This document shows, in pieces, positions 1 to 64,000 of a stretch of DNA of 64,000 nt; within the stretch, counting starts at the first letter, position 1, and each line of letters opens with the position of its first letter. The position numbers and the translations under genes are program-made. The notes beneath the pieces are model-generated. The model did not search any database and had not been told where the DNA came from. It worked only from the letters and a program-made list of their open reading frames with translations. Source of the stretch: Apilactobacillus zhangqiuensis (GTDB taxonomy: Bacteria > Bacillota > Bacilli > Lactobacillales > Lactobacillaceae); assembly GCF_019656215.1 (NCBI RefSeq), contig NZ_BPLK01000001.1, positions 62,001-126,000 on the forward strand, in the 5' to 3' direction.

Positions 1-210
1 GGTGCTGACACTTAGATCGTTCATTTTCTTAAAGATGTAAGATAACAATGAACATACGAATACTAAGAAAATAACACCGGATTTCCAATCATATAGGAAA
101 GATACAACCAAACCAAAGATTGATAATACGGTTAAAGCTAACGCAATCCATCTAAGAACCTGGTTCTTTAAAAATGGAGGTAGGTTAGTTAGCGAGAACA
201 ATTTTTTCAT
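1..210 (-). CDS. gdpP: GdpP cyclic-di-AMP phosphodiesterase, N-terminal part only
   Basis: The gene runs off the left edge; only the first 70 codons are present. The start is the ATG at 210 with GAGGAG seven bases upstream. The product opens MKKLFSLTNLPPFLKNQVLR and then shows two closely spaced hydrophobic segments, as in the membrane anchor of GdpP (YybT). GdpP degrades the second messenger c-di-AMP through a DHH/DHHA1 domain, which lies outside the window. The position after rpsF-ssb-rpsR is the usual one in Lactobacillales, where rplI and dnaB typically follow. The identification rests on the N-terminus and synteny. Confidence 0.8.
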   Translation of the reverse strand, partial: MKKLFSLTNLPPFLKNQVLRWIALALTVLSIFGLVVSFLYDWKSGVIFLVFVCSLLSYIFKKMNDLSVST

Positions 211-331
211 TGTAACTCCTCTTTTTTTAATTTTTTATACCTTTATTTTATCACATTAGGTGATTATTCAAAAAAAGGAGCTACATAGATTATTTGTATC
301 CCCTTCATATCAATGTTTTAGCATATAAAAA

Positions 332-360
332 AACTGAGATTGATAAAATCAATCTCAGTT
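332..360 (-). terminator. Intrinsic terminator after rpsR
   Basis: A perfect 13-bp stem (AACTGAGATTGAT and its complement) with a 3-nt loop is followed by a U-tract on the minus strand. It separates rpsR from gdpP. Confidence 0.85.
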
Positions 361-372
361 AAAAAGTTATTT

Positions 373-609
373 TTAGTCTTCTGAAACGAATGGCATTAAG
401 CCCATGATACGAGCACGCTTGATAGCAAGAGTTAACTTACGTTGGTTCTTTGCGCTAGTACCAGTAACACGACGTGGTAAAATCTTACCTCTTTCAGATA
501 CGAAACGACTTAATAGGTTAGTATCTTTGTAATCGATGTATTCGATGTGGTTTGCGGCGATGAAGTCAACCTTACGGCGACGACGGCCACCTCTTCTTTG
601 TTGAGCCAT
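373..609 (-). CDS. rpsR: 30S ribosomal protein S18
   Basis: The 78-residue product is the normal length for bacterial S18, a small-subunit protein that binds 16S rRNA as a partner of S6. The basic N-terminus ([12 protein letters not shown]) and the internal IDYKD and [10 protein letters not shown] blocks are typical. It is the last gene of rpsF-ssb-rpsR, 28 bases after ssb, with a good ribosome binding site (AGAGGAGG). A terminator follows. Confidence 0.97.
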
Positions 610-637
610 TAAATTTCCCTCCTCTTTTATTTACACA

Positions 638-1132
638 TTAAAATGGTAAATCATCATCGGAAATATCAATTTGATCACCAGAGTTAGCGAATGGATCCGC
701 TGAGTTGTTACCACCATTAGATGAGGCATTGTTTGATGAATCAAATGGATTGTTATTTCCTGCATTTGCTTGAGGAGCATTGTTGCCGGCGTTGTTGTTA
801 CCTTGGTTACTTGAACGAGGTTCTAGTAATGCAAAGTTTTCTACAACTACTTCAGTAACATATACTCTTTGGCCTTGTTGATTTTCGTAATTTCTTGTTT
901 GAATACGTCCATCAATACCAACCAAAGCACCCTTATGGGTGAAGTTAGCAAAGTTTTCAGCGGATTTACGCCAGATAACACAGTTGATAAAATCTGCTTC
1001 TCTTTCACCTTGTTGGTTAGTAAAACTACGATCAACAGCTAAAGTGAAGTTACCTACGGCTGAACCGCTTGGAGTGTATCGCAAATCAACATCCCGTGTT
1101 AATCTACCAGTTAAAGTTGTACGATTAATCAT
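638..1132 (-). CDS. ssb: Single-stranded DNA-binding protein
   Basis: The 164-residue SSB has an N-terminal OB fold (about residues 1-105, opening [20 protein letters not shown]), a flexible Asn/Gly/Ser/Ala-rich linker (about 108-152) and the acidic tip DISDDDLPF that recruits replication and repair proteins. It coats single-stranded DNA at forks. It lies between rpsF and rpsR, so it is co-transcribed with the ribosomal proteins. Start ATG 1132 has GAGAGGAG upstream. Confidence 0.97.
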
Positions 1133-1174
1133 GCTGAAAATTACTCCTCTCTTTTTAAACGTTTAAATTCTAAA

Positions 1175-1465
1175 TTATCTTCTTACAGTCATTTGACGTA
1201 GAACGTCATCACTGAATTTTGATTGACGGTCGAATTCGTCTAGAGCAGTCTTTTCTGCAGTAGTTAGGTTAACGATGTGGTATACACCTTCGTTGTAACC
1301 GGCGATTTCGTAAGCGAAACGACGCTTTGACCAGTCTTTTGAATCAATAATCTTAGCACCATTGTCAGTTAGAACCTTGTCGAACTTAGCAACTAAGTCG
1401 TTCTTAGCTCCTTCTTCCATATCTGGACGAATGATGTAAGTAATTTCATATTTGTGTTCTTCCAT
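1175..1465 (-). CDS. rpsF: 30S ribosomal protein S6
   Basis: The 96-residue product is standard length for S6, with the opening [14 protein letters not shown] and the motif [20 protein letters not shown]6 pairs with S18 on the platform of the small subunit. It is the first gene of rpsF-ssb-rpsR; start ATG 1465 follows AAGGAGGTG. About 80 bases upstream lies a hairpin that may belong to a regulatory leader. Confidence 0.97.
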
Positions 1466-1515
1466 GAATTACACCTCCTTGTGGACTTTAGACCCAACCT
1501 TTTTAGCTGAGTAAG

Positions 1516-1543
1516 GAGTACGAGTTATTTATAACCAATACTC
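1516..1543 (-). promoter_or_regulatory. Hairpin in the rpsF leader, possible S6:S18 autoregulation element
   Basis: Two stacked stems separated by a 2x2 internal loop (GAGTA/TACTC outer, GGTTAT/ATAACT inner) lie about 50-80 bases upstream of rpsF. Many Firmicutes carry an rpsF leader bound by S6:S18, but I do not see its CCG signature clearly, so the assignment is tentative. Confidence 0.3.
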
Positions 1544-1593
1544 ACGTTCAATAAGTTTAACATTAAAAAATAAAATATTCAATATAAAAAAAC

Positions 1594-1642
1594 GGGATTA
1601 TTTTTCTGCGATACATTTATATATACGCAAAGAAATTTTCCC
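1594..1642 (-). terminator. Terminator after the secreted protein at 1648-2736
   Basis: An imperfect 17-bp stem beginning GGGA and ending TCCC encloses an AT-rich loop and is followed by a seven-U run on the minus strand. It isolates the upstream gene from the rpsF operon. Confidence 0.6.
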
Positions 1643-1647
1643 TTTTT

Positions 1648-2736
1648 TTAAAAGTTATTAATAGTAAATAATTGTGAGCCACGAATTGTTAGGATGTATC
1701 CTAAACCGGCTTGGTTAAAGGCAACTCCTTCAAATTCTAGATTAGTATTGAATTTAGTTGTATGAACATCTTTAGGACGTAATTTGTTTAATCTATTTAC
1801 TGGGACTGATGAAATAACACCATCAGAAACTAGGTATAAACGATTACTTGCTGGGTTGTAACCCATCCCTTGAGTTTGGAAACCTTGACCGTTTGCTAAA
1901 CCTTGCTTGATAGCGCGGAAAGTAACGTGGTTTTTCTTAACTTGTCCCTTAAAGATAACGATTCTACCAGCAGATTTTCCTTGCATACGGTATTTAACGT
2001 ATGTGTAGAAGTTCCCGTTGTTATCAATCGCTAGTTCGTTATTAACTGAATATGATCTACTGAAATTAAACTTAATTTGTTTTACTGGCTTCAAAGTGTT
2101 TGGACTAACTTCGACCAATGATGGTGCTCTTGAAACAACATCCATCTTTACATACCATAGCATGTTTGTCTTTGGGTTCAATGCCAATGATTGTCCGTGA
2201 CCGGCATCAAACTTAGGACCAAACTTAATTGCTGACATAATTTGTGGATCGCGGTTTCTAAGACCTAGTCTTAGTGAAGCCATGTTGTTAGTATCGACAC
2301 CTAAACTGTGTAGTTTCCATAGGTCGTATCTAACAATGGTAGTCTTTGCTTCTGGGTACATTACGTAAGCATATTGACCTGATCTAGAAATAGCGACACT
2401 TTGTGGATTTCCTAAATCTCCACTCCAGTTGTAACTTACTGGTAGATAGAAGCTAGTTTTGGCGTTACGACGGTAGTTTCCGCCCTTAGCATACATTGTG
2501 TATGGACTATTTTGGTAGGTGCCATTTTCGTAGTAACCAGGACTTGATCCGTATCTGTACTTAGGAATATATGCATAATTTCCATTTTTTACGAAGTGTG
2601 TTGCATAGCCACCCTTCATAGCATATCCCTTTTGATGGTATGTCTTAACGTTGGCGTTAGCGCTAACCCCCATCGCCATCAATAGGAATAATGAAAAGAC
2701 AAATAACAATGTCTTCAAATCTCTTTTAAAGCTCAT
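1648..2736 (-). CDS. Secreted protein of unknown function, repeat (beta-propeller-like) architecture
   Basis: The 362-residue product has a clear Sec signal peptide (residues 1-28, cleavage likely after GVSANA) and no membrane or wall anchor. After a Tyr/Gly-rich stretch (about 30-95) it shows repeated blade-like segments such as ISRSGQYAYVMYP, GQSLALNPKTNMLWYV, GMGYNPASNRLYLVSDG and GVAFNQAGLGYILTI, suggesting an NHL/SMP-like propeller. The end loosely recalls helveticin-J-type class III bacteriocins of lactobacilli, but I cannot confirm this. It is monocistronic, with its own RBS (GAAGGG) and terminator. Function unknown. Confidence 0.6.
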   Translation of the reverse strand: MSFKRDLKTLLFVFSLFLLMAMGVSANANVKTYHQKGYAMKGGYATHFVKNGNYAYIPKYRYGSSPGYYENGTYQNSPYTMYAKGGNYRRNAKTSFYLPVSYNWSGDLGNPQSVAISRSGQYAYVMYPEAKTTIVRYDLWKLHSLGVDTNNMASLRLGLRNRDPQIMSAIKFGPKFDAGHGQSLALNPKTNMLWYVKMDVVSRAPSLVEVSPNTLKPVKQIKFNFSRSYSVNNELAIDNNGNFYTYVKYRMQGKSAGRIVIFKGQVKKNHVTFRAIKQGLANGQGFQTQGMGYNPASNRLYLVSDGVISSVPVNRLNKLRPKDVHTTKFNTNLEFEGVAFNQAGLGYILTIRGSQLFTINNF

Positions 2737-2827
2737 AAGAATATCCCTTCAATTTTGTATAGACTAATTCTATCACTATTTTAATGGAGATTTAATTAAA
2801 ATTTTATTACATTATTAGATTTTTGGT

Positions 2828-4117
2828 TCAGTTAATCTGGTCAGCATGTTTCTCAACATACAAGTCGTCCTTTTTGATATTTCTAACGAATTGAGAAATG
2901 CTCAATACCGTATAAACGATTAAAATGACTCCGCTAATCATCATGATATAGCTACCACGTGGGAACATGTCGTATAGCCATGTGTATACCAGTGTTCCAA
3001 ATGGCATGATTGCATATCCAACGGTATATAGTGTCGAACTAACTCGACCCAAGATATTATGTTCGACGGTACTTTGAAGACGAATTTCAATCGCCAAATC
3101 AAAGATAGCAAACGATAATTCCATCAATAATGATAGTAGCATCCCGATTACCGACACAATCATTTGACTCTTGGTAACGGTAAATAGGAATCCTAATCCA
3201 ACCAAACTAATACCGACTAAAATCATTGTCGACATGATCTTGATACCAAAATGATTTTGTTGTCTTAAACGACTGGTAATTAAACTACCGGTTAGATAGC
3301 CAATCGAATACCCCGTTTCCGTCCAAATTACGACCGAATTAGGTAAGCCCAATTGATTAACGATAATGAATGGGCTCCCGGTAACGACTGCGGTGTAGAA
3401 GAAATTAACCACGATTTCAGCCACAATACTGTCACGGATGAATGGACGTTTTTTAACGTATTGAATTGTTTGCTTAAATTGATCTTTCTGCGATAACTTT
3501 TCTCGTTTTTCATCACTAACTTCGTAGAAATGAAGCGACATCATAATAATCATTGCCACCAAAGTGGCTAGGATTTCCAAAGCAATCAATCCCTCGACAC
3601 TAATCAAAGCATAGAGCGTAATTCCTAAGACTGGCGATAGGATTCTAGAAGCCGATGCCACAGCGGTGGTGAGCGAGGTCAGTTTGGCCACGTCCGACAT
3701 CCTAACTAATTGCCGAATTGATGCTGAGTACGCAGTGTTTCTCAAATTCACCAAGATTGAATCAACCGCGATAAAAATTGCGACTGGAATCAATAACGAT
3801 CCGCCATGGAAAAATGGTAGTACTAATGCCAAAGCTAAAAAGCCAATCATTCTAAGAACATAGCCCCAAAAGATAATGCTCTTATGATTGTGGGTATCGA
3901 CAAAGTTGCCAATTGGAATAAACGTCAACAGGCTGATTAGTGGTCCCACGGCAATGTTCATCCCGAAACTCAATGGAGAATGAGTGGCATGCAATAGCAT
4001 GAAACTAATCCCGTATTGGAAGATTCCATAACTAAAAGCACCCAATCCATTACTGGTCAGTGACCTAATAATTTGTTGGTTTGATTGACTTTGCGTTAAT
4101 TGATTTTGTTTTTCCAT
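2828..4117 (-). CDS. MFS-type multidrug/efflux transporter
   Basis: The 429-residue integral membrane protein has about twelve hydrophobic helices in two six-helix halves joined by a charged cytoplasmic loop (about residues 200-220, YEVSDEKREKLSQKDQFK). The layout matches the MFS_1/MFS_3 drug-exporter group, including the loop-2/3 motif GNFVDTHNHKSIIFWGY, a variant of the MFS motif A. The substrate cannot be read from sequence. Start ATG 4117 has GGGGGTGAG upstream. Confidence 0.8.
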   Translation of the reverse strand: MEKQNQLTQSQSNQQIIRSLTSNGLGAFSYGIFQYGISFMLLHATHSPLSFGMNIAVGPLISLLTFIPIGNFVDTHNHKSIIFWGYVLRMIGFLALALVLPFFHGGSLLIPVAIFIAVDSILVNLRNTAYSASIRQLVRMSDVAKLTSLTTAVASASRILSPVLGITLYALISVEGLIALEILATLVAMIIMMSLHFYEVSDEKREKLSQKDQFKQTIQYVKKRPFIRDSIVAEIVVNFFYTAVVTGSPFIIVNQLGLPNSVVIWTETGYSIGYLTGSLITSRLRQQNHFGIKIMSTMILVGISLVGLGFLFTVTKSQMIVSVIGMLLSLLMELSFAIFDLAIEIRLQSTVEHNILGRVSSTLYTVGYAIMPFGTLVYTWLYDMFPRGSYIMMISGVILIVYTVLSISQFVRNIKKDDLYVEKHADQIN

Positions 4118-4187
4118 TCGCTCACCCCCGTTTTTAAAGCGTATTAAGGTCTAATTATAGATTTATCGTGATTTGACCACAATAAAA

Positions 4188-4225
4188 AAGCTTTCATCAT
4201 AGGATTTTGTCCTACGTGAAAGCTT
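4188..4225 (-). terminator. Terminator after gyrA
   Basis: Stem AAGCTTTCA/TGAAAGCTT with a small inner hairpin is followed by a U-run on the minus strand, ending 15 bases past the gyrA stop. Confidence 0.8.
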
Positions 4226-4239
4226 TTTTTGTTTGACGA

Positions 4240-6777
4240 TTATTCTTCGTCGTTGTTATTTGTTTCTTCAGTTGATTCTGCACTATCAGAACTTACTTCA
4301 GCAGTTTGTTCTTCAGCATCATCTTCTGCTTCGTCTTCTTTTTGAACACGTGCAACAGTTGATACTCTAGAATCTTCATCAATCTTGATTAAGTGAACCC
4401 CTAGGGTAGCACGACCGGTTTGTGAAACATCAGAGATACTAAATCTGATCATAACACCCTTGTCAGTAACCAGCATGATATCTTCATCACCGGCAACAGT
4501 AGTCAATCCAGCTAATGGACCGTTCTTTTCGGTCACGTTAACTGTCTTGATACCCTTACCACCACGGCCTTTGATTTGGTATTCGGAAGCAGGAGTTTGC
4601 TTACCGTAACCATTTTCAGAGATAACGAAGACATTGTCGTTTGGATCTAATACATCCCCACCAACTACGTAATCATTTTCTCTTAGACGAATACCACGAA
4701 CCCCGGTAGCAGAACGTCCCATTGAACGAACGTCTGAAACCTTGAAGCTGACACAGTATCCTAGATGAGTACCAATGATAATGTTTTGGTCTTCAGATAC
4801 TGTTGATACACGCATCAATTCATCTTCATCCTTCAAGTGAATAGCCTTTAGACCATTACTTCTGATGTTTTGGAATTCATCGATTGGTGTACGTTTTACA
4901 GTTCCCTTTAGAGTTGTGAAGAATAAGAACTTACCGTCGTTACTTTCCTTATCATCAACTGTGATAACAGCTTGAATCTTTTCATCTGTATCAATTCCTA
5001 ATAGGTTGATGATTGGAATTCCCTTAGCGGAACGACCGTATTCAGGGATTTCGTAACCCTTCATTCTGTAAACCTTACCTAGGTTAGTAAAGAATAGTAA
5101 TGAATGGTGGGTAGTGGTTGATAATAAGTGTTCGATAAAGTCATCATCGTGGACACCCATTCCTTGAACACCACGACCACCACGGTTTTGGCTCTTGAAT
5201 TCTGAAGTAGCAGTACGCTTAATGTAACCGTTGTGAGTCAATGTAATCATGATATCTTCTTCAGCGATTAAATCTTCATCTTCGATACTTAGAACTTCAC
5301 CAACACGTAGTTCAGTCTTTCTTTCGTCTCCGTATTTTTCTTGGATTTCTAGTAATTCTTGATAGATTAATTCATTAATCTTTTCACGACTACCTAGGAT
5401 TTCCTTGAAGTGTTCGATGTCTTTTAATAGTTCAGCATGTTCGCTAACAATCTTGTCGCGTTCCAAACCAGTCAATCTAACAAGACGCATGTCCAAGATA
5501 GCTTGGGCTTGCTTATCAGTTAGTGAGAATTCACTCATCAATTGATCCTTGGCGATGGCTGAAGTTTGTGATTCACGAATAATTGTAATAACGCGATCGA
5601 TGTTATCCAATGCCACGATTAAACCGGCTAAGATGTGAGCGCGGTTTTCGGCTTTGGCTAATTCGTATTCAGTACGACGTTTGATAACGTTAACTTGGTG
5701 TTCCAAGTATTCATTTAAGATTTCTTTCAAGCTTAAAATTCTTGGAGTACCGTCAACGATGGCTAGCATATTAAAGCTAAAGCTAGTTTGCATTAATGTT
5801 AGCTTGTATAGGTTGTTTAGAACAACTTGAGCAGATGCATCACGTCTAACATCGATTACGATTCTCATACCATCACGGTCAGATTCATCGTTGATGTCTG
5901 TAATTCCATCTAGTCGTTTGTCACGAACAAGGTTAGCGATGTGTTCGATTAACTTCGCCTTGTTAACCATGTATGGAATTTCAGTGGCGATAATGCGTTG
6001 CTTACCACTCTTTTGTTCTTCAATTTCAGTCTTGGCACGTAGCACGATGCTACCCTTACCAGATTCATAAGCTCTTCTGATTCCAGACTTACCTAAAACG
6101 ACACCACCAGTTGGAAAGTCAGGTCCAGGTAATGCTTCCATCAAGTCAGCAGTATTAGCTTCTGGATTGTTCATCAAGATATGAATTGCTGAGATTACTT
6201 CACTTAAATTGTGAGGTGGAATGTTTGTAGCCATCCCAACGGCAATTCCGGAAGCACCATTAACAAGTAGGTTAGGGAAACGAGAAGGTAATACTTCTGG
6301 TTCTCTTTCACTACCATCGAAGTTATCTTGGAAATCGACAGTATCCTTGTTAATGTCTCTTAGCATTTCCATCCCAATTTTACTTAGTTTTGCTTCGGTA
6401 TAACGCATGGCAGCGGCACCGTCACCATCGACAGAACCGAAGTTACCATGTCCATTAACCAATGGATATCTGTAACTAAATGTTTGGGCCATTCTAACCA
6501 TTGATCCGTAAACTGCAGCGTCACCATGGGGGTGATACTTACCAAGAGTATCACCTACGATTCTGGCAGACTTACGGAATGGTTTATCAGGAGTTAAACC
6601 AAGTTCACGCATATCGTATAGGATTCTTCTGTGAACTGGTTTCATTCCGTCTCGAACATCAGGAAGGGCACGCGCAACGATAACACTCATTGCGTAGTCC
6701 AAGAATGATGTTTTCATTTTTTCAGATAAGTCAACGTTTTCAATACGATGGCTTGATAAATCTTCATTATTGGCCAA
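4240..6777 (-). CDS. gyrA: DNA gyrase subunit A
   Basis: GyrA cuts and rejoins DNA to introduce negative supercoils with GyrB. I place the start at TTG 6777, eight bases after GGAGG; an upstream TTG at 6792 has the GGAGG inside its reading frame. With this start the protein is 845 residues. The active-site tyrosine is Tyr126 (AAMRYTEAK), the C-terminal wrapping domain carries a GyrA-box ([11 protein letters not shown]), and the tail (about 815-845) is acidic. The quinolone pocket is unusual: the motif reads [12 protein letters not shown], with Ala87 where Ser is usual and Gly91 where Asp/Glu is usual. It lies 58 bases after gyrB, with a parS-like site in the gap. Confidence 0.97.
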
Positions 6778-6813
6778 TGTTTTTACCTCCAATTCATGGT
6801 CGTTACATTAAAA

Positions 6814-6829
6814 TGTTTCACATGAAACA
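6814..6829 (+). promoter_or_regulatory. parS-like centromere site 1
   Basis: TGTTTCACATGAAACA differs from the ParB consensus TGTTNCACGTGAAACA at one position (CACATG for CACGTG). It lies in the gyrB-gyrA gap, 20 bases before the end of gyrB. Confidence 0.75.
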
Positions 6830-6835
6830 TTCATA

Positions 6836-8800
<1,965 letters not shown>

Positions 8801-8805
8801 TCAGA

Positions 8806-9921
8806 CTATTCTTCTACGACTTGCCCACTTGAAATATTGAACACCTTTGGATCAGATATTAAGTCGCGAGCAATTCCGCTTAGACTCGTAGTCGTCAAAA
8901 ACGTTTGCACTTTATCTTGAATTGACTTTAGTAAATGAGTCTGACGATTATCGTCTAACTCGGATAAAACATCATCCAACAATAGGATTGGATATTCGTT
9001 CGTTTCTTCCTTCATCAAATCAATTTCGGCTAACTTAACCGAAAGTGCTGATGTTCTTTGTTGGCCCTGTGAGCCAAACGTCGAAACATCTTTTCCGTTG
9101 ATAATAAACTGTAAATCATCACGATGCGGACCATATAACGTGTTACCCTGTCTAATTTCTTTGTCCTTGTTTTCGTCAAACAATTCCTTTAGACCGGTGT
9201 AAATGTCGTTTTCATTGGTCTGCTGTTTTTTCTTCAATGCGCAAACATATTTAAACTTCAATTCTTCCTTACCTTGTGAAATTTCGGCATGGATATTTGC
9301 TGCCCATCCCTGTAACTTCTTCAATAATTCCAAACGTTGAAAGATTAACTTGGCACCATAAGCTGCTAGTTGATCGGATAAAACGTCTAGGTAAAGCTTA
9401 TCCGAAGCCTCCTTTAGCTGTAGCTGCTTCAAGTAGTTATTTCGTTGTTTTAAAATCTTACGGTATTGAGAATTATTGTATAAATATTGGCTACTCATCT
9501 GACCAAATTCCATGTCCATGAAGCGACGGCGAACCGTTGGCGCCCCCTTAACAATGGATAAATCCTCCGGAGCAAACAAAATCACGTTTAGTTCACCCAC
9601 GTAGGAGGATAACTTGGCCTGTTCGAGTTGATTTACCTTTGCACGTTTGCCTTTCTTTCCCAAATCGATTTCCAATTTGGTGGTGCCGAGTTCTTTTTCA
9701 ATCTCGCCATAAACCTGCGCATTTTCATTTTCCCAATTGATCAAGTCGCGATTGTTATTGGTACGATGACTACGCGTTAATGCCAAAACATAGATGGCTT
9801 CTAGCATATTGGTCTTTCCCTGGGCGTTGTTTCCTAACAAGACGTTAATTGAAGGTGAGAACTGCACCTCTACATCGCTATAATTACGAAAATTACGTAA
9901 TTTGAGTTCTCTTAATTTCAT
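8806..9921 (-). CDS. recF: DNA replication and repair protein RecF
   Basis: The 371-residue SMC-like ATPase helps load RecA at single-stranded gaps. Walker A is GNNAQGKTNMLEAI (about 30-43), the ABC-like signature is GSQGQQRTSALS (about 285), and Walker B is PILLLDDVLSELD. Start ATG 9921 lies ten bases after the yaaA stop with only a weak AGG, which suggests translational coupling to yaaA. Confidence 0.96.
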   Translation of the reverse strand: MKLRELKLRNFRNYSDVEVQFSPSINVLLGNNAQGKTNMLEAIYVLALTRSHRTNNNRDLINWENENAQVYGEIEKELGTTKLEIDLGKKGKRAKVNQLEQAKLSSYVGELNVILFAPEDLSIVKGAPTVRRRFMDMEFGQMSSQYLYNNSQYRKILKQRNNYLKQLQLKEASDKLYLDVLSDQLAAYGAKLIFQRLELLKKLQGWAANIHAEISQGKEELKFKYVCALKKKQQTNENDIYTGLKELFDENKDKEIRQGNTLYGPHRDDLQFIINGKDVSTFGSQGQQRTSALSVKLAEIDLMKEETNEYPILLLDDVLSELDDNRQTHLLKSIQDKVQTFLTTTSLSGIARDLISDPKVFNISSGQVVEE

Positions 9922-9930
9922 AAATAAAGC

Positions 9931-10149
9931 CTACTTTTTGCGAATAAAAAACAAACCAACATCAATAACTTCAACGTTATCACCGTCGTATAATTTCTTA
10001 CCACGACGATTTTCAGGTTCATCGTTTAGTTTCACTGCATGGTCTTTCAAATACCACTTAGCTTGACCACCGGAAGATACGACATCTTCTTCCTTCAACA
10101 ACTGACCTAATGTTATATATTCGGTATCGATGAAAACATTCTTTTTCAA
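9931..10149 (-). CDS. yaaA: S4-domain RNA-binding protein YaaA
   Basis: A 72-residue S4-fold protein (KKNVFIDTEYITLGQLLKEE, then GGQAKWYLKD, then GDNVEVID). This family sits between dnaN and recF in most Firmicutes and is thought to bind structured RNA, perhaps in ribosome assembly. I prefer TTG 10149, which gives the family-typical KKxVFI opening; a GTG at 10161 would add four residues but overlaps the likely ribosome binding site. Here it is separated from dnaN by pepQ. Confidence 0.9.
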   Translation of the reverse strand: MKKNVFIDTEYITLGQLLKEEDVVSSGGQAKWYLKDHAVKLNDEPENRRGKKLYDGDNVEVIDVGLFFIRKK

Positions 10150-10319
10150 AACTTCACCCACCTTTTCCTATGTATTATTATACCCTTTTGACCGTCAAAA
10201 GTATAGTTTATAAGCTGATTTTCGCCTTTCTAAGCAATTATATAAAAACGCCTACTAGTTTGTTAAATCCATGCCAAAATCGCTCATATCCTAAAAAAAT
10301 CACTTTAAACGCAAAAAGA

Positions 10320-10346
10320 ACCCCTTAGATAACTTTCTAAGGGGTC
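10320..10346 (-). terminator. Terminator after pepQ
   Basis: A CCCCTTAGA/TCTAAGGGG stem is followed by a U-rich tract on the minus strand, six bases after the pepQ stop. Confidence 0.85.
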
Positions 10347-10351
10347 TTATT

Positions 10352-11446
10352 TTATAAATATTTAATTTCTTTTGGTGTATGGGTAAATGGTTCGCATCCA
10401 TCTTCGGTTACGTAAACGCAATCTTCGATTCGAACACCAGCGAATCCTGGAACATAAATTCCGGGTTCAATCGAGAAACACATTCCTGGTTTTAGAACCA
10501 TCTTGTTTCCTTCCATGATTGATGGGAATTCGTGTTCAGACATCCCCATTCCATGGCCTAAACGGTGAATGAAGTATTTACCATAGCCCGCTTTTTCGAT
10601 AATGTCTCTTGCGACCTTGTCGACTTCTTCAGCGGTTACACCTGGTTTAACGAAATCCATCGCAGCTAATTGAGCTTCTAGACAGACATCGTAGATTTCT
10701 TTTTGTTTGTCGCTAATTTCACCAACTGCAACAGTTCTAGTTGCATCTGAGATGTATCCATCATGAACTGTTCCTAGATCAAATAGCACCATTTCATTTT
10801 CTTTTACTAAATTATCGGAGGTTGCGCCATGAGGTTCGGCAGCGTGTGCTCCTGCTTGAACCAAGGTATCAAAACTCATTTCCATGACACCCTTTTGTTT
10901 TAGTGCATATTCCAATTCAGCGACGACTGATTTTTCAGACTTCCCTGCTTTTAATGCTGCGAAACCTTTTTCAAAAGCAAAGTCGGCTTCTTTACCCGCT
11001 TCCTTTAACTTTTCGATTTCGTCTGGAGTCTTAATCAAACGCATTGTGTTCAAGAAATCAGTAACATTAGTTTCAAAAGTTACATCTTGCAACTCTCTGT
11101 GTAAATTTTCTAGACGTGCAACTGTTAGGCTTTCTTTTTCAATTCCTGCTGATTTTGGCGTTGCCACTCTTTGTTTGATATGAGCAGCAATCTTTTTCCA
11201 TGGATTTTCATGATCTAAGTATCCATAAACATCGTATGGAAAACCAGTATCTTTAATTGCTTCTACTTCCAATGCGGGTGCAAACATAAACGGATCCTTT
11301 TCAGGAAATACGATTAATGCTAATACCCTCTCCACTGGATCACTGTAGAAACCAGTTAAGTATTGAATTGTTTTCGGATCGCTTAGATATGTGAAATCTA
11401 ATCCGTTGTTGTAGGTCCAGTCCTGGATTGACTTTATCTTAGACAT
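10352..11446 (-). CDS. pepQ: Xaa-Pro dipeptidase (M24 family)
   Basis: The 364-residue metallopeptidase has a creatinase-like N-domain (1-130) and a pita-bread M24 domain (131-364). Metal ligands are visible: Asp in FDLGTVHDGYISDATRT, His in HRLGHGMGMSEHE, Glu in SIEPGIYVPG and Glu in GVRIEDCV. It probably cleaves Xaa-Pro dipeptides in the cytoplasm, and its length matches lactobacillar PepQ. Start ATG 11446 has AAGGAGGGG. It has its own terminator and lies between dnaN and yaaA, interrupting the usual dnaA-dnaN-yaaA-recF order. Confidence 0.88.
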   Translation of the reverse strand: MSKIKSIQDWTYNNGLDFTYLSDPKTIQYLTGFYSDPVERVLALIVFPEKDPFMFAPALEVEAIKDTGFPYDVYGYLDHENPWKKIAAHIKQRVATPKSAGIEKESLTVARLENLHRELQDVTFETNVTDFLNTMRLIKTPDEIEKLKEAGKEADFAFEKGFAALKAGKSEKSVVAELEYALKQKGVMEMSFDTLVQAGAHAAEPHGATSDNLVKENEMVLFDLGTVHDGYISDATRTVAVGEISDKQKEIYDVCLEAQLAAMDFVKPGVTAEEVDKVARDIIEKAGYGKYFIHRLGHGMGMSEHEFPSIMEGNKMVLKPGMCFSIEPGIYVPGFAGVRIEDCVYVTEDGCEPFTHTPKEIKYL

Positions 11447-11521
11447 GCAAACCCCTCCTTTTCGTATATCTTAGACTAAAATGACAAAAATTAAAACAAT
11501 TATTAATTCGTAAATTAAAAA

Positions 11522-11553
11522 AACGCGGCTCTTTATTAGACAAGAGTCGCGTT
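11522..11553 (-). terminator. Terminator after dnaN
   Basis: A 12-bp stem AACGCGGCTCTT/AAGAGTCGCGTT (one G-U pair) is followed by a seven-U run on the minus strand. Confidence 0.88.
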
Positions 11554-11577
11554 TTATTAGATGAATTATTAAAATCC

Positions 11578-12714
11578 CTAGAAAGTACGCACTGGGGTGA
11601 TTAATTCGATGAAGTTTTCAGCATCTTCAGAAGGAACAAGGGTGAATGGACGTAGTGATGATGTGAATGAAACATTGATCATTGAGTGTCCAAAGGCACG
11701 TAGAGCGTCCTTCATGTAATCAGGGTTGAAAGAAATTTCTAAGTCATTTCCAGCAACTTCCTTGCTTTCAACTTCTTCTTCAACGTTACCAACGTCTGGA
11801 GAGTTACCAGAGATGGTTACTTGTTTAACATTTGCCTTGATAGTTAGCTTAACAACATTATTTCTTGATTCGTGAGATAGAAGAGAAGCTCTTTCGATAG
11901 CGCCAAGTAGTTCGTAGGCATCGAATTGAACGTCAGTTTCTGATTCTTTAGGAATCAATCTTGAAGTATCAGGGTATGTTCCTTCAAGTAATCTTGAGTA
12001 GAAGTAAGTGTTACCAATAGTGAATAGTACTTGGTTTTCGGTGATCTTCATCTTAACGTTTTCAGTATCGTCTGAAATCATCTTTGATAGTTCAGAAAGG
12101 CTGCTACCAGGGATAATAACGTCGTATTCGCCTTGGTTATCAGGTAGGGCCACTTTACGTTGACTTAGACGGTGTGAATCGGTTGCTACAGCAAATAAAG
12201 TACCGTCCTTTAGCACAAAGTGAACACCAGTTAGAATAGGGCGACTTTCTTGGTTTGATACCGCAATAACAGTTTGGTTAATGATTTCCTTGAACACATC
12301 ACCTGATAATGAAATTTCGTTATCGTTTTCGATTTCAGGTAAGTGAGGGTAATCCGCTGCATCTAAACCGTTAATAGTGAATGATGAAGTTCCTGAAGTG
12401 ATTTCAGTTTGGAAACCATTTGCCACAGAAAGTGTCATTTTATCACTAGGTAATTTCTTAACGATTCCACTGAAGAATCTAGCAGGTAAAACAATTGAAC
12501 CTTCTTCTTCGATGATTAGTTCGTTGTCAGCATCGTTTTTATCAATAACAGTTTCGATAGAAACATCAGCGTTGCTACCAGTTAAGATCAAACCTTCGTT
12601 TGATGCTGTTAGCTTAAGACCAGTCAAAATAGGAATAGTGGTTTTTGATGAAATTGCTCTTGAAACCATGTTTATTCCTTGAATGAATGCTGATCGTTTG
12701 ATTGAAAATTTCAT
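11578..12714 (-). CDS. dnaN: DNA polymerase III beta sliding clamp
   Basis: The 378-residue ring-forming clamp tethers DNA polymerase III to the template. The three repeated clamp domains are complete, starting MKFSIKRSAFIQGINMVSRA and ending with the typical ...ITPVRTF. Start ATG 12714 follows CGAGGAGAC. It is downstream of dnaA, separated by the 167-base unwinding region of the origin. Confidence 0.97.
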   Translation of the reverse strand: MKFSIKRSAFIQGINMVSRAISSKTTIPILTGLKLTASNEGLILTGSNADVSIETVIDKNDADNELIIEEEGSIVLPARFFSGIVKKLPSDKMTLSVANGFQTEITSGTSSFTINGLDAADYPHLPEIENDNEISLSGDVFKEIINQTVIAVSNQESRPILTGVHFVLKDGTLFAVATDSHRLSQRKVALPDNQGEYDVIIPGSSLSELSKMISDDTENVKMKITENQVLFTIGNTYFYSRLLEGTYPDTSRLIPKESETDVQFDAYELLGAIERASLLSHESRNNVVKLTIKANVKQVTISGNSPDVGNVEEEVESKEVAGNDLEISFNPDYMKDALRAFGHSMINVSFTSSLRPFTLVPSEDAENFIELITPVRTF

Positions 12715-12724
12715 TTTGAATGTC

Positions 12725-12881
12725 TCCTCGCATGTATTATTTAATATTAATTAATATATATAGTTAAAACAGTAGTAGTAGGGCCTGTGTATACTGTGGA
12801 AAACTCGATATACACTTACGGACGCAAAGTTTTGCACATGTGGATAACTTGTGGATAAGTCACCATGTTTTTCCACACCCA
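12725..12881. promoter_or_regulatory. oriC: oriC part 1: DnaA boxes, GC patch, DnaA-trios and AT-rich unwinding region
   Basis: Reading from dnaA toward dnaN: near-consensus DnaA boxes at 12869-12877 (TTTTCCACA), 12850-12858 and 12839-12847 (both TGTGGATAA, perfect), and 12795-12803 (TGTGGAAAA); a GC patch GGGCC at 12781-12785; AGTAGTAGTA at 12771-12780, which read 3' to 5' gives repeated GAT trios; and an AT-rich stretch at 12735-12768. Order and orientation match the basal unwinding system defined in Bacillus subtilis. Confidence 0.88.
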
Positions 12882-14225
12882 TTATCTCTCTAAAGTTTCT
12901 TTTAGTTCTTTAATTTGGTCCTTGATTGTTGAATCAGTTTGAACTGCATCGGCAATTTTATCGTAAGCATGGATAACAGTTGTATGATCCTTACCACCAA
13001 AGGCGTTACCAATCTTTGGAAGAGAACTATTAGTTAAGGTACGGCTTAAATACATTGCTATTTGACGAGGGATAACGATGGTTTTAACACGTTTTTTCCC
13101 TTTTAAATCGTCTATAGAAACGTTGTAGTAATTTGAAACTGATTTAATGATACTTTCAACCGTAATTTCAGGTTTTGAATCGCCTCGATTAAGGCCACGT
13201 AGGGCTTCTGAGACTAAATCAGTTGTAATCGGAACTTTTTTGAAGTTAGCAAATGCATGTACACGTGACAATGCACCTTCTAGCTCACGAACGTTTGAAT
13301 CAAATTGACCAGCTATGTAGTTAAGCGTATCTGGGGGAACTTGAATCCCGTCTGCTTCTGCTTTCGCACGCAAGATAGCAATTCTTGTTTCTAGGTCTGG
13401 AGGGGTAATATCTACCGGAAGTCCCCAGGCAAATCGTGAAACCAAACGATCTTGTAACTTGGCAATTTCGTTTGGTAGACGATCAGAAGTTAAAACAATT
13501 TGTTTTTTATTTTCATACAAATCATTGAATGTATGGAAGAATTCTTCTTGAGTTCCATCCTTATCAGCGAAGAATTGAACATCATCAACTAGCAATGCAT
13601 CAACGTTTCTGTATTCACGTCTGAATGCTTCGGTTTCATTATTTTGAATTGCATTAATGAAATCGTTCGTAAATGATTCACTAGTTACATACATAATGTT
13701 TGCACTTGGATTGTCTTGCAAAATTTTGTTACCAATTGCGTGCATCAAGTGGGTTTTACCTAATCCAACACCTCCGTACAAAAGAAGTGGGTTATACATT
13801 TTTCCTGGATCTTCTGAAACAACTAGCGCCGCTGCATGCGCCATTTGATTACCTTTACCGATAACGAAGGATTCGAATGTATAGTTAGGATTTAGATGAC
13901 TGTTTTGTAAGAATTCATTGTCATTTGCGCTGCTTGAATTCTCTTTTGCTGCGTCATCTGGCTTAGCTGAACCTTTAAGCTCTTCTTCTAAAACGAATTT
14001 TGGAACGATATCTCTTTTAGTAATTTGGTATGAATACTCTACTAAAGAGTCCTCTAACTTATCTTTCCAATAATCACGATGGAGAGGAGATGGAAGTTCT
14101 AGCGTTAGCTCATTTCCGACTAAGCTAATGGGCTTAACTGTATCAATCCATGTTGAATAGGTTGTAGTGGAGTAATTTTTTTCAAAAGCTTCACTGATTG
14201 CTTCCCATAATGAGTCTTTATCCAT
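12882..14225 (-). CDS. dnaA: Chromosomal replication initiator DnaA
   Basis: The 447-residue initiator has domain I (1-80, interaction), a linker (about 85-110), an AAA+ domain with Walker A GGVGLGKTHL and Walker B LLVDDVQF, and a DNA-binding helix-turn-helix domain ending with the signature GGKDHTTVIHAYDKI. It binds the boxes on both sides of its own gene, unwinds the origin and loads helicase. Start ATG 14225 follows GGGAGG. DnaA boxes directly upstream suggest autoregulation. Confidence 0.98.
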   Translation of the reverse strand: MDKDSLWEAISEAFEKNYSTTTYSTWIDTVKPISLVGNELTLELPSPLHRDYWKDKLEDSLVEYSYQITKRDIVPKFVLEEELKGSAKPDDAAKENSSSANDNEFLQNSHLNPNYTFESFVIGKGNQMAHAAALVVSEDPGKMYNPLLLYGGVGLGKTHLMHAIGNKILQDNPSANIMYVTSESFTNDFINAIQNNETEAFRREYRNVDALLVDDVQFFADKDGTQEEFFHTFNDLYENKKQIVLTSDRLPNEIAKLQDRLVSRFAWGLPVDITPPDLETRIAILRAKAEADGIQVPPDTLNYIAGQFDSNVRELEGALSRVHAFANFKKVPITTDLVSEALRGLNRGDSKPEITVESIIKSVSNYYNVSIDDLKGKKRVKTIVIPRQIAMYLSRTLTNSSLPKIGNAFGGKDHTTVIHAYDKIADAVQTDSTIKDQIKELKETLER

Positions 14226-14590
14226 GAATCATTTCCTCCCGTTAAAAATCTTTAGTAATTTTACCATTAAAAAAAAAAGTTTTCCACAAGCACGATTACT
14301 TGTGCATAATTGTTTCACACCTTGTTGATTTCATTTTCCACACCCTGTTGATAACTTGATTAAAATTATCTCATTTTTTAGTTTTCCACAGAAAATTGTT
14401 AATAATCCACAGGTGAGTATACCCGATATATCAATAAAAACAAAAAGTTATGCACAATCTGTGAATAAAAATAATAACAGGCTGTTTACTTGTGGAAAAC
14501 TTGTGGAAAAGCCTGTTGATTGGAAAATTTTAATTAACAAGAAAAATATAAAAATGTGTATGAAACAAATTAAAATGTGGATAAAGAATA
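14226..14590. promoter_or_regulatory. oriC: oriC part 2: DnaA-box cluster upstream of dnaA
   Basis: This gene-free stretch between dnaA and rpmH holds many 9-mers. TTATNCACA matches without mismatch: 14301-14309 (TGTGCATAA), 14448-14456 (TTATGCACA) and 14576-14584 (TGTGGATAA). One-mismatch boxes: 14280-14288, 14334-14342, 14382-14390, 14403-14411, 14460-14468, 14491-14499 and 14502-14510. The ORF at 14356-14601 is accidental. Together with part 1 this makes a bipartite origin. The dnaA promoter must also lie here. Confidence 0.88.
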
Positions 14591-14712
14591 GATCCATTTA
14601 GGGAAAGATTTTGATTTTTATGTTCCATCATTAATTTTTTTATGGTATTATGTTTAAGAAATGTATTTGACATAGAAAAGAAACATACAAAATATATAAG
14701 GGAGGGTTAGTA

Positions 14713-14847
14713 ATGAAGAGAACTTACCAACCAAAGAAACGTAAGCACGCACGTACTCACGGTTTCCGTAGTCGTATGAGCACTAGCAACGGTCGTAAAG
14801 TTTTAGCTCGCCGTCGTAAAAAGGGTAGAAAGTCATTGACTGTATAG
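14713..14847 (+). CDS. rpmH: 50S ribosomal protein L34
   Basis: A 44-residue gene with the full L34 sequence, beginning [20 protein letters not shown] and ending KGRKSLTV. Start ATG 14713 follows GGGAGGG. A TTGACA at 14667-14672 with an AT-rich region 18-19 bases later is the likely promoter. L34 is a small basic large-subunit protein; it marks the rightward arm of the origin and precedes rnpA as in nearly all bacteria. Confidence 0.98.
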
Positions 14848-14875
14848 ACCACTGACCATTCAGTGGTCTTTTTCA
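14847..14875 (+). terminator. Terminator or attenuator between rpmH and rnpA
   Basis: GACCACTGA/TCAGTGGTC stem with CCAT loop and five Us overlaps the last base of the rpmH stop codon. It would lower rnpA expression relative to rpmH. Confidence 0.85.
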
Positions 14876-14907
14876 TTATATTGAACAAAATTTAATGGAG
14901 ATGGATT

Positions 14908-15270
14908 ATGCGTAAGTCATATCGCGTCAAAAAAGAAGCAGAATTCCAAAGTGTTTTTGAAAAACATAATTCAGTTGCCAATCGGACTTTTGTTATTTAT
15001 CAAATGGAAAAGCCTGATCAACCTCATTTCAGAGTTGGTATCTCAGTTGGTAAAAAGATTGGAAATGCCGTTCATAGAAATTGGGTTAAAAGACGAGTTA
15101 GACAAAGTTTGACTGAATTAAAGCCATACTTAAGACAAGATGTTGATTTTTTGGTTATCGCTCGTCCAAGAGCAGATCAACTATCAATGGAAGAAGTTAA
15201 AAAGAACATGGTTCATGTTTTAAAATTAGCAAACTTGCTTGATTCTGATTATGTTGAGGGAGAAGACTAA
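14908..15270 (+). CDS. rnpA: Ribonuclease P protein component
   Basis: The 120-residue basic protein assists the RNase P RNA in maturing tRNA 5' ends. It opens [19 protein letters not shown] and carries the family RNA-binding motif in [20 protein letters not shown]. Start ATG 14908 has TGGAG upstream. The stop overlaps the yidC start (TAATG), so the two are translationally coupled. Confidence 0.96.
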
Positions 15271-16103
15271 TGAAAAAATTTAAAAAGTATCTTTCACTTA
15301 CTTCAATTTTAGGATTGGTATTTTTCTTGACTGCATGTAGTAATAAACCAATTACTTCACACAGTACTGGTCTATGGGATGGAGTTATCGTACTTAATTT
15401 CTCAAGAGCCATCATTTGGTTAGCCAAATTCTTCGGTTCTAACTATGGAATGGGTATCGTTGCTTTCACCATCATCGTTCGTATCATTATCTTGCCTTTG
15501 ATGATCTATCAAACCAAGAGTATGAAGAAGACCCAAGAACTACAACCTAAGTTAAAGGAACTGCAAAAGAAGTATTCATCAAAGGATACTGAAACTGTCA
15601 AGTTACTTCGTGAAGAACAACAAAAGCTATACGCTGAAGCTGGTGTTAACCCAGTTGCTGGTTGTTTGCCACTATTAGTTCAATTACCAATCTTGTGGGC
15701 CTTATACCAAGCTATCTGGCGTACAGATGTTTTGAAGTCAGGTCATTTCCTATGGTTACAATTAGGACACAAAGACCCATACTTTATTATGCCGGTTCTA
15801 GCCGCCGTATTTACTTTCATTAGTTCATGGCTAGCAATGAAGTCACAACCTGAGCAAAATGGGATGACTAAGGGAATGATGTTCGGGATGCCCGTTATCA
15901 TTTTCTTCATGGCACTAAATATTCCTGCTGCGATCTCAATTTATTGGGTAGTAACAAATGCCTTCCAAGCTGTACAAACATTGTTTATTCAAAACCCTTG
16001 GAAGATTCAAAGAGAACGAGAAGAAAAGCTTCGTGCTGAAAAGCAACACAAGCGTAATGTTGAAAAAGCAATTCGCAAAGCTAAAAAATCTCGTCGTAAA
16101 TAA
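15270..16103 (+). CDS. yidC: YidC/Oxa1 membrane protein insertase
   Basis: The 277-residue lipoprotein insertase has a lipobox (FFLTAC, Cys at about 23), five predicted membrane helices in the 60KD_IMP domain (about 60-255, with GMGIVAFTIIVRIIILP and GCLPLLVQLPILWALYQAI) and a strongly basic C-terminal tail that can contact ribosomes. It inserts membrane proteins with or without SecYEG. It overlaps rnpA by one base; a strong terminator follows. Confidence 0.95.
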   Translation: MKKFKKYLSLTSILGLVFFLTACSNKPITSHSTGLWDGVIVLNFSRAIIWLAKFFGSNYGMGIVAFTIIVRIIILPLMIYQTKSMKKTQELQPKLKELQKKYSSKDTETVKLLREEQQKLYAEAGVNPVAGCLPLLVQLPILWALYQAIWRTDVLKSGHFLWLQLGHKDPYFIMPVLAAVFTFISSWLAMKSQPEQNGMTKGMMFGMPVIIFFMALNIPAAISIYWVVTNAFQAVQTLFIQNPWKIQREREEKLRAEKQHKRNVEKAIRKAKKSRRK

Positions 16104-16105
16104 GA

Positions 16106-16141
16106 AAAAAGCGTCTGATTTTACAATCAGACGCTTTTTTT
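16106..16141 (+). terminator. Terminator after yidC
   Basis: Near-perfect AAAAAAGCGTCTGATT stem with TTAC loop and its complement ending in a T-run. Confidence 0.92.
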
Positions 16142-16209
16142 GTGTATCATTGCACCGCCAGTTTGTGATATTATTAATAACATAGTTTATTTTTAAAAGG
16201 AGTCCCAAC

Positions 16210-16938
16210 ATGTCAACATTTACTGCTAAAACAGTCAGTGAAGCGATCGAGGAAGGACTAAAGTCACTAAACGTTGATAAGAGCAATGCTGATATCAACA
16301 TTGTTCAAACAAACCGTAAAGGCTTTTTTGGAATCGGAAAACGTGATGCAATCGTCGAAATCGACGTTAAAAACCATCAAAATGCATCAAACTCTCAAGA
16401 AATCGCAGCAACACCAGCAAAAAACGTAAAGATTAACAATCAACCTGAAGAAACAACAGAAACTAAGAAACGTCATCATTCAAATGAACAAGCCATGGAA
16501 GATCTAGTGGCTTATTTGAAGCCAATTATCGAAGAATTGGGCGTTTCAGCCGAATTACAACCTAATATTATTAACCGTAAGTTCGCTCGTATTAACTTTA
16601 AGACTGAACAAGAAGGTCTACTAATCGGTAAGCATGGTCTAACCATCAATGCTTTACAAAACTTGGCACAAATCTACTTGAACCACATCGGATACAGCCG
16701 TTTGTCAATTCAACTAGATACAGCCGATTACCGTCACCGCCGTACTGAAATTTTGAAGAAATTAGCTGAAAAAACAGCTAGAGAAGCGGTAGCAACTGGA
16801 CAACCGGTATACCTAGATCCTATGCCTTCTTTCGAAAGAAAGGTTATTCATAACCAACTAGAAGACAATTTATACGTCAACACATTCTCATCAGGTCGCG
16901 AACCTTACCGTGCTGTCGTTGTAGAACCACAAGGATAG
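16210..16938 (+). CDS. khpB: RNA-binding protein Jag/KhpB
   Basis: The 242-residue protein has a Jag-N domain (1-50, with RKGFFGIGKRDAIVEI), a charged linker (about 60-105), a KH domain (GKHGLTINALQNLAQIYLN) and an R3H domain (YRHRRTEILKKLAEKTA). With KhpA it binds many RNAs and affects cell elongation and division in Firmicutes. It follows yidC as usual but is separated by a terminator. Start ATG 16210 follows AAAAGGAGT. Confidence 0.92.
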   Translation: MSTFTAKTVSEAIEEGLKSLNVDKSNADINIVQTNRKGFFGIGKRDAIVEIDVKNHQNASNSQEIAATPAKNVKINNQPEETTETKKRHHSNEQAMEDLVAYLKPIIEELGVSAELQPNIINRKFARINFKTEQEGLLIGKHGLTINALQNLAQIYLNHIGYSRLSIQLDTADYRHRRTEILKKLAEKTAREAVATGQPVYLDPMPSFERKVIHNQLEDNLYVNTFSSGREPYRAVVVEPQG

Positions 16939-16947
16939 TCATATAAA

Positions 16948-16976
16948 TTGACAAAACCGGATAAAGTTTTTATTAT
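16948..16976 (+). promoter_or_regulatory. Consensus promoter upstream of mnmE
   Basis: TTGACA at 16948-16953, a 17-base spacer and TATTAT at 16971-16976. It starts ten bases after the jag stop. Confidence 0.85.
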
Positions 16977-16982
16977 ATAAAG

Positions 16983-17067
16983 TATCATTCTTATCAGAGA
17001 TAGATGAAGTAGTCAAAGTGCTTTATCCATGCTGAGTTTTTTTGGCGTGGAGTGGGCACTTTTTTTG
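16983..17067 (+). ncRNA. Putative small RNA or attenuator leader between jag and mnmE
   Basis: Transcription from the promoter at 16948 would begin near 16983. At 17015-17062 the RNA can fold into a two-part stem (AAAGTGC with GCACTTT, then CCATGC with GCGTGG), followed by a T-run to 17067, which resembles an intrinsic terminator. No convincing coding sequence with a ribosome binding site is present. It could be an ~85-nt RNA or a leader that limits mnmE transcription. Confidence 0.5.
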
Positions 17068-17116
17068 TGCGTTAAGCCACAAAACGGATTTTGATAATTA
17101 AGAAAGGAAGAGGAAC

Positions 17117-18508
17117 ATGGCAACGACTACAGATTTTGATACAATCGCAGCGATTTCAACACCACCTGGTGAAGGGGGAATCTCCATCGTTAGAATCAGT
17201 GGGGATGACGCTTTAAAGGTAATTAGTAAAATTTATCGAGGCAAGGACTTAAACAAGGTTGCCTCACACACCATTAACTACGGACACATCTTCAATCCAG
17301 ACACTAAAGAAGACGTCGACGAAGTAATGGTATCAGTAATGAGAGCGCCAAAGACTTACACATGTGAAGACGTGATTGAGGTTAACTGTCACGGTGGTAT
17401 CTTAGCCACTAACACCATTCTTCAATTGATTCTAAGTTATGGTGCCCGTCTTGCTGAACCTGGTGAATTTACTAAACGTGCATTCTTGAATGGTCGAATT
17501 GACCTTTCACAATCAGAAGCAGTCATGGATGTTATTGACGCCAAAACTACCCGCTCTATGAAGGCTGCTGAAAGCCAACTTGAAGGAAACCTTTCAAGAC
17601 TAATTAGAACGCTTAGACAACAAATTTTGGACGTTTTAGCAAATGTCGAAGTTAACATCGACTATCCTGAATATGACGATGCCGAAGTAATGACTTCTAA
17701 GTTATTGAAGGAAAATGCGGTTGATTTAAAAGCTAAGGTTGAAAAACTACTAGAAACTGCCAAGCAAGGTCAAGTTCTAAGGGATGGACTTGCTACTTCT
17801 ATCGTTGGTCGTCCAAATGTTGGTAAATCAAGTATCTTAAACCACTTATTACACCAAGATAAGGCCATCGTTACAGATGTTCCAGGAACCACTCGTGACG
17901 TGTTGGAAGAATACGTTAACGTTAAGGGGGTTCCTTTGAAATTAGTCGATACTGCCGGAATCCGTGAAACCGAAGATAAGGTTGAAAAAATCGGTGTGGA
18001 ACGTTCAAGAAAGGCCATCGCTAGCTCAGACCTAGTGCTATTGGTATTGAACTACTCTGAAAAACTTTCTGATGAAGATCGTCAATTAATCGAATTAACC
18101 AACGATTCTAAACGAATTGTTATCTTGAACAAGACCGACTTACCTCAACAAATTGATGTTGATGAAGTTAAGAACTTAGTTGGTGCAGAAAATGTAATTA
18201 CTACCTCTGCCATTCAAGATAACGGAACTGAACCACTTGAAGAAATGATTGCTAAGCTATTCTTTACTCAAGGGATTCAAAGTTCACAAAACGATGTTAT
18301 GGTTACAAACGCCAGACACGTTAGTTTGTTACACAATGCTAAGGAATCACTAAATAGCGTAATTAACGGATTGGATGAAGGCCTACCAGTTGATTTAGTT
18401 CAAATGGACATGCACGCATGTTGGGAATCACTAGGTGAAATTACCGGTGATAGCTACAACGGTGAGCTATTAGATCAACTATTCAGCCAATTCTGTCTAG
18501 GAAAATAG
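17117..18508 (+). CDS. mnmE: tRNA modification GTPase MnmE
   Basis: The 463-residue GTPase, with MnmG, adds the carboxymethylaminomethyl group to wobble U34 of certain tRNAs. It has the N-terminal tetrahydrofolate-binding domain ([22 protein letters not shown]), a helical domain interrupted by a G domain ([24 protein letters not shown]) and the C-terminal active-site end FCLGK. Start ATG 17117 follows GAAAGGAAGAGG. It is 41 bases upstream of mnmG with a parS-like site in between. Confidence 0.97.
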
Positions 18509-18513
18509 TCAAT

Positions 18514-18529
18514 TGTTTCATGTGAAACA
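18514..18529 (+). promoter_or_regulatory. parS-like centromere site 2
   Basis: TGTTTCATGTGAAACA, reverse complement of the site at 6814, one mismatch from the palindromic ParB consensus. It lies in the mnmE-mnmG gap just upstream of the mnmG ribosome binding site. Confidence 0.78.
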
Positions 18530-18549
18530 TTTTTAATGGAGGAAAACAA

Positions 18550-20478
18550 ATGAGCCAAATCGTAAGTGAAGAAAATATCCAATACGATGCCGGTCAATAC
18601 GACGTTATCGTCGTTGGTGCCGGCCATGCTGGTAGCGAAGCTGCACTTGCTTCTGCCAGAATGGGAAACAAAACAATGTTAATCACAATCAACTTGGACA
18701 TGGTTGCATTCATGCCATGTAATCCATCATTAGGTGGACCTGCCAAGGGTACTGTGGTTAGAGAAATCGATGCACTAGGTGGGGAAATGGGTAGAAATAT
18801 CGATAAGACCTACGTGCAAATGAGAATGCTAAACACTGGTAAGGGACCTGCCGTTCGTGCATTACGTGCGCAAGCCGACAAGCATGCTTACCACCGTGCA
18901 ATGAAGGAAACTATCGAAAAACAACCTAACTTGGATCTAAAACAAGGAATTGTTGATTCACTAATAGTTGAAGACGGTGTCTGCAAGGGTATCGTGACTT
19001 TCACCGGTGCTAAGTACTACTCAAAAACAACTGTTATTTGTGCCGGAACAGCCGCTCGTGGAAGAATCATCATTGGTGAACTAAGATATTCTTCAGGTCC
19101 AAATAACTCACAACCTGCATTGAAACTATCAGAAAACCTAGAAGAATTAGGTTTCGAATTGAAACGTTTCAAGACTGGTACACCTCCACGTGTTAACGGT
19201 CGTACAATTGACTTCTCTAAGACAGAAGAACAACCAGGGGATGAAGAAGTTAACCACTTCAGTTTTGAAACTCCTGATGACAAGTACATTCCAGTGAAGG
19301 ACCAACTATCTTGTTGGTTAACTTACACCAACGAGCACACTCACCAAATCATTCGTGACAACCTAGACCGTGCACCTATGTTTACCGGTGTGATTGAAGG
19401 GGTTGGACCTCGTTACTGTCCATCAATCGAAGATAAAATTGTTCGTTTTGCTGACAAGAACAGACACCAAGTCTTCTTGGAACCTGAAGGTCGCGAAACC
19501 AACGAATACTACTGTGATAGTCTTTCAACTTCTCTTCCGGAAGAAGTACAACAAAAGATGTTACACAGTGTTGCTGGACTAGAACACGCCGAAATGATGA
19601 GACCAGGTTACGCCATTGAATACGATGTCGTAGCACCTTACCAATTAAAGCCAACATTTGAAACTAAGGTTGTTAAGAACCTATACACTGCCGGTCAAAC
19701 TAACGGTACTTCAGGTTACGAAGAAGCCGCTGGACAAGGTCTATATGCCGGAATTAATGCTGCATTACGTGCGCAAGGCAAGGACCCAATGGTTCTAAAA
19801 CGTAACGAAGCATACATTGGTGTGTTAGTTGATGACTTGGTAACTAAGGGAACTAACGAACCTTACCGTTTACTAACTAGTCGTGCCGAATACCGTCTAC
19901 TTCTAAGAAACGATAACGCCGACTTCCGTTTAACTGAAAAGGGGCACGAATTAGGCCTAATCTCAGACGAAAGATACAACAAGTTCTTAGAAAAGAAAGA
20001 AGCAGTTATCAAGGAACTAGACCGTCTAGATCACACTCGTATCAAACCAAGTGATGAAGTAAACGAATTCGTTGAAGCTCATGGTGATAAGCCACTTAAG
20101 GATGGTATCTTGGCATCTGTATTCCTACGTCGTCCATACGTAACTTACAACACATTGTTGAAGTTCATTGAACCAGCTGAAAAGCCATTAGGTCGTCGTG
20201 TGGTAGAACAAGTTGAAATCAGGACTAAGTACGCCGGATACATCAAGAAGGCCGAAGAAAACGTTGCTCGTATGAAGAAGATGGAAGCTAAGAAGATTCC
20301 AGATGACATCGATTATGACGCAATCGACAGTTTAGCTACCGAAGCTCGTCAAAAACTAGAAAAGATTAGACCACGTACTGTGGCTCAAGCTTCTAGAATT
20401 TCAGGAGTTAACCCTTCAGATGTTGCCATTTTAGGTGTTTACATCCAACAAGGTAAAATCGCTAAAATCAAAAAATAG
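18550..20478 (+). CDS. mnmG: tRNA modification enzyme MnmG (GidA)
   Basis: The 642-residue FAD-binding partner of MnmE. The dinucleotide motif is [19 protein letters not shown] (about 22-40), followed by the GidA signatures [16 protein letters not shown] and [18 protein letters not shown], and the C-terminal helical domain that binds MnmE ([14 protein letters not shown]). Length is normal. Start ATG 18550 follows GGAGG. No rsmG/noc/parAB genes follow, unlike Bacillus. Confidence 0.97.
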
Positions 20479-20485
20479 GTAAAAT

Positions 20486-20520
20486 AAAAATCCGTCTAAA
20501 CTATGTTTAGACGGATTTTT
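20486..20520. terminator. Bidirectional terminator between mnmG and the membrane protein gene
   Basis: A 16-bp stem built on AATCCGTCTAAAC with TAT loop; A- and T-runs flank it, so it can serve both converging genes. Confidence 0.9.
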
Positions 20521-20523
20521 TTG

Positions 20524-20985
20524 TTATCTAATGCAGCTATTTAAGAGGGTGTATAGGAATGATGATATGATTCCTGGAATCAAGACGTTTTTAAGTAGCC
20601 TGAATTGGTATTTAAAATATTCGGATGATTTTTCGCCCTTAATTTTTACTGATCTATGTTTTAAAATGGAATGATTTGCTGATACTGTGAAGCAAATGAT
20701 TGAAATTGTCAGTAAAACCCACATAATCGCCCAAAAAGCGGCGTATGCGTAGTTTCCATCGATTATGTAGATAATTACTGCCGACATGTTTAAAGCGTCA
20801 ATATAGACGGTATAAATGGACAAAAATGCTAAGAAGATTCTAGTTCGTAACATCGAAATGATTGCGTATAAGATGGCAACTTCAATAAAAATTAGCATTT
20901 GTGGGATGGCGGTTAGGAAGTTTGCTTTTAAAATCACATGCAGTGACATGGCTTCCTTATCAATATTGAATGTTCCCCATAGCAC
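20524..20985 (-). CDS. Multi-pass membrane protein of unknown function, N-terminus probably frameshifted
   Basis: The open frame from ATG 20985 gives 153 residues with about four hydrophobic helices; I recognise no family. The same frame stays open upstream and encodes another hydrophobic helix (IHKNILGAFLVWFLLSVLWG) but has no start codon. An ATG at 21067 with AAAGGA directly before it begins MTKHQK in another frame; the two frames would join if the A7 run at about 21048-21054 had one base fewer. The gene is thus either frameshifted, slippery, or started internally. Confidence 0.5.
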   Translation of the reverse strand: MLWGTFNIDKEAMSLHVILKANFLTAIPQMLIFIEVAILYAIISMLRTRIFLAFLSIYTVYIDALNMSAVIIYIIDGNYAYAAFWAIMWVLLTISIICFTVSANHSILKHRSVKIKGEKSSEYFKYQFRLLKNVLIPGIISSFLYTLLNSCIR

Positions 20986-21198
20986 AGACAGTAAAAACCA
21001 TACTAAAAAGGCCCCGAGGATGTTCTTATGTATGTTGAGATTTCCGATTTTTTTGATGCTTAGTCATTCCTTTTATCATGTAATTAAAATATTAACAATT
21101 AAATTATACTTATAAGTGCGAATTATCACAAGGAAATTATTTCAAACTATTTGTGAAATAATGATACAATGGGAATATCAAAATTAGGAGCAACAAAA

Positions 21199-21837
21199 AT
21201 GGAAAAATCTACCAAAGATAATAAAAATAAATTTTTAAAAGAATGCCTAAGCTGGCTAATCTACCTAGTTGTATTGGGAGGGATTTACCTAACAATTACC
21301 CACTTCATTACAATGGCAACCGTTGATGGTCATTCAATGGATCCTAACCTATACAACGGAGAAAAGATGTTGGTATTAAAACAAGCCGACATTAAACGTA
21401 ATAATGTCATCATTTTCGATGCCCATGGCGAAGATCCAGAAGCGACCGCTAATGACTACTACGTAAAACGTGTTATCGGTCTACCAGGTGATACCGTTTC
21501 ATACAAAGATGGCAAGCTATACGTAAATAACAAGGTCGTTGACCAAAGCTTTATCAGTAAAAAAGAGCTAAATGTAGGAACGCGTTATAACCTTAATGGT
21601 GACAATATTAAAGACTGGGATATCTCTAAATTGTCCAGATCTAAATGGGTATACAATAAGAATGTGAAGGTCGTGCCAAAGGGTGAATACTTCGTATTAG
21701 GTGATAACCGTAGCATTTCAAACGATAGCCGATACTGGGGATTTGTAAAGAATTCTAAGGTATTGGGTGTTGCTAAGTTATTCCCATGGTCAGGTACTGC
21801 TAAGCACCGTCATAACGTTAATGACTTAGCTGAGTAG
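21199..21837 (+). CDS. lepB: Signal peptidase I (first of a tandem pair)
   Basis: The 212-residue type I signal peptidase removes Sec and Tat signal peptides outside the membrane. One N-terminal membrane helix (about 15-38) is followed by the catalytic Ser in GHSMDPNLY, the Lys in YYVKRVIGLPGD and the box GDNRSISNDSRYWGFV. I choose ATG 21199, eight bases after AGGAG; an ATG at 21169 is in frame but lacks a ribosome binding site. The paralogue follows after 15 bases. Confidence 0.92.
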   Translation: MEKSTKDNKNKFLKECLSWLIYLVVLGGIYLTITHFITMATVDGHSMDPNLYNGEKMLVLKQADIKRNNVIIFDAHGEDPEATANDYYVKRVIGLPGDTVSYKDGKLYVNNKVVDQSFISKKELNVGTRYNLNGDNIKDWDISKLSRSKWVYNKNVKVVPKGEYFVLGDNRSISNDSRYWGFVKNSKVLGVAKLFPWSGTAKHRHNVNDLAE

Positions 21838-21852
21838 AGGAGAGTTCAATCC

Positions 21853-22488
21853 ATGAAATTAACTGGTAAACAAAAGAGTTTATTATCATGGGTTATCTAC
21901 CTGTTATTCCTGGTATTAGCCTGGTTTGCAATTAAAAGTTTTGCGACAGTAGTTAAGGTTGATGGTCATTCAATGGATCCCAACTTATACACTGGACAAA
22001 GAGTTTTAGTGATGAAAAGAGCCGCGATTAAACGCAATAGTGTGATTGTATTTGATGCGTTTGGTGAAGATCCTACCAAGCTCGCCACTACATATTATGT
22101 AAAACGTGTGGTTGGGATTCCCGGTGATAAAATCGTGTATAAAGACGGTAAACTATACATCAATAACAAGCTATATAAGCAAGACTATATTAGTAAAGAA
22201 CAGGCGAGCGTTGGGACACGCTATAAATTTCAAACTGATGTCATTAAGAACTGGGATATCACTAAACTATCTAGAGAAAAATGGGTAGATGATCAAGATG
22301 AAAAGATTGTCCCTAAAGGGATGTACTTCGTATTAGGTGATAATCGATTAATCTCAAATGACAGCCGTTATTGGGGATTTGTTGAAAAAAGAAAAGTATT
22401 GGGTGTTGTGTACGCATTCCCATGGTCAGGAAATGCCACACAGCGTTACAACATTAATAGTTTACAAAATAAAAAAGCGTTGAATTAA
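21853..22488 (+). CDS. lepB: Signal peptidase I (second of a tandem pair)
   Basis: The 211-residue paralogue of the preceding gene has the same order of motifs: membrane helix (10-32), GHSMDPNLYTGQ with the catalytic Ser, YYVKRVVGIPGD with the Lys, and GDNRLISNDSRYWGFV. Start ATG 21853 follows GAGGAGAG. The pair is probably one operon; two copies may differ in substrate preference. The stop codon is inside the terminator stem. Confidence 0.92.
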   Translation: MKLTGKQKSLLSWVIYLLFLVLAWFAIKSFATVVKVDGHSMDPNLYTGQRVLVMKRAAIKRNSVIVFDAFGEDPTKLATTYYVKRVVGIPGDKIVYKDGKLYINNKLYKQDYISKEQASVGTRYKFQTDVIKNWDITKLSREKWVDDQDEKIVPKGMYFVLGDNRLISNDSRYWGFVEKRKVLGVVYAFPWSGNATQRYNINSLQNKKALN

Positions 22489-22504
22489 CTTCAACGCTTT
22501 TTTT
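22471..22504. terminator. Bidirectional terminator after lepB pair
   Basis: AAAAAGCGTTGAA stem with TTAAC loop, T-run after it; also suits the converging gene at 22514-23086. Confidence 0.9.
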
Positions 22505-22513
22505 GTTGGTTAT

Positions 22514-23086
22514 TTATTTGTTTTCAGATGTGGTTGAAATTGAAGTTGATGCATCGCTAGCAGAAGCGGCTGTACTATTTACGACAGAATTTGATCCATC
22601 ATTGTTAATGTTTGATGGTTTGGTAACTTGAGTTTGGACATTATCCGAAGTGACATTTGAATCGTCATACATACGGTTGTTTAAAGTCATACCAGAAGCA
22701 CTAGTATCATTAATAATCATAGTCTTAACTTCTTTTTTGGCTTTCTTTTTTCTGCTCTTCTTAGTCTTTTCGACTACCTTTTTAGCTTTTTTAACCTTTT
22801 TAACGGGCTTTAATTGGTATTCAGGAACGTAACCACCTAATTTGGGTAGGAATAGGAAGTTTGATCCATTGAAACGAACGCGGTTACCCACGTGCATGTG
22901 CCCAATTCGTTTGAAGTAACGGTATCTCATCATTGTGTGACGACCGTGATTTAGTTTTCCATATTTATAAACGTTAACAAATTCGCTTCGGTTAGTGTAA
23001 GTTTGGTTAGCGGATGCATGGACAGTAGTACCAATCAAGAATACGGCACCTACAGCTGCAAAAGCAGCGGCTACTTTCTTTTTCAT
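22514..23086 (-). CDS. Secreted basic surface-associated protein
   Basis: I place the start at ATG 23086, directly after AGGAGG, giving 190 residues. A signal peptide (1-24, cleavage near VHASA) is followed by a ~70-residue Tyr/Gly/His-rich region resembling the short SLAP-type wall-binding modules of lactobacilli (VYKYGKLNHGRH, GNRVRFNGSNFLFLPKLGGY). A very Lys-rich helix-like segment (PVKKVKKAKKVVEKTKKS onward) and a Ser/Thr/Asn-rich tail follow. The positive segment could bind teichoic acids or DNA. Function unknown. Confidence 0.6.
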   Translation of the reverse strand: MKKKVAAAFAAVGAVFLIGTTVHASANQTYTNRSEFVNVYKYGKLNHGRHTMMRYRYFKRIGHMHVGNRVRFNGSNFLFLPKLGGYVPEYQLKPVKKVKKAKKVVEKTKKSRKKKAKKEVKTMIINDTSASGMTLNNRMYDDSNVTSDNVQTQVTKPSNINNDGSNSVVNSTAASASDASTSISTTSENK

Positions 23087-23214
23087 TATTGTTTCCTCCT
23101 GGGAATGTAAAAATATTCTCATATATATATAATAATCTACCAGTAAATACAGAAATATCAAGCCAAATAAACTGATTTAACTTAAATGTAACGTTTAAAA
23201 TAATTATCCACATG

Positions 23215-23242
23215 TTGACAACTCTAATCAGTCAGATATAAT
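23215..23242 (+). promoter_or_regulatory. Promoter of the isoleucine 2-epimerase-like gene
   Basis: TTGACA at 23215-23220, 16-base spacer, TATAAT at 23237-23242. Confidence 0.82.
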
Positions 23243-23255
23243 CAATTACAATTAA

Positions 23256-23290
23256 ATTAGAAAACGATTAGAAATTAATCGTTTTCTAAT
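23256..23290 (+). promoter_or_regulatory. 15-bp perfect inverted repeat, operator or leader hairpin
   Basis: ATTAGAAAACGATTA and its exact complement are separated by five bases, immediately downstream of the predicted transcription start and 25 bases before the start codon. No T-run follows, so an operator for a dimeric repressor or a leader hairpin is more likely than a terminator. Confidence 0.6.
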
Positions 23291-23315
23291 AAATATATGG
23301 AATGAGGTGTTCAAT

Positions 23316-24653
23316 ATGAAAAATCAAGAAATTTTGCATGACGAAGACGAATGTTTCGCATCAGCTTCACGTATCAAGTACTTTGATATGGTAATTGAAT
23401 CGGGTGAAGGTGCGATTTTAAAGGACGTCGAGGGAAACGAATACATTGATTTATTAGCGAGCGCATCCTCAACCAACACAGGACATAGTCATCCACACGT
23501 AGTTGATGCAATCACCAAACAAGCTCAAAAGCTAATCCAATACACTCCCGCATATTTTGCCAACCTACCAGCTGCTAAATTAGCAAAGAGATTGACCGCA
23601 ATTGCACCAATCGATGGACCGGCTGAATTATCATGGGGAAATTCAGGATCAGATGCCAATGACGCACTAATCAAGTTTGCTCGTGGATATACTGGTCGCC
23701 AAGACGTTGTTAGTTTTACTGGAGCATACCATGGTTCTACATACGGTTCAATGAGTGCATCCGGCGTTAGTTTGAACATGAACAGAAAGATGGGACCTCT
23801 AATGAGTGGCTTTTACAAAGTACCATTCCCAAGCCCTTGGTATCGCGAATCATACGAAACTGAAGATGAGTTTGTAGATCGTATGTTCGAAGAGTTTAAG
23901 TTACCTTTTGATACATATTTACCTGCCGACGAGGTAGCGGTCATCTTGATTGAACCAATTCAAGGTGACGGCGGAATCGTCAAAGCACCAGAAAAGTACC
24001 TAAAGAAAGTATACGAATTTGCTCACGAACACGGCATCTTATTTGCGATTGATGAAGTTAATCAAGGCATGGGCCGTACCGGCAAATGGTGGTCAATTCA
24101 ACAATTTGACGGCATTTACCCAGATCTTATGACCGTTGGAAAATCATTAGCTTCTGGTTTGCCACTAAGTGCCGTTATCGGTAAAAAGGAAATTATCGAA
24201 TCACTTGAAGCGCCAGCTAATGTATACACCACCGCCGGAAACCCTGTCACCACAGCGGCTGCCATGGCAACAATTGATATCATCGAAGATGAACACCTAC
24301 TAGAACGCAGTGAGCGTTTGGGCGCCAAATCCAAAGTATTCTTTGATAGAATGAAAGAGAAGTACAATTTTGTCGGCGACGTTAGAATGTACGGCTTGGA
24401 CGGTGGTATTGATATCGTCGATCCTAAGACTGGTAAAGCTGACGTTAAAGTAGCGACAAAACTAATCTATCGTATGTTTGAGCTAGGGGTAATTATGATT
24501 ACCGTTAGGGGAAATGTACTAAGATTTCAACCACCTTTGGTAATTACCGAAGAACAACTAGAAAAGGCCTTTGATGTTATCGACCAAGCGATGGACGATG
24601 AAGCAAATGGTCGCATCCAATTCGATAAGGCAATTGGTTGGAGTACTGATTAA
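23316..24653 (+). CDS. Isoleucine 2-epimerase-like PLP-dependent aminotransferase-fold enzyme
   Basis: A 445-residue class-III aminotransferase-fold protein. It closely resembles, from memory, the isoleucine 2-epimerase (branched-chain amino acid racemase) of Lactobacillus buchneri, sharing blocks such as YIDLLASAS, FGNSGSDAND-like WGNSGSDAND, FAIDEVNQGMGRTGK and GKSLASGLPLSAVIGKKE. PLP-binding Lys is about residue 276 (TVGKSLASG). Such enzymes interconvert L-Ile and D-allo-Ile. Start ATG 23316 follows GAGGTG; an upstream GTG (23307) lies inside the binding site. A GABA- or other aminotransferase is the alternative. Confidence 0.8.
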   Translation: MKNQEILHDEDECFASASRIKYFDMVIESGEGAILKDVEGNEYIDLLASASSTNTGHSHPHVVDAITKQAQKLIQYTPAYFANLPAAKLAKRLTAIAPIDGPAELSWGNSGSDANDALIKFARGYTGRQDVVSFTGAYHGSTYGSMSASGVSLNMNRKMGPLMSGFYKVPFPSPWYRESYETEDEFVDRMFEEFKLPFDTYLPADEVAVILIEPIQGDGGIVKAPEKYLKKVYEFAHEHGILFAIDEVNQGMGRTGKWWSIQQFDGIYPDLMTVGKSLASGLPLSAVIGKKEIIESLEAPANVYTTAGNPVTTAAAMATIDIIEDEHLLERSERLGAKSKVFFDRMKEKYNFVGDVRMYGLDGGIDIVDPKTGKADVKVATKLIYRMFELGVIMITVRGNVLRFQPPLVITEEQLEKAFDVIDQAMDDEANGRIQFDKAIGWSTD

Positions 24654-24676
24654 TAAGCTAATTAGGGGTGTAATTA

Positions 24677-25993
24677 ATGGCTCATACTAAGTTAACGCAA
24701 GCTGACTTTGATGCAATGCGCGAACAATATGATAAAGATCCAAAAAACAAGGTATTACAACGTTCCATAATGAAAAACGGGATCAATAATACTGCCAAAG
24801 ATAATCGAGTTGTGGCCAAATTAAACCACACATACTCTGTTGAAATCGATACTGGTAAGGTATCAAATCAAAAACGTTCTGGTCGTTGCTGGCTATTCTC
24901 ATTATTAAACGTTTTAAAACACGATTTTGCGAAACGCTACGACGTAAAAGACTTTGAATTATCTCAAAGTTACCTATTCTTCTGGGATAAGGTCGAACGT
25001 GCTAACATTTTTTACGATCACATTGTCGATACTGCTGATAAGCCTTTCGATGATCGTGAACTTCGCTGCTACTTAGCCGCACCAGGTGCCGATGGTGGTG
25101 AATGGGGCATGGCTGTTGCACTAGTACAAAAGTACGGTGTGATGCCAACTTCTGCCTTTCCTGAAAGTAATGTAACGGAAGATACATCCGATTTAAAGGA
25201 GGTATTGAACCGTAAGTTGCGTCGTGACGCAATGGTATTGCGCGACATGATTCATGCCGGTAAAAGTGATGCCGAAATTGCTGAAAAACGTAAGGAAATG
25301 CTAAAGGAAGTTTACAAAATTGCTGGTTTCGCCTGTGGTGTTCCACGTGAAACATTTACTTTTGAATACCGCGATGACAAGCAAAACTACCATGTCGAAG
25401 AAAACATCACACCTAAACAATTTTTCGATCAATACTTCGAAATCAATTTAGATGATTACGTCGTTTTGGGTAACTATCCCAACCGTAAAATGGAACAATT
25501 ATTCCGTAACAAGGCCGGTCAAAACGTCGTTGGTGGTCGCCAAGTTGAATTCTTAAACATGCCAATGGATGTATTAAAGGATGCTGCAATTGCGCAATTA
25601 AAAGATGGCGAAACTGTCTGGTTTGCCAACACCGTGACCGAACAATCAGATCGTCAAAATGGTCTTTTGGACGACAATTTATACCGACGTGGTGAATTGT
25701 TTGATATCGATATGAACATGGACAAGGCCCAACGTTTGGATTACTACGACAATATTCCTAACCACGCGATGACACTTACTGGGGTCGACATTGTCGACGA
25801 CAAGCCAACTAAGTGGAAGGTCGAAAACTCCTGGGGTGAAAAGGTCGGCGAAAAAGGTTACTTCGTAATGGCTGATAACTGGATGGACAATAACGTCTTC
25901 GAAGTTATCGTTAACAAGAAGTACCTAACCGATTCACAAAGACAACTATTAGAACAAACCCCAGTCGATTTAGACCCTTGGGCAGCGGTATAA
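24677..25993 (+). CDS. pepC: Aminopeptidase C (C1 bleomycin hydrolase family), copy 1
   Basis: The 438-residue cytoplasmic cysteine aminopeptidase removes N-terminal residues from peptides imported by the cell. The catalytic triad is visible: Cys71 in QKRSGRCWLFS, His in NHAMTLTGVD and Asn in KVENSWGEK. Length fits PepC of lactic acid bacteria. Start ATG 24677 follows AGGGGTG. A paralogue follows after 14 bases. A perfect parS consensus lies inside the coding sequence. Confidence 0.93.
   Translation: MAHTKLTQADFDAMREQYDKDPKNKVLQRSIMKNGINNTAKDNRVVAKLNHTYSVEIDTGKVSNQKRSGRCWLFSLLNVLKHDFAKRYDVKDFELSQSYLFFWDKVERANIFYDHIVDTADKPFDDRELRCYLAAPGADGGEWGMAVALVQKYGVMPTSAFPESNVTEDTSDLKEVLNRKLRRDAMVLRDMIHAGKSDAEIAEKRKEMLKEVYKIAGFACGVPRETFTFEYRDDKQNYHVEENITPKQFFDQYFEINLDDYVVLGNYPNRKMEQLFRNKAGQNVVGGRQVEFLNMPMDVLKDAAIAQLKDGETVWFANTVTEQSDRQNGLLDDNLYRRGELFDIDMNMDKAQRLDYYDNIPNHAMTLTGVDIVDDKPTKWKVENSWGEKVGEKGYFVMADNWMDNNVFEVIVNKKYLTDSQRQLLEQTPVDLDPWAAV
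25339..25354 (+). promoter_or_regulatory. parS site 3, full consensus, inside pepC copy 1
   Basis: TGTTCCACGTGAAACA matches TGTTNCACGTGAAACA at every fixed position. Confidence 0.85.
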
Positions 25994-26007
25994 GGAGGAC
26001 GTAGATA

Positions 26008-27333
26008 ATGACTGAAACAAAAATTACCGAACAAGATCTAAAAGAATTACGTGCGGCCTACGAAGAAAATCCTACCAATGCGATTTTGGAAAGAACCGTA
26101 ACACAAAATGGAATTGGCAATGTTTCATACGATGAAACAGCCACTGAAAAACTAAATCCCATCTTTTCTGTTGAAGTGAAGACTGGTAAGGTGTCAAACC
26201 AAAAACAATCTGGTCGTTGCTGGATGTTTGCACTATTAAATACCTTAAAGCACCAATTTGGCGCTAAGTATAATGTCAAAGATTTCGAACTATCACAAAA
26301 TTATCTATTCTTCTGGGATAAGATTGAACGTGCCAATATCTTTTACGACCGCATCATAAATACTGCGGACAAGCCACTAGACGACCGTACCGTTCAATAC
26401 TTCCTAGAAGTAGGGCCAGGTGCAGATGGTGGTCAATGGGCAATGGCTGTAGCATTAGTTCAAAAATACGGTGTTGTCCCAACCACTGCGTTTAGTGAAA
26501 CTAACGTTTCCGAAAGTACCAGTGATTTGAAATCGATTTTGAATTACAAACTAAGAAACGATGCACTTAAACTACGTAACATGGTAAATGATGGTGTGTC
26601 TGAAGAAGATATCCATGACGCTAGAGAACAAATGCTAGCCGAAGTTTACAAGATTGCTGCGTACTCACTTGGCGTGCCTCCGAAGACTTTTGACTTCGAA
26701 TACAGGGATGATAACGACAATTACCACATCGATCGTGACTTAACCCCTAAGGCATTCTATGAAAAGTACCTATCAGATGCGGACTTAGACGATTACGTGG
26801 TTCTAAGTAACGCTCCTGACAAGGAATACGACAAGATGTATCGTTTATCAGCTCAAGAAAACGTGGTTGATGGTAGAAAGATTGAATTCTTGAACCTACC
26901 AATGGAAGACCTAAAAAATGCCGCAATTGCGCAATTAAAAGACGGTCAAGCCGTTTGGTTTGCTAACGACATTGCACGTCAATCTGACCGCAAAAAAGGC
27001 TTCTTAGCAGAAAATCTATACCATTACGATGAACTTTTTGATGTCGATTTATCAATGAGCAAAAAAGAACGTCTACAATACCATGAAGCTAACGTTTCAC
27101 ATGCCACTGCATTAACCGGTGTCGATTTAGTCGATGACAAACCAACTAAATGGAAAGTGGAAAATTCATGGGGATCAAAGAATGGTGTCAACGGATATTT
27201 CATCATGGATGATGGTTGGATGAACGAATATGTATACGAAATTGTAATAAATAAAAAATATTTATCTAATGATAAAACCGCGCTATTAAGCCAATCTCCG
27301 GTCGAATTAGCCCCTTGGGATTCGTTAGAATAA
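26008..27333 (+). CDS. pepC: Aminopeptidase C (C1 bleomycin hydrolase family), copy 2
   Basis: The 441-residue paralogue of the preceding gene also has Cys71 (QKQSGRCWMFA), His in SHATALTGVD and Asn in KVENSWGSK, so it should be active. The two proteins align along their full length, indicating tandem duplication followed by divergence. Start ATG 26008 follows AAGGAGG. No terminator is seen directly after it, so transcripts may run into the T-box region. Confidence 0.93.
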   Translation: MTETKITEQDLKELRAAYEENPTNAILERTVTQNGIGNVSYDETATEKLNPIFSVEVKTGKVSNQKQSGRCWMFALLNTLKHQFGAKYNVKDFELSQNYLFFWDKIERANIFYDRIINTADKPLDDRTVQYFLEVGPGADGGQWAMAVALVQKYGVVPTTAFSETNVSESTSDLKSILNYKLRNDALKLRNMVNDGVSEEDIHDAREQMLAEVYKIAAYSLGVPPKTFDFEYRDDNDNYHIDRDLTPKAFYEKYLSDADLDDYVVLSNAPDKEYDKMYRLSAQENVVDGRKIEFLNLPMEDLKNAAIAQLKDGQAVWFANDIARQSDRKKGFLAENLYHYDELFDVDLSMSKKERLQYHEANVSHATALTGVDLVDDKPTKWKVENSWGSKNGVNGYFIMDDGWMNEYVYEIVINKKYLSNDKTALLSQSPVELAPWDSLE

Positions 27334-27343
27334 AATTAAAGCA

Positions 27344-27372
27344 TTGCAATTTTTCTGAGAAGGTATTAATAT
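27344..27372 (+). promoter_or_regulatory. Promoter of the arg operon
   Basis: TTGCAA at 27344-27349, a 17-base spacer, TAATAT at 27367-27372, about 20 bases before the first T-box. Confidence 0.65.
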
Positions 27373-27398
27373 AAGTGACAATCAAATAAGACGTTGAA

Positions 27399-27637
27399 CA
27401 GGAATTTTAATTATTGAGTGTTTCACAGGAAACTCACGGTTATGAGAGTGAGTAACACGGTAGTTAAATCGTACCTGAGAGTCATTTTTCGAAATGAGTA
27501 GAAAAAATCGTAGGCGGCGTTAACGCTGAAGTTATTATAACTTCTCGAGCTAGTATTCGTGAGAGTGCTAGGAATTGAGGTGGAACCGCGATTTTATTCG
27601 TCCTCTTGGATATCTTATCCAAGAGGATTTTTTTATA
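27399..27637 (+). promoter_or_regulatory. T-box riboswitch 1 of 3, Arg specifier, transcription-terminating
   Basis: Stem I base CAGG/CCTG flanks a specifier loop containing CGT (27470-27472, Arg), above which lie a 9-bp helix (27406-27414 with 27460-27468) and a distal hairpin. The T-box sequence GAGGTGGAACCGCG lies at 27577-27590. The terminator is TCCTCTTGGAT/ATCCAAGAGGA (27601-27628) plus a T-run. Uncharged tRNA-Arg should favour read-through. Confidence 0.9.
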
Positions 27638-27669
27638 CCCAAAAATAAATATCAATTTTAAAAACAGTG

Positions 27670-27912
27670 ATTAGGAATTTTAGTTAATTCAGTCATTTAC
27701 AGAGAACTTAGCAAAGCCGGGTGAGAGCTAAGGATGACATTAATTAAATCGTACCTATGAGTTTGAATTCGAAATGAGTAGAATTCACCGTTAACGCGTT
27801 ATCGTTAAAGTTTGTATGAACTTTATGAGCTGATGTTCGTGAGAATGTCAGAAACTGAGGTGGAACCACGATTAGTCGTCCTCTAGGATTTATTCCTAGG
27901 GGACTTTTTTAT
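27670..27912 (+). promoter_or_regulatory. T-box riboswitch 2 of 3, Arg specifier, transcription-terminating
   Basis: The same architecture: base helix TAGG/CCTA, specifier CGT at 27750-27752, distal hairpin CTTAGC/GCTAAG with GGTGAGA loop, T-box GAGGTGGAACCACG, and terminator GTCCTCTAGGA/TCCTAGGGGAC followed by TTTTTT near 27911. Confidence 0.9.
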
Positions 27913-27930
27913 ATAAATATTTGCATGATG

Positions 27931-28188
27931 ATCAAGAATTTAATCAAACCAATCATTTACAGAGAAATTAACGTTGATGAGAGTTAATAATGACATTTGA
28001 TTAATCGTACTTGTGAGTGAGCTTCGAAATGAGTAGAAGCAAACGTTGGCGGCGTTAACGCGGAAGTCATTGACTTTATGAGCTAGCATTCGCGAGGGGG
28101 TTAGAAATTGAGGTGGTACCGCGGTTACATCGTCCTCTATAGAAATTAAAATTTCGTTGTTTATATACAAAAAAGGAGGATGTTTCAC
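27931..28188 (+). promoter_or_regulatory. T-box riboswitch 3 of 3, Arg specifier, probably translational
   Basis: Base helix CAAG/CTTG, specifier CGT at 28006-28008, distal hairpin ATTAAC/GTTAAT, T-box GAGGTGGTACCGCGG at 28110-28124. There is no strong terminator with a T-run. Instead CGTCCTC (28131-28137), the 3' half of the antiterminator, can pair with GAGGATG (28176-28182), which contains the argG ribosome binding site. Confidence 0.82.
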
Positions 28189-28196
28189 ATGAAACA
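28181..28196 (+). promoter_or_regulatory. parS-like centromere site 4 over the argG start
   Basis: TGTTTCACATGAAACA, the same one-mismatch variant as sites 1 and 2. It covers the spacer between ribosome binding site and start codon and the first codons of argG. Confidence 0.75.
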
Positions 28197-29490
28197 ATCA
28201 AAGAAAATCGTTTTAGCATATTCCGGAGGATTAGATACATCAGTTTCAATCGCATGGTTGATCGAACAAGGTTTTGACGTAATTGCCTGCTGCATTAATG
28301 TAGGTGAGGATTACGGAGAACACAAAGATTTAAACCAAATTAAAGAAAAAGCATTAAAGGTTGGTGCTATCAAGTCATACGTGGTTGATGCACTAGACGA
28401 ATTCGCAGAAGACTTCCTACTAACGGCATTAGATGCTAACGCAATGTATGAAGGGCAATACCCATTGAGTTCAGCTCTATCTCGTCCTTTAATGAGTCAA
28501 AAGCTAGTTGAAATTGCTCACCAAGAAGGTGCCGAATACATTTGTCACGGATGTACTGGTAAAGGAAACGACCAAGTTCGTTTCGATGTCGCTATCCATT
28601 CTCTAGATCCAAAATTGACAGTGGTTACTCCAGTTCGTCAATGGCACTGGAACAGAGAAGAAGAAATCGAATTTGCTAAGAAACACAACATCGATATTCC
28701 AATTGATTTAGATTCTCCATACTCAATCGACGCCAACATCTGGGGACGTGCTAATGAATGTGGTGTCCTAGAAAATCCATGGAACCAAGCTCCAGAAGAT
28801 GCCTTCGATATTACTAAACCAATCGAAGAAACACCTGACCAACCAGAATTTATGGACATCACCTTTAAACAAGGTAAACCAGTCGCAGTTAACGGCGTTG
28901 AAATGAGCTTCGCAGAAGTTATCAAAAAAGTTAATATCAGTGCCGGTGAACACGGTGTCGGTCGTATCGATCACATCGAAAACCGTTTAGTCGGAATTAA
29001 ATCCAGAGAAGTATACGAATCACCAGGTGCTACCGTATTGCTAAAGGCCCACAAGGCAATGGAAAACCTAACTATGGAAAGAGATTTAGCTCACTTCAAG
29101 CCAATGGTTGAACAACAAATCGCTAACCTTACTTACAACGGTTTATGGTTCTCACCATTGATGAAGTCACTAAAGGCATTTATCCAATCATCACAAGACA
29201 CAGTCAGTGGAACAGTTAAGGTGAAGTTATTCAAGGGTAACGTTTACGTAGTCGCTTCTAAGTCAGATGAATCACTATACGATGAAGACCTAGCTACTTA
29301 CACCGCAGCCGATTCATTCGATCAAAATGCTTCAGTTGGTTTCATCAAACTATGGGGACTACCTACTCAAGTCGCATCACAAGTAAAACAAAAAAACTTA
29401 CAAAAGAACTTCATGAAAGATGTTATGAAGACTAAAACAAAGGAAAAGGTACTAGTTGAAAACAAGTTAGAAGGTGAATCTGATGAGTGA
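28189..29490 (+). CDS. argG: Argininosuccinate synthase
   Basis: ArgG joins citrulline and aspartate using ATP. The 433-residue product has the ATP-pyrophosphatase loop YSGGLDTS (about 11-18), the block [14 protein letters not shown], and [18 protein letters not shown] choose ATG 28189, nine bases after AAAGGAGG; ATG 28180 abuts the binding site. It leads the operon argG-argH-ABC transporter, controlled by three Arg T-boxes. The stop overlaps the argH start by eight bases. Confidence 0.96.
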
Positions 29491-30880
29491 GAAACTATGG
29501 GGAGGTCGTTTTAACGGCGACGCCAACGACTTATTCTTGAGGCTCGGAGCCTCAATCAATGTTGATATCAAAATGGCAAACGAAGACATTGAGGGCTCAA
29601 TTGCCCATGCCACCATGTTAAGCAACGTTGGTATCATTACAGAGGCCGAAAAAGACCAAATCGTAAACGGTCTAAAAGAGATTAAAGAAGAATTCAATGA
29701 AGGAAAACTTCATTTTAGTTACCAAAACGAAGATATTCATATGAATGTTGAAACGGTGCTAACCGAAAAAATCGGTGCTGTCGCTGGAAAGCTACACACC
29801 GCTCGTTCTAGAAATGATCAAGTGGCATTAGACTTTCACTTATACCTAAAGAAACGTCTACCACAAATCATTGCACTGATTAGGAGCTTTCAAAGCGAAT
29901 TGGTCAACCTAGCCGATGAAAATTTAGAAACCATCATGCCAGGATATACCCATTTACAACACGCTCAACCAATCTCACTTGCCCATTACCTAATGGCCTA
30001 CTACGAAATGTTGGACCGTGATGCCGATAGGTTCGAATTTAACCAAAAGCACACCAACATGTCACCAATTGGGGCGGCGGCATTAGCAGGAACCACATTC
30101 CCAATTGATCCACATTTCACCGCCAATGAATTGGGTTTAGATGCACCTTACAACAATTCCATCGATGCTGTATCGGATAGGGATTTTGCAATTGAATTTC
30201 TAAGCAATGCTTCAATTCTAATGATGCACTTATCAAGACTATGCGAAGAAATTTGCTTATGGTCTAGCTACGAATTCAAGTACGTTGAACTATCAGATGC
30301 ATTCAGCACTGGAAGTTCAATCATGCCACAAAAGAAGAATCCTGACATGTGTGAACTAATCAGGGGTAAAACCGGAGTGGTATACGGTCACCTAAATGCT
30401 TTACTAGCAACGATGAAATCATTGCCACTGGCATATAACAAGGATTTACAAGAAGACAAGGCTGGCGTGTTTGATACAGTCGAAAACATCGAACCAATCC
30501 TACAACTAATGACCGAAATGATTGCTACAATGCAGGTCAACAAGGATAAAATGCTACAAGCGGTCGAAAAAGACTACTCAAATGCAACTGAATTAGCTGA
30601 TTACTTATCAGCCAAGGGATTACCATTTAGACAAGCTCACCGTATCGCCGGTGAATTGGTCGCAAAATGCATAAACGAAAATTGCTACTTACAGGATCTA
30701 CCATTAGAACAACTACATAACTATTCAGACTTGTTTGAAGAAGACATATATGAAGATTTGAAACCACACGTCGCAATTCAAAGAAGAAAGAGTTATGGTT
30801 CAACCGGTTTTGATGAAGTCCATAAACAGATTGAAAAAGCGAAAGAAAAACTAAAGGGAGAAATGAATCATGAAGAATAA
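29483..30880 (+). CDS. argH: Argininosuccinate lyase
   Basis: The 465-residue fumarase/aspartase-superfamily lyase splits argininosuccinate into arginine and fumarate. Signatures: [31 protein letters not shown] and [13 protein letters not shown] choose ATG 29483 ([10 protein letters not shown]) with AAGGTG upstream; a GTG at 29474 is in frame but less likely. It overlaps argG by eight bases and the next gene by eleven, so all are translationally coupled. Confidence 0.96.
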
Positions 30881-32360
30881 AATGAAACATTCCGTGTTAA
30901 TTACCATGTTGCTAATGATTGCAACACTATTCGTGACAGCATTCACTGTTCCAAGTGTTCAAGCATCAGCTTCCGATAACTCACTACAACAAATTAAGCA
31001 AAAAGGTTATATCGTAATGGGAACCGCCCCAGATTATCCTCCATACGAATTTATTGGAAAAGATGATGGTGGATCAAAGGTTTACGGTGCCGATATCGAA
31101 TTAGGTAAGGCCATCGCCAAGAACTTAGGAGTAAAATTAAAGGTTAAATCAATGGGATTTGATTCACTATTAGTTGCTCTTCAAACCAAGAAGGTTGACA
31201 TGGTTATTGCAGGGATGAACGAAACTCCTGAAAGAGCCAAGAGTGTCGACTTCAGTAAGACTTACTACTCATCTGGATTGAGTTTGGTATTAAACAGTGC
31301 CGACGATAAGAAAATCAAGTCATACAAGGATCTTCAAGGTAAGACCATCGGTGCTCAAATCGGATCAGTGCAATACGACGCTGTGAAGAAGGGTATCAAG
31401 AACATTAACCTAAAGGGAATGGAAAACATCAACGATTTAATTCTTGCTTTGAAGTCGGGAAAAATCACAGCTATTCCACTAGACACTGCTGTAGCTCAAG
31501 CCTACGCAGCCCACAACCCAGGTCTAAAGATTATTGACGCTAAGATGCCTGGTCAAGAAAGTCAAAACAAGATTGCATTCTTCAAGGGGGCTACTAGCTT
31601 AGAAAACGCTGCTAACAAGACAATTGATAAGGTTAACAAGGATAACCTATACACTAAGAAATTCGTTCCAGCGGCCGCAAAACACATCACTAACAATAAG
31701 TCACAATCACAATTTGAAACAATGTGGCAATACAAGAACTTCTTTATCTCAGGTATCGAATACACAATGATCATCTCAGTGGTATCGGTATTCTTCGGTA
31801 TCATCTTAGGTATTATCTTTGCGCTAATGAGATTAAGTCACAACTGGCTATTGCACTCAATCGCCGTTTGCTACATCGAATTCATTCGTGGAACACCTCA
31901 ATTAGTTCAAATTATGTTCATCTACTTTGGTCTAGGAACTGTCGTTAACGTTCCAGCCTTAACTTCAGGAATTATCGCTATTTCTATTAACTCTGGAGCC
32001 TACGTCGCCGAAATCATTAGAGGGGGAATTAATTCTATCTCTGATGGTCAAAGCGAAGCTGCATTATCACTTGGTCTATCCAAGAAACAATCAATGCAAT
32101 ACATCGTGTTACCACAAGCCTTCAAGAACATCTGGCCTGCACTTGGTAACGAATTAGTAACCTTGATCAAGGATAGTTCACTAGCATCCGTAATTGGGGT
32201 TGGAGAACTAATGTATCAAATGAGAGCAGTCCAAGCTGACACTTACTTGGGTGTCGCACCAATCGCTGTCATTATGGTCATTTACTTCGTAATCACATTT
32301 ACAATTTCTAGAATTATGAAACACTTAGAAGGGAAGATTAGCCATGGAACCAATGATTAA
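30870..32360 (+). CDS. Amino-acid ABC transporter, substrate-binding/permease fusion
   Basis: The 496-residue protein combines a signal peptide (1-33, near VQASAS), a periplasmic-type SBP_bac_3 domain (about 38-270, [13 protein letters not shown]) and a HisM-type permease domain (about 285-490) with the EAA loop [20 protein letters not shown]. Such fusions are common in lactic acid bacteria for polar amino acids. Its place behind argGH under Arg T-boxes suggests an importer of arginine or of a precursor such as citrulline; that is inference. Start ATG 30870 has AAAGGGAG upstream. Confidence 0.88.
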
Positions 32361-33078
32361 AATTGAAAATTTAACTAAAAAATTCAAAAATAATACCATC
32401 TTTTCTGACATCAATGCTGAAGTCCACAAGGGCGAAGTAATCTCACTTTTAGGTCCTTCTGGTGCCGGTAAGAGTACTTTCCTTCGTTGCATTAACATGC
32501 TAGGTGAACCAACTTCTGGAAAGATTCTATTGGATGGTAAAGACCTAGTAAGTAGTTCTGAAAAGGAACTAATTCAATTAAGAACCCACATCGGAATGGT
32601 GTTCCAAAGCTTTAACTTGTTTGAAAACAAGACAGTTATCGATAACATCACACTAGCACCCATCAAGGTTAAGAGTATGAGTAAGGAAGACGCTGAAGTA
32701 AAGGCACACGAATTACTTAAGACCGTTGGCCTAGATGACAAGGCAAACGTTTACCCAGACAGCCTATCAGGTGGACAAGCACAACGTATCGCAATCGTAC
32801 GTGCGCTAGCCATGGATCCTGAAGTAATCCTATTCGATGAACCAACTTCAGCATTGGACCCTGAAAAAGTCGGTGAAGTACTAAGCGTTATGCAAGACTT
32901 AGCTAAGAAGGACATGACCATGATTATCGTTACTCATGAAATGGAATTCGCTAAAAATGTTTCAGATGAAATTTGGTTTATGGATGACGGAAAGATTCAA
33001 GAAAAACAAGCTCCACAAGACTTCTTCGCAAATCCCCAAACCCCTAACGCCCAACGTTTTTTAAGCAAAATGATTTAA
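32344..33078 (+). CDS. Amino-acid ABC transporter ATP-binding protein
   Basis: The 244-residue ATPase has Walker A GPSGAGKST, signature LSGGQAQRIAIVRAL and Walker B VILFDEPTSALDPE, followed by the switch His in VTHEM. It energises the fusion permease encoded directly upstream, which it overlaps by 17 bases. It is the last gene of the arg operon; a terminator follows. Confidence 0.93.
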   Translation: MEPMIKIENLTKKFKNNTIFSDINAEVHKGEVISLLGPSGAGKSTFLRCINMLGEPTSGKILLDGKDLVSSSEKELIQLRTHIGMVFQSFNLFENKTVIDNITLAPIKVKSMSKEDAEVKAHELLKTVGLDDKANVYPDSLSGGQAQRIAIVRALAMDPEVILFDEPTSALDPEKVGEVLSVMQDLAKKDMTMIIVTHEMEFAKNVSDEIWFMDDGKIQEKQAPQDFFANPQTPNAQRFLSKMI

Positions 33079-33095
33079 TCTGTTTATAAATACGT

Positions 33096-33125
33096 AAAAA
33101 GACCAACATAAATGTTGGTCTTTTT
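33096..33125 (+). terminator. Terminator of the arg operon
   Basis: AAAAAGACCAACAT/ATGTTGGTCTTTTT perfect stem with AA loop. An upstream in-frame extension of the next ORF overlaps it and is not real. Confidence 0.92.
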
Positions 33126-33198
33126 GATTATTCTCATTTTATTTTGTACAATAAAGCTAAACATGACACATTTTGAATTAATCCGAGGAGGAAATCAA

Positions 33199-33381
33199 TT
33201 GTCTAAACGTTTTAAACTAGTAGAAGAATCATTTACAGGAGTATCCATTTACATCGATCAAAGAACCGGTGTTGAATACGGTGGATACGGAAGTACACTA
33301 ACTCCACTACGCAACCCTGACGGAACTTTGTTTGTTGATGAATCTGAAATTGATCAAGATTACGAACACAAAGAAAAATAA
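33199..33381 (+). CDS. Small DUF6440-type protein
   Basis: A 60-residue cytoplasmic protein, SKRFKLVEESFTGVSIYIDQ onward, with the pattern IYIDQRTGVEYGGYG and LTPLRNPDGTLFVDE that I associate with the DUF6440 family. Function unknown. The start is TTG 33199, seven bases after a strong GAGGAGG; longer in-frame starts run through the preceding terminator. A promoter-like TTGATT-17-TACAAT lies at about 33124-33152. Confidence 0.7.
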   Translation: MSKRFKLVEESFTGVSIYIDQRTGVEYGGYGSTLTPLRNPDGTLFVDESEIDQDYEHKEK

Positions 33382-33399
33382 ACGGGGGAATATGAAACC

Positions 33400-33756
33400 A
33401 TGTTTTTATGGATTCACTTAATTTTTGCGGTATTACTAATCGCTTTAGTGATTATCGCACTATGCAAAAAGAATAACTTTAAGCCTTACATGATGGCTAC
33501 TAGAGTGTCTTATCTAGTCTTCATCGTGACGGGAATTGTACTATTTAGCAAAGCCTTTGAACGCGATGCCATGTTCACGATTTTGAAGGTTTTATCAGCC
33601 ATCTTCTTAATTGGCTTGATTGAAATGGCCTATGCCCAAAAGAATAAAAAGTCGTTAACTGTTGGATTGGTAATGAGCCTTGTCCTAGTTTTCGCACTAG
33701 TGATTGTGATTGGATTAATCGTTGCTGGCGGTCGTCCATTCATTCATTTTATTTAA
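33400..33756 (+). CDS. DUF1516/YisL-type membrane protein
   Basis: The 118-residue protein has four membrane helices with short loops, similar in size and layout to Bacillus YisL (DUF1516). Its role is unknown. Start ATG 33400 follows CGGGGGAA. It lies 18 bases after the DUF6440 gene and shares its transcript, ending at a strong terminator. Confidence 0.7.
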   Translation: MFLWIHLIFAVLLIALVIIALCKKNNFKPYMMATRVSYLVFIVTGIVLFSKAFERDAMFTILKVLSAIFLIGLIEMAYAQKNKKSLTVGLVMSLVLVFALVIVIGLIVAGGRPFIHFI

Positions 33757-33780
33757 ATATTATTATCGCAGATTCTGCGT

Positions 33781-33824
33781 ATCTAAAAAGAGAGTGAACA
33801 AATATGTTCACTCTCTTTTTAGAT
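33781..33824 (+). terminator. Long hairpin terminator
   Basis: A 20-bp perfect stem beginning ATCTAAAAAGAGAGTGAACA with a four-base loop and internal T-run. Confidence 0.9.
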
Positions 33825-33913
33825 CAAGCTTTTGCTAAGGCGAGAAAATTAACCGCGGTAGAATACGCGAAATAAGATATAATAAAGCCAAAGCAAAAAA
33901 GGAGGCTTGCACT

Positions 33914-35107
33914 ATGAAAATTGCAATCTTAGGTCACGGTACCGTCGGAAATGGAGTCTTAAAGATTATTCAAGACAGCGCTTTGCATCCATTTGAAAAA
34001 GATTTATCGGTCAAATATGTATTTGTTCGTCCAGAAAAAGTTGATCAAAACGAATTATTTGTGGATGATTACTCAACAATTTTAAATGATGAAGAAGTCG
34101 ATGTAGTCGTGGAAGTACTAGGTGGACTAGAACCCGCTAAGACAATGATTATCGATGCGTTAAAACATGGCAAGAACGTTGTGACAGCTAATAAAGCGGT
34201 CGTGGCGAGAAACTTGAAGGAATTTGATGAAATCGCTGAAGAAAATGGTGTAAAGTTCTATTTTGAATCAGCCGTCGGAGGTGGAATTCCTTGGATTATT
34301 AATTTAGAAAGAGCGCTTCGCATTGACCAAATTGATTCGATTCACGGAATTTTGAATGGAACTAGTAATTATATCCTAGATACCATGACAAAGACTGGTC
34401 AAAGCTTCGATAAAGTACTAAAAGATGCCCAAGACTTGGGATATGCAGAAGCCGATCCGAGTGCAGATGTTGATGGATACGACATTGAAAATAAATTATG
34501 TATTAGCGTGGATATCGCTTATAATACCTTTGTTAAACCAGGAGCTCACCTATTAAAATTCGGGATTAGAAATATTACCGATGATGATATTAAGTACTTC
34601 AAAAAACACAATTTAATCGTGAAATTACTTGGACGTAGTTTCAAGAAAAACAACAGTTTTAACTTTGTGGTTGAACCAACTTTATATACTCCTGGACAAA
34701 TCGAAGCCGGAATCCATGACAACTACAATTTCGTCGGGTTACGAGGAACTACAATCGGTAAATTAACTTTTAATGGCCAAGGTGCGGGTGAATTTCCAAC
34801 CGCCCATGCGTTAGTGCAAGATATCTTAGATTTAAAGGCTAACAATGTGCATTTGAAACGTGATTTTACCGAAGAATTTTCTTTGAATAACACTACCAAG
34901 AAAAAGAATTACGTTGTCAGAACTAGTGCTGATTTACAATCAAAATTACCGGAATATGACATTCAAAAAGACGGTAATTACTACCATATTGCCGCAATTG
35001 ACACACAAAAAATTCATGATGTTGTTCACGAATTAGCTAGTGATGATAAGGGAATCTTCTTTGCCTGTATCAGTGGTGGAGCATACAATCCATGGATTGA
35101 AAAATAA
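33914..35107 (+). CDS. hom: Homoserine dehydrogenase
   Basis: The 397-residue oxidoreductase reduces aspartate semialdehyde to homoserine, the branch point to threonine and methionine. It has the NAD(P) motif GHGTVGNGV at the N-terminus, GGGIPWIINLERALRIDQI, and the catalytic region ADVDGYDIENKLCIS. It is shorter than the ~430-residue enzymes with a full C-terminal ACT domain; the last ~80 residues are only partly ACT-like, so feedback control may differ. Monocistronic: RBS AAAAGGAGG, terminator after it. Confidence 0.92.
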   Translation: MKIAILGHGTVGNGVLKIIQDSALHPFEKDLSVKYVFVRPEKVDQNELFVDDYSTILNDEEVDVVVEVLGGLEPAKTMIIDALKHGKNVVTANKAVVARNLKEFDEIAEENGVKFYFESAVGGGIPWIINLERALRIDQIDSIHGILNGTSNYILDTMTKTGQSFDKVLKDAQDLGYAEADPSADVDGYDIENKLCISVDIAYNTFVKPGAHLLKFGIRNITDDDIKYFKKHNLIVKLLGRSFKKNNSFNFVVEPTLYTPGQIEAGIHDNYNFVGLRGTTIGKLTFNGQGAGEFPTAHALVQDILDLKANNVHLKRDFTEEFSLNNTTKKKNYVVRTSADLQSKLPEYDIQKDGNYYHIAAIDTQKIHDVVHELASDDKGIFFACISGGAYNPWIEK

Positions 35108-35110
35108 AAA

Positions 35111-35132
35111 GAGCGCCTAATATTAGGCGCTC
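35111..35132. terminator. Bidirectional terminator between hom and the next gene
   Basis: GAGCGCCTAA/TTAGGCGCTC stem with A-run before and T-rich sequence after. Confidence 0.85.
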
Positions 35133-35144
35133 TTATTTGTTTTC

Positions 35145-35534
35145 TTATTCAAAATCTTGTAATGCAAGTTCTGCATATGTTAAACGGGCGAAAGTATCAT
35201 CAGTTGATACACCAGCGTTTTCGAACATGTTTGCGAATAAAATATATTTTGGTTGATCGCTGTATTCACCAGTAATTTCAATCAAACGTTGTAGTTGATT
35301 GGTACGGTTTGCTAAATCATCGATGTGGTTTAGTTCCAAATCATTCTTAGCTGCATCGTAAATAATTTTGTAAGCTTCGGTATTAGTTAATAAATCTAAT
35401 TCCTTAACTTGTTTCATAAAGTTATCAAATTGTTCATCTGATAATTGTTCTTTAACGTAATGTAAATCAACGATTTCATCGCTAAAGTCTTTTGCCCATT
35501 CGTTAATAATAGGTCTTAGTTGTATGTCTGACAT
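35145..35534 (-). CDS. Conserved-looking small cytoplasmic protein, unknown function
   Basis: A 129-residue acidic, helix-rich protein without membrane segments or signal peptide (starts MSDIQLRPIINEWAKDFSDE). I recognise no family. Start ATG 35534 follows AGGAGAGG. It has its own terminator. The following ~230 bases to 35,762 hold only a terminator and AT-rich sequence. Confidence 0.65.
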   Translation of the reverse strand: MSDIQLRPIINEWAKDFSDEIVDLHYVKEQLSDEQFDNFMKQVKELDLLTNTEAYKIIYDAAKNDLELNHIDDLANRTNQLQRLIEITGEYSDQPKYILFANMFENAGVSTDDTFARLTYAELALQDFE

Positions 35535-35726
35535 TGTTAAAAAATCCTCTCCTAATTCAGATAATGCGTTTAGATTATTCTAGTACAAACATCTAAAAAC
35601 GTGTGTAGTTTTTTCATTTATAATGTCATTTAAATGGGGGTTACTGAAAAAATTCATATAACACCTATGATAGTATCTCACATAAGGGTAACTAATTGCA
35701 AAAATATAGAAACATTTAAGAAAAAA

Positions 35727-35760
35727 TAAAAAGACCTAGGAAATTTCTTAGGTCTTTTTT
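35727..35760. terminator. Bidirectional terminator
   Basis: AAAAAGACCTAGGAAA/TTTCTTAGGTCTTTTT stem, two bases before the stop of the minus-strand gene at 35763. Confidence 0.88.
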
Positions 35761-35762
35761 AT

Positions 35763-36725
35763 TTAAAACTTCAATGTGATTGCAGCGTAGTCCAAGTTCA
35801 TTGGCATTTGGCTCTTTGGAAGTAGTAGAACGTTTCCGGCGAAACCAATGGTAGTAATTGCTAAATCATTTAAAGTCTTGTTATAGCTTTCTTCGCTAAT
35901 GTATAAAGTATCGATCTTACCGGATAGGGCGTTTGAAATAATATCTCTTAAATCAATAGCTACTAAACGGTGATCGCTAGCTTTTTCGTATTTAATTTTG
36001 TTGTCGTTGGCTAACTTATCGAAGAATTGTTGATTCAATTCATCAATCATTTCAGAAACCTTGTCGGGACCTAAATCATCCATATCGACATTGCTTGTTA
36101 TGTCTTTAGCAAATGTCTTTTGATCAGCTAGTTCGTTGAATAACTTGCGATTTTCTTCGCTGGCGACAATCACTGTTTGTAGGTAATCATCGTCGTCGAA
36201 TAAATCACTTAGGTATTCTTTTACCAACATGAAGTATTTGTTTTTATCATTGTTTACAAGGACCGGAATTGGCTTGTTCACAAGATTTAAAATGCTAAAG
36301 TGACCGTTATCAACTCTTAGGAGTTTGAAGTCGTTATCGCGTAGGATTAAAACTCGGTAGTGAAGTTGACTTTCAATTTCCTTGATTAGTTGAGCAACAT
36401 TCATGGTGTCATCGATTGAGATTTGAGTCTTAACAGGTTGGGTTAAGTCAAATGAGTGGATAGCTTTAAAACTAACGTATAGTGCTACTCCCGAACCATT
36501 TCCGATATGTTTTGCTCGATCAAAGTTGAATCTCCTTAATTTTCTTTCGTATCTTGGCCAGATATTTTCGTCGTGTTTTTGAATAAATTCTTCTTTAACA
36601 TTTTCGATTAAATTTAAATAGTCATTTTTGTTACTAATTTCGTTAAATGAAACAATTAGTGAGATGAATGGCCCTACTTCATAATCCAAAGTTAGGGTAT
36701 TTCTAAGCTCGATTGTCGACGTCAT
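35763..36725 (-). CDS. Bacterial eRF1-like (baeRF) family protein, probable
   Basis: The 320-residue cytoplasmic protein opens with an FISLIVSFNE strand and ends with GFAGNVLLLPKSQMPMNLDY, the layout of bacterial proteins related to archaeal/eukaryotic release factor eRF1 (baeRF families), which share an opening 'xxSLYLP' strand and a closing 'LLPxxxMP' element. Members are linked to ribosome hibernation or rescue, but function here is unproven. Start ATG 36725 follows AAGGAGG. Monocistronic. Confidence 0.5.
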   Translation of the reverse strand: MTSTIELRNTLTLDYEVGPFISLIVSFNEISNKNDYLNLIENVKEEFIQKHDENIWPRYERKLRRFNFDRAKHIGNGSGVALYVSFKAIHSFDLTQPVKTQISIDDTMNVAQLIKEIESQLHYRVLILRDNDFKLLRVDNGHFSILNLVNKPIPVLVNNDKNKYFMLVKEYLSDLFDDDDYLQTVIVASEENRKLFNELADQKTFAKDITSNVDMDDLGPDKVSEMIDELNQQFFDKLANDNKIKYEKASDHRLVAIDLRDIISNALSGKIDTLYISEESYNKTLNDLAITTIGFAGNVLLLPKSQMPMNLDYAAITLKF

Positions 36726-36831
36726 AGTCTAACCTCCTTAGATTTATATGTTTATAGTATATCATGATGAGCTAAAAGCGAAATATATTGTGCTATAATT
36801 ATGCTATATTAAGCTTAAAGGAGGGATAATT

Positions 36832-38283
36832 ATGCTTTTTAACATCCTATATTTCATTGTTATAGTTAATGAAATTTTGGCTTTGATTACAGTCTTTAGA
36901 GAAGAACGTGATATTGCCGCAACATGGGCATGGTTATTAGTCCTTTCATTCCTACCTGTGCTAGGGTTTTTGATTTATGCATTCGTCGGAAGAAAACTAC
37001 CTAAGAAACGTTTATTCCGTTTCCAATATAAAGACAATAAGTTGATGTATGACATCTTAAAAGAACAAGGTAGAATACATAATAATCCTGAAAAAATCAG
37101 AGCAGATGAGGTTTCATATTCATACAGAACGCTTGTTAAGTTATTCAAGACTTCAGATGTTACTGATTTATCCAGAAGAAACCACGTTAAGATCTTCACT
37201 GAAGGTAATCATCTATTTGATTGCATTATTTCCGATATCAAAAACGCTAAAAGTTCAATTAACATCGAATTTTATACCTTCTACGATGACAGAATTGGTC
37301 ACCGCGTCTTAAAAGAGTTAATTAAAAAGGCCAAAGAAGGCGTTAAAATTCATGTTATCTACGATAGTTGGGGTTCAATGGGAAACAAGCATCATTTCTT
37401 CGATCCGTTGCGTGAAGCCGGTGGTTTTGTAGAACCATTCCTACACACTCATTCAGCCGTAATGGACTTCCGTTTGAACTTTAGAGATCACAGAAAGATT
37501 GTCGTTATCGACGGTAAGTACGGATACATTGGTGGATTTAACATCGGTGACCAATACTTAGGTCGTAAGAAGAAATTTGGTAACTGGCGTGATACTCATT
37601 TGAGAATCGCCGGTTCAGCCGTACATCATCTTCAAGCCCAATTCATCTTGGATTGGAACGTTACCGATATGGAACACAAGATTGATGTCGAAGAAACCAA
37701 GGGATTTTATTTCCCTAAGGTATTCCAAGAAGGTTCTACCAATATCCAAGTGGTGTCAAGTGGACCTAACTCCGATTTACAACAAATCAAGTTGGGCTAC
37801 ATCAAGATGATTCAAAACGCCAAAAACTACTGCTGGATTCAATCACCATACCTGATTCCAGACGATAGTGCTTTGGATGCCATCAGAACAGCTGCAATGT
37901 CAGGTGTTGATATTCGAATCATGGTACCATGCATGCCCGATCATCCGTTTGTATATCGTGCAACTCAATATTATGCTAAACAACTATCAAAATATGGTGT
38001 CAAAATTTACTTCTACGAAGATGGTTTTATTCACGCCAAGACCGTTCTAGTCGATGGTAAAATCGCGTCCGTTGGTTCCGCCAACATGGACTTTAGAAGT
38101 TTCAAACTAAACTTCGAAATTAACGCGTTTATTTACGATGAAGGATTGGCTGAACAATTACATTCTATCTACGTTAACGACATTAGAAGCAGTAAGTTAA
38201 TGACTTATGCGGACTTTGAAAAACAATCACGTTGGTTGAAATTCAAACAAGTATTTAGTCGTCTATTCTCACCAATTCTATAA
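36832..38283 (+). CDS. cls: Cardiolipin synthase
   Basis: The 483-residue phospholipase-D-family enzyme condenses two phosphatidylglycerols to cardiolipin at the membrane. Two N-terminal membrane helices (about 3-22 and 35-52) precede two HKD motifs: HRKIVVIDGKYGYIGGFN and HAKTVLVDGKIASVGSAN. Length matches bacterial Cls. Start ATG 36832 follows AAAGGAGGG. Confidence 0.95.
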   Translation: MLFNILYFIVIVNEILALITVFREERDIAATWAWLLVLSFLPVLGFLIYAFVGRKLPKKRLFRFQYKDNKLMYDILKEQGRIHNNPEKIRADEVSYSYRTLVKLFKTSDVTDLSRRNHVKIFTEGNHLFDCIISDIKNAKSSINIEFYTFYDDRIGHRVLKELIKKAKEGVKIHVIYDSWGSMGNKHHFFDPLREAGGFVEPFLHTHSAVMDFRLNFRDHRKIVVIDGKYGYIGGFNIGDQYLGRKKKFGNWRDTHLRIAGSAVHHLQAQFILDWNVTDMEHKIDVEETKGFYFPKVFQEGSTNIQVVSSGPNSDLQQIKLGYIKMIQNAKNYCWIQSPYLIPDDSALDAIRTAAMSGVDIRIMVPCMPDHPFVYRATQYYAKQLSKYGVKIYFYEDGFIHAKTVLVDGKIASVGSANMDFRSFKLNFEINAFIYDEGLAEQLHSIYVNDIRSSKLMTYADFEKQSRWLKFKQVFSRLFSPIL

Positions 38284-38287
38284 AATA

Positions 38288-38316
38288 AAAAAATCCCACG
38301 TAATGTGGGGTTTTTT
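38288..38316. terminator. Bidirectional terminator between cls and pyrE
   Basis: AAATCCCAC/GTGGGGTTT stem with flanking A- and T-runs. Confidence 0.85.
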
Positions 38317-38318
38317 AT

Positions 38319-38948
38319 TTACATCCAGTTCCATGGATCGTCACGCCACTTACGTAGCACGACTAATTCATTGTCTGAAATACTGTTTTCTGCTTTGGCT
38401 TGTTCAATGATTGTGGAGTAGTTGGTTAATGTATCAAATTCGATACCGGCTTTCTTGAAGTTCTTAGTGCTGTCAGAGAGTTCGTAGGAGAAGATTGCTA
38501 CGACACCAATCACGTTGTAACCTTCATTCTTAAGTGCTTGTGCTGCGTTTAAAACGCTCTTTCCGGTAGAAAGTAGGTCATCAATTAAAACGATTGGGGC
38601 ATTTTCGTCGATGCTTCCTTCCATTTGTTTACCACGACCGTGATCCTTTGGTTTTGAACGCACGTAAATCATTGGTAGGTCTATCTTGTCAGCGACGATT
38701 GCAGCATGGGGGATTCCAGCGGTTGCGACACCACCGATTACTTTGACTTCAGGAAACTTGGTGCGAATTAATTCGGCTAAACCGTCAGCGATGTGGGAGC
38801 GGACTTCTGGAAAGCTAATCGTAATGCGGTTGTCGGTGTAAATTGGTGCCTTGATACCTGAAGCCCAAGTGAAAGGTTTGTTTGGTGAAAGGGTAACTGC
38901 GTTAATTTTTAAAAGGTCTGAAGCGATTAATTGGTTAGTATTCATCAT
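38319..38948 (-). CDS. pyrE: Orotate phosphoribosyltransferase
   Basis: The 209-residue enzyme makes orotidine 5'-phosphate from orotate and PRPP. The PRPP-binding loop is APIVLIDDLLSTGKSVL; further blocks are FTWASGIKAPIYTDNR and VIGGVATAGIPHA. Start ATG 38948 is six bases after GGAGG (an adjacent ATG at 38945 is possible) and overlaps the pyrF stop, giving tight coupling. Confidence 0.96.
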   Translation of the reverse strand: MMNTNQLIASDLLKINAVTLSPNKPFTWASGIKAPIYTDNRITISFPEVRSHIADGLAELIRTKFPEVKVIGGVATAGIPHAAIVADKIDLPMIYVRSKPKDHGRGKQMEGSIDENAPIVLIDDLLSTGKSVLNAAQALKNEGYNVIGVVAIFSYELSDSTKNFKKAGIEFDTLTNYSTIIEQAKAENSISDNELVVLRKWRDDPWNWM

Positions 38949-39664
38949 TTGATTCCTCCATTAACTGCGTTGTAGATGTCTTTGTATGTTTGAACCGGAT
39001 TATCTGATTGGGTGATATTTCTACCCACGACGATTCCGCCGGTGTGTAATTTAAAAGCTTTCGTTGGTGTTACGACTCTTTTTTGGTCGTCGACACTGTT
39101 GCTAGGGAGGCGAATGCCGGGATTGATGCACTTAAAATCATAAGAGACTGCTTGATGAATCAAGTCGTTTTCTAGTGCTGAGGAGATGACGCCATCGGCA
39201 CCACTTTGACTGGCCATTTTGGCTAAATGGGATACTGATTCGGCCATTGAAACGTTCACTAATTCTTCATCGTGGAGTTGGTTTTCTGATGTCGAGGTTA
39301 ACTGTGTCACCGCAAGTAGTTGTGGTCCATTGACTCCGGCTTGTTTGGCACCTTCGTCTAATCCGCGTCTGGCAGCCTTAATCATTTCGCTGCCACCAAG
39401 TGAATGAACGGTGGTGAATTGAACATCCAATTGGCCAAGTTGCTTGGCAGCTTGTTGTACGGTGTGAGGAATATCGTGTAGTTTTAAATCCAAAAAGACA
39501 TCGATATTTTGATTACGTAATGCTTTGATAATGCTGGCACCTTCGCGATAGAAGAGCTCCATGCCGACTTTGACCGCCAATGTTTTGACGTCCTTAAATG
39601 GCTCCAAAAATTTTAAAACAGTGGGTGCGTCGACAAAATCTAGTGCAATGAATACTGGGTTCAT
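38945..39664 (-). CDS. pyrF: Orotidine 5'-phosphate decarboxylase
   Basis: The 239-residue enzyme makes UMP from OMP. It has the family motif DLKLHDIPHTVQQAA with the catalytic Asp-Lys-Asp array, and the phosphate-binding end PGIRLP...GGIVVGRNIT. Start ATG 39664 follows GGAGGG. It leads a two-gene pyrF-pyrE operon behind a PyrR-type attenuator; the other pyrimidine genes are not in the window. Confidence 0.96.
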   Translation of the reverse strand: MNPVFIALDFVDAPTVLKFLEPFKDVKTLAVKVGMELFYREGASIIKALRNQNIDVFLDLKLHDIPHTVQQAAKQLGQLDVQFTTVHSLGGSEMIKAARRGLDEGAKQAGVNGPQLLAVTQLTSTSENQLHDEELVNVSMAESVSHLAKMASQSGADGVISSALENDLIHQAVSYDFKCINPGIRLPSNSVDDQKRVVTPTKAFKLHTGGIVVGRNITQSDNPVQTYKDIYNAVNGGIK

Positions 39665-39679
39665 ACTTTTCCCTCCAAC

Positions 39680-39768
39680 AAAAAAGTCGTATAGCCTCAG
39701 AGACTACACGACAAATTAGGGTCCACTTATTCCGTTCGTCGATTTACTAGCCTCACTGGACTAATTTA
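39680..39768 (-). promoter_or_regulatory. PyrR-type attenuator of pyrF-pyrE
   Basis: On the minus strand, a hairpin (39713-39768) carries the PyrR-binding consensus AGTCCAGTGAGGCTAGTAAA, close to the known AGUCCAGAGAGGCUNGNAAG. It is followed by a terminator stem GTCGTGTAGTC with its complement and six Us (39680-39712). Bound PyrR plus UMP should favour termination, shutting off the operon when uridine nucleotides are plentiful. Confidence 0.85.
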
Positions 39769-39933
39769 AAATCATATGTTGATTACAATATACGCTTTTA
39801 TCAGAATAAAGCAATAAAAAAATGAAACTTGCATTAGAAAAAATTAAAGCGTATAGTTTTATAAAATATCTAAAACAGATATTTCAAAAAAATAAGGAAC
39901 GACAGTGAGCGTTCATTTTGGAGGAATTGAATA

Positions 39934-41154
39934 ATGGAAAACACGCAAGACCACACTTCAACGACTAAGGCTCAAAAATGGGTTTTAGCATCGACATCGA
40001 TTGGACAAATGCTAGAAAGCATGGATATCTCATTCATCTCATTTGCAATGTCTTCAATCATTATCGGTTTACACATTAGTACTGCAGCTGCTGGAATGCT
40101 TTCAACAGTTACTACTTTTGGATCGTTGTTGGGTGGTATTTTATTTGGTCTTTTAGCTGATCGTTTTGGTCGAGTACGTATTTTGACCTACACCATCTTC
40201 ATTTTCGCCATCTCAACTGCCGGAATTATGTTTGCCCAGAATTTTATTACTTTTGCTATTTTACGTTTTTGTGTCGGCCTAGGTGCCGGGGGTGAATATG
40301 GTTCAGGTGTTGCCATGGTAGCTGAATCATTCAAGAAAAAGCAATTAGGAAAGTCGGTGTCAATCACCACAATCGGTGGTCAAGTTGGATCAATGATGGC
40401 AGCCGTATTAGCCGCAATCATGATTCCAGCATTTGGTTGGCGTTCACTTTTCCTAATCGGAATCATTCCAATCTTCTTTGCCTTCATCATTAGAAAGAAC
40501 CTAAACGAAAGCCAAGATTTCATTGATACAATGGAAACAGGCAAGCGTCCTAAGGTTTCTGTAAAGAAATTATTCGCAACACCAAGATTGGCATACCAAA
40601 CTATGGCGCTAATCGTGATGGTAATTGTGCAAATCGCCGGATACTACGGTCTAATCAACTGGTTACCTTCAATCATGCAAAAGAAACTTGGTTTAAGTGT
40701 TGCCGGTTCATCACTATGGACAATCGTTACCATCATTGGTATGAGTGCTGGGATGTTAACATTCGGTACCATCCTAGATAAGATTGGACCTAGAAAGGCC
40801 TTTGGATTATTCCTACTGGTTGCTTCTGTAGCAGTATATGGAATTACATTCTCATTCAATGGTTTCACATTGCTACTAGCATCAACAGTATTAGGTTTCT
40901 TCTCAAACGGTATGTACGGTGGATATGGTGCCATCATCAGTCGTCTATACCCAACCGAAGTTCGTTCTACTGCCAACAACTTTATCATGGGATTCGGACG
41001 TGCAATCGGTGGATTCTCACCAGCCATTATCGGTTTATTGATGGAAAGTCATTCATTATTAGTAATCATGGCAATGCTATCAGTACTATACCTAATCAGT
41101 TTCATCACTATGATGACTATTCCTGCATTGAAGGGTCTAGTAACTGAAGAATAA
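39934..41154 (+). CDS. MFS transporter of the sugar/organic-acid (MHS/AAHS-like) type
   Basis: The 406-residue protein has twelve predicted helices. The loop-2/3 motif is GLLADRFGRVR and the helix-4/loop motif is LRFCVGLGAGGEYGSGVAMVAESF, as in proton-coupled importers of organic acids and related sugars. The substrate is not readable. Start ATG 39934 follows GGAGG. A terminator follows at 41205. Confidence 0.78.
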   Translation: MENTQDHTSTTKAQKWVLASTSIGQMLESMDISFISFAMSSIIIGLHISTAAAGMLSTVTTFGSLLGGILFGLLADRFGRVRILTYTIFIFAISTAGIMFAQNFITFAILRFCVGLGAGGEYGSGVAMVAESFKKKQLGKSVSITTIGGQVGSMMAAVLAAIMIPAFGWRSLFLIGIIPIFFAFIIRKNLNESQDFIDTMETGKRPKVSVKKLFATPRLAYQTMALIVMVIVQIAGYYGLINWLPSIMQKKLGLSVAGSSLWTIVTIIGMSAGMLTFGTILDKIGPRKAFGLFLLVASVAVYGITFSFNGFTLLLASTVLGFFSNGMYGGYGAIISRLYPTEVRSTANNFIMGFGRAIGGFSPAIIGLLMESHSLLVIMAMLSVLYLISFITMMTIPALKGLVTEE

Positions 41155-41204
41155 GCATTTATTCTGACGAATTAGGTTTTACATGTAATAATAATATATA
41201 AACT

Positions 41205-41233
41205 AAAAAACCTCCCGTGCCGGGAGGTTTTAT
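41205..41233 (+). terminator. Terminator after the MFS gene
   Basis: AAAACCTCCCG/CGGGAGGTTTT stem with TGC loop region. Confidence 0.88.
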
Positions 41234-41258
41234 TGTACATAATTAAGGGGGCATTTTA

Positions 41259-42176
41259 ATGTTATACGGACTCGGTATTTTAGCCGGATTGGTCTTACCC
41301 ATTCAGACCTCGGTCAATACAAACTTGAAGAATCGAGCTGGTGGATCACCATTCCTAGCTTCAATGCTATCGTTTACAATTGGAACCATCGCGTTACTTT
41401 TCGCCACTTTGTTTAGTGGTCAATCACTATTCTTTTCTAGTCACTTATTTACAAGCCAACCAGCATGGATTTGGTTGGGCGGATTGTTTGGTGTCATTGG
41501 TTTAACCACTAACATTTTAATTTTTCCTTACCTAGGGGCGGTGCAAACGGTGATTATGCCAATTACCGGTCAAATCATCATGGGGATGATTATCGATAAC
41601 TTCTCATTATTTGACGCAGATCACCATGCCTTTACCATCATCAGATTGGTTGGAGTCATTCTACTAGTCGTTGGTATCTTGATGGTTGTCTTAGATAAAA
41701 AGAGCAGTGATGATTCCGAGAAGGCCAAACAACTTCCTTGGCAGATTTTAGGAATCGTTGCGGGGATGTTTCAAGCATCTCAAGCACCAGTTAATGGCCA
41801 TTTGGGCGTAGTGCTTCACTCACCAATCCATGCAGCCTTTATCTCATTTTTAGTCGGTACCATCATCTTGTTTGTGATTACCGGACTAGTTGATCGTTCT
41901 TATGTTCACGCCAAAGATGCGATTGGAAAGGGCAATCCTTGGTGGATTTGGCTCGGTGGTGTTTTGGGTGCTATTTTCGTTTTATCAAACGCGTTTTTAA
42001 GTCCACAAATCGGTGCCGGAACAACCGTCGTTTTAGTCCTATTGGGTAACTTATTCGGTAGTGTAATGGTCGACAAATATGGCCTTTTGAATTCACCGAA
42101 AAAACCGGTTGGCATTATGAAATATATTGGTTTAGTCGTGATGTTAATCGCTGTGGCGATTATCAAATTGTATTAA
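41259..42176 (+). CDS. DMT-superfamily transporter, fused double DUF606/YdcZ type
   Basis: The 305-residue membrane protein consists of two similar ~150-residue halves of five helices each, as in fused YdcZ (DUF606) proteins; both halves contain PxQxxxNxxL-like (PIQTSVNTNL, QASQAPVNGHL) and WxWLGGxxG (WIWLGGLFGV, WIWLGGVLGA) segments. Substrate unknown. Start ATG 41259 follows AAGGGGG. Confidence 0.8.
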   Translation: MLYGLGILAGLVLPIQTSVNTNLKNRAGGSPFLASMLSFTIGTIALLFATLFSGQSLFFSSHLFTSQPAWIWLGGLFGVIGLTTNILIFPYLGAVQTVIMPITGQIIMGMIIDNFSLFDADHHAFTIIRLVGVILLVVGILMVVLDKKSSDDSEKAKQLPWQILGIVAGMFQASQAPVNGHLGVVLHSPIHAAFISFLVGTIILFVITGLVDRSYVHAKDAIGKGNPWWIWLGGVLGAIFVLSNAFLSPQIGAGTTVVLVLLGNLFGSVMVDKYGLLNSPKKPVGIMKYIGLVVMLIAVAIIKLY

Positions 42177-42208
42177 AAAAAAGACCTCGGTGGAGGTCTC
42201 TTTTTTTA
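42176..42208. terminator. Bidirectional terminator
   Basis: AAAAAAAGACCTC/GAGGTCTCTTTTTTT hairpin that overlaps the last stop codons of both converging genes. Confidence 0.88.
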
Positions 42209-42508
42209 TATAAATAGATCAATGATTAATTTTGCTATAAATACACCAAAGAAAAATGCCAGTTCGAATACGAGTAGGTTTCCCTGGTATTGCCAATCCG
42301 TGATTGGATAGAATTTTTTATTGGATTCGTAAAAGATGATTAGCGACAATATGACTGCAATAACGCCAAATATGATTTCAAAAAGGCTTGCACCATTCGA
42401 ATCAATTAGCACATATTGAGTTAAATCACCCAGCACTAAGAAGATGACACCAGTCTCAAGGCCGATTAAAGCCATATTACCTAATTGAGACAAACGTTTC
42501 TTTTTCAT
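42206..42508 (-). CDS. Small four-helix membrane protein, paralogue 1 of 3
   Basis: A 100-residue protein with about four hydrophobic helices, starting MKKKRLSQLGNMALIGLETG. It shares layout with the next two minus-strand genes: a basic N-terminus, a first helix with G-hydrophobic pattern, and an end with an aromatic-rich helix followed by GVFIAKLIIDLFI. The family is reminiscent of DUF3021 but I cannot confirm it. Start ATG 42508 has AGGAG twelve bases upstream. Confidence 0.6.
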   Translation of the reverse strand: MKKKRLSQLGNMALIGLETGVIFLVLGDLTQYVLIDSNGASLFEIIFGVIAVILSLIIFYESNKKFYPITDWQYQGNLLVFELAFFFGVFIAKLIIDLFI

Positions 42509-42533
42509 TGAAAAACAAAACTCCTATAAATTA

Positions 42534-42860
42534 TTATTTTAGGTTATTAATGATTTGCGTCAGTATAACCTTACCCAAAGATCCGCCAATTAATATCGAC
42601 AAGTCGTATACTGCGAAATGTAGTAGGTAGTGGAAGTTAGATCCTAAAGGGTAGACCATAATTATTCTAAGGAACAGGTATATGATTAAAAGACCAATTG
42701 AAACCATTAATATAATGGATAGGCCAAAATATATATATGAAGATTTGATAAAATCAATCTGCCATGAATATAGAACTGTTAAGGCTAATTCAGACAAAAA
42801 GCCAAGTACAATACCAGTGATAGCTAGCTTGATTAGTCGATTTCTTGTCTTGTTATCCAC
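42534..42860 (-). CDS. Small four-helix membrane protein, paralogue 2 of 3
   Basis: A 108-residue membrane protein. The start is GTG 42860 (DNKTRNRLIKLAI after the initiator) behind GGGGG. Compared with paralogue 3 it shares LGFLxExxLT in the first helix and YDxxILxGGxxGKxIL near the end. Function unknown; possibly a regulator-linked or stress membrane protein, as such small clusters often are, but nothing in the neighbourhood decides this. Confidence 0.6.
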   Translation of the reverse strand: MDNKTRNRLIKLAITGIVLGFLSELALTVLYSWQIDFIKSSYIYFGLSIILMVSIGLLIIYLFLRIIMVYPLGSNFHYLLHFAVYDLSILIGGSLGKVILTQIINNLK

Positions 42861-43028
42861 TATATTTCCCCCTTTTTTAGAACCGTTGTGTAACGGTGTT
42901 AATTATAATTTAAGAGAAATATATTTTTATCGAAATATTTTAAAATTATATAAAACTTTAAAATCGTAAAGATAAATTAATAAAACAAGACATTTTTTTA
43001 GAAATTAGTATGCGATGTTTTTTAATCA

Positions 43029-43346
43029 TTATTTGATAAACATTTGAAGGATGAATTTGCCAAGCATTCCACCCAAAATAATCATGACATCGTAAAAAAT
43101 AAATGATGTGAAATAACCACTGATTGGCCACTTTTCGTCATGCTTTACAACGCCAAGGTAAGAAAAAATAAAAACAACACCACAAATAGCAATTCCACAA
43201 ATTGAAAAGAATACATCTATCGAAGAAGAGCTAATTACGGTTGATGTCCAGTCATCAAAAATGGTTAAAAATACTTCTGCTAAAAATCCCAATATGATTC
43301 CGACTAAAACAAGTAGGGTAAGTCGAATCTTAGTTGATTTTTTCAT
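43029..43346 (-). CDS. Small four-helix membrane protein, paralogue 3 of 3
   Basis: A 105-residue membrane protein beginning MKKSTKIRLTLLVLVGIILG and ending MIILGGMLGKFILQMFIK. The ATG at 43346 is preferred because GGAGG lies eleven bases upstream; ATG 43364 would place that GGAGG inside the gene. It clearly resembles paralogue 2 and more weakly paralogue 1, indicating local gene duplication. Confidence 0.6.
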   Translation of the reverse strand: MKKSTKIRLTLLVLVGIILGFLAEVFLTIFDDWTSTVISSSSIDVFFSICGIAICGVVFIFSYLGVVKHDEKWPISGYFTSFIFYDVMIILGGMLGKFILQMFIK

Positions 43347-43488
43347 CCGTGTATTTTCCTCCATCTTCGTTATTTAATATGTGCCGAATAAACTAAATGT
43401 ATTATAACTAAAAATAGGGAAAATGTTGTAAATGTTGACTTATAAACGTTTTGAACACAAAAAAAGCGTCCTAATTTGTATACTTTGT

Positions 43489-44352
43489 CTAATTAAAGTA
43501 CTTATCAAGTGAGTTTGCGACATCTTTTGCGACGTGTTCTTGATAACTTGAACTTTGAATATATGGAAGATCGTGTGAGCTATCCATGAATCCCATTTCG
43601 CATAGAATTGCCGGACGTTTGTTTTCACGTAAGACGTAGTAGTCACCAAATGAGACACCACGGTTGGATACTGGGAGATTGTCTAATCCATCTGCGACCG
43701 TGTTAGCCACCTTGACCGCATTCTTGTGGTAGTTGTAGATGCCGTAACCGCTGGCATGACCATATCCGTTGTCAGAATTGAAGTGGAAACTAACGAATAG
43801 ATCGGCATGGTAATCACTAGCCATATCAGTTCGTTTCTTCAATGTAACGTAAGTATCGTCGGTTCTAGTCATAATGACGTTAGCGTGTCTTTTTCTTAAT
43901 TCGGCTGCTACTTTCTTCGTGGTTTGGATGGTGTATGTCTTTTCCATGTATTTTTGATTGGCCGAAAGGGTACCTGAATCACTGCCCCCGTGACCAGGAT
44001 CTATAATAATTGTCTTTTGGGCTAACTTATCACCAGTTGTGACGTCGTAATTGTCGACTCCGACTAGCCATGAAGGCACCCATCCTTTTTGTCCGTTGTA
44101 TTTGGTGTACCACCAGTTGTTTTTCGACTTGATGATACTCAAATGACGACCATGCGGAATTGTTTCGACGATTTTTGATTCGTCGTTGGGTTTTTCACGT
44201 AAGTATAAAGTAGTGGCATCAACCTTAGGTAATGATAAAAATCTGGCTAATTCGATGATTAAAATTACTAAGAGAATGAAAGATACAACGCCACGATAAA
44301 TTAGCTTATTATTTGGTGTTTCTCTGAATCTATTTATAAAACGATTAACCAA
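43489..44352 (-). CDS. N-acetylmuramoyl-L-alanine amidase with SH3 domain
   Basis: The 287-residue protein has an N-terminal membrane anchor (about 19-40), a bacterial SH3 domain (about 45-98, LYLREKPNDESKIVE, GWVPSWLVG) and a zinc amidase_3 domain (about 112-287). Zinc and catalytic residues are visible: His in IDPGHGG, Glu in YMEKTYT, His in VSFHFNSD and Glu in ILCEMGFM. It cleaves the amide between muramic acid and the stem peptide outside the cell. The start is TTG 44352 after GGGGTGAT. Confidence 0.9.
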   Translation of the reverse strand: MVNRFINRFRETPNNKLIYRGVVSFILLVILIIELARFLSLPKVDATTLYLREKPNDESKIVETIPHGRHLSIIKSKNNWWYTKYNGQKGWVPSWLVGVDNYDVTTGDKLAQKTIIIDPGHGGSDSGTLSANQKYMEKTYTIQTTKKVAAELRKRHANVIMTRTDDTYVTLKKRTDMASDYHADLFVSFHFNSDNGYGHASGYGIYNYHKNAVKVANTVADGLDNLPVSNRGVSFGDYYVLRENKRPAILCEMGFMDSSHDLPYIQSSSYQEHVAKDVANSLDKYFN

Positions 44353-44480
44353 ATTATCACCCCGATTGTGTTATGTATGTTAAAATCAATTATATAACAA
44401 AAATTAATATATATCAGATGTTTGATTGTTTTCATAATCCGACTACAATGGTATATAAATAATTGAGACAGTGAGGATTA

Positions 44481-45149
44481 ATGATGAATAAAGAATCCAA
44501 TTTGATCTTATCAGTACGCGATTTAGACGTTGCTGTTAAGAACCGTAAATTAATTAATGATTTGTCTTTTGATATCTTCGCCAAAACCTTAACCTGTGTT
44601 ACCGGTGAAAATGGTGTTGGGAAGACAACTTTAATAAAGACTATTTTAAAACAATTTAATAAAAATAAACATGTTCAATCCAAAATCAAACGATCAGACA
44701 TGCAATACATTCCTCAATTGAGAAATATTGACGATGACTATCCATTGACCGTCTTTGATTTTATTGGACTTGGTCTACAACATTCAATATTGCCATGGTT
44801 GAGCAAAAAAGAAAAACAAAGTGTCCAAAAAGTTATTGAAATGACTAAGTTACAAGATTTAGCCAACACCCCTTTGGGCAGTTGCTCCGGTGGGGAACAA
44901 CAACGTGTCTATCTAGCTCAGGCATTAGTATCTCAACCTAAGTTGTTAATCCTAGATGAAAGTACTGCTAGTTTGGACAAAGAAGCTAAATTCATGCTTT
45001 TAGACGTAGTGAAAAGCGTCATTGAAGAAACAGGTGCCGCTGTTTTATTCATCACCCACGATCCGGTTTTAGTAGAACAATATGGTGATTATGATCTAAA
45101 TATTGCAAATCAAGCCGGTACAATTAAACCAGTGAAGGAGGCCAAATAA
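44481..45149 (+). CDS. Metal-type (Zn/Mn) ABC transporter ATP-binding protein
   Basis: The 222-residue ATPase has Walker A GENGVGKTTLI, signature CSGGEQQRVYLAQAL and Walker B LLILDES, with the layout of ZnuC/MntA-type ATPases. It overlaps the permease gene by one base (TAATG). No substrate-binding lipoprotein of the metal type is adjacent, so the third component must be elsewhere or is missing. Start ATG 44481 or 44484, after GTGAGG. Confidence 0.85.
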   Translation: MMNKESNLILSVRDLDVAVKNRKLINDLSFDIFAKTLTCVTGENGVGKTTLIKTILKQFNKNKHVQSKIKRSDMQYIPQLRNIDDDYPLTVFDFIGLGLQHSILPWLSKKEKQSVQKVIEMTKLQDLANTPLGSCSGGEQQRVYLAQALVSQPKLLILDESTASLDKEAKFMLLDVVKSVIEETGAAVLFITHDPVLVEQYGDYDLNIANQAGTIKPVKEAK

Positions 45150-45952
45150 TGTTAGAAATGTTAAGTTATCCATTCATGCAATACGCCTTCGTCGCTAGTT
45201 TCTTCATTTCAATTCTATGTGGATTAATGGGGGTATTCGTGGTTGCCAGAAAGACCGCTTTCTTCACCCATACACTTTCAGAAATCAGTTTCTCAGGAGC
45301 TTCATTTGGGGTATTCTTGGGAACTAACCCAATTTTAGGGATGCTATTATTTACCGTTTTAAGTTCATTAATGATTGGGACCGTTGGTTCGAGAGTGAGC
45401 CGTCGTGAATCATCAATCAGTGTGTTCTCCGTATTCTTCATTGGACTAGGAATTTTATTCCTATCATTAGCTGACACTCAATCTAGCTACGCTACCAACA
45501 TTTTATTCGGTAGTATCGTTGGGATTAGTTACAGCAATGTGCAAACCTTGGTGGGCTTAAGTATCGCCATCATCGTGATTACCACTTTGATTTACAGAAA
45601 GTTAAAATACAATTCATTTGATAACGTTGGTGCAAGTTTTAATTCTCGTGCCAACACTCTAGTATCGGTGATTTTCTTAATCCTATTGGCATGTACTGTC
45701 AGTGTGACAGCCCAAATCGTAGGATCACTTTTAATCTTTGCTTTATTGACTATTCCAGCGTCTTCAGCACGCTATTTCGTGCATAGTATTTGGTCCATGA
45801 CCATTTTGACATTTATCTTTTCTTTAATTGGGACCTGGTTTGGTCTATACTTAAGTTTTGTAACGAACCTACCAGTGAGTTTCTTTATCGCAACCATTGA
45901 GACAATCATTTACATTATTGCGGTAATCTATGATAAAGTAACAAGAATTTAA
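45149..45952 (+). CDS. Metal-type ABC transporter permease
   Basis: The 267-residue protein has about eight helices and the ABC-3 family pattern (GLMGVFVVARKTAFFTHTLS near the N-terminus; LLIFALLTIPASSARYF toward the end). It is typical of Zn/Mn importers. It is coupled to the upstream ATPase. Which metal is carried cannot be told from sequence. Confidence 0.87.
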   Translation: MLEMLSYPFMQYAFVASFFISILCGLMGVFVVARKTAFFTHTLSEISFSGASFGVFLGTNPILGMLLFTVLSSLMIGTVGSRVSRRESSISVFSVFFIGLGILFLSLADTQSSYATNILFGSIVGISYSNVQTLVGLSIAIIVITTLIYRKLKYNSFDNVGASFNSRANTLVSVIFLILLACTVSVTAQIVGSLLIFALLTIPASSARYFVHSIWSMTILTFIFSLIGTWFGLYLSFVTNLPVSFFIATIETIIYIIAVIYDKVTRI

Positions 45953-45963
45953 TACAAACTTTA

Positions 45964-45992
45964 TTAACGTAACACTGATGTTTTGTTATACT
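45964..45992 (+). promoter_or_regulatory. Promoter of the lipoprotein gene
   Basis: TTAACG, 17-base spacer, TATACT. Confidence 0.55.
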
Positions 45993-46027
45993 GGTTTCAA
46001 ATAGTTTTTAAGGAGATGTCCTACATT

Positions 46028-46726
46028 ATGAAAGCATGGAAGAAGATTTTACCTGCAGTTGCAGTTTTAGGTTTAGTTTTAACTGCTTGTGGACAAAAGA
46101 AAAGCGACAATAGTGATGCATCAAGTTCAACTTCAACTACTCAAACTAGCAAGATGAGCTCATCATCATCAAGCAATGACAAGATTGCTAATAAATTAGG
46201 AAATGAAAAGCTACCACAAAGCAATGGTTTGGATTCAAACCAAAGCGTAAATGCTAAGTTGGATGGAAACAAGACCAACTTTACAATTAGCTACTTAAAC
46301 AATGGTTCAACATACGCTACTTACACTAAGCACACTTATGAAAGTGCCTCAGCAGCAATGCAACAAGTTGGCTACCAAGCTGCTGCTAACGTTGCTGGTC
46401 TACCATCAGTAAACTTAGGTTACAACGTTGTTGGTCACTCAGATAAGGGTGCCGGTCAAGAATACATCCAAGCAAACTTTGGTAACTGGTCACTACTAAC
46501 ACACGGTAGTAACTTTGGTAAGTACAAGGGTGCCGCAACTACTAAGGGTAAGACCGTAGTAAACTACATCCAAAACCACAACCTACCAGTGCCAGAAAGC
46601 AAGGGTAGCATTACTGCTGAAATCGATGGTTCAGCAACTATTACTTGGCAAATGGGTAATGACGTTTACTCAATTAAAGCTAACTCTCTAAATACAGCAT
46701 TAGAAATGGTAACTTCACTTAAGTAA
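46028..46726 (+). CDS. Surface lipoprotein, unknown function
   Basis: The 232-residue lipoprotein has a lipobox VLTACG (Cys at about 20), a Ser/Thr-rich linker (about 28-55) and a folded domain with repeated strand segments such as NKTNFTISYLNNGSTYATY and GSATITWQMGNDVYSIKANS. I choose ATG 46028, which gives the signal sequence KAWKKILPAVAVLGLVLTA; ATGs upstream overlap the AAGGAG. It is not a recognisable metal-binding SBP although it follows a metal ABC transporter. Confidence 0.7.
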   Translation: MKAWKKILPAVAVLGLVLTACGQKKSDNSDASSSTSTTQTSKMSSSSSSNDKIANKLGNEKLPQSNGLDSNQSVNAKLDGNKTNFTISYLNNGSTYATYTKHTYESASAAMQQVGYQAAANVAGLPSVNLGYNVVGHSDKGAGQEYIQANFGNWSLLTHGSNFGKYKGAATTKGKTVVNYIQNHNLPVPESKGSITAEIDGSATITWQMGNDVYSIKANSLNTALEMVTSLK

Positions 46727-46733
46727 ATGCATT

Positions 46734-46768
46734 AAAAAAACCAGGTTATGATAATGACCTGGTTTTGT
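46734..46768 (+). terminator. Terminator after the lipoprotein
   Basis: ACCAGGTTAT/ATGACCTGGT stem with GATA loop and T-rich end. Confidence 0.85.
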
Positions 46769-46800
46769 TGTAAAAATTATTCGAAATGAAGGTATTGGAA

Positions 46801-48147
46801 ATGTATGATTCTAAAAAAATAAAACATTTATTATTTTCCGCGGCGTTAGGATCAACCATGGCTTTATCTTTGAATGGTATCAAGTCACATGCTGATACAA
46901 CTCAGTCATTTAAGCCATACACACCGGTGGCTTATGATATTTCAGAATTTCAGGGGAAATTAACTGATCAACAAGTAATGAATTTAAAGAATGAGGTTAA
47001 ATTCGTTGTCTTGAGAATTCAAGATGGTCAATATCATGATCAACAGGTTAATAATAATATCAATTTAATGAATAAGTATGGGATTCCATACGGTGTTTAC
47101 AGCTTTAGCCGTTACGAAAACGCTGCTCAAGCACAAGAAGAAGCACAACGTCTACATGCACTAGCACCAAATGCAAGATTTTATGTGAATGACTTTGAAA
47201 CTGGTTTTACAAGCACATCCGACCAAAATGCGGTCAGCTGGGCTAATGCGATGAAGCAATTAACCAAACAACCAGTTATCTTATACAGTTCACAATCTAT
47301 CTTGGATCAATTCCAACAAAGCACTTTGAATGCATACAGTGCAGTGTGGTTGGCTAATTACACCAACTACACACCAAATCCTAAGTACAACTATGATTTG
47401 TGGCAATACACTGACAAGTATCAAAGTAAGGCATTGGGCGAAGCATTAGATGCCGACACTATTCCACTTGGCGGTCGTAAGTTAGCATTCTGGACTACCG
47501 AAAAGACTGCTAACGGCCACAAGCGTACTGTTGCTAAGACAGGAACAGCTAGACACATTAAAAAACATGCTAAAGCAAATGTGCTACATAAGGCTACTGA
47601 GACACAAGTGATTACAAAGACTACCTCTGCAAAGGCTAAAAAGGTCCAATATACACCACTTGTTAATAAAGTTAGTCATTATACTAAGAAGCATGTAAAA
47701 CGTGCATATAGCTTAAAAAAACACTCTACAAGACGAATTGCTACTGCTAACAATACTTATCAATATGCTAGTGCTACTACCAAGCACGTAAAGCATAAGA
47801 AGGCTTACAAGAAACACGCCAAAAAGCGTAGCAAGTTCACCTATAAGCTAAACACTACTACCAAGAAGCGTTTAGCTAAGCACCATGCTAAAAAGTACAA
47901 GAAACACAGTAAGAAAAAACTAACTTACAGATTATCTAAAAAGACAACACTTAAGTTAGCTCACAAGCATGCCAAGTATAAACGTGCTAAGAAACTCACT
48001 TATAAGGTTAAAAAGAATCTAAAGCACAAAAAGTTACATCGTTCTTATAAGACTAAAAAGCATAACAAAGCTAAAAGACACTACAAGTATGGTGTGAAGA
48101 AGATTCATCATAAGCACGCTAAGAAAATGGTTTACCGTGCAGTCTAA
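46801..48147 (+). CDS. Secreted GH25 lysozyme with a long Lys/His-rich tail
   Basis: The 448-residue muramidase has a signal peptide (1-32, ending KSHADT), a GH25 domain (about 40-240; catalytic acids expected in YDISEFQG, FYVNDFETG and DLWQYTD) and a ~210-residue tail very rich in Lys, His, Ala and Tyr with irregular repeats (KKHAKKRSKFTYKL, KKTTLKLAHKHAKYK). GH25 enzymes cut peptidoglycan glycan chains. The tail replaces the usual SH3/LysM binding domains and may bind anionic wall polymers. Start ATG 46801 is eight bases after GAAGG. Confidence 0.88.
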   Translation: MYDSKKIKHLLFSAALGSTMALSLNGIKSHADTTQSFKPYTPVAYDISEFQGKLTDQQVMNLKNEVKFVVLRIQDGQYHDQQVNNNINLMNKYGIPYGVYSFSRYENAAQAQEEAQRLHALAPNARFYVNDFETGFTSTSDQNAVSWANAMKQLTKQPVILYSSQSILDQFQQSTLNAYSAVWLANYTNYTPNPKYNYDLWQYTDKYQSKALGEALDADTIPLGGRKLAFWTTEKTANGHKRTVAKTGTARHIKKHAKANVLHKATETQVITKTTSAKAKKVQYTPLVNKVSHYTKKHVKRAYSLKKHSTRRIATANNTYQYASATTKHVKHKKAYKKHAKKRSKFTYKLNTTTKKRLAKHHAKKYKKHSKKKLTYRLSKKTTLKLAHKHAKYKRAKKLTYKVKKNLKHKKLHRSYKTKKHNKAKRHYKYGVKKIHHKHAKKMVYRAV

Positions 48148-48150
48148 GAT

Positions 48151-48185
48151 AAAAACGTCTGATCGAAATGATTAGGCGTTTTTGT
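48151..48185 (+). terminator. Terminator after the lysozyme
   Basis: AAAAACGTCTGATC/GATTAGGCGTTTTT stem with G-U pairs. Confidence 0.8.
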
Positions 48186-48186
48186 T

Positions 48187-48372
48187 TTGGCTAGGTTTAG
48201 GTAGATACCACCGTTTAAATGCCGAAAAATTGGCTCCAGAAATCGTTCATAAACTAAAGTATGTGTGATTCCCCGCAAACTATATCCGATGCCAGTACAG
48301 GGATATATTGAAGGGAGAGTGCCAGTGAAGCTATTCAACTACCACAATCGGTATTTGACGCCATTTTAGAAT
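48187..48372 (+). pseudogene. Possible decayed gene fragment, family not recognised
   Basis: No intact gene lies here, but broken frames look protein-like on the plus strand: LGRYHRLNAEKLAPEIVHKL up to a TGA, then in shifted frames DSPQTISDASTGIY and RESASEAIQLPQSVFDAILE ending at TAA 48372. This could be the end of an old gene with frameshifts. The minus-strand ORF here overlaps a terminator and is unlikely. Confidence 0.3.
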
Positions 48373-48377
48373 AAAAA

Positions 48378-48406
48378 AAGCCCTCAAGCTTAACGCTTGA
48401 GGGCTT
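48378..48406. terminator. Terminator after the VOC gene
   Basis: AAGCCCTCAAGC/GCTTGAGGGCTT stem with TTAAC loop region; A- and T-runs on both sides. Confidence 0.88.
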
Positions 48407-48423
48407 TTTATGATCGAAAGATA

Positions 48424-48816
48424 TTATTTTACAATTTGGCAAAATTCGATCTTTTCGTGATTAGGACCTTGAATGTTGAAGAAACGGATTCCGTTGTTCC
48501 AGAAAGTAGGGATTGATTGGATTTCGTCATCTAAAACATCGAAGCCTTGTTCTTTAGCGGCTGCGAATGCTTTATCAACATCAGTACAGTTCATTGAAAT
48601 ATGGTTGATAGCACCATTTTCCATTGCAACTGGATCGCCTTCCCATGTTTCAACGGTTAGGTTACCGTATCTCATGAAGGCACAACGGTTTTCACCATTG
48701 TGGAATAAACCAGCTTGGTCAAAACCAAGTGATTTGTAGAATTCGATTGTTTTGTCTAAGTCTTTTGATGGGATACCTACGTGTTGTAGACCATCAAAGT
48801 AATCATTTAAAGCCAT
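48424..48816 (-). CDS. VOC-superfamily (glyoxalase/bleomycin-resistance fold) protein
   Basis: The 130-residue protein consists of two beta-alpha-beta-beta-beta repeats. Candidate metal ligands are His12 (LQHVGIP), Glu in TVETWEGD, His in NHISMNC and Glu in HEKIEFCQ, a set typical of glyoxalase I/epimerase-like enzymes. The substrate is unknown. It lies 18 bases after the alcohol dehydrogenase gene and is co-transcribed, suggesting a shared pathway. Start ATG 48816 follows GGAGG. Confidence 0.8.
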   Translation of the reverse strand: MALNDYFDGLQHVGIPSKDLDKTIEFYKSLGFDQAGLFHNGENRCAFMRYGNLTVETWEGDPVAMENGAINHISMNCTDVDKAFAAAKEQGFDVLDDEIQSIPTFWNNGIRFFNIQGPNHEKIEFCQIVK

Positions 48817-48834
48817 AATTTAAGCCTCCAAAAA

Positions 48835-49836
48835 TTAGTCAGAAACTTTAACAACACATTTACCAGTTAGGTTTGAAGTACCGTTTAGGACACTTTCAAC
48901 GTCTTCTAGTGAGATGATGTTGTCAATAATCTTTTCAACATTAACTTTACCACTTTGTAGTAGGGCAATAGCATCTTCGAATGAGTTAGGGTTGATGAAT
49001 GCACCTTGGATAGTTAATTGTTTCTTGAATACTTCGTAAGTGTTCATGCTGAATTTTTGATCTGGAGCACCAACACCGAACATCAATACTTGAGCACCCT
49101 TAACAGTTGCTTCGATTGCTTGTTCTTGAGTAGCTGGTTGACCAACGGCTTCAATAACAACGTCGTATTCGGCTGGAATTTCTTCCTTAGTAGTGTTGAT
49201 AACACGGTCGATGTTTAGCTTTTCTTTTTCAGCAGCTAATTTGTCATCATGACGACCAGTTAAGTCAACTTCTTTAACACCGTATGAACGTAGTAATTGT
49301 GCAAAGATTAGACCCATGTAACCATCACCAATAACTAGAGCTTTTTGGTAAGGTTTGATGTTTAATAAGTCCATACCGTGAACGGCACATGAGATTGGTT
49401 CACAAGTAGCAGCTGACTTCAAGTCAACGTTGTCTGGTAACTTGTAAACAACTTGAGTTGGGGCAGTGAAGTATTCTTCTAGGCCACCATTTCTAGTAAC
49501 ACCAACGGCTGATAGGTTGTCACATAGTTCTGGACGAGCTGTACGACAGTAGTTACATTTACCACAGTAGATGTTAGGGTCAACAGTTACACGGTCACCA
49601 ACTTTGTAGTCAGTAACGTCTGAACCAACAGCTGAGATAACACCTGAGTTTTCGTGACCTAATACGATTGGAGGAACAGCGTCAGCTGAACCTGGTAGAC
49701 CATTGTATAGTGCGTAGTCAGTACCACAGATACCAGCGTATTTAGCGTTGATAACAACTTCATTTGCCTTTGGTTCTGGCATTTCAGTGTTTTGGATTTC
49801 TAATTGTTTCTTGCCTGTTAAAACTAATGCTTTCAT
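48835..49836 (-). CDS. Zinc-dependent medium-chain alcohol/polyol dehydrogenase
   Basis: The 333-residue MDR-family enzyme has a catalytic zinc site (GICGTD and GHENSG), a structural zinc site (CGKCNYCRTARPELC), and a Rossmann fold (VIGDGYMGLIFAQLLRSYG). The residue set fits sorbitol/ketose-reductase, threonine- or butanediol-dehydrogenase relatives; the exact substrate is open. First gene of a two-gene operon with the VOC protein. Start ATG 49836 follows GGAAAGG. Confidence 0.85.
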   Translation of the reverse strand: MKALVLTGKKQLEIQNTEMPEPKANEVVINAKYAGICGTDYALYNGLPGSADAVPPIVLGHENSGVISAVGSDVTDYKVGDRVTVDPNIYCGKCNYCRTARPELCDNLSAVGVTRNGGLEEYFTAPTQVVYKLPDNVDLKSAATCEPISCAVHGMDLLNIKPYQKALVIGDGYMGLIFAQLLRSYGVKEVDLTGRHDDKLAAEKEKLNIDRVINTTKEEIPAEYDVVIEAVGQPATQEQAIEATVKGAQVLMFGVGAPDQKFSMNTYEVFKKQLTIQGAFINPNSFEDAIALLQSGKVNVEKIIDNIISLEDVESVLNGTSNLTGKCVVKVSD

Positions 49837-50002
49837 AATTCAAGATCCTTTCCAAATTGAATTTTAAGTATTATTTTTTTACGAAGTCGTGAATTAATTA
49901 AGACTTTCACAAACTTACAAGTATTATAATAACTCATTTTTAAAAAAATGAAAGTGTTTTGATGAAATTTAATTCTTAAGTTTATATAAAATGCACGAAA
50001 AA

Positions 50003-50040
50003 ACAGCGTATAACGTTGATATAATAACGTTATACGCTGT
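50003..50040 (-). terminator. Terminator after the fructokinase
   Basis: A perfect 15-bp inverted repeat, ACAGCGTATAACGTT with its complement and an 8-base loop, followed by six Us on the minus strand. Confidence 0.88.
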
Positions 50041-50098
50041 GTAACTTTTTTTATAAAAATATTTGATCAATTCAATTTTAGATTGTGTAAACCTGAAC

Positions 50099-50983
50099 TT
50101 ATTTAACTTGTTGCTTAATTAAGGCATCCGCCAAAGCAAAGTTTCCGTAAGTCGCAGAACCATTTCCATCAAGGGTTGGAGTTGAAATATATTCTTCTAG
50201 GTTTTTAATGTCTATATAGCCATTTAATAGCTTAGAAAATTCAAATCTAACCTTTTTGAGAAATTTTTCACTAACTACCCCACCACCAAAAATAATTTTA
50301 GCGGGTCTGAATGTTAGTGTAGTTTGTAAGGCTGCTTGAGCCACGTAGTAGGCCATGATATCCCAAACGTGATTAGTTTGAGCAACTTCTTGACCCTTTA
50401 CACCTAAACGAGCTTCAAAGGTAGGTCCACTGACTAGTCCTTCAAGACAGTCCTTGTGGTATGGGCAGATTCCATCGAAATCGAGATCGTCTTCGTGACG
50501 TTTTAATTTCACGTGACCCATTTCAGGATGACCCATGTCTCCTACGAACTGACCGTTAATGATAATTCCGGCACCGACACCAGTACCGATAGTGTAATAG
50601 ACCAAAGAATCTAATGTTTGGCCACTATTTTTTAGATTAACGTATTCACCGAACACTGATCCATTAACGTCAGTTGTCCAATACATTGGAATGTCGAATT
50701 CCTCTTTAAATACTCCCAAAAAGTTTTCATTTGACCAGCCAAGTTTGGGAGTTTCGGTAATGTAACCGTACTTGGTGGAATCTTTTCTAATTTCAATTGG
50801 GCCGAATGATGAAATACTTAGTGCGGCTAAATCTTCAAATTGTTTGAAGAAGTCGATAGCCTTACTAAATGTTTCAGCAGGGGTAGTGGTAGGAATTACT
50901 AAACTATCTAACACTTGGTAGTCAGTGTTACCCACAGCACAAACAAACTTTGTGCCTCCAGCCTCTATGCTTCCCAGTAACAT
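50099..50983 (-). CDS. scrK: ROK-family fructokinase
   Basis: The 294-residue sugar kinase opens GSIEAGGTKFVCAVG (phosphate-binding loop) and carries the ROK zinc motif HPEMGHVKLKRHEDD...CPYHKDCLEG. This matches the fructokinase branch (YdhR/ScrK), which converts fructose to fructose 6-phosphate. Start ATG 50983 follows AAGGAG. Alone on its transcript; a polyol-type dehydrogenase gene follows downstream, consistent with fructose/polyol use. Confidence 0.88.
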   Translation of the reverse strand: MLLGSIEAGGTKFVCAVGNTDYQVLDSLVIPTTTPAETFSKAIDFFKQFEDLAALSISSFGPIEIRKDSTKYGYITETPKLGWSNENFLGVFKEEFDIPMYWTTDVNGSVFGEYVNLKNSGQTLDSLVYYTIGTGVGAGIIINGQFVGDMGHPEMGHVKLKRHEDDLDFDGICPYHKDCLEGLVSGPTFEARLGVKGQEVAQTNHVWDIMAYYVAQAALQTTLTFRPAKIIFGGGVVSEKFLKKVRFEFSKLLNGYIDIKNLEEYISTPTLDGNGSATYGNFALADALIKQQVK

Positions 50984-51163
50984 AAAGTTATTGCTCCTTA
51001 TTTATATCTTCTTATCTTATCTATAAATCGGTTTTAAAATGTTTTAAAAGTTTTTTATCTAAGATTTTAAGTTTTGTTTCTAATGTTTTTTAATTTTAGT
51101 TATCACTCTCTAATTATGATAAGTTTTCACAGACTAAATGTCAAAGTAAAAATGCTAATTGGT

Positions 51164-51198
51164 ATAGTAAATATCTGACGTATGATAATATTTACTAT
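51164..51198 (+). promoter_or_regulatory. Inverted repeat upstream of the fluoride channel genes
   Basis: ATAGTAAATAT (51164-51174) and its exact complement (51188-51198), 35 bases before the gene start, could be an operator. I looked for a fluoride riboswitch (crcB motif) in 50,984-51,232 and saw none. Nothing else notable is in this gap. Confidence 0.4.
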
Positions 51199-51232
51199 TA
51201 TGAATGTTTATAAATAGAAAGGGTAATTTTAG

Positions 51233-51616
51233 ATGAGAAGAGTAATATACATATTCCTTTTAGCCTTTATTGGCGGTCTTTTGCGTGGGTACTTCACGAT
51301 TTTAGCTGGTGATGATCATTTTATAGCAACCATCATAATTAACTTAATTGGTGCGTTTGTCTTAGCGTTTATTACTGGTGCACTTCCTTATTTAATTGAG
51401 GTATCTAATGATTTGATGACTGGACTAAGCATTGGCTTAGTTGGTGGGTTTACCACTTTTTCAACATTTTCATTCGACAGTATCAATTTATTTTTAAACC
51501 ACAAAATTGGTATAGGTCTTTTATATGTATTAGTGAGTCTAATCGGAGGTTTAATATTAGCTCAGATTGGAACTAAATTAGGCCAAAACTTTGAAAATAA
51601 GGAGGATCAACTATGA
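51233..51616 (+). CDS. crcB: Fluoride ion channel subunit CrcB, copy 1
   Basis: The 127-residue four-helix protein is a Fluc/CrcB fluoride exporter subunit. Motifs: GGLLRGYFTI, the pore helix IIINLIGAFVLAF with the conserved Asn, and VGGFTTFSTFSFD with the Phe/Thr-Phe-Ser-Thr break. Gram-positive bacteria often need two different subunits; the partner gene overlaps by four bases (ATGA). Start ATG 51233 follows AGAAAGGG. Confidence 0.92.
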   Translation: MRRVIYIFLLAFIGGLLRGYFTILAGDDHFIATIIINLIGAFVLAFITGALPYLIEVSNDLMTGLSIGLVGGFTTFSTFSFDSINLFLNHKIGIGLLYVLVSLIGGLILAQIGTKLGQNFENKEDQL

Positions 51617-51963
51617 TTGAGAGCGTTTTAATCGTGGGTTTTGGTGCCGCAGTTGGTTCTCTAATCCGCTATGGGGTCACCAATGGATTAAAGAAGGTGT
51701 TTTCATCAACATCTTTTCCAGTGGCAACTTTCTTCATCAATATCACCGGATCATTTCTGTTAGGATTGGTTAATGGTCAACTACCTAAGAATACGTTTAT
51801 TCTTGCTTTTTCCATAGCAATTCTAGGTGGATACACCACCTTTTCTACCTATATGAATGAAACGGTACAATTAGGTACAAAGAAAAAGATGATGGCATAT
51901 TCTTATTATGTATTAAGTGCTTTGATTGGAATATCTATGGCATTTTTGGGATATGTTATTTAA
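51613..51963 (+). CDS. crcB: Fluoride ion channel subunit CrcB, copy 2
   Basis: The 116-residue partner subunit has GAAVGSLIRYGVTN, FFINITGSFLLGLVNG and GGYTTFSTYMNE. With copy 1 it probably forms a dual-topology heterodimer that lets toxic fluoride leave the cell. Start ATG 51613 follows AAGGAGG inside the end of copy 1. Confidence 0.92.
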   Translation: MIESVLIVGFGAAVGSLIRYGVTNGLKKVFSSTSFPVATFFINITGSFLLGLVNGQLPKNTFILAFSIAILGGYTTFSTYMNETVQLGTKKKMMAYSYYVLSALIGISMAFLGYVI

Positions 51964-51970
51964 AACATAT

Positions 51971-51998
51971 AAGCCATAAAGCAAAAGCTTTATGGCTT
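51971..51998. terminator. Bidirectional terminator
   Basis: AAGCCATAAAGC/GCTTTATGGCTT stem with AAAA loop. Confidence 0.88.
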
Positions 51999-52006
51999 TT
52001 TATGTT

Positions 52007-52495
52007 TTATCTATTAGTTAGTCTTCTAAGAATAAATGATAATTTGTTATACGCAAAATCATCATGTAGAGGATCCCAGGTGCATTGCAAATGATCAAAT
52101 TGTTTTAATAAACATTGCAATCGCATCATAAGCTCTATTTTTTCAATTTTATTATCGTCATCGGTTTTCCACCCATTTTTTTCCCAGGATGATAAGCATC
52201 CTAAACGAATGATTTTAGCAATATTTTCTTCCATGATGTGAACATGTATATTCTCGTGTTGCCATCCTTTGAATAATAGATCTTCTAAACCGTCTATTAT
52301 TCCTAGCAGTTCTAGTCGATTATCTGTTAGAACATCCTGTTTGGTAGAAACGTGATAGAAAGTATCGTCTTTAAGGATAAGAAATACCCATACGGCAGTA
52401 CTAGTTAGTGGAGGATCTTTGAAACAATCGTTATCATAGTAAACGCCATTAGCATACAGCCTAATATTGTAATCAGCTTCGTTGAATTCTGACAT
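52007..52495 (-). CDS. RNase HI-like protein with altered active site
   Basis: The 162-residue protein follows the RNase HI fold: first strands (NIRLYANGVYYDND), TDNRLELLGIIDGLEDL (cf. TNNRMELMAAIxALEAL), IHVHIMEENIAKII, the basic-protrusion-like WEKNGWKTDDDNKIEK and a C-terminal WDPLHDDFAYNKLSF. Mapped to E. coli RNase HI, only Glu48 is kept (Glu62 here); Asp10 is Asn16, Asp70 is Glu89 and Asp134 is Asn150. It may be inactive, bind RNA/DNA hybrids, or have a new role. Start ATG 52495 follows CGAGGTG. Confidence 0.7.
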   Translation of the reverse strand: MSEFNEADYNIRLYANGVYYDNDCFKDPPLTSTAVWVFLILKDDTFYHVSTKQDVLTDNRLELLGIIDGLEDLLFKGWQHENIHVHIMEENIAKIIRLGCLSSWEKNGWKTDDDNKIEKIELMMRLQCLLKQFDHLQCTWDPLHDDFAYNKLSFILRRLTNR

Positions 52496-52960
52496 AAAGT
52501 ATCACCTCGATAGATAATAAATAACACCGATATTACATCGGTGTTATTGTTCTTATTGTTGATAAAATAGAGAGGAGTGTTCATAAATGGTGTTATATTC
52601 ATAGACTTAGGGTTTGTTGTTTTATCAACAATTGAATTCTAACACCGTTATCAAGGATTAGTTTTAAATGTTATATAAACAAATTCAACTAAAGTTATAC
52701 TTTTATTATATGATTAATAGACAAATCTCCTTATTGTTAGCATTATTCTTATTTATTTTATAAAAAAATATAATCAAAAAAATAAATAAAAAATGAAAAA
52801 ATATATGAAATTTTTACTATGACAATGTTTGGGTGTTTTTCAAAATATTAATGTTTTTCAACTTTTAATGAGTTTGTTAAATGACCTTAAGGTAAGTGGA
52901 TTACAATTTTCAATGTAGATGATTATTTATCTACATTATTTTTTTGAAAGAGATGATTTA
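52496..52960. other. 465-base gene-poor stretch with nested inverted repeats
   Basis: A hairpin AATAACACCGAT/ATCGGTGTTATT lies at 52519-52549. TTGTTGATAAAA (52556-52567) and its complement TTTTATCAACAA (52620-52631) form a 12-bp inverted repeat, and GGTGTTA (52589-) can pair with TAACACC (52641-). From about 52,650 to 52,960 the sequence is very AT-rich with no feature I can name. Confidence 0.5.
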
Positions 52961-53413
52961 ATGCAAAATATTATTGATGTTCTTTCCTCGATGGAAGCTG
53001 ATGAGCAAAAAATTGAGGATAATTATGAAAAATATAGAGATTATGTTGTTACACAAAAATATGTTCCGGATATTAATAATCAAAATAATTTGATTTGTTT
53101 AGCTAATGTTATTCAAAATATTTTTAAAACTATCCAAATGAGCCTGCCTAATGCTGATTATATAAAAATATATTGTCGAAATAATATCAATGTTTTGATT
53201 TCATTTAATTACAAAGAGGTACAATTTGATTTTTCTCTGAATAAAACAAATGAAATCAGTTTTAGATCATACTCGATTCCACTAAAAAAACATCGAAGGG
53301 GTCATAAACTCTTAACAAAAGAAGTTAATTCAATCAATTCTCAAAATTTTAAAGAAATTGGATATTTTATTCGTCCAATAATAGAATATATAAATTATCG
53401 AAACGAATTATAA
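52961..53413 (+). CDS. AT-rich orphan gene, unknown function
   Basis: The 150-residue cytoplasmic protein starts MQNIIDVLSSMEADEQKIED; I prefer ATG 52961, since the region before it encodes an unlikely hydrophobic extension. Codon choice (many ATA, AAT, TTT) is more AT-rich than in neighbouring genes, suggesting horizontal acquisition. The binding site (GAAAGAGATGA) is weak. No family recognised. It has a good terminator. Confidence 0.5.
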   Translation: MQNIIDVLSSMEADEQKIEDNYEKYRDYVVTQKYVPDINNQNNLICLANVIQNIFKTIQMSLPNADYIKIYCRNNINVLISFNYKEVQFDFSLNKTNEISFRSYSIPLKKHRRGHKLLTKEVNSINSQNFKEIGYFIRPIIEYINYRNEL

Positions 53414-53422
53414 ATAAACACA

Positions 53423-53450
53423 AAAAAAGACCTTATCAAAGGTCTTTTTT
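53423..53450. terminator. Bidirectional terminator
   Basis: AAAAAAGACCTT/AAGGTCTTTTTT stem with ATCA loop. Confidence 0.92.
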
Positions 53451-53460
53451 ATTTGCCTTA

Positions 53461-54771
53461 TTATTCGTTTAATAGCCAGAAGAAGATGATGAAGATTACT
53501 CCTAGCACGTACATTAGTGGGTGAACTTCTTTTCCTCGTTTAGCAGCTAACATTGAGATTGGGTATACAATGAAACCTAAAGCAATACCATCTGAGATAC
53601 TGTAAGTAAGTGGCATACCTAATACAATCAAGAATGATGGAGCAGCTAATTCGAACTTGTCCCAGTGAATATCACGTAGGGCGTTAGCCATTAGAATACC
53701 GATAACGATTAATGCAGGAGCAGTAACTTGATCGGTAATGACACCAAGTAGTGGTGAGAAGAATGTTCCTAGTAAGAAAAAGAAACCAGTAACGATTACT
53801 GTGAAACCAGAACGACCACCAACGGCGATACCTGCTGATGATTCAACGAAGGCACCCATTGGAGATGAACCTAGTAGAGAACCACCAACCATTGAAAGTG
53901 AGTCAGCACTTAGTGCACGACCAATACGTGGAATCTTGTTGTCTTTGATGAAACCAGCTTGTTTAGCTAAACCGACTAGAGTACCAGTGGTATCGAAGAA
54001 AGTAACTAATAAAAAGGTAAATACAACAATCCATAGTTGTAATGTGTTGATATCAGTAACGTGTGAAATTGCAGTTAAGAAAATTGGTTTGATACTTGGC
54101 ACGCTTGAAACTATATGAGTTGGTAAAGCGATTAATCCAGTACACATACCTAAGATGGTAGTAGCAACCATACTAATGAAAATAGCTGCAGGAACACGAG
54201 CGCTCATTAATACAACGGTTAGGATTAAACCAAAAATAGTTAACCAAGTACTACCAACGTGAAGTGATCCAAGAGTTACTAGAGTTGATTTGTCAGCAAC
54301 AACTAGACCACCTTGATTTAAACCAAGAAAGGCAATGAATAGACCAATACCACCGGCAATGGCGCTCTTTAGATCAGCAGGAATTGCGTCGATGATTGTT
54401 TCTCTTAGCTTAAACGCTGTTAAAATCATGAAAATAATAGCTGCGATAAATGTACCAGCTAGCGCTGTTTGCCAAGGAACTTTCATACCCACACAGACTG
54501 AGTAGGCGAAGAAAGCATTAGTACCCAAACTGGTAGATAAAGCGATTGGGTAGTTAGCGATGATTCCCATTAAGAAACATCCAAGAGCAGTTGCAAGAGC
54601 AGTTGCAGTGAACATGGCACCCTTATCGATACCTGAAGCACTCATAACGTTTGGGTTTACGAATAGAATGTAAACCATTGAAACGAAGGTAGTTAAACCA
54701 GCGATGAATTCAGTACGGTAGTTAGTACCTAGTTCATCAAAATGAAAGAAATTAGCAATTCCCTTTAACAT
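53461..54771 (-). CDS. NCS2-family purine (guanine/hypoxanthine-type) permease
   Basis: The 436-residue permease of the AzgA/PbuG group has about 13 helices. It shows the opening TNYRTEFIAGLTTFVSMVYI, TALATALGCFLMGI and GTNAFFAYSVC blocks, and FDTTGTLVGLAKQAGF. It imports purine bases with protons. Start ATG 54771 follows AAAGGAG. Two CGAAC-containing sequences upstream (54783-54798 and 54846-54862) faintly resemble PurR boxes; no purine riboswitch was seen. Confidence 0.9.
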   Translation of the reverse strand: MLKGIANFFHFDELGTNYRTEFIAGLTTFVSMVYILFVNPNVMSASGIDKGAMFTATALATALGCFLMGIIANYPIALSTSLGTNAFFAYSVCVGMKVPWQTALAGTFIAAIIFMILTAFKLRETIIDAIPADLKSAIAGGIGLFIAFLGLNQGGLVVADKSTLVTLGSLHVGSTWLTIFGLILTVVLMSARVPAAIFISMVATTILGMCTGLIALPTHIVSSVPSIKPIFLTAISHVTDINTLQLWIVVFTFLLVTFFDTTGTLVGLAKQAGFIKDNKIPRIGRALSADSLSMVGGSLLGSSPMGAFVESSAGIAVGGRSGFTVIVTGFFFLLGTFFSPLLGVITDQVTAPALIVIGILMANALRDIHWDKFELAAPSFLIVLGMPLTYSISDGIALGFIVYPISMLAAKRGKEVHPLMYVLGVIFIIFFWLLNE

Positions 54772-54903
54772 GAAACATTCTCCTTTAATGTTCGTATTTA
54801 TTAATATTATACGTATATATTACCATAATTAGAACTTAAGTCCACTAAAAAGCGAACTATTTTAGACAAATTTAAACGAAAATTGACGTTTTATGATAAA
54901 AAA

Positions 54904-54938
54904 ACTCCAATGTTGGAGTAAAATCCGAACATTGGAGT
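54904..54938 (-). terminator. Terminator after the aldo/keto reductase
   Basis: Perfect 11-bp stem ACTCCAATGTT/AACATTGGAGT with a 13-base loop, followed by a seven-U run on the minus strand. Confidence 0.85.
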
Positions 54939-54947
54939 TAAAATCGA

Positions 54948-55880
54948 TTAGATGTTTCTAAAGTCATTATCAATTTGTGCATATTCTTCGTCACTTAGTT
55001 CAACGTTCAATGCCTTCGCATTGCTTTCAACTTGTTCTGGACGCTTTGCACCAGGGATAACAACAGTAACGTCTGGGTTCTTGATGTACCATGCTAATAC
55101 TAATTGAGCAGTGGTAATGCCATGCTTGTCAGCAAGTGGCTTTAGGTTGTTAACTTTTTCAACGATCTTTTTGAAACGTTCACCGGTGAAGTCGGGGTTT
55201 CCGTGTCTGATATCATTTTCAGGGAAGTCGACAACTTCTGAGTATTTACCAGTTAATAGACCAGATGCTAATGGGAAGAATGGTACGAATGAAATGTTGT
55301 TTTCGCGTAAGTAATCGAACATTTCAGTTTCGGCATCACGGTGTAATAGACTGTATTGATCTTCAACAACATCAACTAAGCCGTCTTTGTTAGCTTCCTT
55401 GATTTGATCTAGTGAGAAGTTTGAAACACCGATAGCCTTAATCTTACCTTCTTGCTTCATTTCGTTTAATGCAGCAACCGCTTCATCCTTTGGAGTTTGG
55501 TCGTCTGGGAAGTGAATGTAGAAGATATCGATGTAGTCAGTTTGTAGACGTTTCAATGCATCATCTACTGATTTCTTTAAGAATTGTGGGTTATTGTTAA
55601 TTTTTACATCGCCGTCTGATGTGTCTTGAGCGGCCTTTGTAGCAATAACGAACTTGCTTCTGTCGTATCCCTTAATGGCTTGACCAATTAGTTCTTCTGA
55701 ATGGCCCATACCGTATGCAAATGCAGTATCTAATAGGGTGATTCCAGAATCTAGACCGGTCTTTACGATTTGAATACCAGTTTCATCTTTTAAGTTTGGG
55801 AATAAGTTGTTACCACCAACCGCATTGGTTCCTAAACCAAGTGGGGTTGATTCTACGTTTGATTTACCAATTTTTACCAT
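54948..55880 (-). CDS. Aldo/keto reductase
   Basis: The 310-residue TIM-barrel oxidoreductase has the family signatures DTAFAYGMGHSEELIG (catalytic Tyr), a Lys in FVIATKAAQ, IDIFYIHFPD (His) and the NADPH site VVIPGAKRPEQVE. It reduces carbonyl compounds; substrate unknown. I choose ATG 55880 (MVKIGKSN), nine bases after GAGGAGG; the ATG at 55898 sits on the binding site. Confidence 0.9.
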   Translation of the reverse strand: MVKIGKSNVESTPLGLGTNAVGGNNLFPNLKDETGIQIVKTGLDSGITLLDTAFAYGMGHSEELIGQAIKGYDRSKFVIATKAAQDTSDGDVKINNNPQFLKKSVDDALKRLQTDYIDIFYIHFPDDQTPKDEAVAALNEMKQEGKIKAIGVSNFSLDQIKEANKDGLVDVVEDQYSLLHRDAETEMFDYLRENNISFVPFFPLASGLLTGKYSEVVDFPENDIRHGNPDFTGERFKKIVEKVNNLKPLADKHGITTAQLVLAWYIKNPDVTVVIPGAKRPEQVESNAKALNVELSDEEYAQIDNDFRNI

Positions 55881-56015
55881 GTAAAAAGGCCTCCTCAAAT
55901 TTTTTATACGTTCATACTAATTATGAACCCTAATCGCTGATTTTTAAACCATTTGGCGTTAACTTAGGCATTAATTTTTGATAAAATAAATTTAATGAAT
56001 GAAGGAGGGTTAACC

Positions 56016-56570
56016 ATGAAGAAGGTTTTGATTATTGGTAATTTTCATCAATTAGGCCAAAAGGTCTACGATAAATTATCAAATCAATATGAAGTAAACT
56101 TACTAGACGGCATCGATTTCGAGGATGTTAATGCTTATGCCGACAATTTGGCAGGTGTAAACGTTATCTATACATTCTTGGGACCACTTGATGTCGATTT
56201 ACAAATCGGTGCGGTCATCCAAGCATTGGACCGCGTTAACCCACCACTTGAACAGTTTATTATGTTATCAACAGCCGGTATCGATAATGAATTAACCGAA
56301 GAAGTGACTTATCCAGATGTGGATAATAATAAGGAATACTTGAATCAACAAAGATACGCCGTTAAGTTGGTGGACGAATACGAAATTCCATACACCATCC
56401 TAAGACCGGTCGAAATTGTTGATGAACAAACTGGTGAATTGGACGTAATTGATGAAGGAATCTCAATGCAATACGGTCGTGTTTCTGCAGATAATGTTGC
56501 AAACACTGCCGTGAAAGTAGTAGAATATCAACAATTTATCAATCAATCCATTGGATTAATCGAAAGATAA
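56016..56570 (+). CDS. Atypical SDR/NmrA-like NAD(P)-binding protein
   Basis: A 184-residue protein with a Rossmann opening (KKVLIIGNFHQLGQKVY), an acidic strand end (VNLLDGIDFED) and LSTAGIDNELTEEV and YTILRPVEIVDEQTGEL segments as in atypical short-chain dehydrogenases. The usual GxxGxxG is reduced, so it may be a sensor or weak reductase. I choose ATG 56016, directly after GAAGGAGGG. The next gene starts 14 bases later. Confidence 0.72.
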   Translation: MKKVLIIGNFHQLGQKVYDKLSNQYEVNLLDGIDFEDVNAYADNLAGVNVIYTFLGPLDVDLQIGAVIQALDRVNPPLEQFIMLSTAGIDNELTEEVTYPDVDNNKEYLNQQRYAVKLVDEYEIPYTILRPVEIVDEQTGELDVIDEGISMQYGRVSADNVANTAVKVVEYQQFINQSIGLIER

Positions 56571-56584
56571 GTGAGGTGCTTAAA

Positions 56585-56941
56585 ATGGCATTACAATTAA
56601 ACAAAGAACAATTGAAACAAATTAAACAACAACTAACTGACACTCAAAAGGAATCACACTTGGTAATCTTCAAGAGTGTTTCACCAAAATCAGGCGGTGA
56701 AATTAACATGATTACCAACTATGGAACTTTTGAAACTCTACAAAAGCAACGTCCAGAATTAAAGATGGAAATTGTTAGAGACATCGTTCCAGTTACCGAT
56801 AGTTTGGCATACTGGGCGGTCGCACAAGACACTGCCAGCCATTTACAACCAAATGATCCAAAGGCTGCTGAAGTGGCATTACAAGTGGAACAATACACTA
56901 ACGATGTTTTAGCAGATAACAAGTTGCCACAAAATAAATAA
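56585..56941 (+). CDS. Small cytoplasmic protein, unknown function
   Basis: A 118-residue protein beginning MALQLNKEQLKQIKQQLTDT, with helical ends and a central strand region; no family recognised. ATG 56585 follows GTGAGGTG; an in-frame GTG at 56576 lies inside the binding site. It forms an operon with the preceding SDR-like gene. A parS-like site follows four bases after the stop. Confidence 0.6.
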   Translation: MALQLNKEQLKQIKQQLTDTQKESHLVIFKSVSPKSGGEINMITNYGTFETLQKQRPELKMEIVRDIVPVTDSLAYWAVAQDTASHLQPNDPKAAEVALQVEQYTNDVLADNKLPQNK

Positions 56942-56944
56942 AGA

Positions 56945-56960
56945 TGTTTCACATGAAACG
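56945..56960 (+). promoter_or_regulatory. parS-like site 5
   Basis: TGTTTCACATGAAACG, two mismatches to the consensus; same core as sites 1, 2 and 4. Confidence 0.6.
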
Positions 56961-56991
56961 AAGCCACACCAATAAATGGTGTGGCTTTTTT
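56961..56991 (+). terminator. Terminator after the 118-residue protein
   Basis: AAGCCACACC/GGTGTGGCTT stem with AATAAAT loop and T-run. Confidence 0.9.
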
Positions 56992-57171
56992 GTATGATTC
57001 TACAAGTCGTATGTATAATGTTACAAATTCATCCAGATTTGCTTATTAAAATATCGATAAATGCTAGTATTATCAACAATTACATGGGATAAATTTAAAT
57101 TATGAATAATGGAAAAGCCATATTGGAGGCATTTCTATGCATGATAAAAATAAGAAAACGCCGATGGAACG

Positions 57172-58521
57172 GTGCGTTCACTAAGTAATCGTCATGTTCA
57201 AATGATTGCGATTGGTGGAACCATCGGAACAGGGCTATTTTTAGGTTCAGGTAGTACCATTTCAAAGACCGGTCCTTCCGTACTATTGGTATATCTAGTG
57301 ATTGGTTGTCTATTCTTCTTGATGATGAGAGGAATCGGAGAAATGTTTTACTCTGATCCAAACCAACATACATTCGTTGCATTTATTACTAAATATCTAG
57401 GTCACACCGCCGGATACTTCACCGGATGGAGTTACTGGATTGGTTTGCTATTTGCCAGCATGGCCGAATTATCAGCAATCGCTACATATGTGAACTTTTG
57501 GTTCCCACACATTCCGGCATGGTTAATCGAAGTCGTCTTCTTAGCCGTCTTAGCGACATTGAATATCATTGCCGTTAAGGTCTTCGGTGAAGCCGAATTC
57601 TGGTTTGCCATGATTAAGGTGATTGCCATTGTTGCGTTGATTGTGACCGGGATTTTCATGGCGTTCTTCCACGCCACAACTCCAGTTGGTCACGCATCAT
57701 TTGGTAACATTTTTGACCACTTTACTATGTTCCCGCACGGATTCTTTAACTTCTTCGCCGCATTCCCAATGGTATTCTTTGCTTTCCAAGGAATTGAATT
57801 CGTCAGCATCACGCTTGGTGAATCCAAGGATCCAAAGACCGTTGTAAAGAAGGCCGTTAATGAAACTCTATGGAGAATTTTGATTTTTTACATTGGAGCA
57901 CTATCAGTAATTATGGTGGTAATTCCATGGACAAAACTATCTCCAACTAACAGTCCATTCGTGCAGGTATTTTCAATTGCAGGGTTACCTGCAGCCGCTG
58001 CTGTTATTAACTTTGTGGTATTAACATCAGCTGCTTCTTCATTGAACAGTATTATCTTCTCAGCTGGTCGTCATTTGTACCAACTAGCTAAGGATACTCA
58101 TACCGATGGATTTATTCATAAAAACCTAACTCACGTTTCAAAAAACGGAATTCCAATCGCAAGTATTGGTTTGACCGCAGCTTTAATCTTGATTAACCCA
58201 ATCCTAACGGTTACTCATAGCGTTTCATTCATGTTCACTTTAGTTGCCGGTGCAACCAGTGACATGTGTATTATTGTTTACCTATTTACCATGTTTGCGC
58301 ATCGTAAATACAGAAAGTCAGCCGACTTCTTGAATCATGGATTCAAGATGCCAGCTTACCAATTTACCAGTCCACTAACCATTGCATTTTTCCTCTTCAT
58401 TTTCGTTAGTTTGTTCTTCATTCCAGGGGATGAAGTCGGCGCAATTAGTGCAGTAATTTGGACAGTTGCATTCTATGCAGGTATCGGTATAAAGCGTCTT
58501 ATTTCCCGTTCTAAAGCATAA
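57172..58521 (+). CDS. Amino-acid permease, copy 1, with frameshifted first codons
   Basis: The 449-residue open frame is an APC-family (AAT group) permease with twelve helices: SNRHVQMIAIGGTIGTGLFL in helix 1 and FFAFQGIEFVSITLGESKDP in the centre. Start GTG 57172 has no binding site. An ATG at 57137 behind TGGAGG starts MHDKNKK but hits a stop after 15 codons; adding one A in the A4 run at 57155-57158 would give ...KKNADGTVRSLS, matching the paralogue's KNADGTLRSLS. The gene therefore probably carries a one-base deletion. Substrate may be D-Ala/Ser/Gly-like or basic amino acids. Confidence 0.75.
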   Translation: MRSLSNRHVQMIAIGGTIGTGLFLGSGSTISKTGPSVLLVYLVIGCLFFLMMRGIGEMFYSDPNQHTFVAFITKYLGHTAGYFTGWSYWIGLLFASMAELSAIATYVNFWFPHIPAWLIEVVFLAVLATLNIIAVKVFGEAEFWFAMIKVIAIVALIVTGIFMAFFHATTPVGHASFGNIFDHFTMFPHGFFNFFAAFPMVFFAFQGIEFVSITLGESKDPKTVVKKAVNETLWRILIFYIGALSVIMVVIPWTKLSPTNSPFVQVFSIAGLPAAAAVINFVVLTSAASSLNSIIFSAGRHLYQLAKDTHTDGFIHKNLTHVSKNGIPIASIGLTAALILINPILTVTHSVSFMFTLVAGATSDMCIIVYLFTMFAHRKYRKSADFLNHGFKMPAYQFTSPLTIAFFLFIFVSLFFIPGDEVGAISAVIWTVAFYAGIGIKRLISRSKA

Positions 58522-58675
58522 TTGAGCGCTTTTGTAAGATATTACAACCGCATTGTGACATTTACCAAAACTCCTTTAAAGCTATTGTCATCTAGAAAAA
58601 TGATGATAATATTTTCAACAATCAAAGTTAAGTTGATTAGCGAATAAATCAATAAGCTTAAAAGGGGGAATCTTT

Positions 58676-60061
58676 ATGCAAGAAAAGATAACGAAAAATG
58701 CGGATGGTACACTTCGCTCACTAAGCAACCGTCACGTTCAGATGATTGCGATTGGTGGAACCATCGGAACCGGATTATTCTTAGGTTCCGGAAGTACCAT
58801 TTCAAAGACTGGACCGTCAGTAATGCTAGTGTACCTAGTATTAGGATGTTTCTTCTTTCTAATGATGAGAGCCATCGGTGAAATGTTTTACGCCGATCCA
58901 TCTCAACACACTTTCGTATCATTTATCTCTAAATACCTCGGACCAACTGCTGGATACTTCACCGGTTGGAGTTACTGGTTAGGACTTTTGTTTGCCAGCA
59001 TGGCTGAACTAACCGCCATTGCTACATACTTTGCCTTCTGGTTCCCAAACATTCCATCGTGGATTGTCGAAGTTGCCTTCTTGGTTGTACTAGCAGCAAT
59101 TAACTTAATTGCCGCCAAACTATTTGGTGAAGCTGAATTCTGGTTTGCAATGATCAAGATTGTGGCAATCGTCGCATTGATTGTAACTGGAATTATCATG
59201 GTATTTTCACACGCATCAACACCTTTGGGACACGCATCAATTAGCAATATTACTAATCATTTTACTTTATTCCCACATGGTTCATTTAACTTCATCTCTG
59301 CTTTCCCAATGGTATTCTTCGCATTCCAAGGTATTGAATTCGTAAGTATTACCCTAGGTGAATCAAAGAACCCACACAAAGTTGTTAAGAAGGCTGTTAA
59401 CGAAACTCTATGGAGAATCATGATTTTCTACATTGGGGCACTAGCCGTTATCATGGCAGTTATTCCATGGACATCAATTACTCCAGATAAGAGTCCATTC
59501 GTTCAAGTATTTACACTTGCTGGACTACCTGCAGCCGCTGCTATTATTAACTTCGTTGTATTAACATCAGCTGCATCTTCTCTAAACAGTATTATCTTCT
59601 CTGCCGGACGTCACTTCTACCAACTAGCTACTGAAGGACGTAAGGAAGGATTCATGAACAGACACTTCGGTAAGGTTTCTAAAAACGGAATCCCTAGTGC
59701 CGCAATTCTAATCTCGGCTGCTCTAATCTTCATTACTCCAATCATGAGTGTAAGTAACAGCATTAGTTCTGTATTTACAATCGTGGCTGGATCATCAAGT
59801 GACATGTACATCATTGTTTACCTACTAACAATGGTTGCTCACAGAAAGTACCGCGCATCAAACGACTTCCTAAGCGATGGTTTCAAGATGCCTGGATACA
59901 CAATTACCAGTCCTTTAACAATCCTATTCTTCTTCGTCATTTTCGCGAGTCTATTCTTTATCCCAGGTGACGTGGTTGGAGCAATTGGTGCAATTATTTG
60001 GTCAATCGTTTTCTGCGGAGCTCTATATCTAAAGGAAAGAAACTCAAAAGCATATGCCTAA
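58676..60061 (+). CDS. Amino-acid permease, copy 2
   Basis: The 461-residue paralogue of the preceding gene has an intact N-terminus (MQEKITKNADGTLRSLSNRH) and twelve helices. Both proteins share the helix-1 substrate motif GGTIGTGLFLGSG and the TSAASSLNSIIFSAGRH block typical of the AAT subgroup (CycA/LysP/GabP relatives). The exact amino acid cannot be told. Start ATG 58676 follows AAAGGGGG. Confidence 0.9.
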   Translation: MQEKITKNADGTLRSLSNRHVQMIAIGGTIGTGLFLGSGSTISKTGPSVMLVYLVLGCFFFLMMRAIGEMFYADPSQHTFVSFISKYLGPTAGYFTGWSYWLGLLFASMAELTAIATYFAFWFPNIPSWIVEVAFLVVLAAINLIAAKLFGEAEFWFAMIKIVAIVALIVTGIIMVFSHASTPLGHASISNITNHFTLFPHGSFNFISAFPMVFFAFQGIEFVSITLGESKNPHKVVKKAVNETLWRIMIFYIGALAVIMAVIPWTSITPDKSPFVQVFTLAGLPAAAAIINFVVLTSAASSLNSIIFSAGRHFYQLATEGRKEGFMNRHFGKVSKNGIPSAAILISAALIFITPIMSVSNSISSVFTIVAGSSSDMYIIVYLLTMVAHRKYRASNDFLSDGFKMPGYTITSPLTILFFFVIFASLFFIPGDVVGAIGAIIWSIVFCGALYLKERNSKAYA

Positions 60062-60068
60062 AAAAAGG

Positions 60069-60098
60069 GAGCTAGCTAAATATAGCTAGCTCTTTTTT
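60069..60098 (+). terminator. Terminator after the permease pair
   Basis: GAGCTAGCTA/TAGCTAGCTC stem with AATA loop, then TTTTTT. Confidence 0.92.
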
Positions 60099-60160
60099 GA
60101 TGTTTAATTTATAATCATTGATATCAAATAATCAACATAATCAATGGGGGAGTGCTTATT

Positions 60161-60265
60161 ATGAGAGAAATTTATAAATACAGATATTGGTTTTTATTTA
60201 CCGCTATTGTAATTATTGGCTTTTTAGCAGGTATTGCAGTCGGATTAAATGCCGTCAATGGATAA
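60161..60265 (+). CDS. 34-residue single-helix membrane peptide
   Basis: A short gene with a good binding site (TGGGGGAG, eight bases before ATG 60161). The product MREIYKYRYWFLFTAIVIIG continues with a hydrophobic helix and ends LNAVNG: a basic/aromatic N-terminus and one membrane span. A terminator follows immediately, which supports a real transcription unit. Function unknown; possibilities are a small membrane regulator or a type-I-toxin-like peptide. Confidence 0.55.
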   Translation: MREIYKYRYWFLFTAIVIIGFLAGIAVGLNAVNG

Positions 60266-60270
60266 AATAA

Positions 60271-60295
60271 AAAAGAGCCAAATGGCTCTTTTTTT
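60271..60295. terminator. Bidirectional terminator, part of the inverted repeat
   Basis: AAAAGAGCC/GGCTCTTTT stem with AAAT loop. The same terminator recurs in the plus-strand copy at 63145-63170. Confidence 0.88.
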
Positions 60296-60398
60296 AATAG
60301 TTAATCATATTAGCTTCTCCAATTGATAATTTAGGAACTTTTACTCTAACACTTGTTTTTTTATTAAATTCCTTTTGATCAATTGTGATTGAATTTGG
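60294..60398 (-). pseudogene. 3' end of a surface-protein gene, left copy of an inverted pair
   Basis: In one minus-strand frame the sequence reads IDQKEFNKKTSVRVKVPKLS then IGEANMINY and stop. The same sequence, with small changes, occurs on the plus strand at 63047-63150. Here it is joined upstream to the recombinase fragment ending at 60341 in another frame. Confidence 0.7.
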
Positions 60399-60448
60399 TT
60401 ATCTAGCGATTGTCCTAAAGTACTAACTCTTGCATATCCATATCTCAT
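60341..60448 (-). pseudogene. Serine recombinase/resolvase, N-terminal fragment
   Basis: From ATG 60448 (binding site GGAAGGG) the frame reads MRYGYARVSTLGQSLDNQIQ and then leaves the family consensus, stopping at 60341. The YARVS motif with its catalytic Ser and the following LGQSLDNQ are diagnostic of resolvase/invertase N-termini. Homology breaks at CCAAATTCAATCACAATTG, exactly where the inverted repeat begins, so this is a rearrangement junction, not a functional enzyme. Confidence 0.8.
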
Positions 60449-60492
60449 TTGAACGTCCCTTCCTCTTAAAATTGATTTTATAATTATTATTT

Positions 60493-60546
60493 ATTATTGA
60501 AAAAGGTTGAAGGTAATATAATCTACCTTCAACCTTTTTCAATAAT
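60493..60546 (-). terminator. Long terminator after cassette 1
   Basis: A near-perfect ~23-bp stem beginning ATTATTGAAAAAGGTTGAAG with an AT-rich loop, ending three bases before the membrane protein stop. Confidence 0.85.
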
Positions 60547-60548
60547 AT

Positions 60549-60821
60549 TTATAACCATTTAAATAGGATTATGAATAAACAGCATAATATAAAAAATATA
60601 CAGTAACTAATTACTTGGATATCCGCATTTATAAACCAACTATATACCTTTAGAATGGTAATTACTAAAAGTATTATAAAAACAATGTTAGTTCCTGCAA
60701 TAATTAGATTATTCATATCAATAATCGAGAAGTATGGTTTTAGTACATACACAAATAAGGATGATATGATTAATGCATAGATAATGTTAAAAACAATGGC
60801 TATATTTAATGATTTAATCAA
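60549..60821 (-). CDS. Small membrane protein, immunity-like, cassette 1
   Basis: A 90-residue protein with about three hydrophobic helices (MIKSLNIAIVFNIIYALIIS onward) and almost no soluble part. The start is TTG 60821, which overlaps the TGA stop of the secreted protein gene, so translation is coupled. Small multi-helix proteins encoded directly after a secreted bacteriocin-like protein are often immunity proteins; this is inference from arrangement only. Confidence 0.55.
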   Translation of the reverse strand: MIKSLNIAIVFNIIYALIISSLFVYVLKPYFSIIDMNNLIIAGTNIVFIILLVITILKVYSWFINADIQVISYCIFFILCCLFIILFKWL

Positions 60822-61390
60822 AGGGCAATGTCCACCACCGCTCTTGCAATAATTCCTGCGATAAATTTAGGAATATGAACTCCTTTATATAGGATACTTG
60901 TCAAAATGTCCTCAATTTTACCATTAATGCCAGTAGCTATATCAAGAGCCGTCATCAAAGATTTAAATTGAAGAAATTTAAATAAAGCTTTTTTAGTTGT
61001 TTCCTTCGTTGGAATGTGCTTAACAACTCTTTCAATTGCTGCATCCCACACTTTTTTTCCAATACGTTTCATAGCAAGTATCATAGCTTTTACACCGACT
61101 TTTACTGCAGCAGAGTCGAACCAACGAAGCTCTAAGCTTTCTGGATACTTGCCTTCAGCAGCTAAACTATTAGTAAGATCATTATAAAAATTTTGACCAT
61201 TATTATCTGTAAAATAGTTTACAGTAGCTTGATTTATTGAATCATTATAAACAACCTTAGAAATGTTTTCTTGTTGTTCGTTAGCGTTAGCATTAGCACG
61301 AACATTAGCAGCTGGAATAACAGTGGCGGTACTTACAACTAATGTTAATAAAAAAATAATTGCTAGCTTAAATACATTATTTTTTTGCAA
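60818..61390 (-). CDS. Secreted toxin/bacteriocin-like protein, cassette 1
   Basis: The 190-residue protein has a Sec signal peptide (1-33, cleavage near NVRANA) and a mature part with a hydrophilic N-half (NISKVVYNDSINQATVNYF) and a basic, amphipathic C-half (VKVGVKAMILAMKRIGKKVW; GVHIPKFIAGIIARAVVDIA). There is no wall anchor or known enzymatic motif. Start TTG 61390 follows AGGAG. Size, export signal and coupled membrane protein recall streptococcin A-M57-type bacteriocins, but I cannot verify homology. Confidence 0.5.
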   Translation of the reverse strand: MQKNNVFKLAIIFLLTLVVSTATVIPAANVRANANANEQQENISKVVYNDSINQATVNYFTDNNGQNFYNDLTNSLAAEGKYPESLELRWFDSAAVKVGVKAMILAMKRIGKKVWDAAIERVVKHIPTKETTKKALFKFLQFKSLMTALDIATGINGKIEDILTSILYKGVHIPKFIAGIIARAVVDIAL

Positions 61391-61743
61391 CTCTAATCAC
61401 TCCTATAATTATATTTTTCATAATTATTTTATTATAAAAAATACTGATATTGGTTTAAAAAAAGTTTAATTTTAACCTATTTATTGCATAATTTAATTGC
61501 ATTAAAGAAATACTCATATAAAAGAGATTACATAATATGCAAATAACTATTAAGTATTTTGCAGTTTAATAAATGATCTATCCAAACTTTGAATAGATCA
61601 CATCTTTCTATGGATATATCCCACTTCTATAAAACAAATAGATACCTAATCATAAGATATATAAAAAGCATGATGTCTATTATATTTTGTATAGTTAATA
61701 AATATCATGCTTAAAAGAATATATTTAATTTTTACTAATTAAA
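61391..61743. other. 353-base AT-rich spacer between the two cassettes
   Basis: No gene is visible. It holds a terminator-like hairpin for the right cassette (AAGCATGAT at 61667 with ATCATGCTT at 61704-61712, then U-rich on the minus strand) and a small palindrome TGATCTAT/ATAGATCA (61574-61600). The promoter of cassette 1 must lie here, but I cannot place it with confidence. Confidence 0.5.
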
Positions 61744-61950
61744 TTACTTTTTTTTCTGCTTATCATTCATTTTTAAACGTATTATATGAGTTATAGTTGA
61801 TATTATAATTACTACCGCAATAGTAGCTATAATGTTCTGACTTGAAGAAAAATTAAATTTACCTGATAAATATCCAGCAGAAGCAGCAATTAAGAATGTA
61901 AGCACAAGGTCTGCTACGATAAATATTTTTTTTCTATTGCCATCCAGCAT
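61744..61950 (-). CDS. Small membrane protein, immunity-like, cassette 2
   Basis: A 68-residue protein with two hydrophobic helices (about 9-29 and 38-57) and a basic C-terminus (KMNDKQKKK). Start ATG 61950 follows TGGAG, lying inside the end of the secreted protein gene (17-base overlap). By analogy with cassette 1 it may protect the producer; unproven. Confidence 0.55.
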   Translation of the reverse strand: MLDGNRKKIFIVADLVLTFLIAASAGYLSGKFNFSSSQNIIATIAVVIIISTITHIIRLKMNDKQKKK

Positions 61951-62665
61951 TATTAATCTCCATTTCTATAGTGTTAAGATCTACATATGTACCACCTTTA
62001 ATAGCTGTAACTGATACATAACCTAAATATGCAGCTAATCCTGTAATAACTAGGTCTGCTAGAACAGATGCTAATCCATCTGTTAAAACTGTTGCAAGCA
62101 TGTCAGTTATTCTTGCTGTAATTGCAATTCCACCTGTTATTACACCTTGTGTTGTAGTCTTATTCATGTAAAGTCTTACATAATTCCAACCCATTGTTAC
62201 TTTATTAGAACCATAACGATATAACATATGACCAAATTTTCTATTATTGTTATTCGTATTTGTGTTTGGAATATAATTAGTTATAGACTTACTTGCATGA
62301 TTAACTGTAGTAAAAACTTTTTTATTATTCAATGATAATTTTATAGATTCATTAGCATTGTTGATTTGGGATTGGATTGTATCCAGTTCTTGTTTTGAAA
62401 AATCTTTAGATGCTTCATCACTTAAGACGTATTGATTACCATCCATTGATATGTATTTATCAGCCTTTTTAAATAATTTTGAAATATTATTTCATTGTTT
62501 TGATGTTGAATCTTTAGAAATAGAATTATTTTGTTCAACATGAGTAGATTTTACTGAATCAGCCAAAACTTTAGCGTTTGACATTCCTGGGACAGTAACT
62601 CCTGCTAAAGTGATGGTTGAGAAAAGAATAATTCCAGTTCTTTTTAAAGATTTGTTTAAATTCAA
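61934..62665 (-). pseudogene. Secreted toxin/bacteriocin-like protein, cassette 2, interrupted by TGA
   Basis: From TTG 62665 (AGGAGG eight bases upstream) the frame encodes a signal peptide (NLNKSLKRTGIILFSTITLA...MSNA) and continues in the same frame to 61934, 243 codons, except for one TGA at 62492-62494 (codon 58, in STSKQ-TGA-NNISKLF). The C-half is Gly/Ala/Thr-rich and hydrophobic (GVITGGIAITARITDMLATV, ADLVITGLAAYLGYVSVTA), as in pore-forming peptides. A single W-to-stop change is the likely cause; translation could restart at ATG 62446. Confidence 0.6.
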
Positions 62666-62703
62666 AATGAAATCCTCCTAAAAATTAATTATGTAACTAA
62701 TAC

Positions 62704-62740
62704 AAAATATCATCATTTTTAACTTATTGTCAAATAAGTT
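62704..62740 (-). promoter_or_regulatory. Promoter with overlapping dyad, cassette 2
   Basis: On the minus strand TTGACA (62728-62733), 18-base spacer, TATTTT (62704-62709). The -35 lies in a perfect dyad AACTTATT-GTCA-AATAAGTT (62721-62740), a plausible operator. Confidence 0.55.
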
Positions 62741-62868
62741 TTTTAAATAACCTAATTATAGAATTATTTGTTGATTAAATTAAAATATTTTATTTTTGAA
62801 TTTTTATACAAATAAAGACGCATCCTAATTATTAAGTTATCTACGCTTTTTGTGTTCTCCACAATTAG

Positions 62869-63148
62869 ATTACTGAAAAGCCTGTCGTTTATAAAAATAC
62901 ACGAAACGAAAAGGGCGTAAAAATTTATCTTAGCAATGTAGCTCCATCTACCATCAGAGTTTTTAACAGAGGAAAGGTAATTAAAGAATTCGTGGCAGAT
63001 TCTAGTGCAAATATAGTTTTTATTAACCAAAAGAAATTAAGAAAATCCAATTCAATCACAATTGATCAAAAGGAATTTCATAAAAAAGTGTTAGAGTAAA
63101 AGTTCCTAAGTTATCAATTGGAGAAAACAATGTGATTAACTATTAAAA
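62869..63148 (+). pseudogene. Surface-protein gene fragment, right copy of the inverted pair
   Basis: The plus-strand frame opens after a stop at 62866 without a start codon and reads TEKPVVYKNTRNEKGVKIYL, SNVAPSTIRVFNRGKVIKEF and so on to KSNSITIDQKEFHKKVLE, stopping at 63099. Relative to the left copy a few bases are missing near 63085, which creates that stop; beyond it the old frame resumes as RVKVPKLSIGE. It looks like the Ig-like C-terminal part of a secreted protein. The minus-strand ORF at 62764-63030 is a shadow. Confidence 0.6.
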
Positions 63149-63172
63149 AAGAGCCGATTGGCTCTTTTTTTA
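63047..63172 (+). repeat. Right arm of a ~125-bp imperfect inverted repeat
   Basis: From CCAATTCAATCACAATTG through the terminator at 63145-63170 this matches the complement of 60268-60398 with a few changes and small gaps. The arms bracket the two-cassette island. Confidence 0.75.
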
Positions 63173-63180
63173 TTGCATAT

Positions 63181-63309
63181 ATCGAATTTTATATCTTTAC
63201 AGTTGTCAGAAATGCAGGGATTGAGGATAAGAAAAAATTAATTATTTCCAATGAAGCAGAGAATTTCATTCGTGAAATTACTGAAAATCAAGATGATAGT
63301 GAATTTTAA
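63181..63309 (+). pseudogene. C-terminal gene fragment, unknown
   Basis: An open frame without start reads IEFYIFTVVRNAGIEDKKKL and ends ENQDDSEF at a TAA (63307-63309), followed by an imperfect terminator (63308-63342). The part before it runs into the preceding terminator, so it is likely a truncated remnant. Family not recognised. Confidence 0.3.
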
Positions 63310-63455
63310 AAAAGACCAGGAATATGTCCTGACCTTTTTTATTTAATTTTTTTTTGAAAATAGAAATTATACAGAAAAATGTTTCTAATAGAGAGATTAA
63401 ATTCGTTTGTGTTTTCTCCTATAAATTCTGTGAATTTCGGAATATTAATTAAGAA

Positions 63456-64000
63456 CTATATGTCTTTGTTTAAATATTGTTCATATAGTTTATTTTCTTT
63501 ACTTAACAAGTCAAAAGCAGTTATAGTATCTAATTTTATTAAATTATTTTTTTCTTGTATTTCACTTTCAAAAGTTTGTTGATACCTTTCTTCATCTAAA
63601 ACGATGTGATTCTTGTCATATGCGATTATGTTTCCTTTATGGAAGTTTTCATCAACACTTGTACAAAGTGATATAACTTTTCTGTTACTCAAGAAAGTTT
63701 GGATAATATCATCCAGTTTTTTATTACGTATACTGCTCATTTCTTTTTTCAACTCAAAAGGATCGTATATATCATTCTTTTTATTGCTGTTGACGTAATG
63801 AGTAAAAACATTTGTATAGTTGGTATTTAAAGATATTTTAGAAATATCGTTTTATTAGTAATAATGTATATGAATCTAAGAGTCCAGAATCATCTAGTGT
63901 TTCAACCAATAGATAATTACCTTTTTCTGACACAATAATTCCCAAAATAAAATCTTCAAACTCAAAGTTATCCCTGGATTTTGAGTATATCTCTAAAACA
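63456..64000 (-). pseudogene. Frameshifted gene running off the right edge, unknown function
   Basis: The minus-strand frame 63456-63855 has no good start: upstream codons (KISLNTNYTNVFTHYVNSNK) are open until a stop at 63856. A different frame from 64000 reads RDNFEFEDFILGIIVSEKGN and then DSYTLLLIKRYF to a stop. Adding one A in the run at 63850-63853 would join them as LLLIKNDISKIS. A single gene with a one-base deletion is the simplest reading. A TTG at 63752 would give 98 residues. No family recognised. Confidence 0.5.

Follow-up and report, generated by a model that had tools for sequence, protein, structure and literature searches.

A leader that reads the same tRNA three times raises the question of whether one decision is repeated or whether the copies act at different levels. 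Such a leader lies in Apilactobacillus zhangqiuensis, a member of a bee-associated genus of lactic acid bacteria, where a sequence-only reading had placed three full T-box units upstream of argG–argH and an ABC importer. In the 64-kb window (the whole 64,000-nucleotide stretch of DNA that was analyzed), cmscan at gathering scores gave exactly three matches to the Rfam T-box model RF00230, all on the plus strand and each above the gathering score of 93 bits (Table 1), which bears out the three units. With the expression platform of copy 3 counted in, the array ends at about position 28181. The Rfam alignments also confirm the CGT specifiers and co-varying helices that had been read by eye: each of the three significant matches carries CGU, and no other codon, in its specifier loop, followed by A and by helix strands CAGG/CCUG, UAGG/CCUA, and CAAG/CUUG in copies 1, 2, and 3, respectively. 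A specifier frame of ACC (Thr) was ruled out, since its CC sits in the helix below the specifier loop, which differs between copies yet pairs in each. A motif script returned CGU in 46 of 46 copies from 17 genomes.

The source genome contains tRNA-Arg genes with the anticodons ACG, CCG, and UCU (ARAGORN, which was given 19 of 30 tRNA loci; 3 of 40 tRNA matches lay outside the scanned stretches). A cognate tRNA for CGU therefore exists, in line with the earlier expectation of a tRNA-Arg with an ACG- or GCG-type anticodon. A possible promoter upstream of the array is tentative, because a consensus scan did not report it. That scan gave two sigma-70 matches (one per strand) against 3.1 expected and none ahead of copy 1, leaving internal promoters unsupported.

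The genes downstream are as had been proposed, argG and argH both scoring above their NCBIfam cut-offs and being followed by importer genes of the polar/basic amino-acid type, for which one general permease-domain cut-off was passed and, among the matches listed, no cut-off of a specific equivalog. The argG start codon lies in a palindrome, TGTTTCACATGAAACA, that resembles the parS consensus (the ParB/Spo0J site). With up to two mismatches, seven such sites occur in the genome, all of them within the 51.5–178.8 kb stretch of contig C1, compared to none for a reversed control. In 14 of 16 genus genomes (G009 and G015 are the exceptions) the array is directly followed by a site with 0–2 mismatches. 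A second parS-like site in the window, TGTTCCACGTGAAACA, is found at 25339–25354 on the plus strand. Together with an mnmG/gidA-like gene (18550–20478, identified by reading), the parS-like site suggests that the window lies near the replication origin. Just before the array are two adjacent, similar PepC-type peptidase-like genes (24677–25993 and 26008–27333, by reading), the second of which matched no NCBIfam family at E 0.001.

Table 1. Features of the T-box array and of the operon behind it (positions in the window)
Feature	Position	Strand	Basis and details
Possible promoter	27344-27372	+	TTGCAA, 17 nt, TAATAT; weak, by eye
T-box copy 1	27385-27608	+	RF00230 94.4 bits, E 2.1e-19; specifier CGU 27470-27472; bulge UGGA 27581-27584
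Intrinsic terminator, copy 1	27600-27634	+	13-bp stem, U run; terminator scan
T-box copy 2	27658-27886	+	RF00230 98.0 bits, E 2.5e-20; specifier CGU 27750-27752; bulge UGGA 27861-27864
Intrinsic terminator, copy 2	27878-27910	+	11-bp stem, U run; terminator scan
T-box copy 3	27919-28140	+	RF00230 95.7 bits, E 9.5e-20; specifier CGU 28006-28008; bulge UGGU 28114-28117
Copy 3 antiterminator (anti-sequestrator)	28110-28137	+	helix A1 GAGG 28110-28113/CCUC 28134-28137; A2 GCGGU/AUCGU inside; Rfam alignment, constrained fold
Copy 3 proposed sequestrator	28132-28181	+	GUCCUCU 28132-28138 with GGAGGAU 28175-28181; RNAfold, terminator scans, 16 genomes
parS-like palindrome	28181-28196	+	TGTTTCACATGAAACA; pattern search, 1 mismatch; small RNA hairpin predicted
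argG, argininosuccinate synthase	28189-29490	+	NCBIfam TIGR00032, 530.1 bits, cut-off 268.2
argH, argininosuccinate lyase	29483-30880	+	NCBIfam TIGR00838, 625.6 bits, cut-off 279.5; start overlaps argG stop (ATGAGTGA)
ABC importer, substrate-binding domain fused to permease	30870-32360	+	TIGR01726 above cut-off; 11-nt overlap with argH
ABC importer ATPase	32344-33078	+	GlnQ/ArtP-like, below cut-offs among the best 25 of 190 families; 17-nt overlap with fusion gene

The three aptamers differ in what follows them, each having its own expression platform: a terminator, a terminator, and a predicted Shine-Dalgarno (SD) sequestrator. In copies 1 and 2, terminator and antiterminator form a mutually exclusive pair (terminator scan and folds), and the two terminators are found at the same positions, by reading, in all eight argG-bearing genomes of the genus. 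Transcriptional control of these copies by uncharged tRNA is strongly supported by T-box homology. No terminator was found after copy 3 in a scan of 27300–28300, which returned only the terminators of copies 1 and 2 and a short hairpin inside copy 1 (27515–27528). Among the 26 T-boxes of the genome, copy 3 has the weakest hairpin plus U run (−7.3 kcal/mol), next to that of a T-box read as belonging to alaS (−7.9 kcal/mol); the other 24 score −17.0 kcal/mol or lower. The idea that arginine shortage is sensed three times in series thus holds as regards the series, the CGU specifiers, and the cognate tRNA, and is not supported as regards three equal attenuators.

In place of a terminator arm, the 3′ strand of copy 3 is predicted to find its partner in the GGAGGAU that covers the argG Shine-Dalgarno sequence, with which GUCCUCU can form seven base pairs, and this partner is followed by GTTTCACATG, not by U's. 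The proposed sequestrator and antiterminator helix A1 are mutually exclusive because both use the same CCUC. In the fold, the per-base probability of being unpaired is 0.05–0.30 for the GGAGG of the Shine-Dalgarno sequence and 0.17–0.82 when the T-box strand is absent. The duplex of 3′ strand and SD region reaches −9.6 kcal/mol with 7 bp in all seven genomes of a clade without the last terminator, compared to −4.2 to −7.5 kcal/mol in the other nine, where the stretch used (+25 to +75) may include the end of a terminator arm. Over 24 leaders of the source genome, the same duplex is strongest at copy 3 (−9.5 kcal/mol; the other 23 range from −8.3 to −2.7 kcal/mol, and copies 1 and 2 of the window, with no gene directly downstream, are left out), the valS leader (by reading) being not far from it at −8.3 kcal/mol. 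It is important to note that complementarity between a T-box 3′ strand (UCCUC) and a Shine-Dalgarno sequence (GGAGG) is inherent to both. Both sides of the sequestrator are invariant within the clade of seven genomes, so covariation cannot speak for or against the pairing.

The balance between the two states of copy 3 was compared to that of copies with terminators, all energies being predictions for RNA without tRNA, ribosome, or co-transcriptional folding. In equal windows (−8 to +95; G013 included), the minimum free energy minus that of the ON state is −3.4 to −6.4 in the seven genomes and −7.8 to −14.9 in 37 terminator copies. With a longer window the values are −4.7 to −8.4 versus −7.8 to −15.2, and the ranges touch. 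A looser comparison over 42 copies gave OFF/ON gaps of −1.6 to −2.5 in the seven versus −3.2 to −10.8, with unequal windows and a looser ON state that made copy 3 look nearer to bistable, and with G013, whose motif differs, left out. In the constrained fold, copy 3 of the window has an OFF/ON gap of −6.0 kcal/mol. The predicted gap is therefore smaller than in terminator copies, yet not near zero, and its size is not robust to the way it is calculated.

The distribution of the array shows with which function it travels. The nearest named relatives by ArgG belong to Apilactobacillus (including A. kunkeei, A. nanyangensis, and A. waqarii), at 86–98% identity. A T-box array is present in all 16 genus genomes, with three copies in 12 and two in 4; the importer likewise occurs in 16 of 16, and argG in 8 of 16. 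In the eight argG-bearing genomes the array precedes argG (motif count, with Rfam on two of these). In the eight genomes where no argG was found it precedes the importer, whose start lies within about 200 nt. The array thus goes with arginine uptake, argGH being an optional part, and argG as the reason for the array was rejected on the same evidence. In one genome (G003, locus L187), the third T-box is followed by AAAGGAGGGTGTGTTTCACATGAAACAATC, which resembles the argG start of sister species and is possibly a trace of a lost argGH; no argG was found there. The argG match of another locus (L070, genome G014) has one TAG inside. Beyond Apilactobacillus, RF00230 at E 0.01 was run on the regions ahead of argG in 40 genomes of 16 genera, drawn from the 238 argG-matching genomes among 397 of the family; three of these regions were shortened by contig ends. 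A T-box stood on the argG strand in one of them (G050, two copies) and on the opposite strand in four.

A maximum-likelihood tree built from the 46 copies of the 17 genomes groups them by position: copies 1 at 94/81, copies 2 of triple arrays at 95/92, and copies 3 at 98/93. This grouping indicates that the tandem predates the divergence of the species compared, and a recent local duplication was rejected since each copy clusters with its positional counterparts. In the four double arrays, the second copy is placed next to copies 3 with weaker support (91/77), and these arrays may have lost the middle unit. By reading, the terminator after the last copy is gone in 7 of the 16 genus genomes and present in 9, namely in L072 (ArgG 86% identical) and in the eight argG-less genomes, where it is clear. 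Within the copies 3 that have a terminator, the seven without one make up a single clade (97/97), which argues that the terminator was lost once and that this state was then kept. Since these genomes are closely related (96–98% ArgG identity for the other six), they count as one evolutionary event rather than seven. Mean pairwise divergence over eight loci is 3.0% for copy 3, 3.8% for copy 1, 2.4% for copy 2, and 16.1% for four-fold sites of argG; two of the loci, L077 (A. waqarii) and L070, appear identical in the stretches compared. Copy 3 is thus conserved about as well as copies 1 and 2, making it unlikely that it is a relic.

The loss of the terminator coincides with a change in the bulge that reads the tRNA acceptor end. 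UGG is present in the bulge of all three copies in the window, and the following base pairs with A73 of tRNA-Arg in copy 3 (U) and not in copies 1 and 2 (A). All three tRNA-Arg genes of the source genome (ACG, CCG, and UCU) have A73 and no encoded CCA. For tRNA-Arg(ACG), A73 was found in all 24 genus loci and in the source genome, together 14 of 16 genomes, with no such gene found in G011 or G012. The variable position of UGGN pairs with the tRNA in the majority of cases, according to the part of the T-box database paper available (PMC7778990). Over the 46 copies analyzed here it is C in 28, A in 9, and U in 9, most of which mismatch A73. Copy 3 has U in all seven genomes of the terminator-less clade and C in the other five copies 3, where U pairs with A73 and C does not. 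Within the source genome, the argS T-box has UGGU (specifier CGC, by reading), and UGGA is found, by reading, before thrS and glycine genes, U73 being the base of tRNA-Thr(GGU) and tRNA-Gly(GCC). Copies 1 and 2 thus carry a base that fits other tRNAs, and one guess is that their mismatch makes for a weaker response with a higher threshold.

Based on these data, a simple model would be a hybrid array, in which two irreversible transcriptional checkpoints are followed by one reversible translational checkpoint; we consider this reading probable, the platform switch of copy 3 being the inferred element. Its chief competitor would make copy 3 inert or decaying, such that tRNA binding has no effect, the SD pairing is incidental, and the leader works as a double transcriptional attenuator. 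The complementarity to Shine-Dalgarno sequences is indeed intrinsic to T-boxes, the loss of a terminator is a simple degenerative change, and stem III of the window's copy 3 differs from that of its relatives, the Rfam alignment marking non-standard pairs. Against this, copy 3 scores like copies 1 and 2 with Rfam, is conserved about as well as they are and five times more than the four-fold sites of argG, and has its stronger SD match and its UGGU bulge in the same seven genomes that lack the terminator. An inert copy 3 is on these grounds unlikely, though not negligibly so.

A steep response from three serial transcriptional attenuators, the last with a weak, unusual, or protein-aided terminator, would suit the habit of the genome, since transcription is the default (a strong terminator-like hairpin occurs at 24 of 26 T-boxes) and the last copy keeps a terminator in 9 of 16 genomes. 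The absence of any terminator-like site found after copy 3, and a fold in which the partner of its 3′ strand is the Shine-Dalgarno sequence followed by GTTTCACATG instead of U's, make this reading improbable. Conservation without a terminator could also be accounted for if copy 3 served mainly for timing or buffering, as a tRNA-binding spacer whose role is to protect or stabilize the mRNA, or to titrate uncharged tRNA, instead of SD control. Such a role would not predict the better SD match in seven of seven genomes, and we regard it as very improbable. Translational control by copy 3, modeled as above, is the most likely function.

In the hybrid array, uncharged tRNA-Arg(ACG) would bind copies 1 and 2 during transcription; otherwise, polymerase would stop at either terminator. 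On mRNAs that pass both, charged tRNA or no tRNA at copy 3 would leave GUCCUCU free to pair with the argG Shine-Dalgarno GGAGGAU, and uncharged tRNA-Arg would hold the 3′ strand in the GAGG/CCUC anti-sequestrator helix. Copy 3 would in this way set translation of argG, and, with argG, argH, and the importer genes each overlapping the next, translational coupling could carry the effect further along the operon. Copy 3 could be read again during the life of the mRNA, such that argG translation could go off once arginine returns. Arginine would hence be checked twice irreversibly during transcription and a third time, reversibly, on the completed message. RNA-seq data for A. kunkeei exist (GSE205998, named in the accessible part of PMC12121620; source paper PMC10496945).

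The units themselves are ordinary T-boxes, and triple arrays before amino-acid importers and translational T-boxes are both already known. A 2025 survey, as far as its accessible part goes, describes tandem arrays of Bacillota that likewise place two or three full T-boxes before amino-acid genes or an ABC importer, with three-T-box arrays in part of the contiguous cases for thrS, trp, ilv, and artQ-glnQ-artP type genes and in 6% of contiguous cases for artP and glnQ (PMC12452182, Table 2). The earlier description of triple arrays as rare is thus apt in the sense of uncommon and does not hold in the sense of exceptional. Its example, a triple array at thrZ of Bacillus subtilis, is consistent with the part of another paper available, which reports two or three T-boxes before thrZ and trpE (PMC2494555). 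According to the survey, the second riboswitch of a tandem may in general act on transcription or translation, and its T-box cases, in the part available, are accounted for by terminators. Its main text contains neither "translational T-box" nor "argG" (PMC12452182), and that of PMC2494555 none of the words arginine, argG, or tandem. A few tandem T-boxes precede histidine transporters, with no mixed mode in the accessible part of that paper (PMC9413887). No arginine or mixed-mode tandem T-box was found in the titles and abstract openings of the open-licence literature.

Translational T-boxes, as covered in the available sections of a review (PMC7583486), occur mostly in Actinobacteria, are bistable and reversible where transcriptional ones act once (section 6.1), and mostly have a short Stem I, a few keeping a long one (section 6.2). 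Copy 3 would share their discriminator logic, by which a strand freed from the antiterminator sequesters the Shine-Dalgarno sequence when the tRNA is charged. Unlike most of them, it has a full-length Stem I (model positions 1–219 matched) rather than the short or ultrashort form that is usual, though not strictly defining, for translational T-boxes, stands last of three, and belongs to a lactic acid bacterium, and in contrast to them it has sister-species orthologues that still carry a terminator. The AND gate of a T-box and a ppGpp riboswitch (Sherlock et al. 2018, cited in the same review, PMC7583486) also sets two switches in series on one mRNA. That tandem reads two signals, whereas here one signal would be read at two levels of expression.

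Control at both levels within one T-box leader seems to have evolved once more in a different genus of the family. In three loci on the minus strand (L197, L198, and L199, in genomes G245, G214, and G176), the leader of a brnQ-like gene, identified by reading, combines a single T-box Stem I with two discriminators, of which only the first has a terminator. The second 3′ strand is predicted to pair with the Shine-Dalgarno sequence (−8.8 kcal/mol). The first discriminator can be looped out by a helix of 13 bp, which in G176 contains one mismatch. A pattern search found this type of leader in 3 of 397 family genomes. Among the pattern matches listed, G187, G352, and G280 were rejected as translational T-boxes, having terminators on reading. 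Two minus-strand loci, L201 (G352) and L202 (G280), have two discriminators about 100 nt apart, each with a terminator by reading, and are partially tandem T-boxes.

Taken as a whole, the evidence tilts moderately toward a mixed-mode tandem T-box of two transcriptional units and one translational unit for the same tRNA. A single terminator-to-sequestrator conversion would have produced it, and the clade concerned would also have gained a bulge base that fits the tRNA, a longer SD match, and a narrower energy gap; the brnQ leader of another genus of the family would mark an apparent second origin. If the reading of the brnQ leader is true, mixed T-box control arose at least twice in the family. 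Because T-box 3′ strands resemble anti-SD sequences, a translational switch could already be in place, to be exposed once a terminator is lost. Sister-species arrays with and without the last terminator would make the effect of one change from transcription to translation measurable on otherwise similar leaders and, if the conversion is real, would show how a riboswitch changes its level of control.
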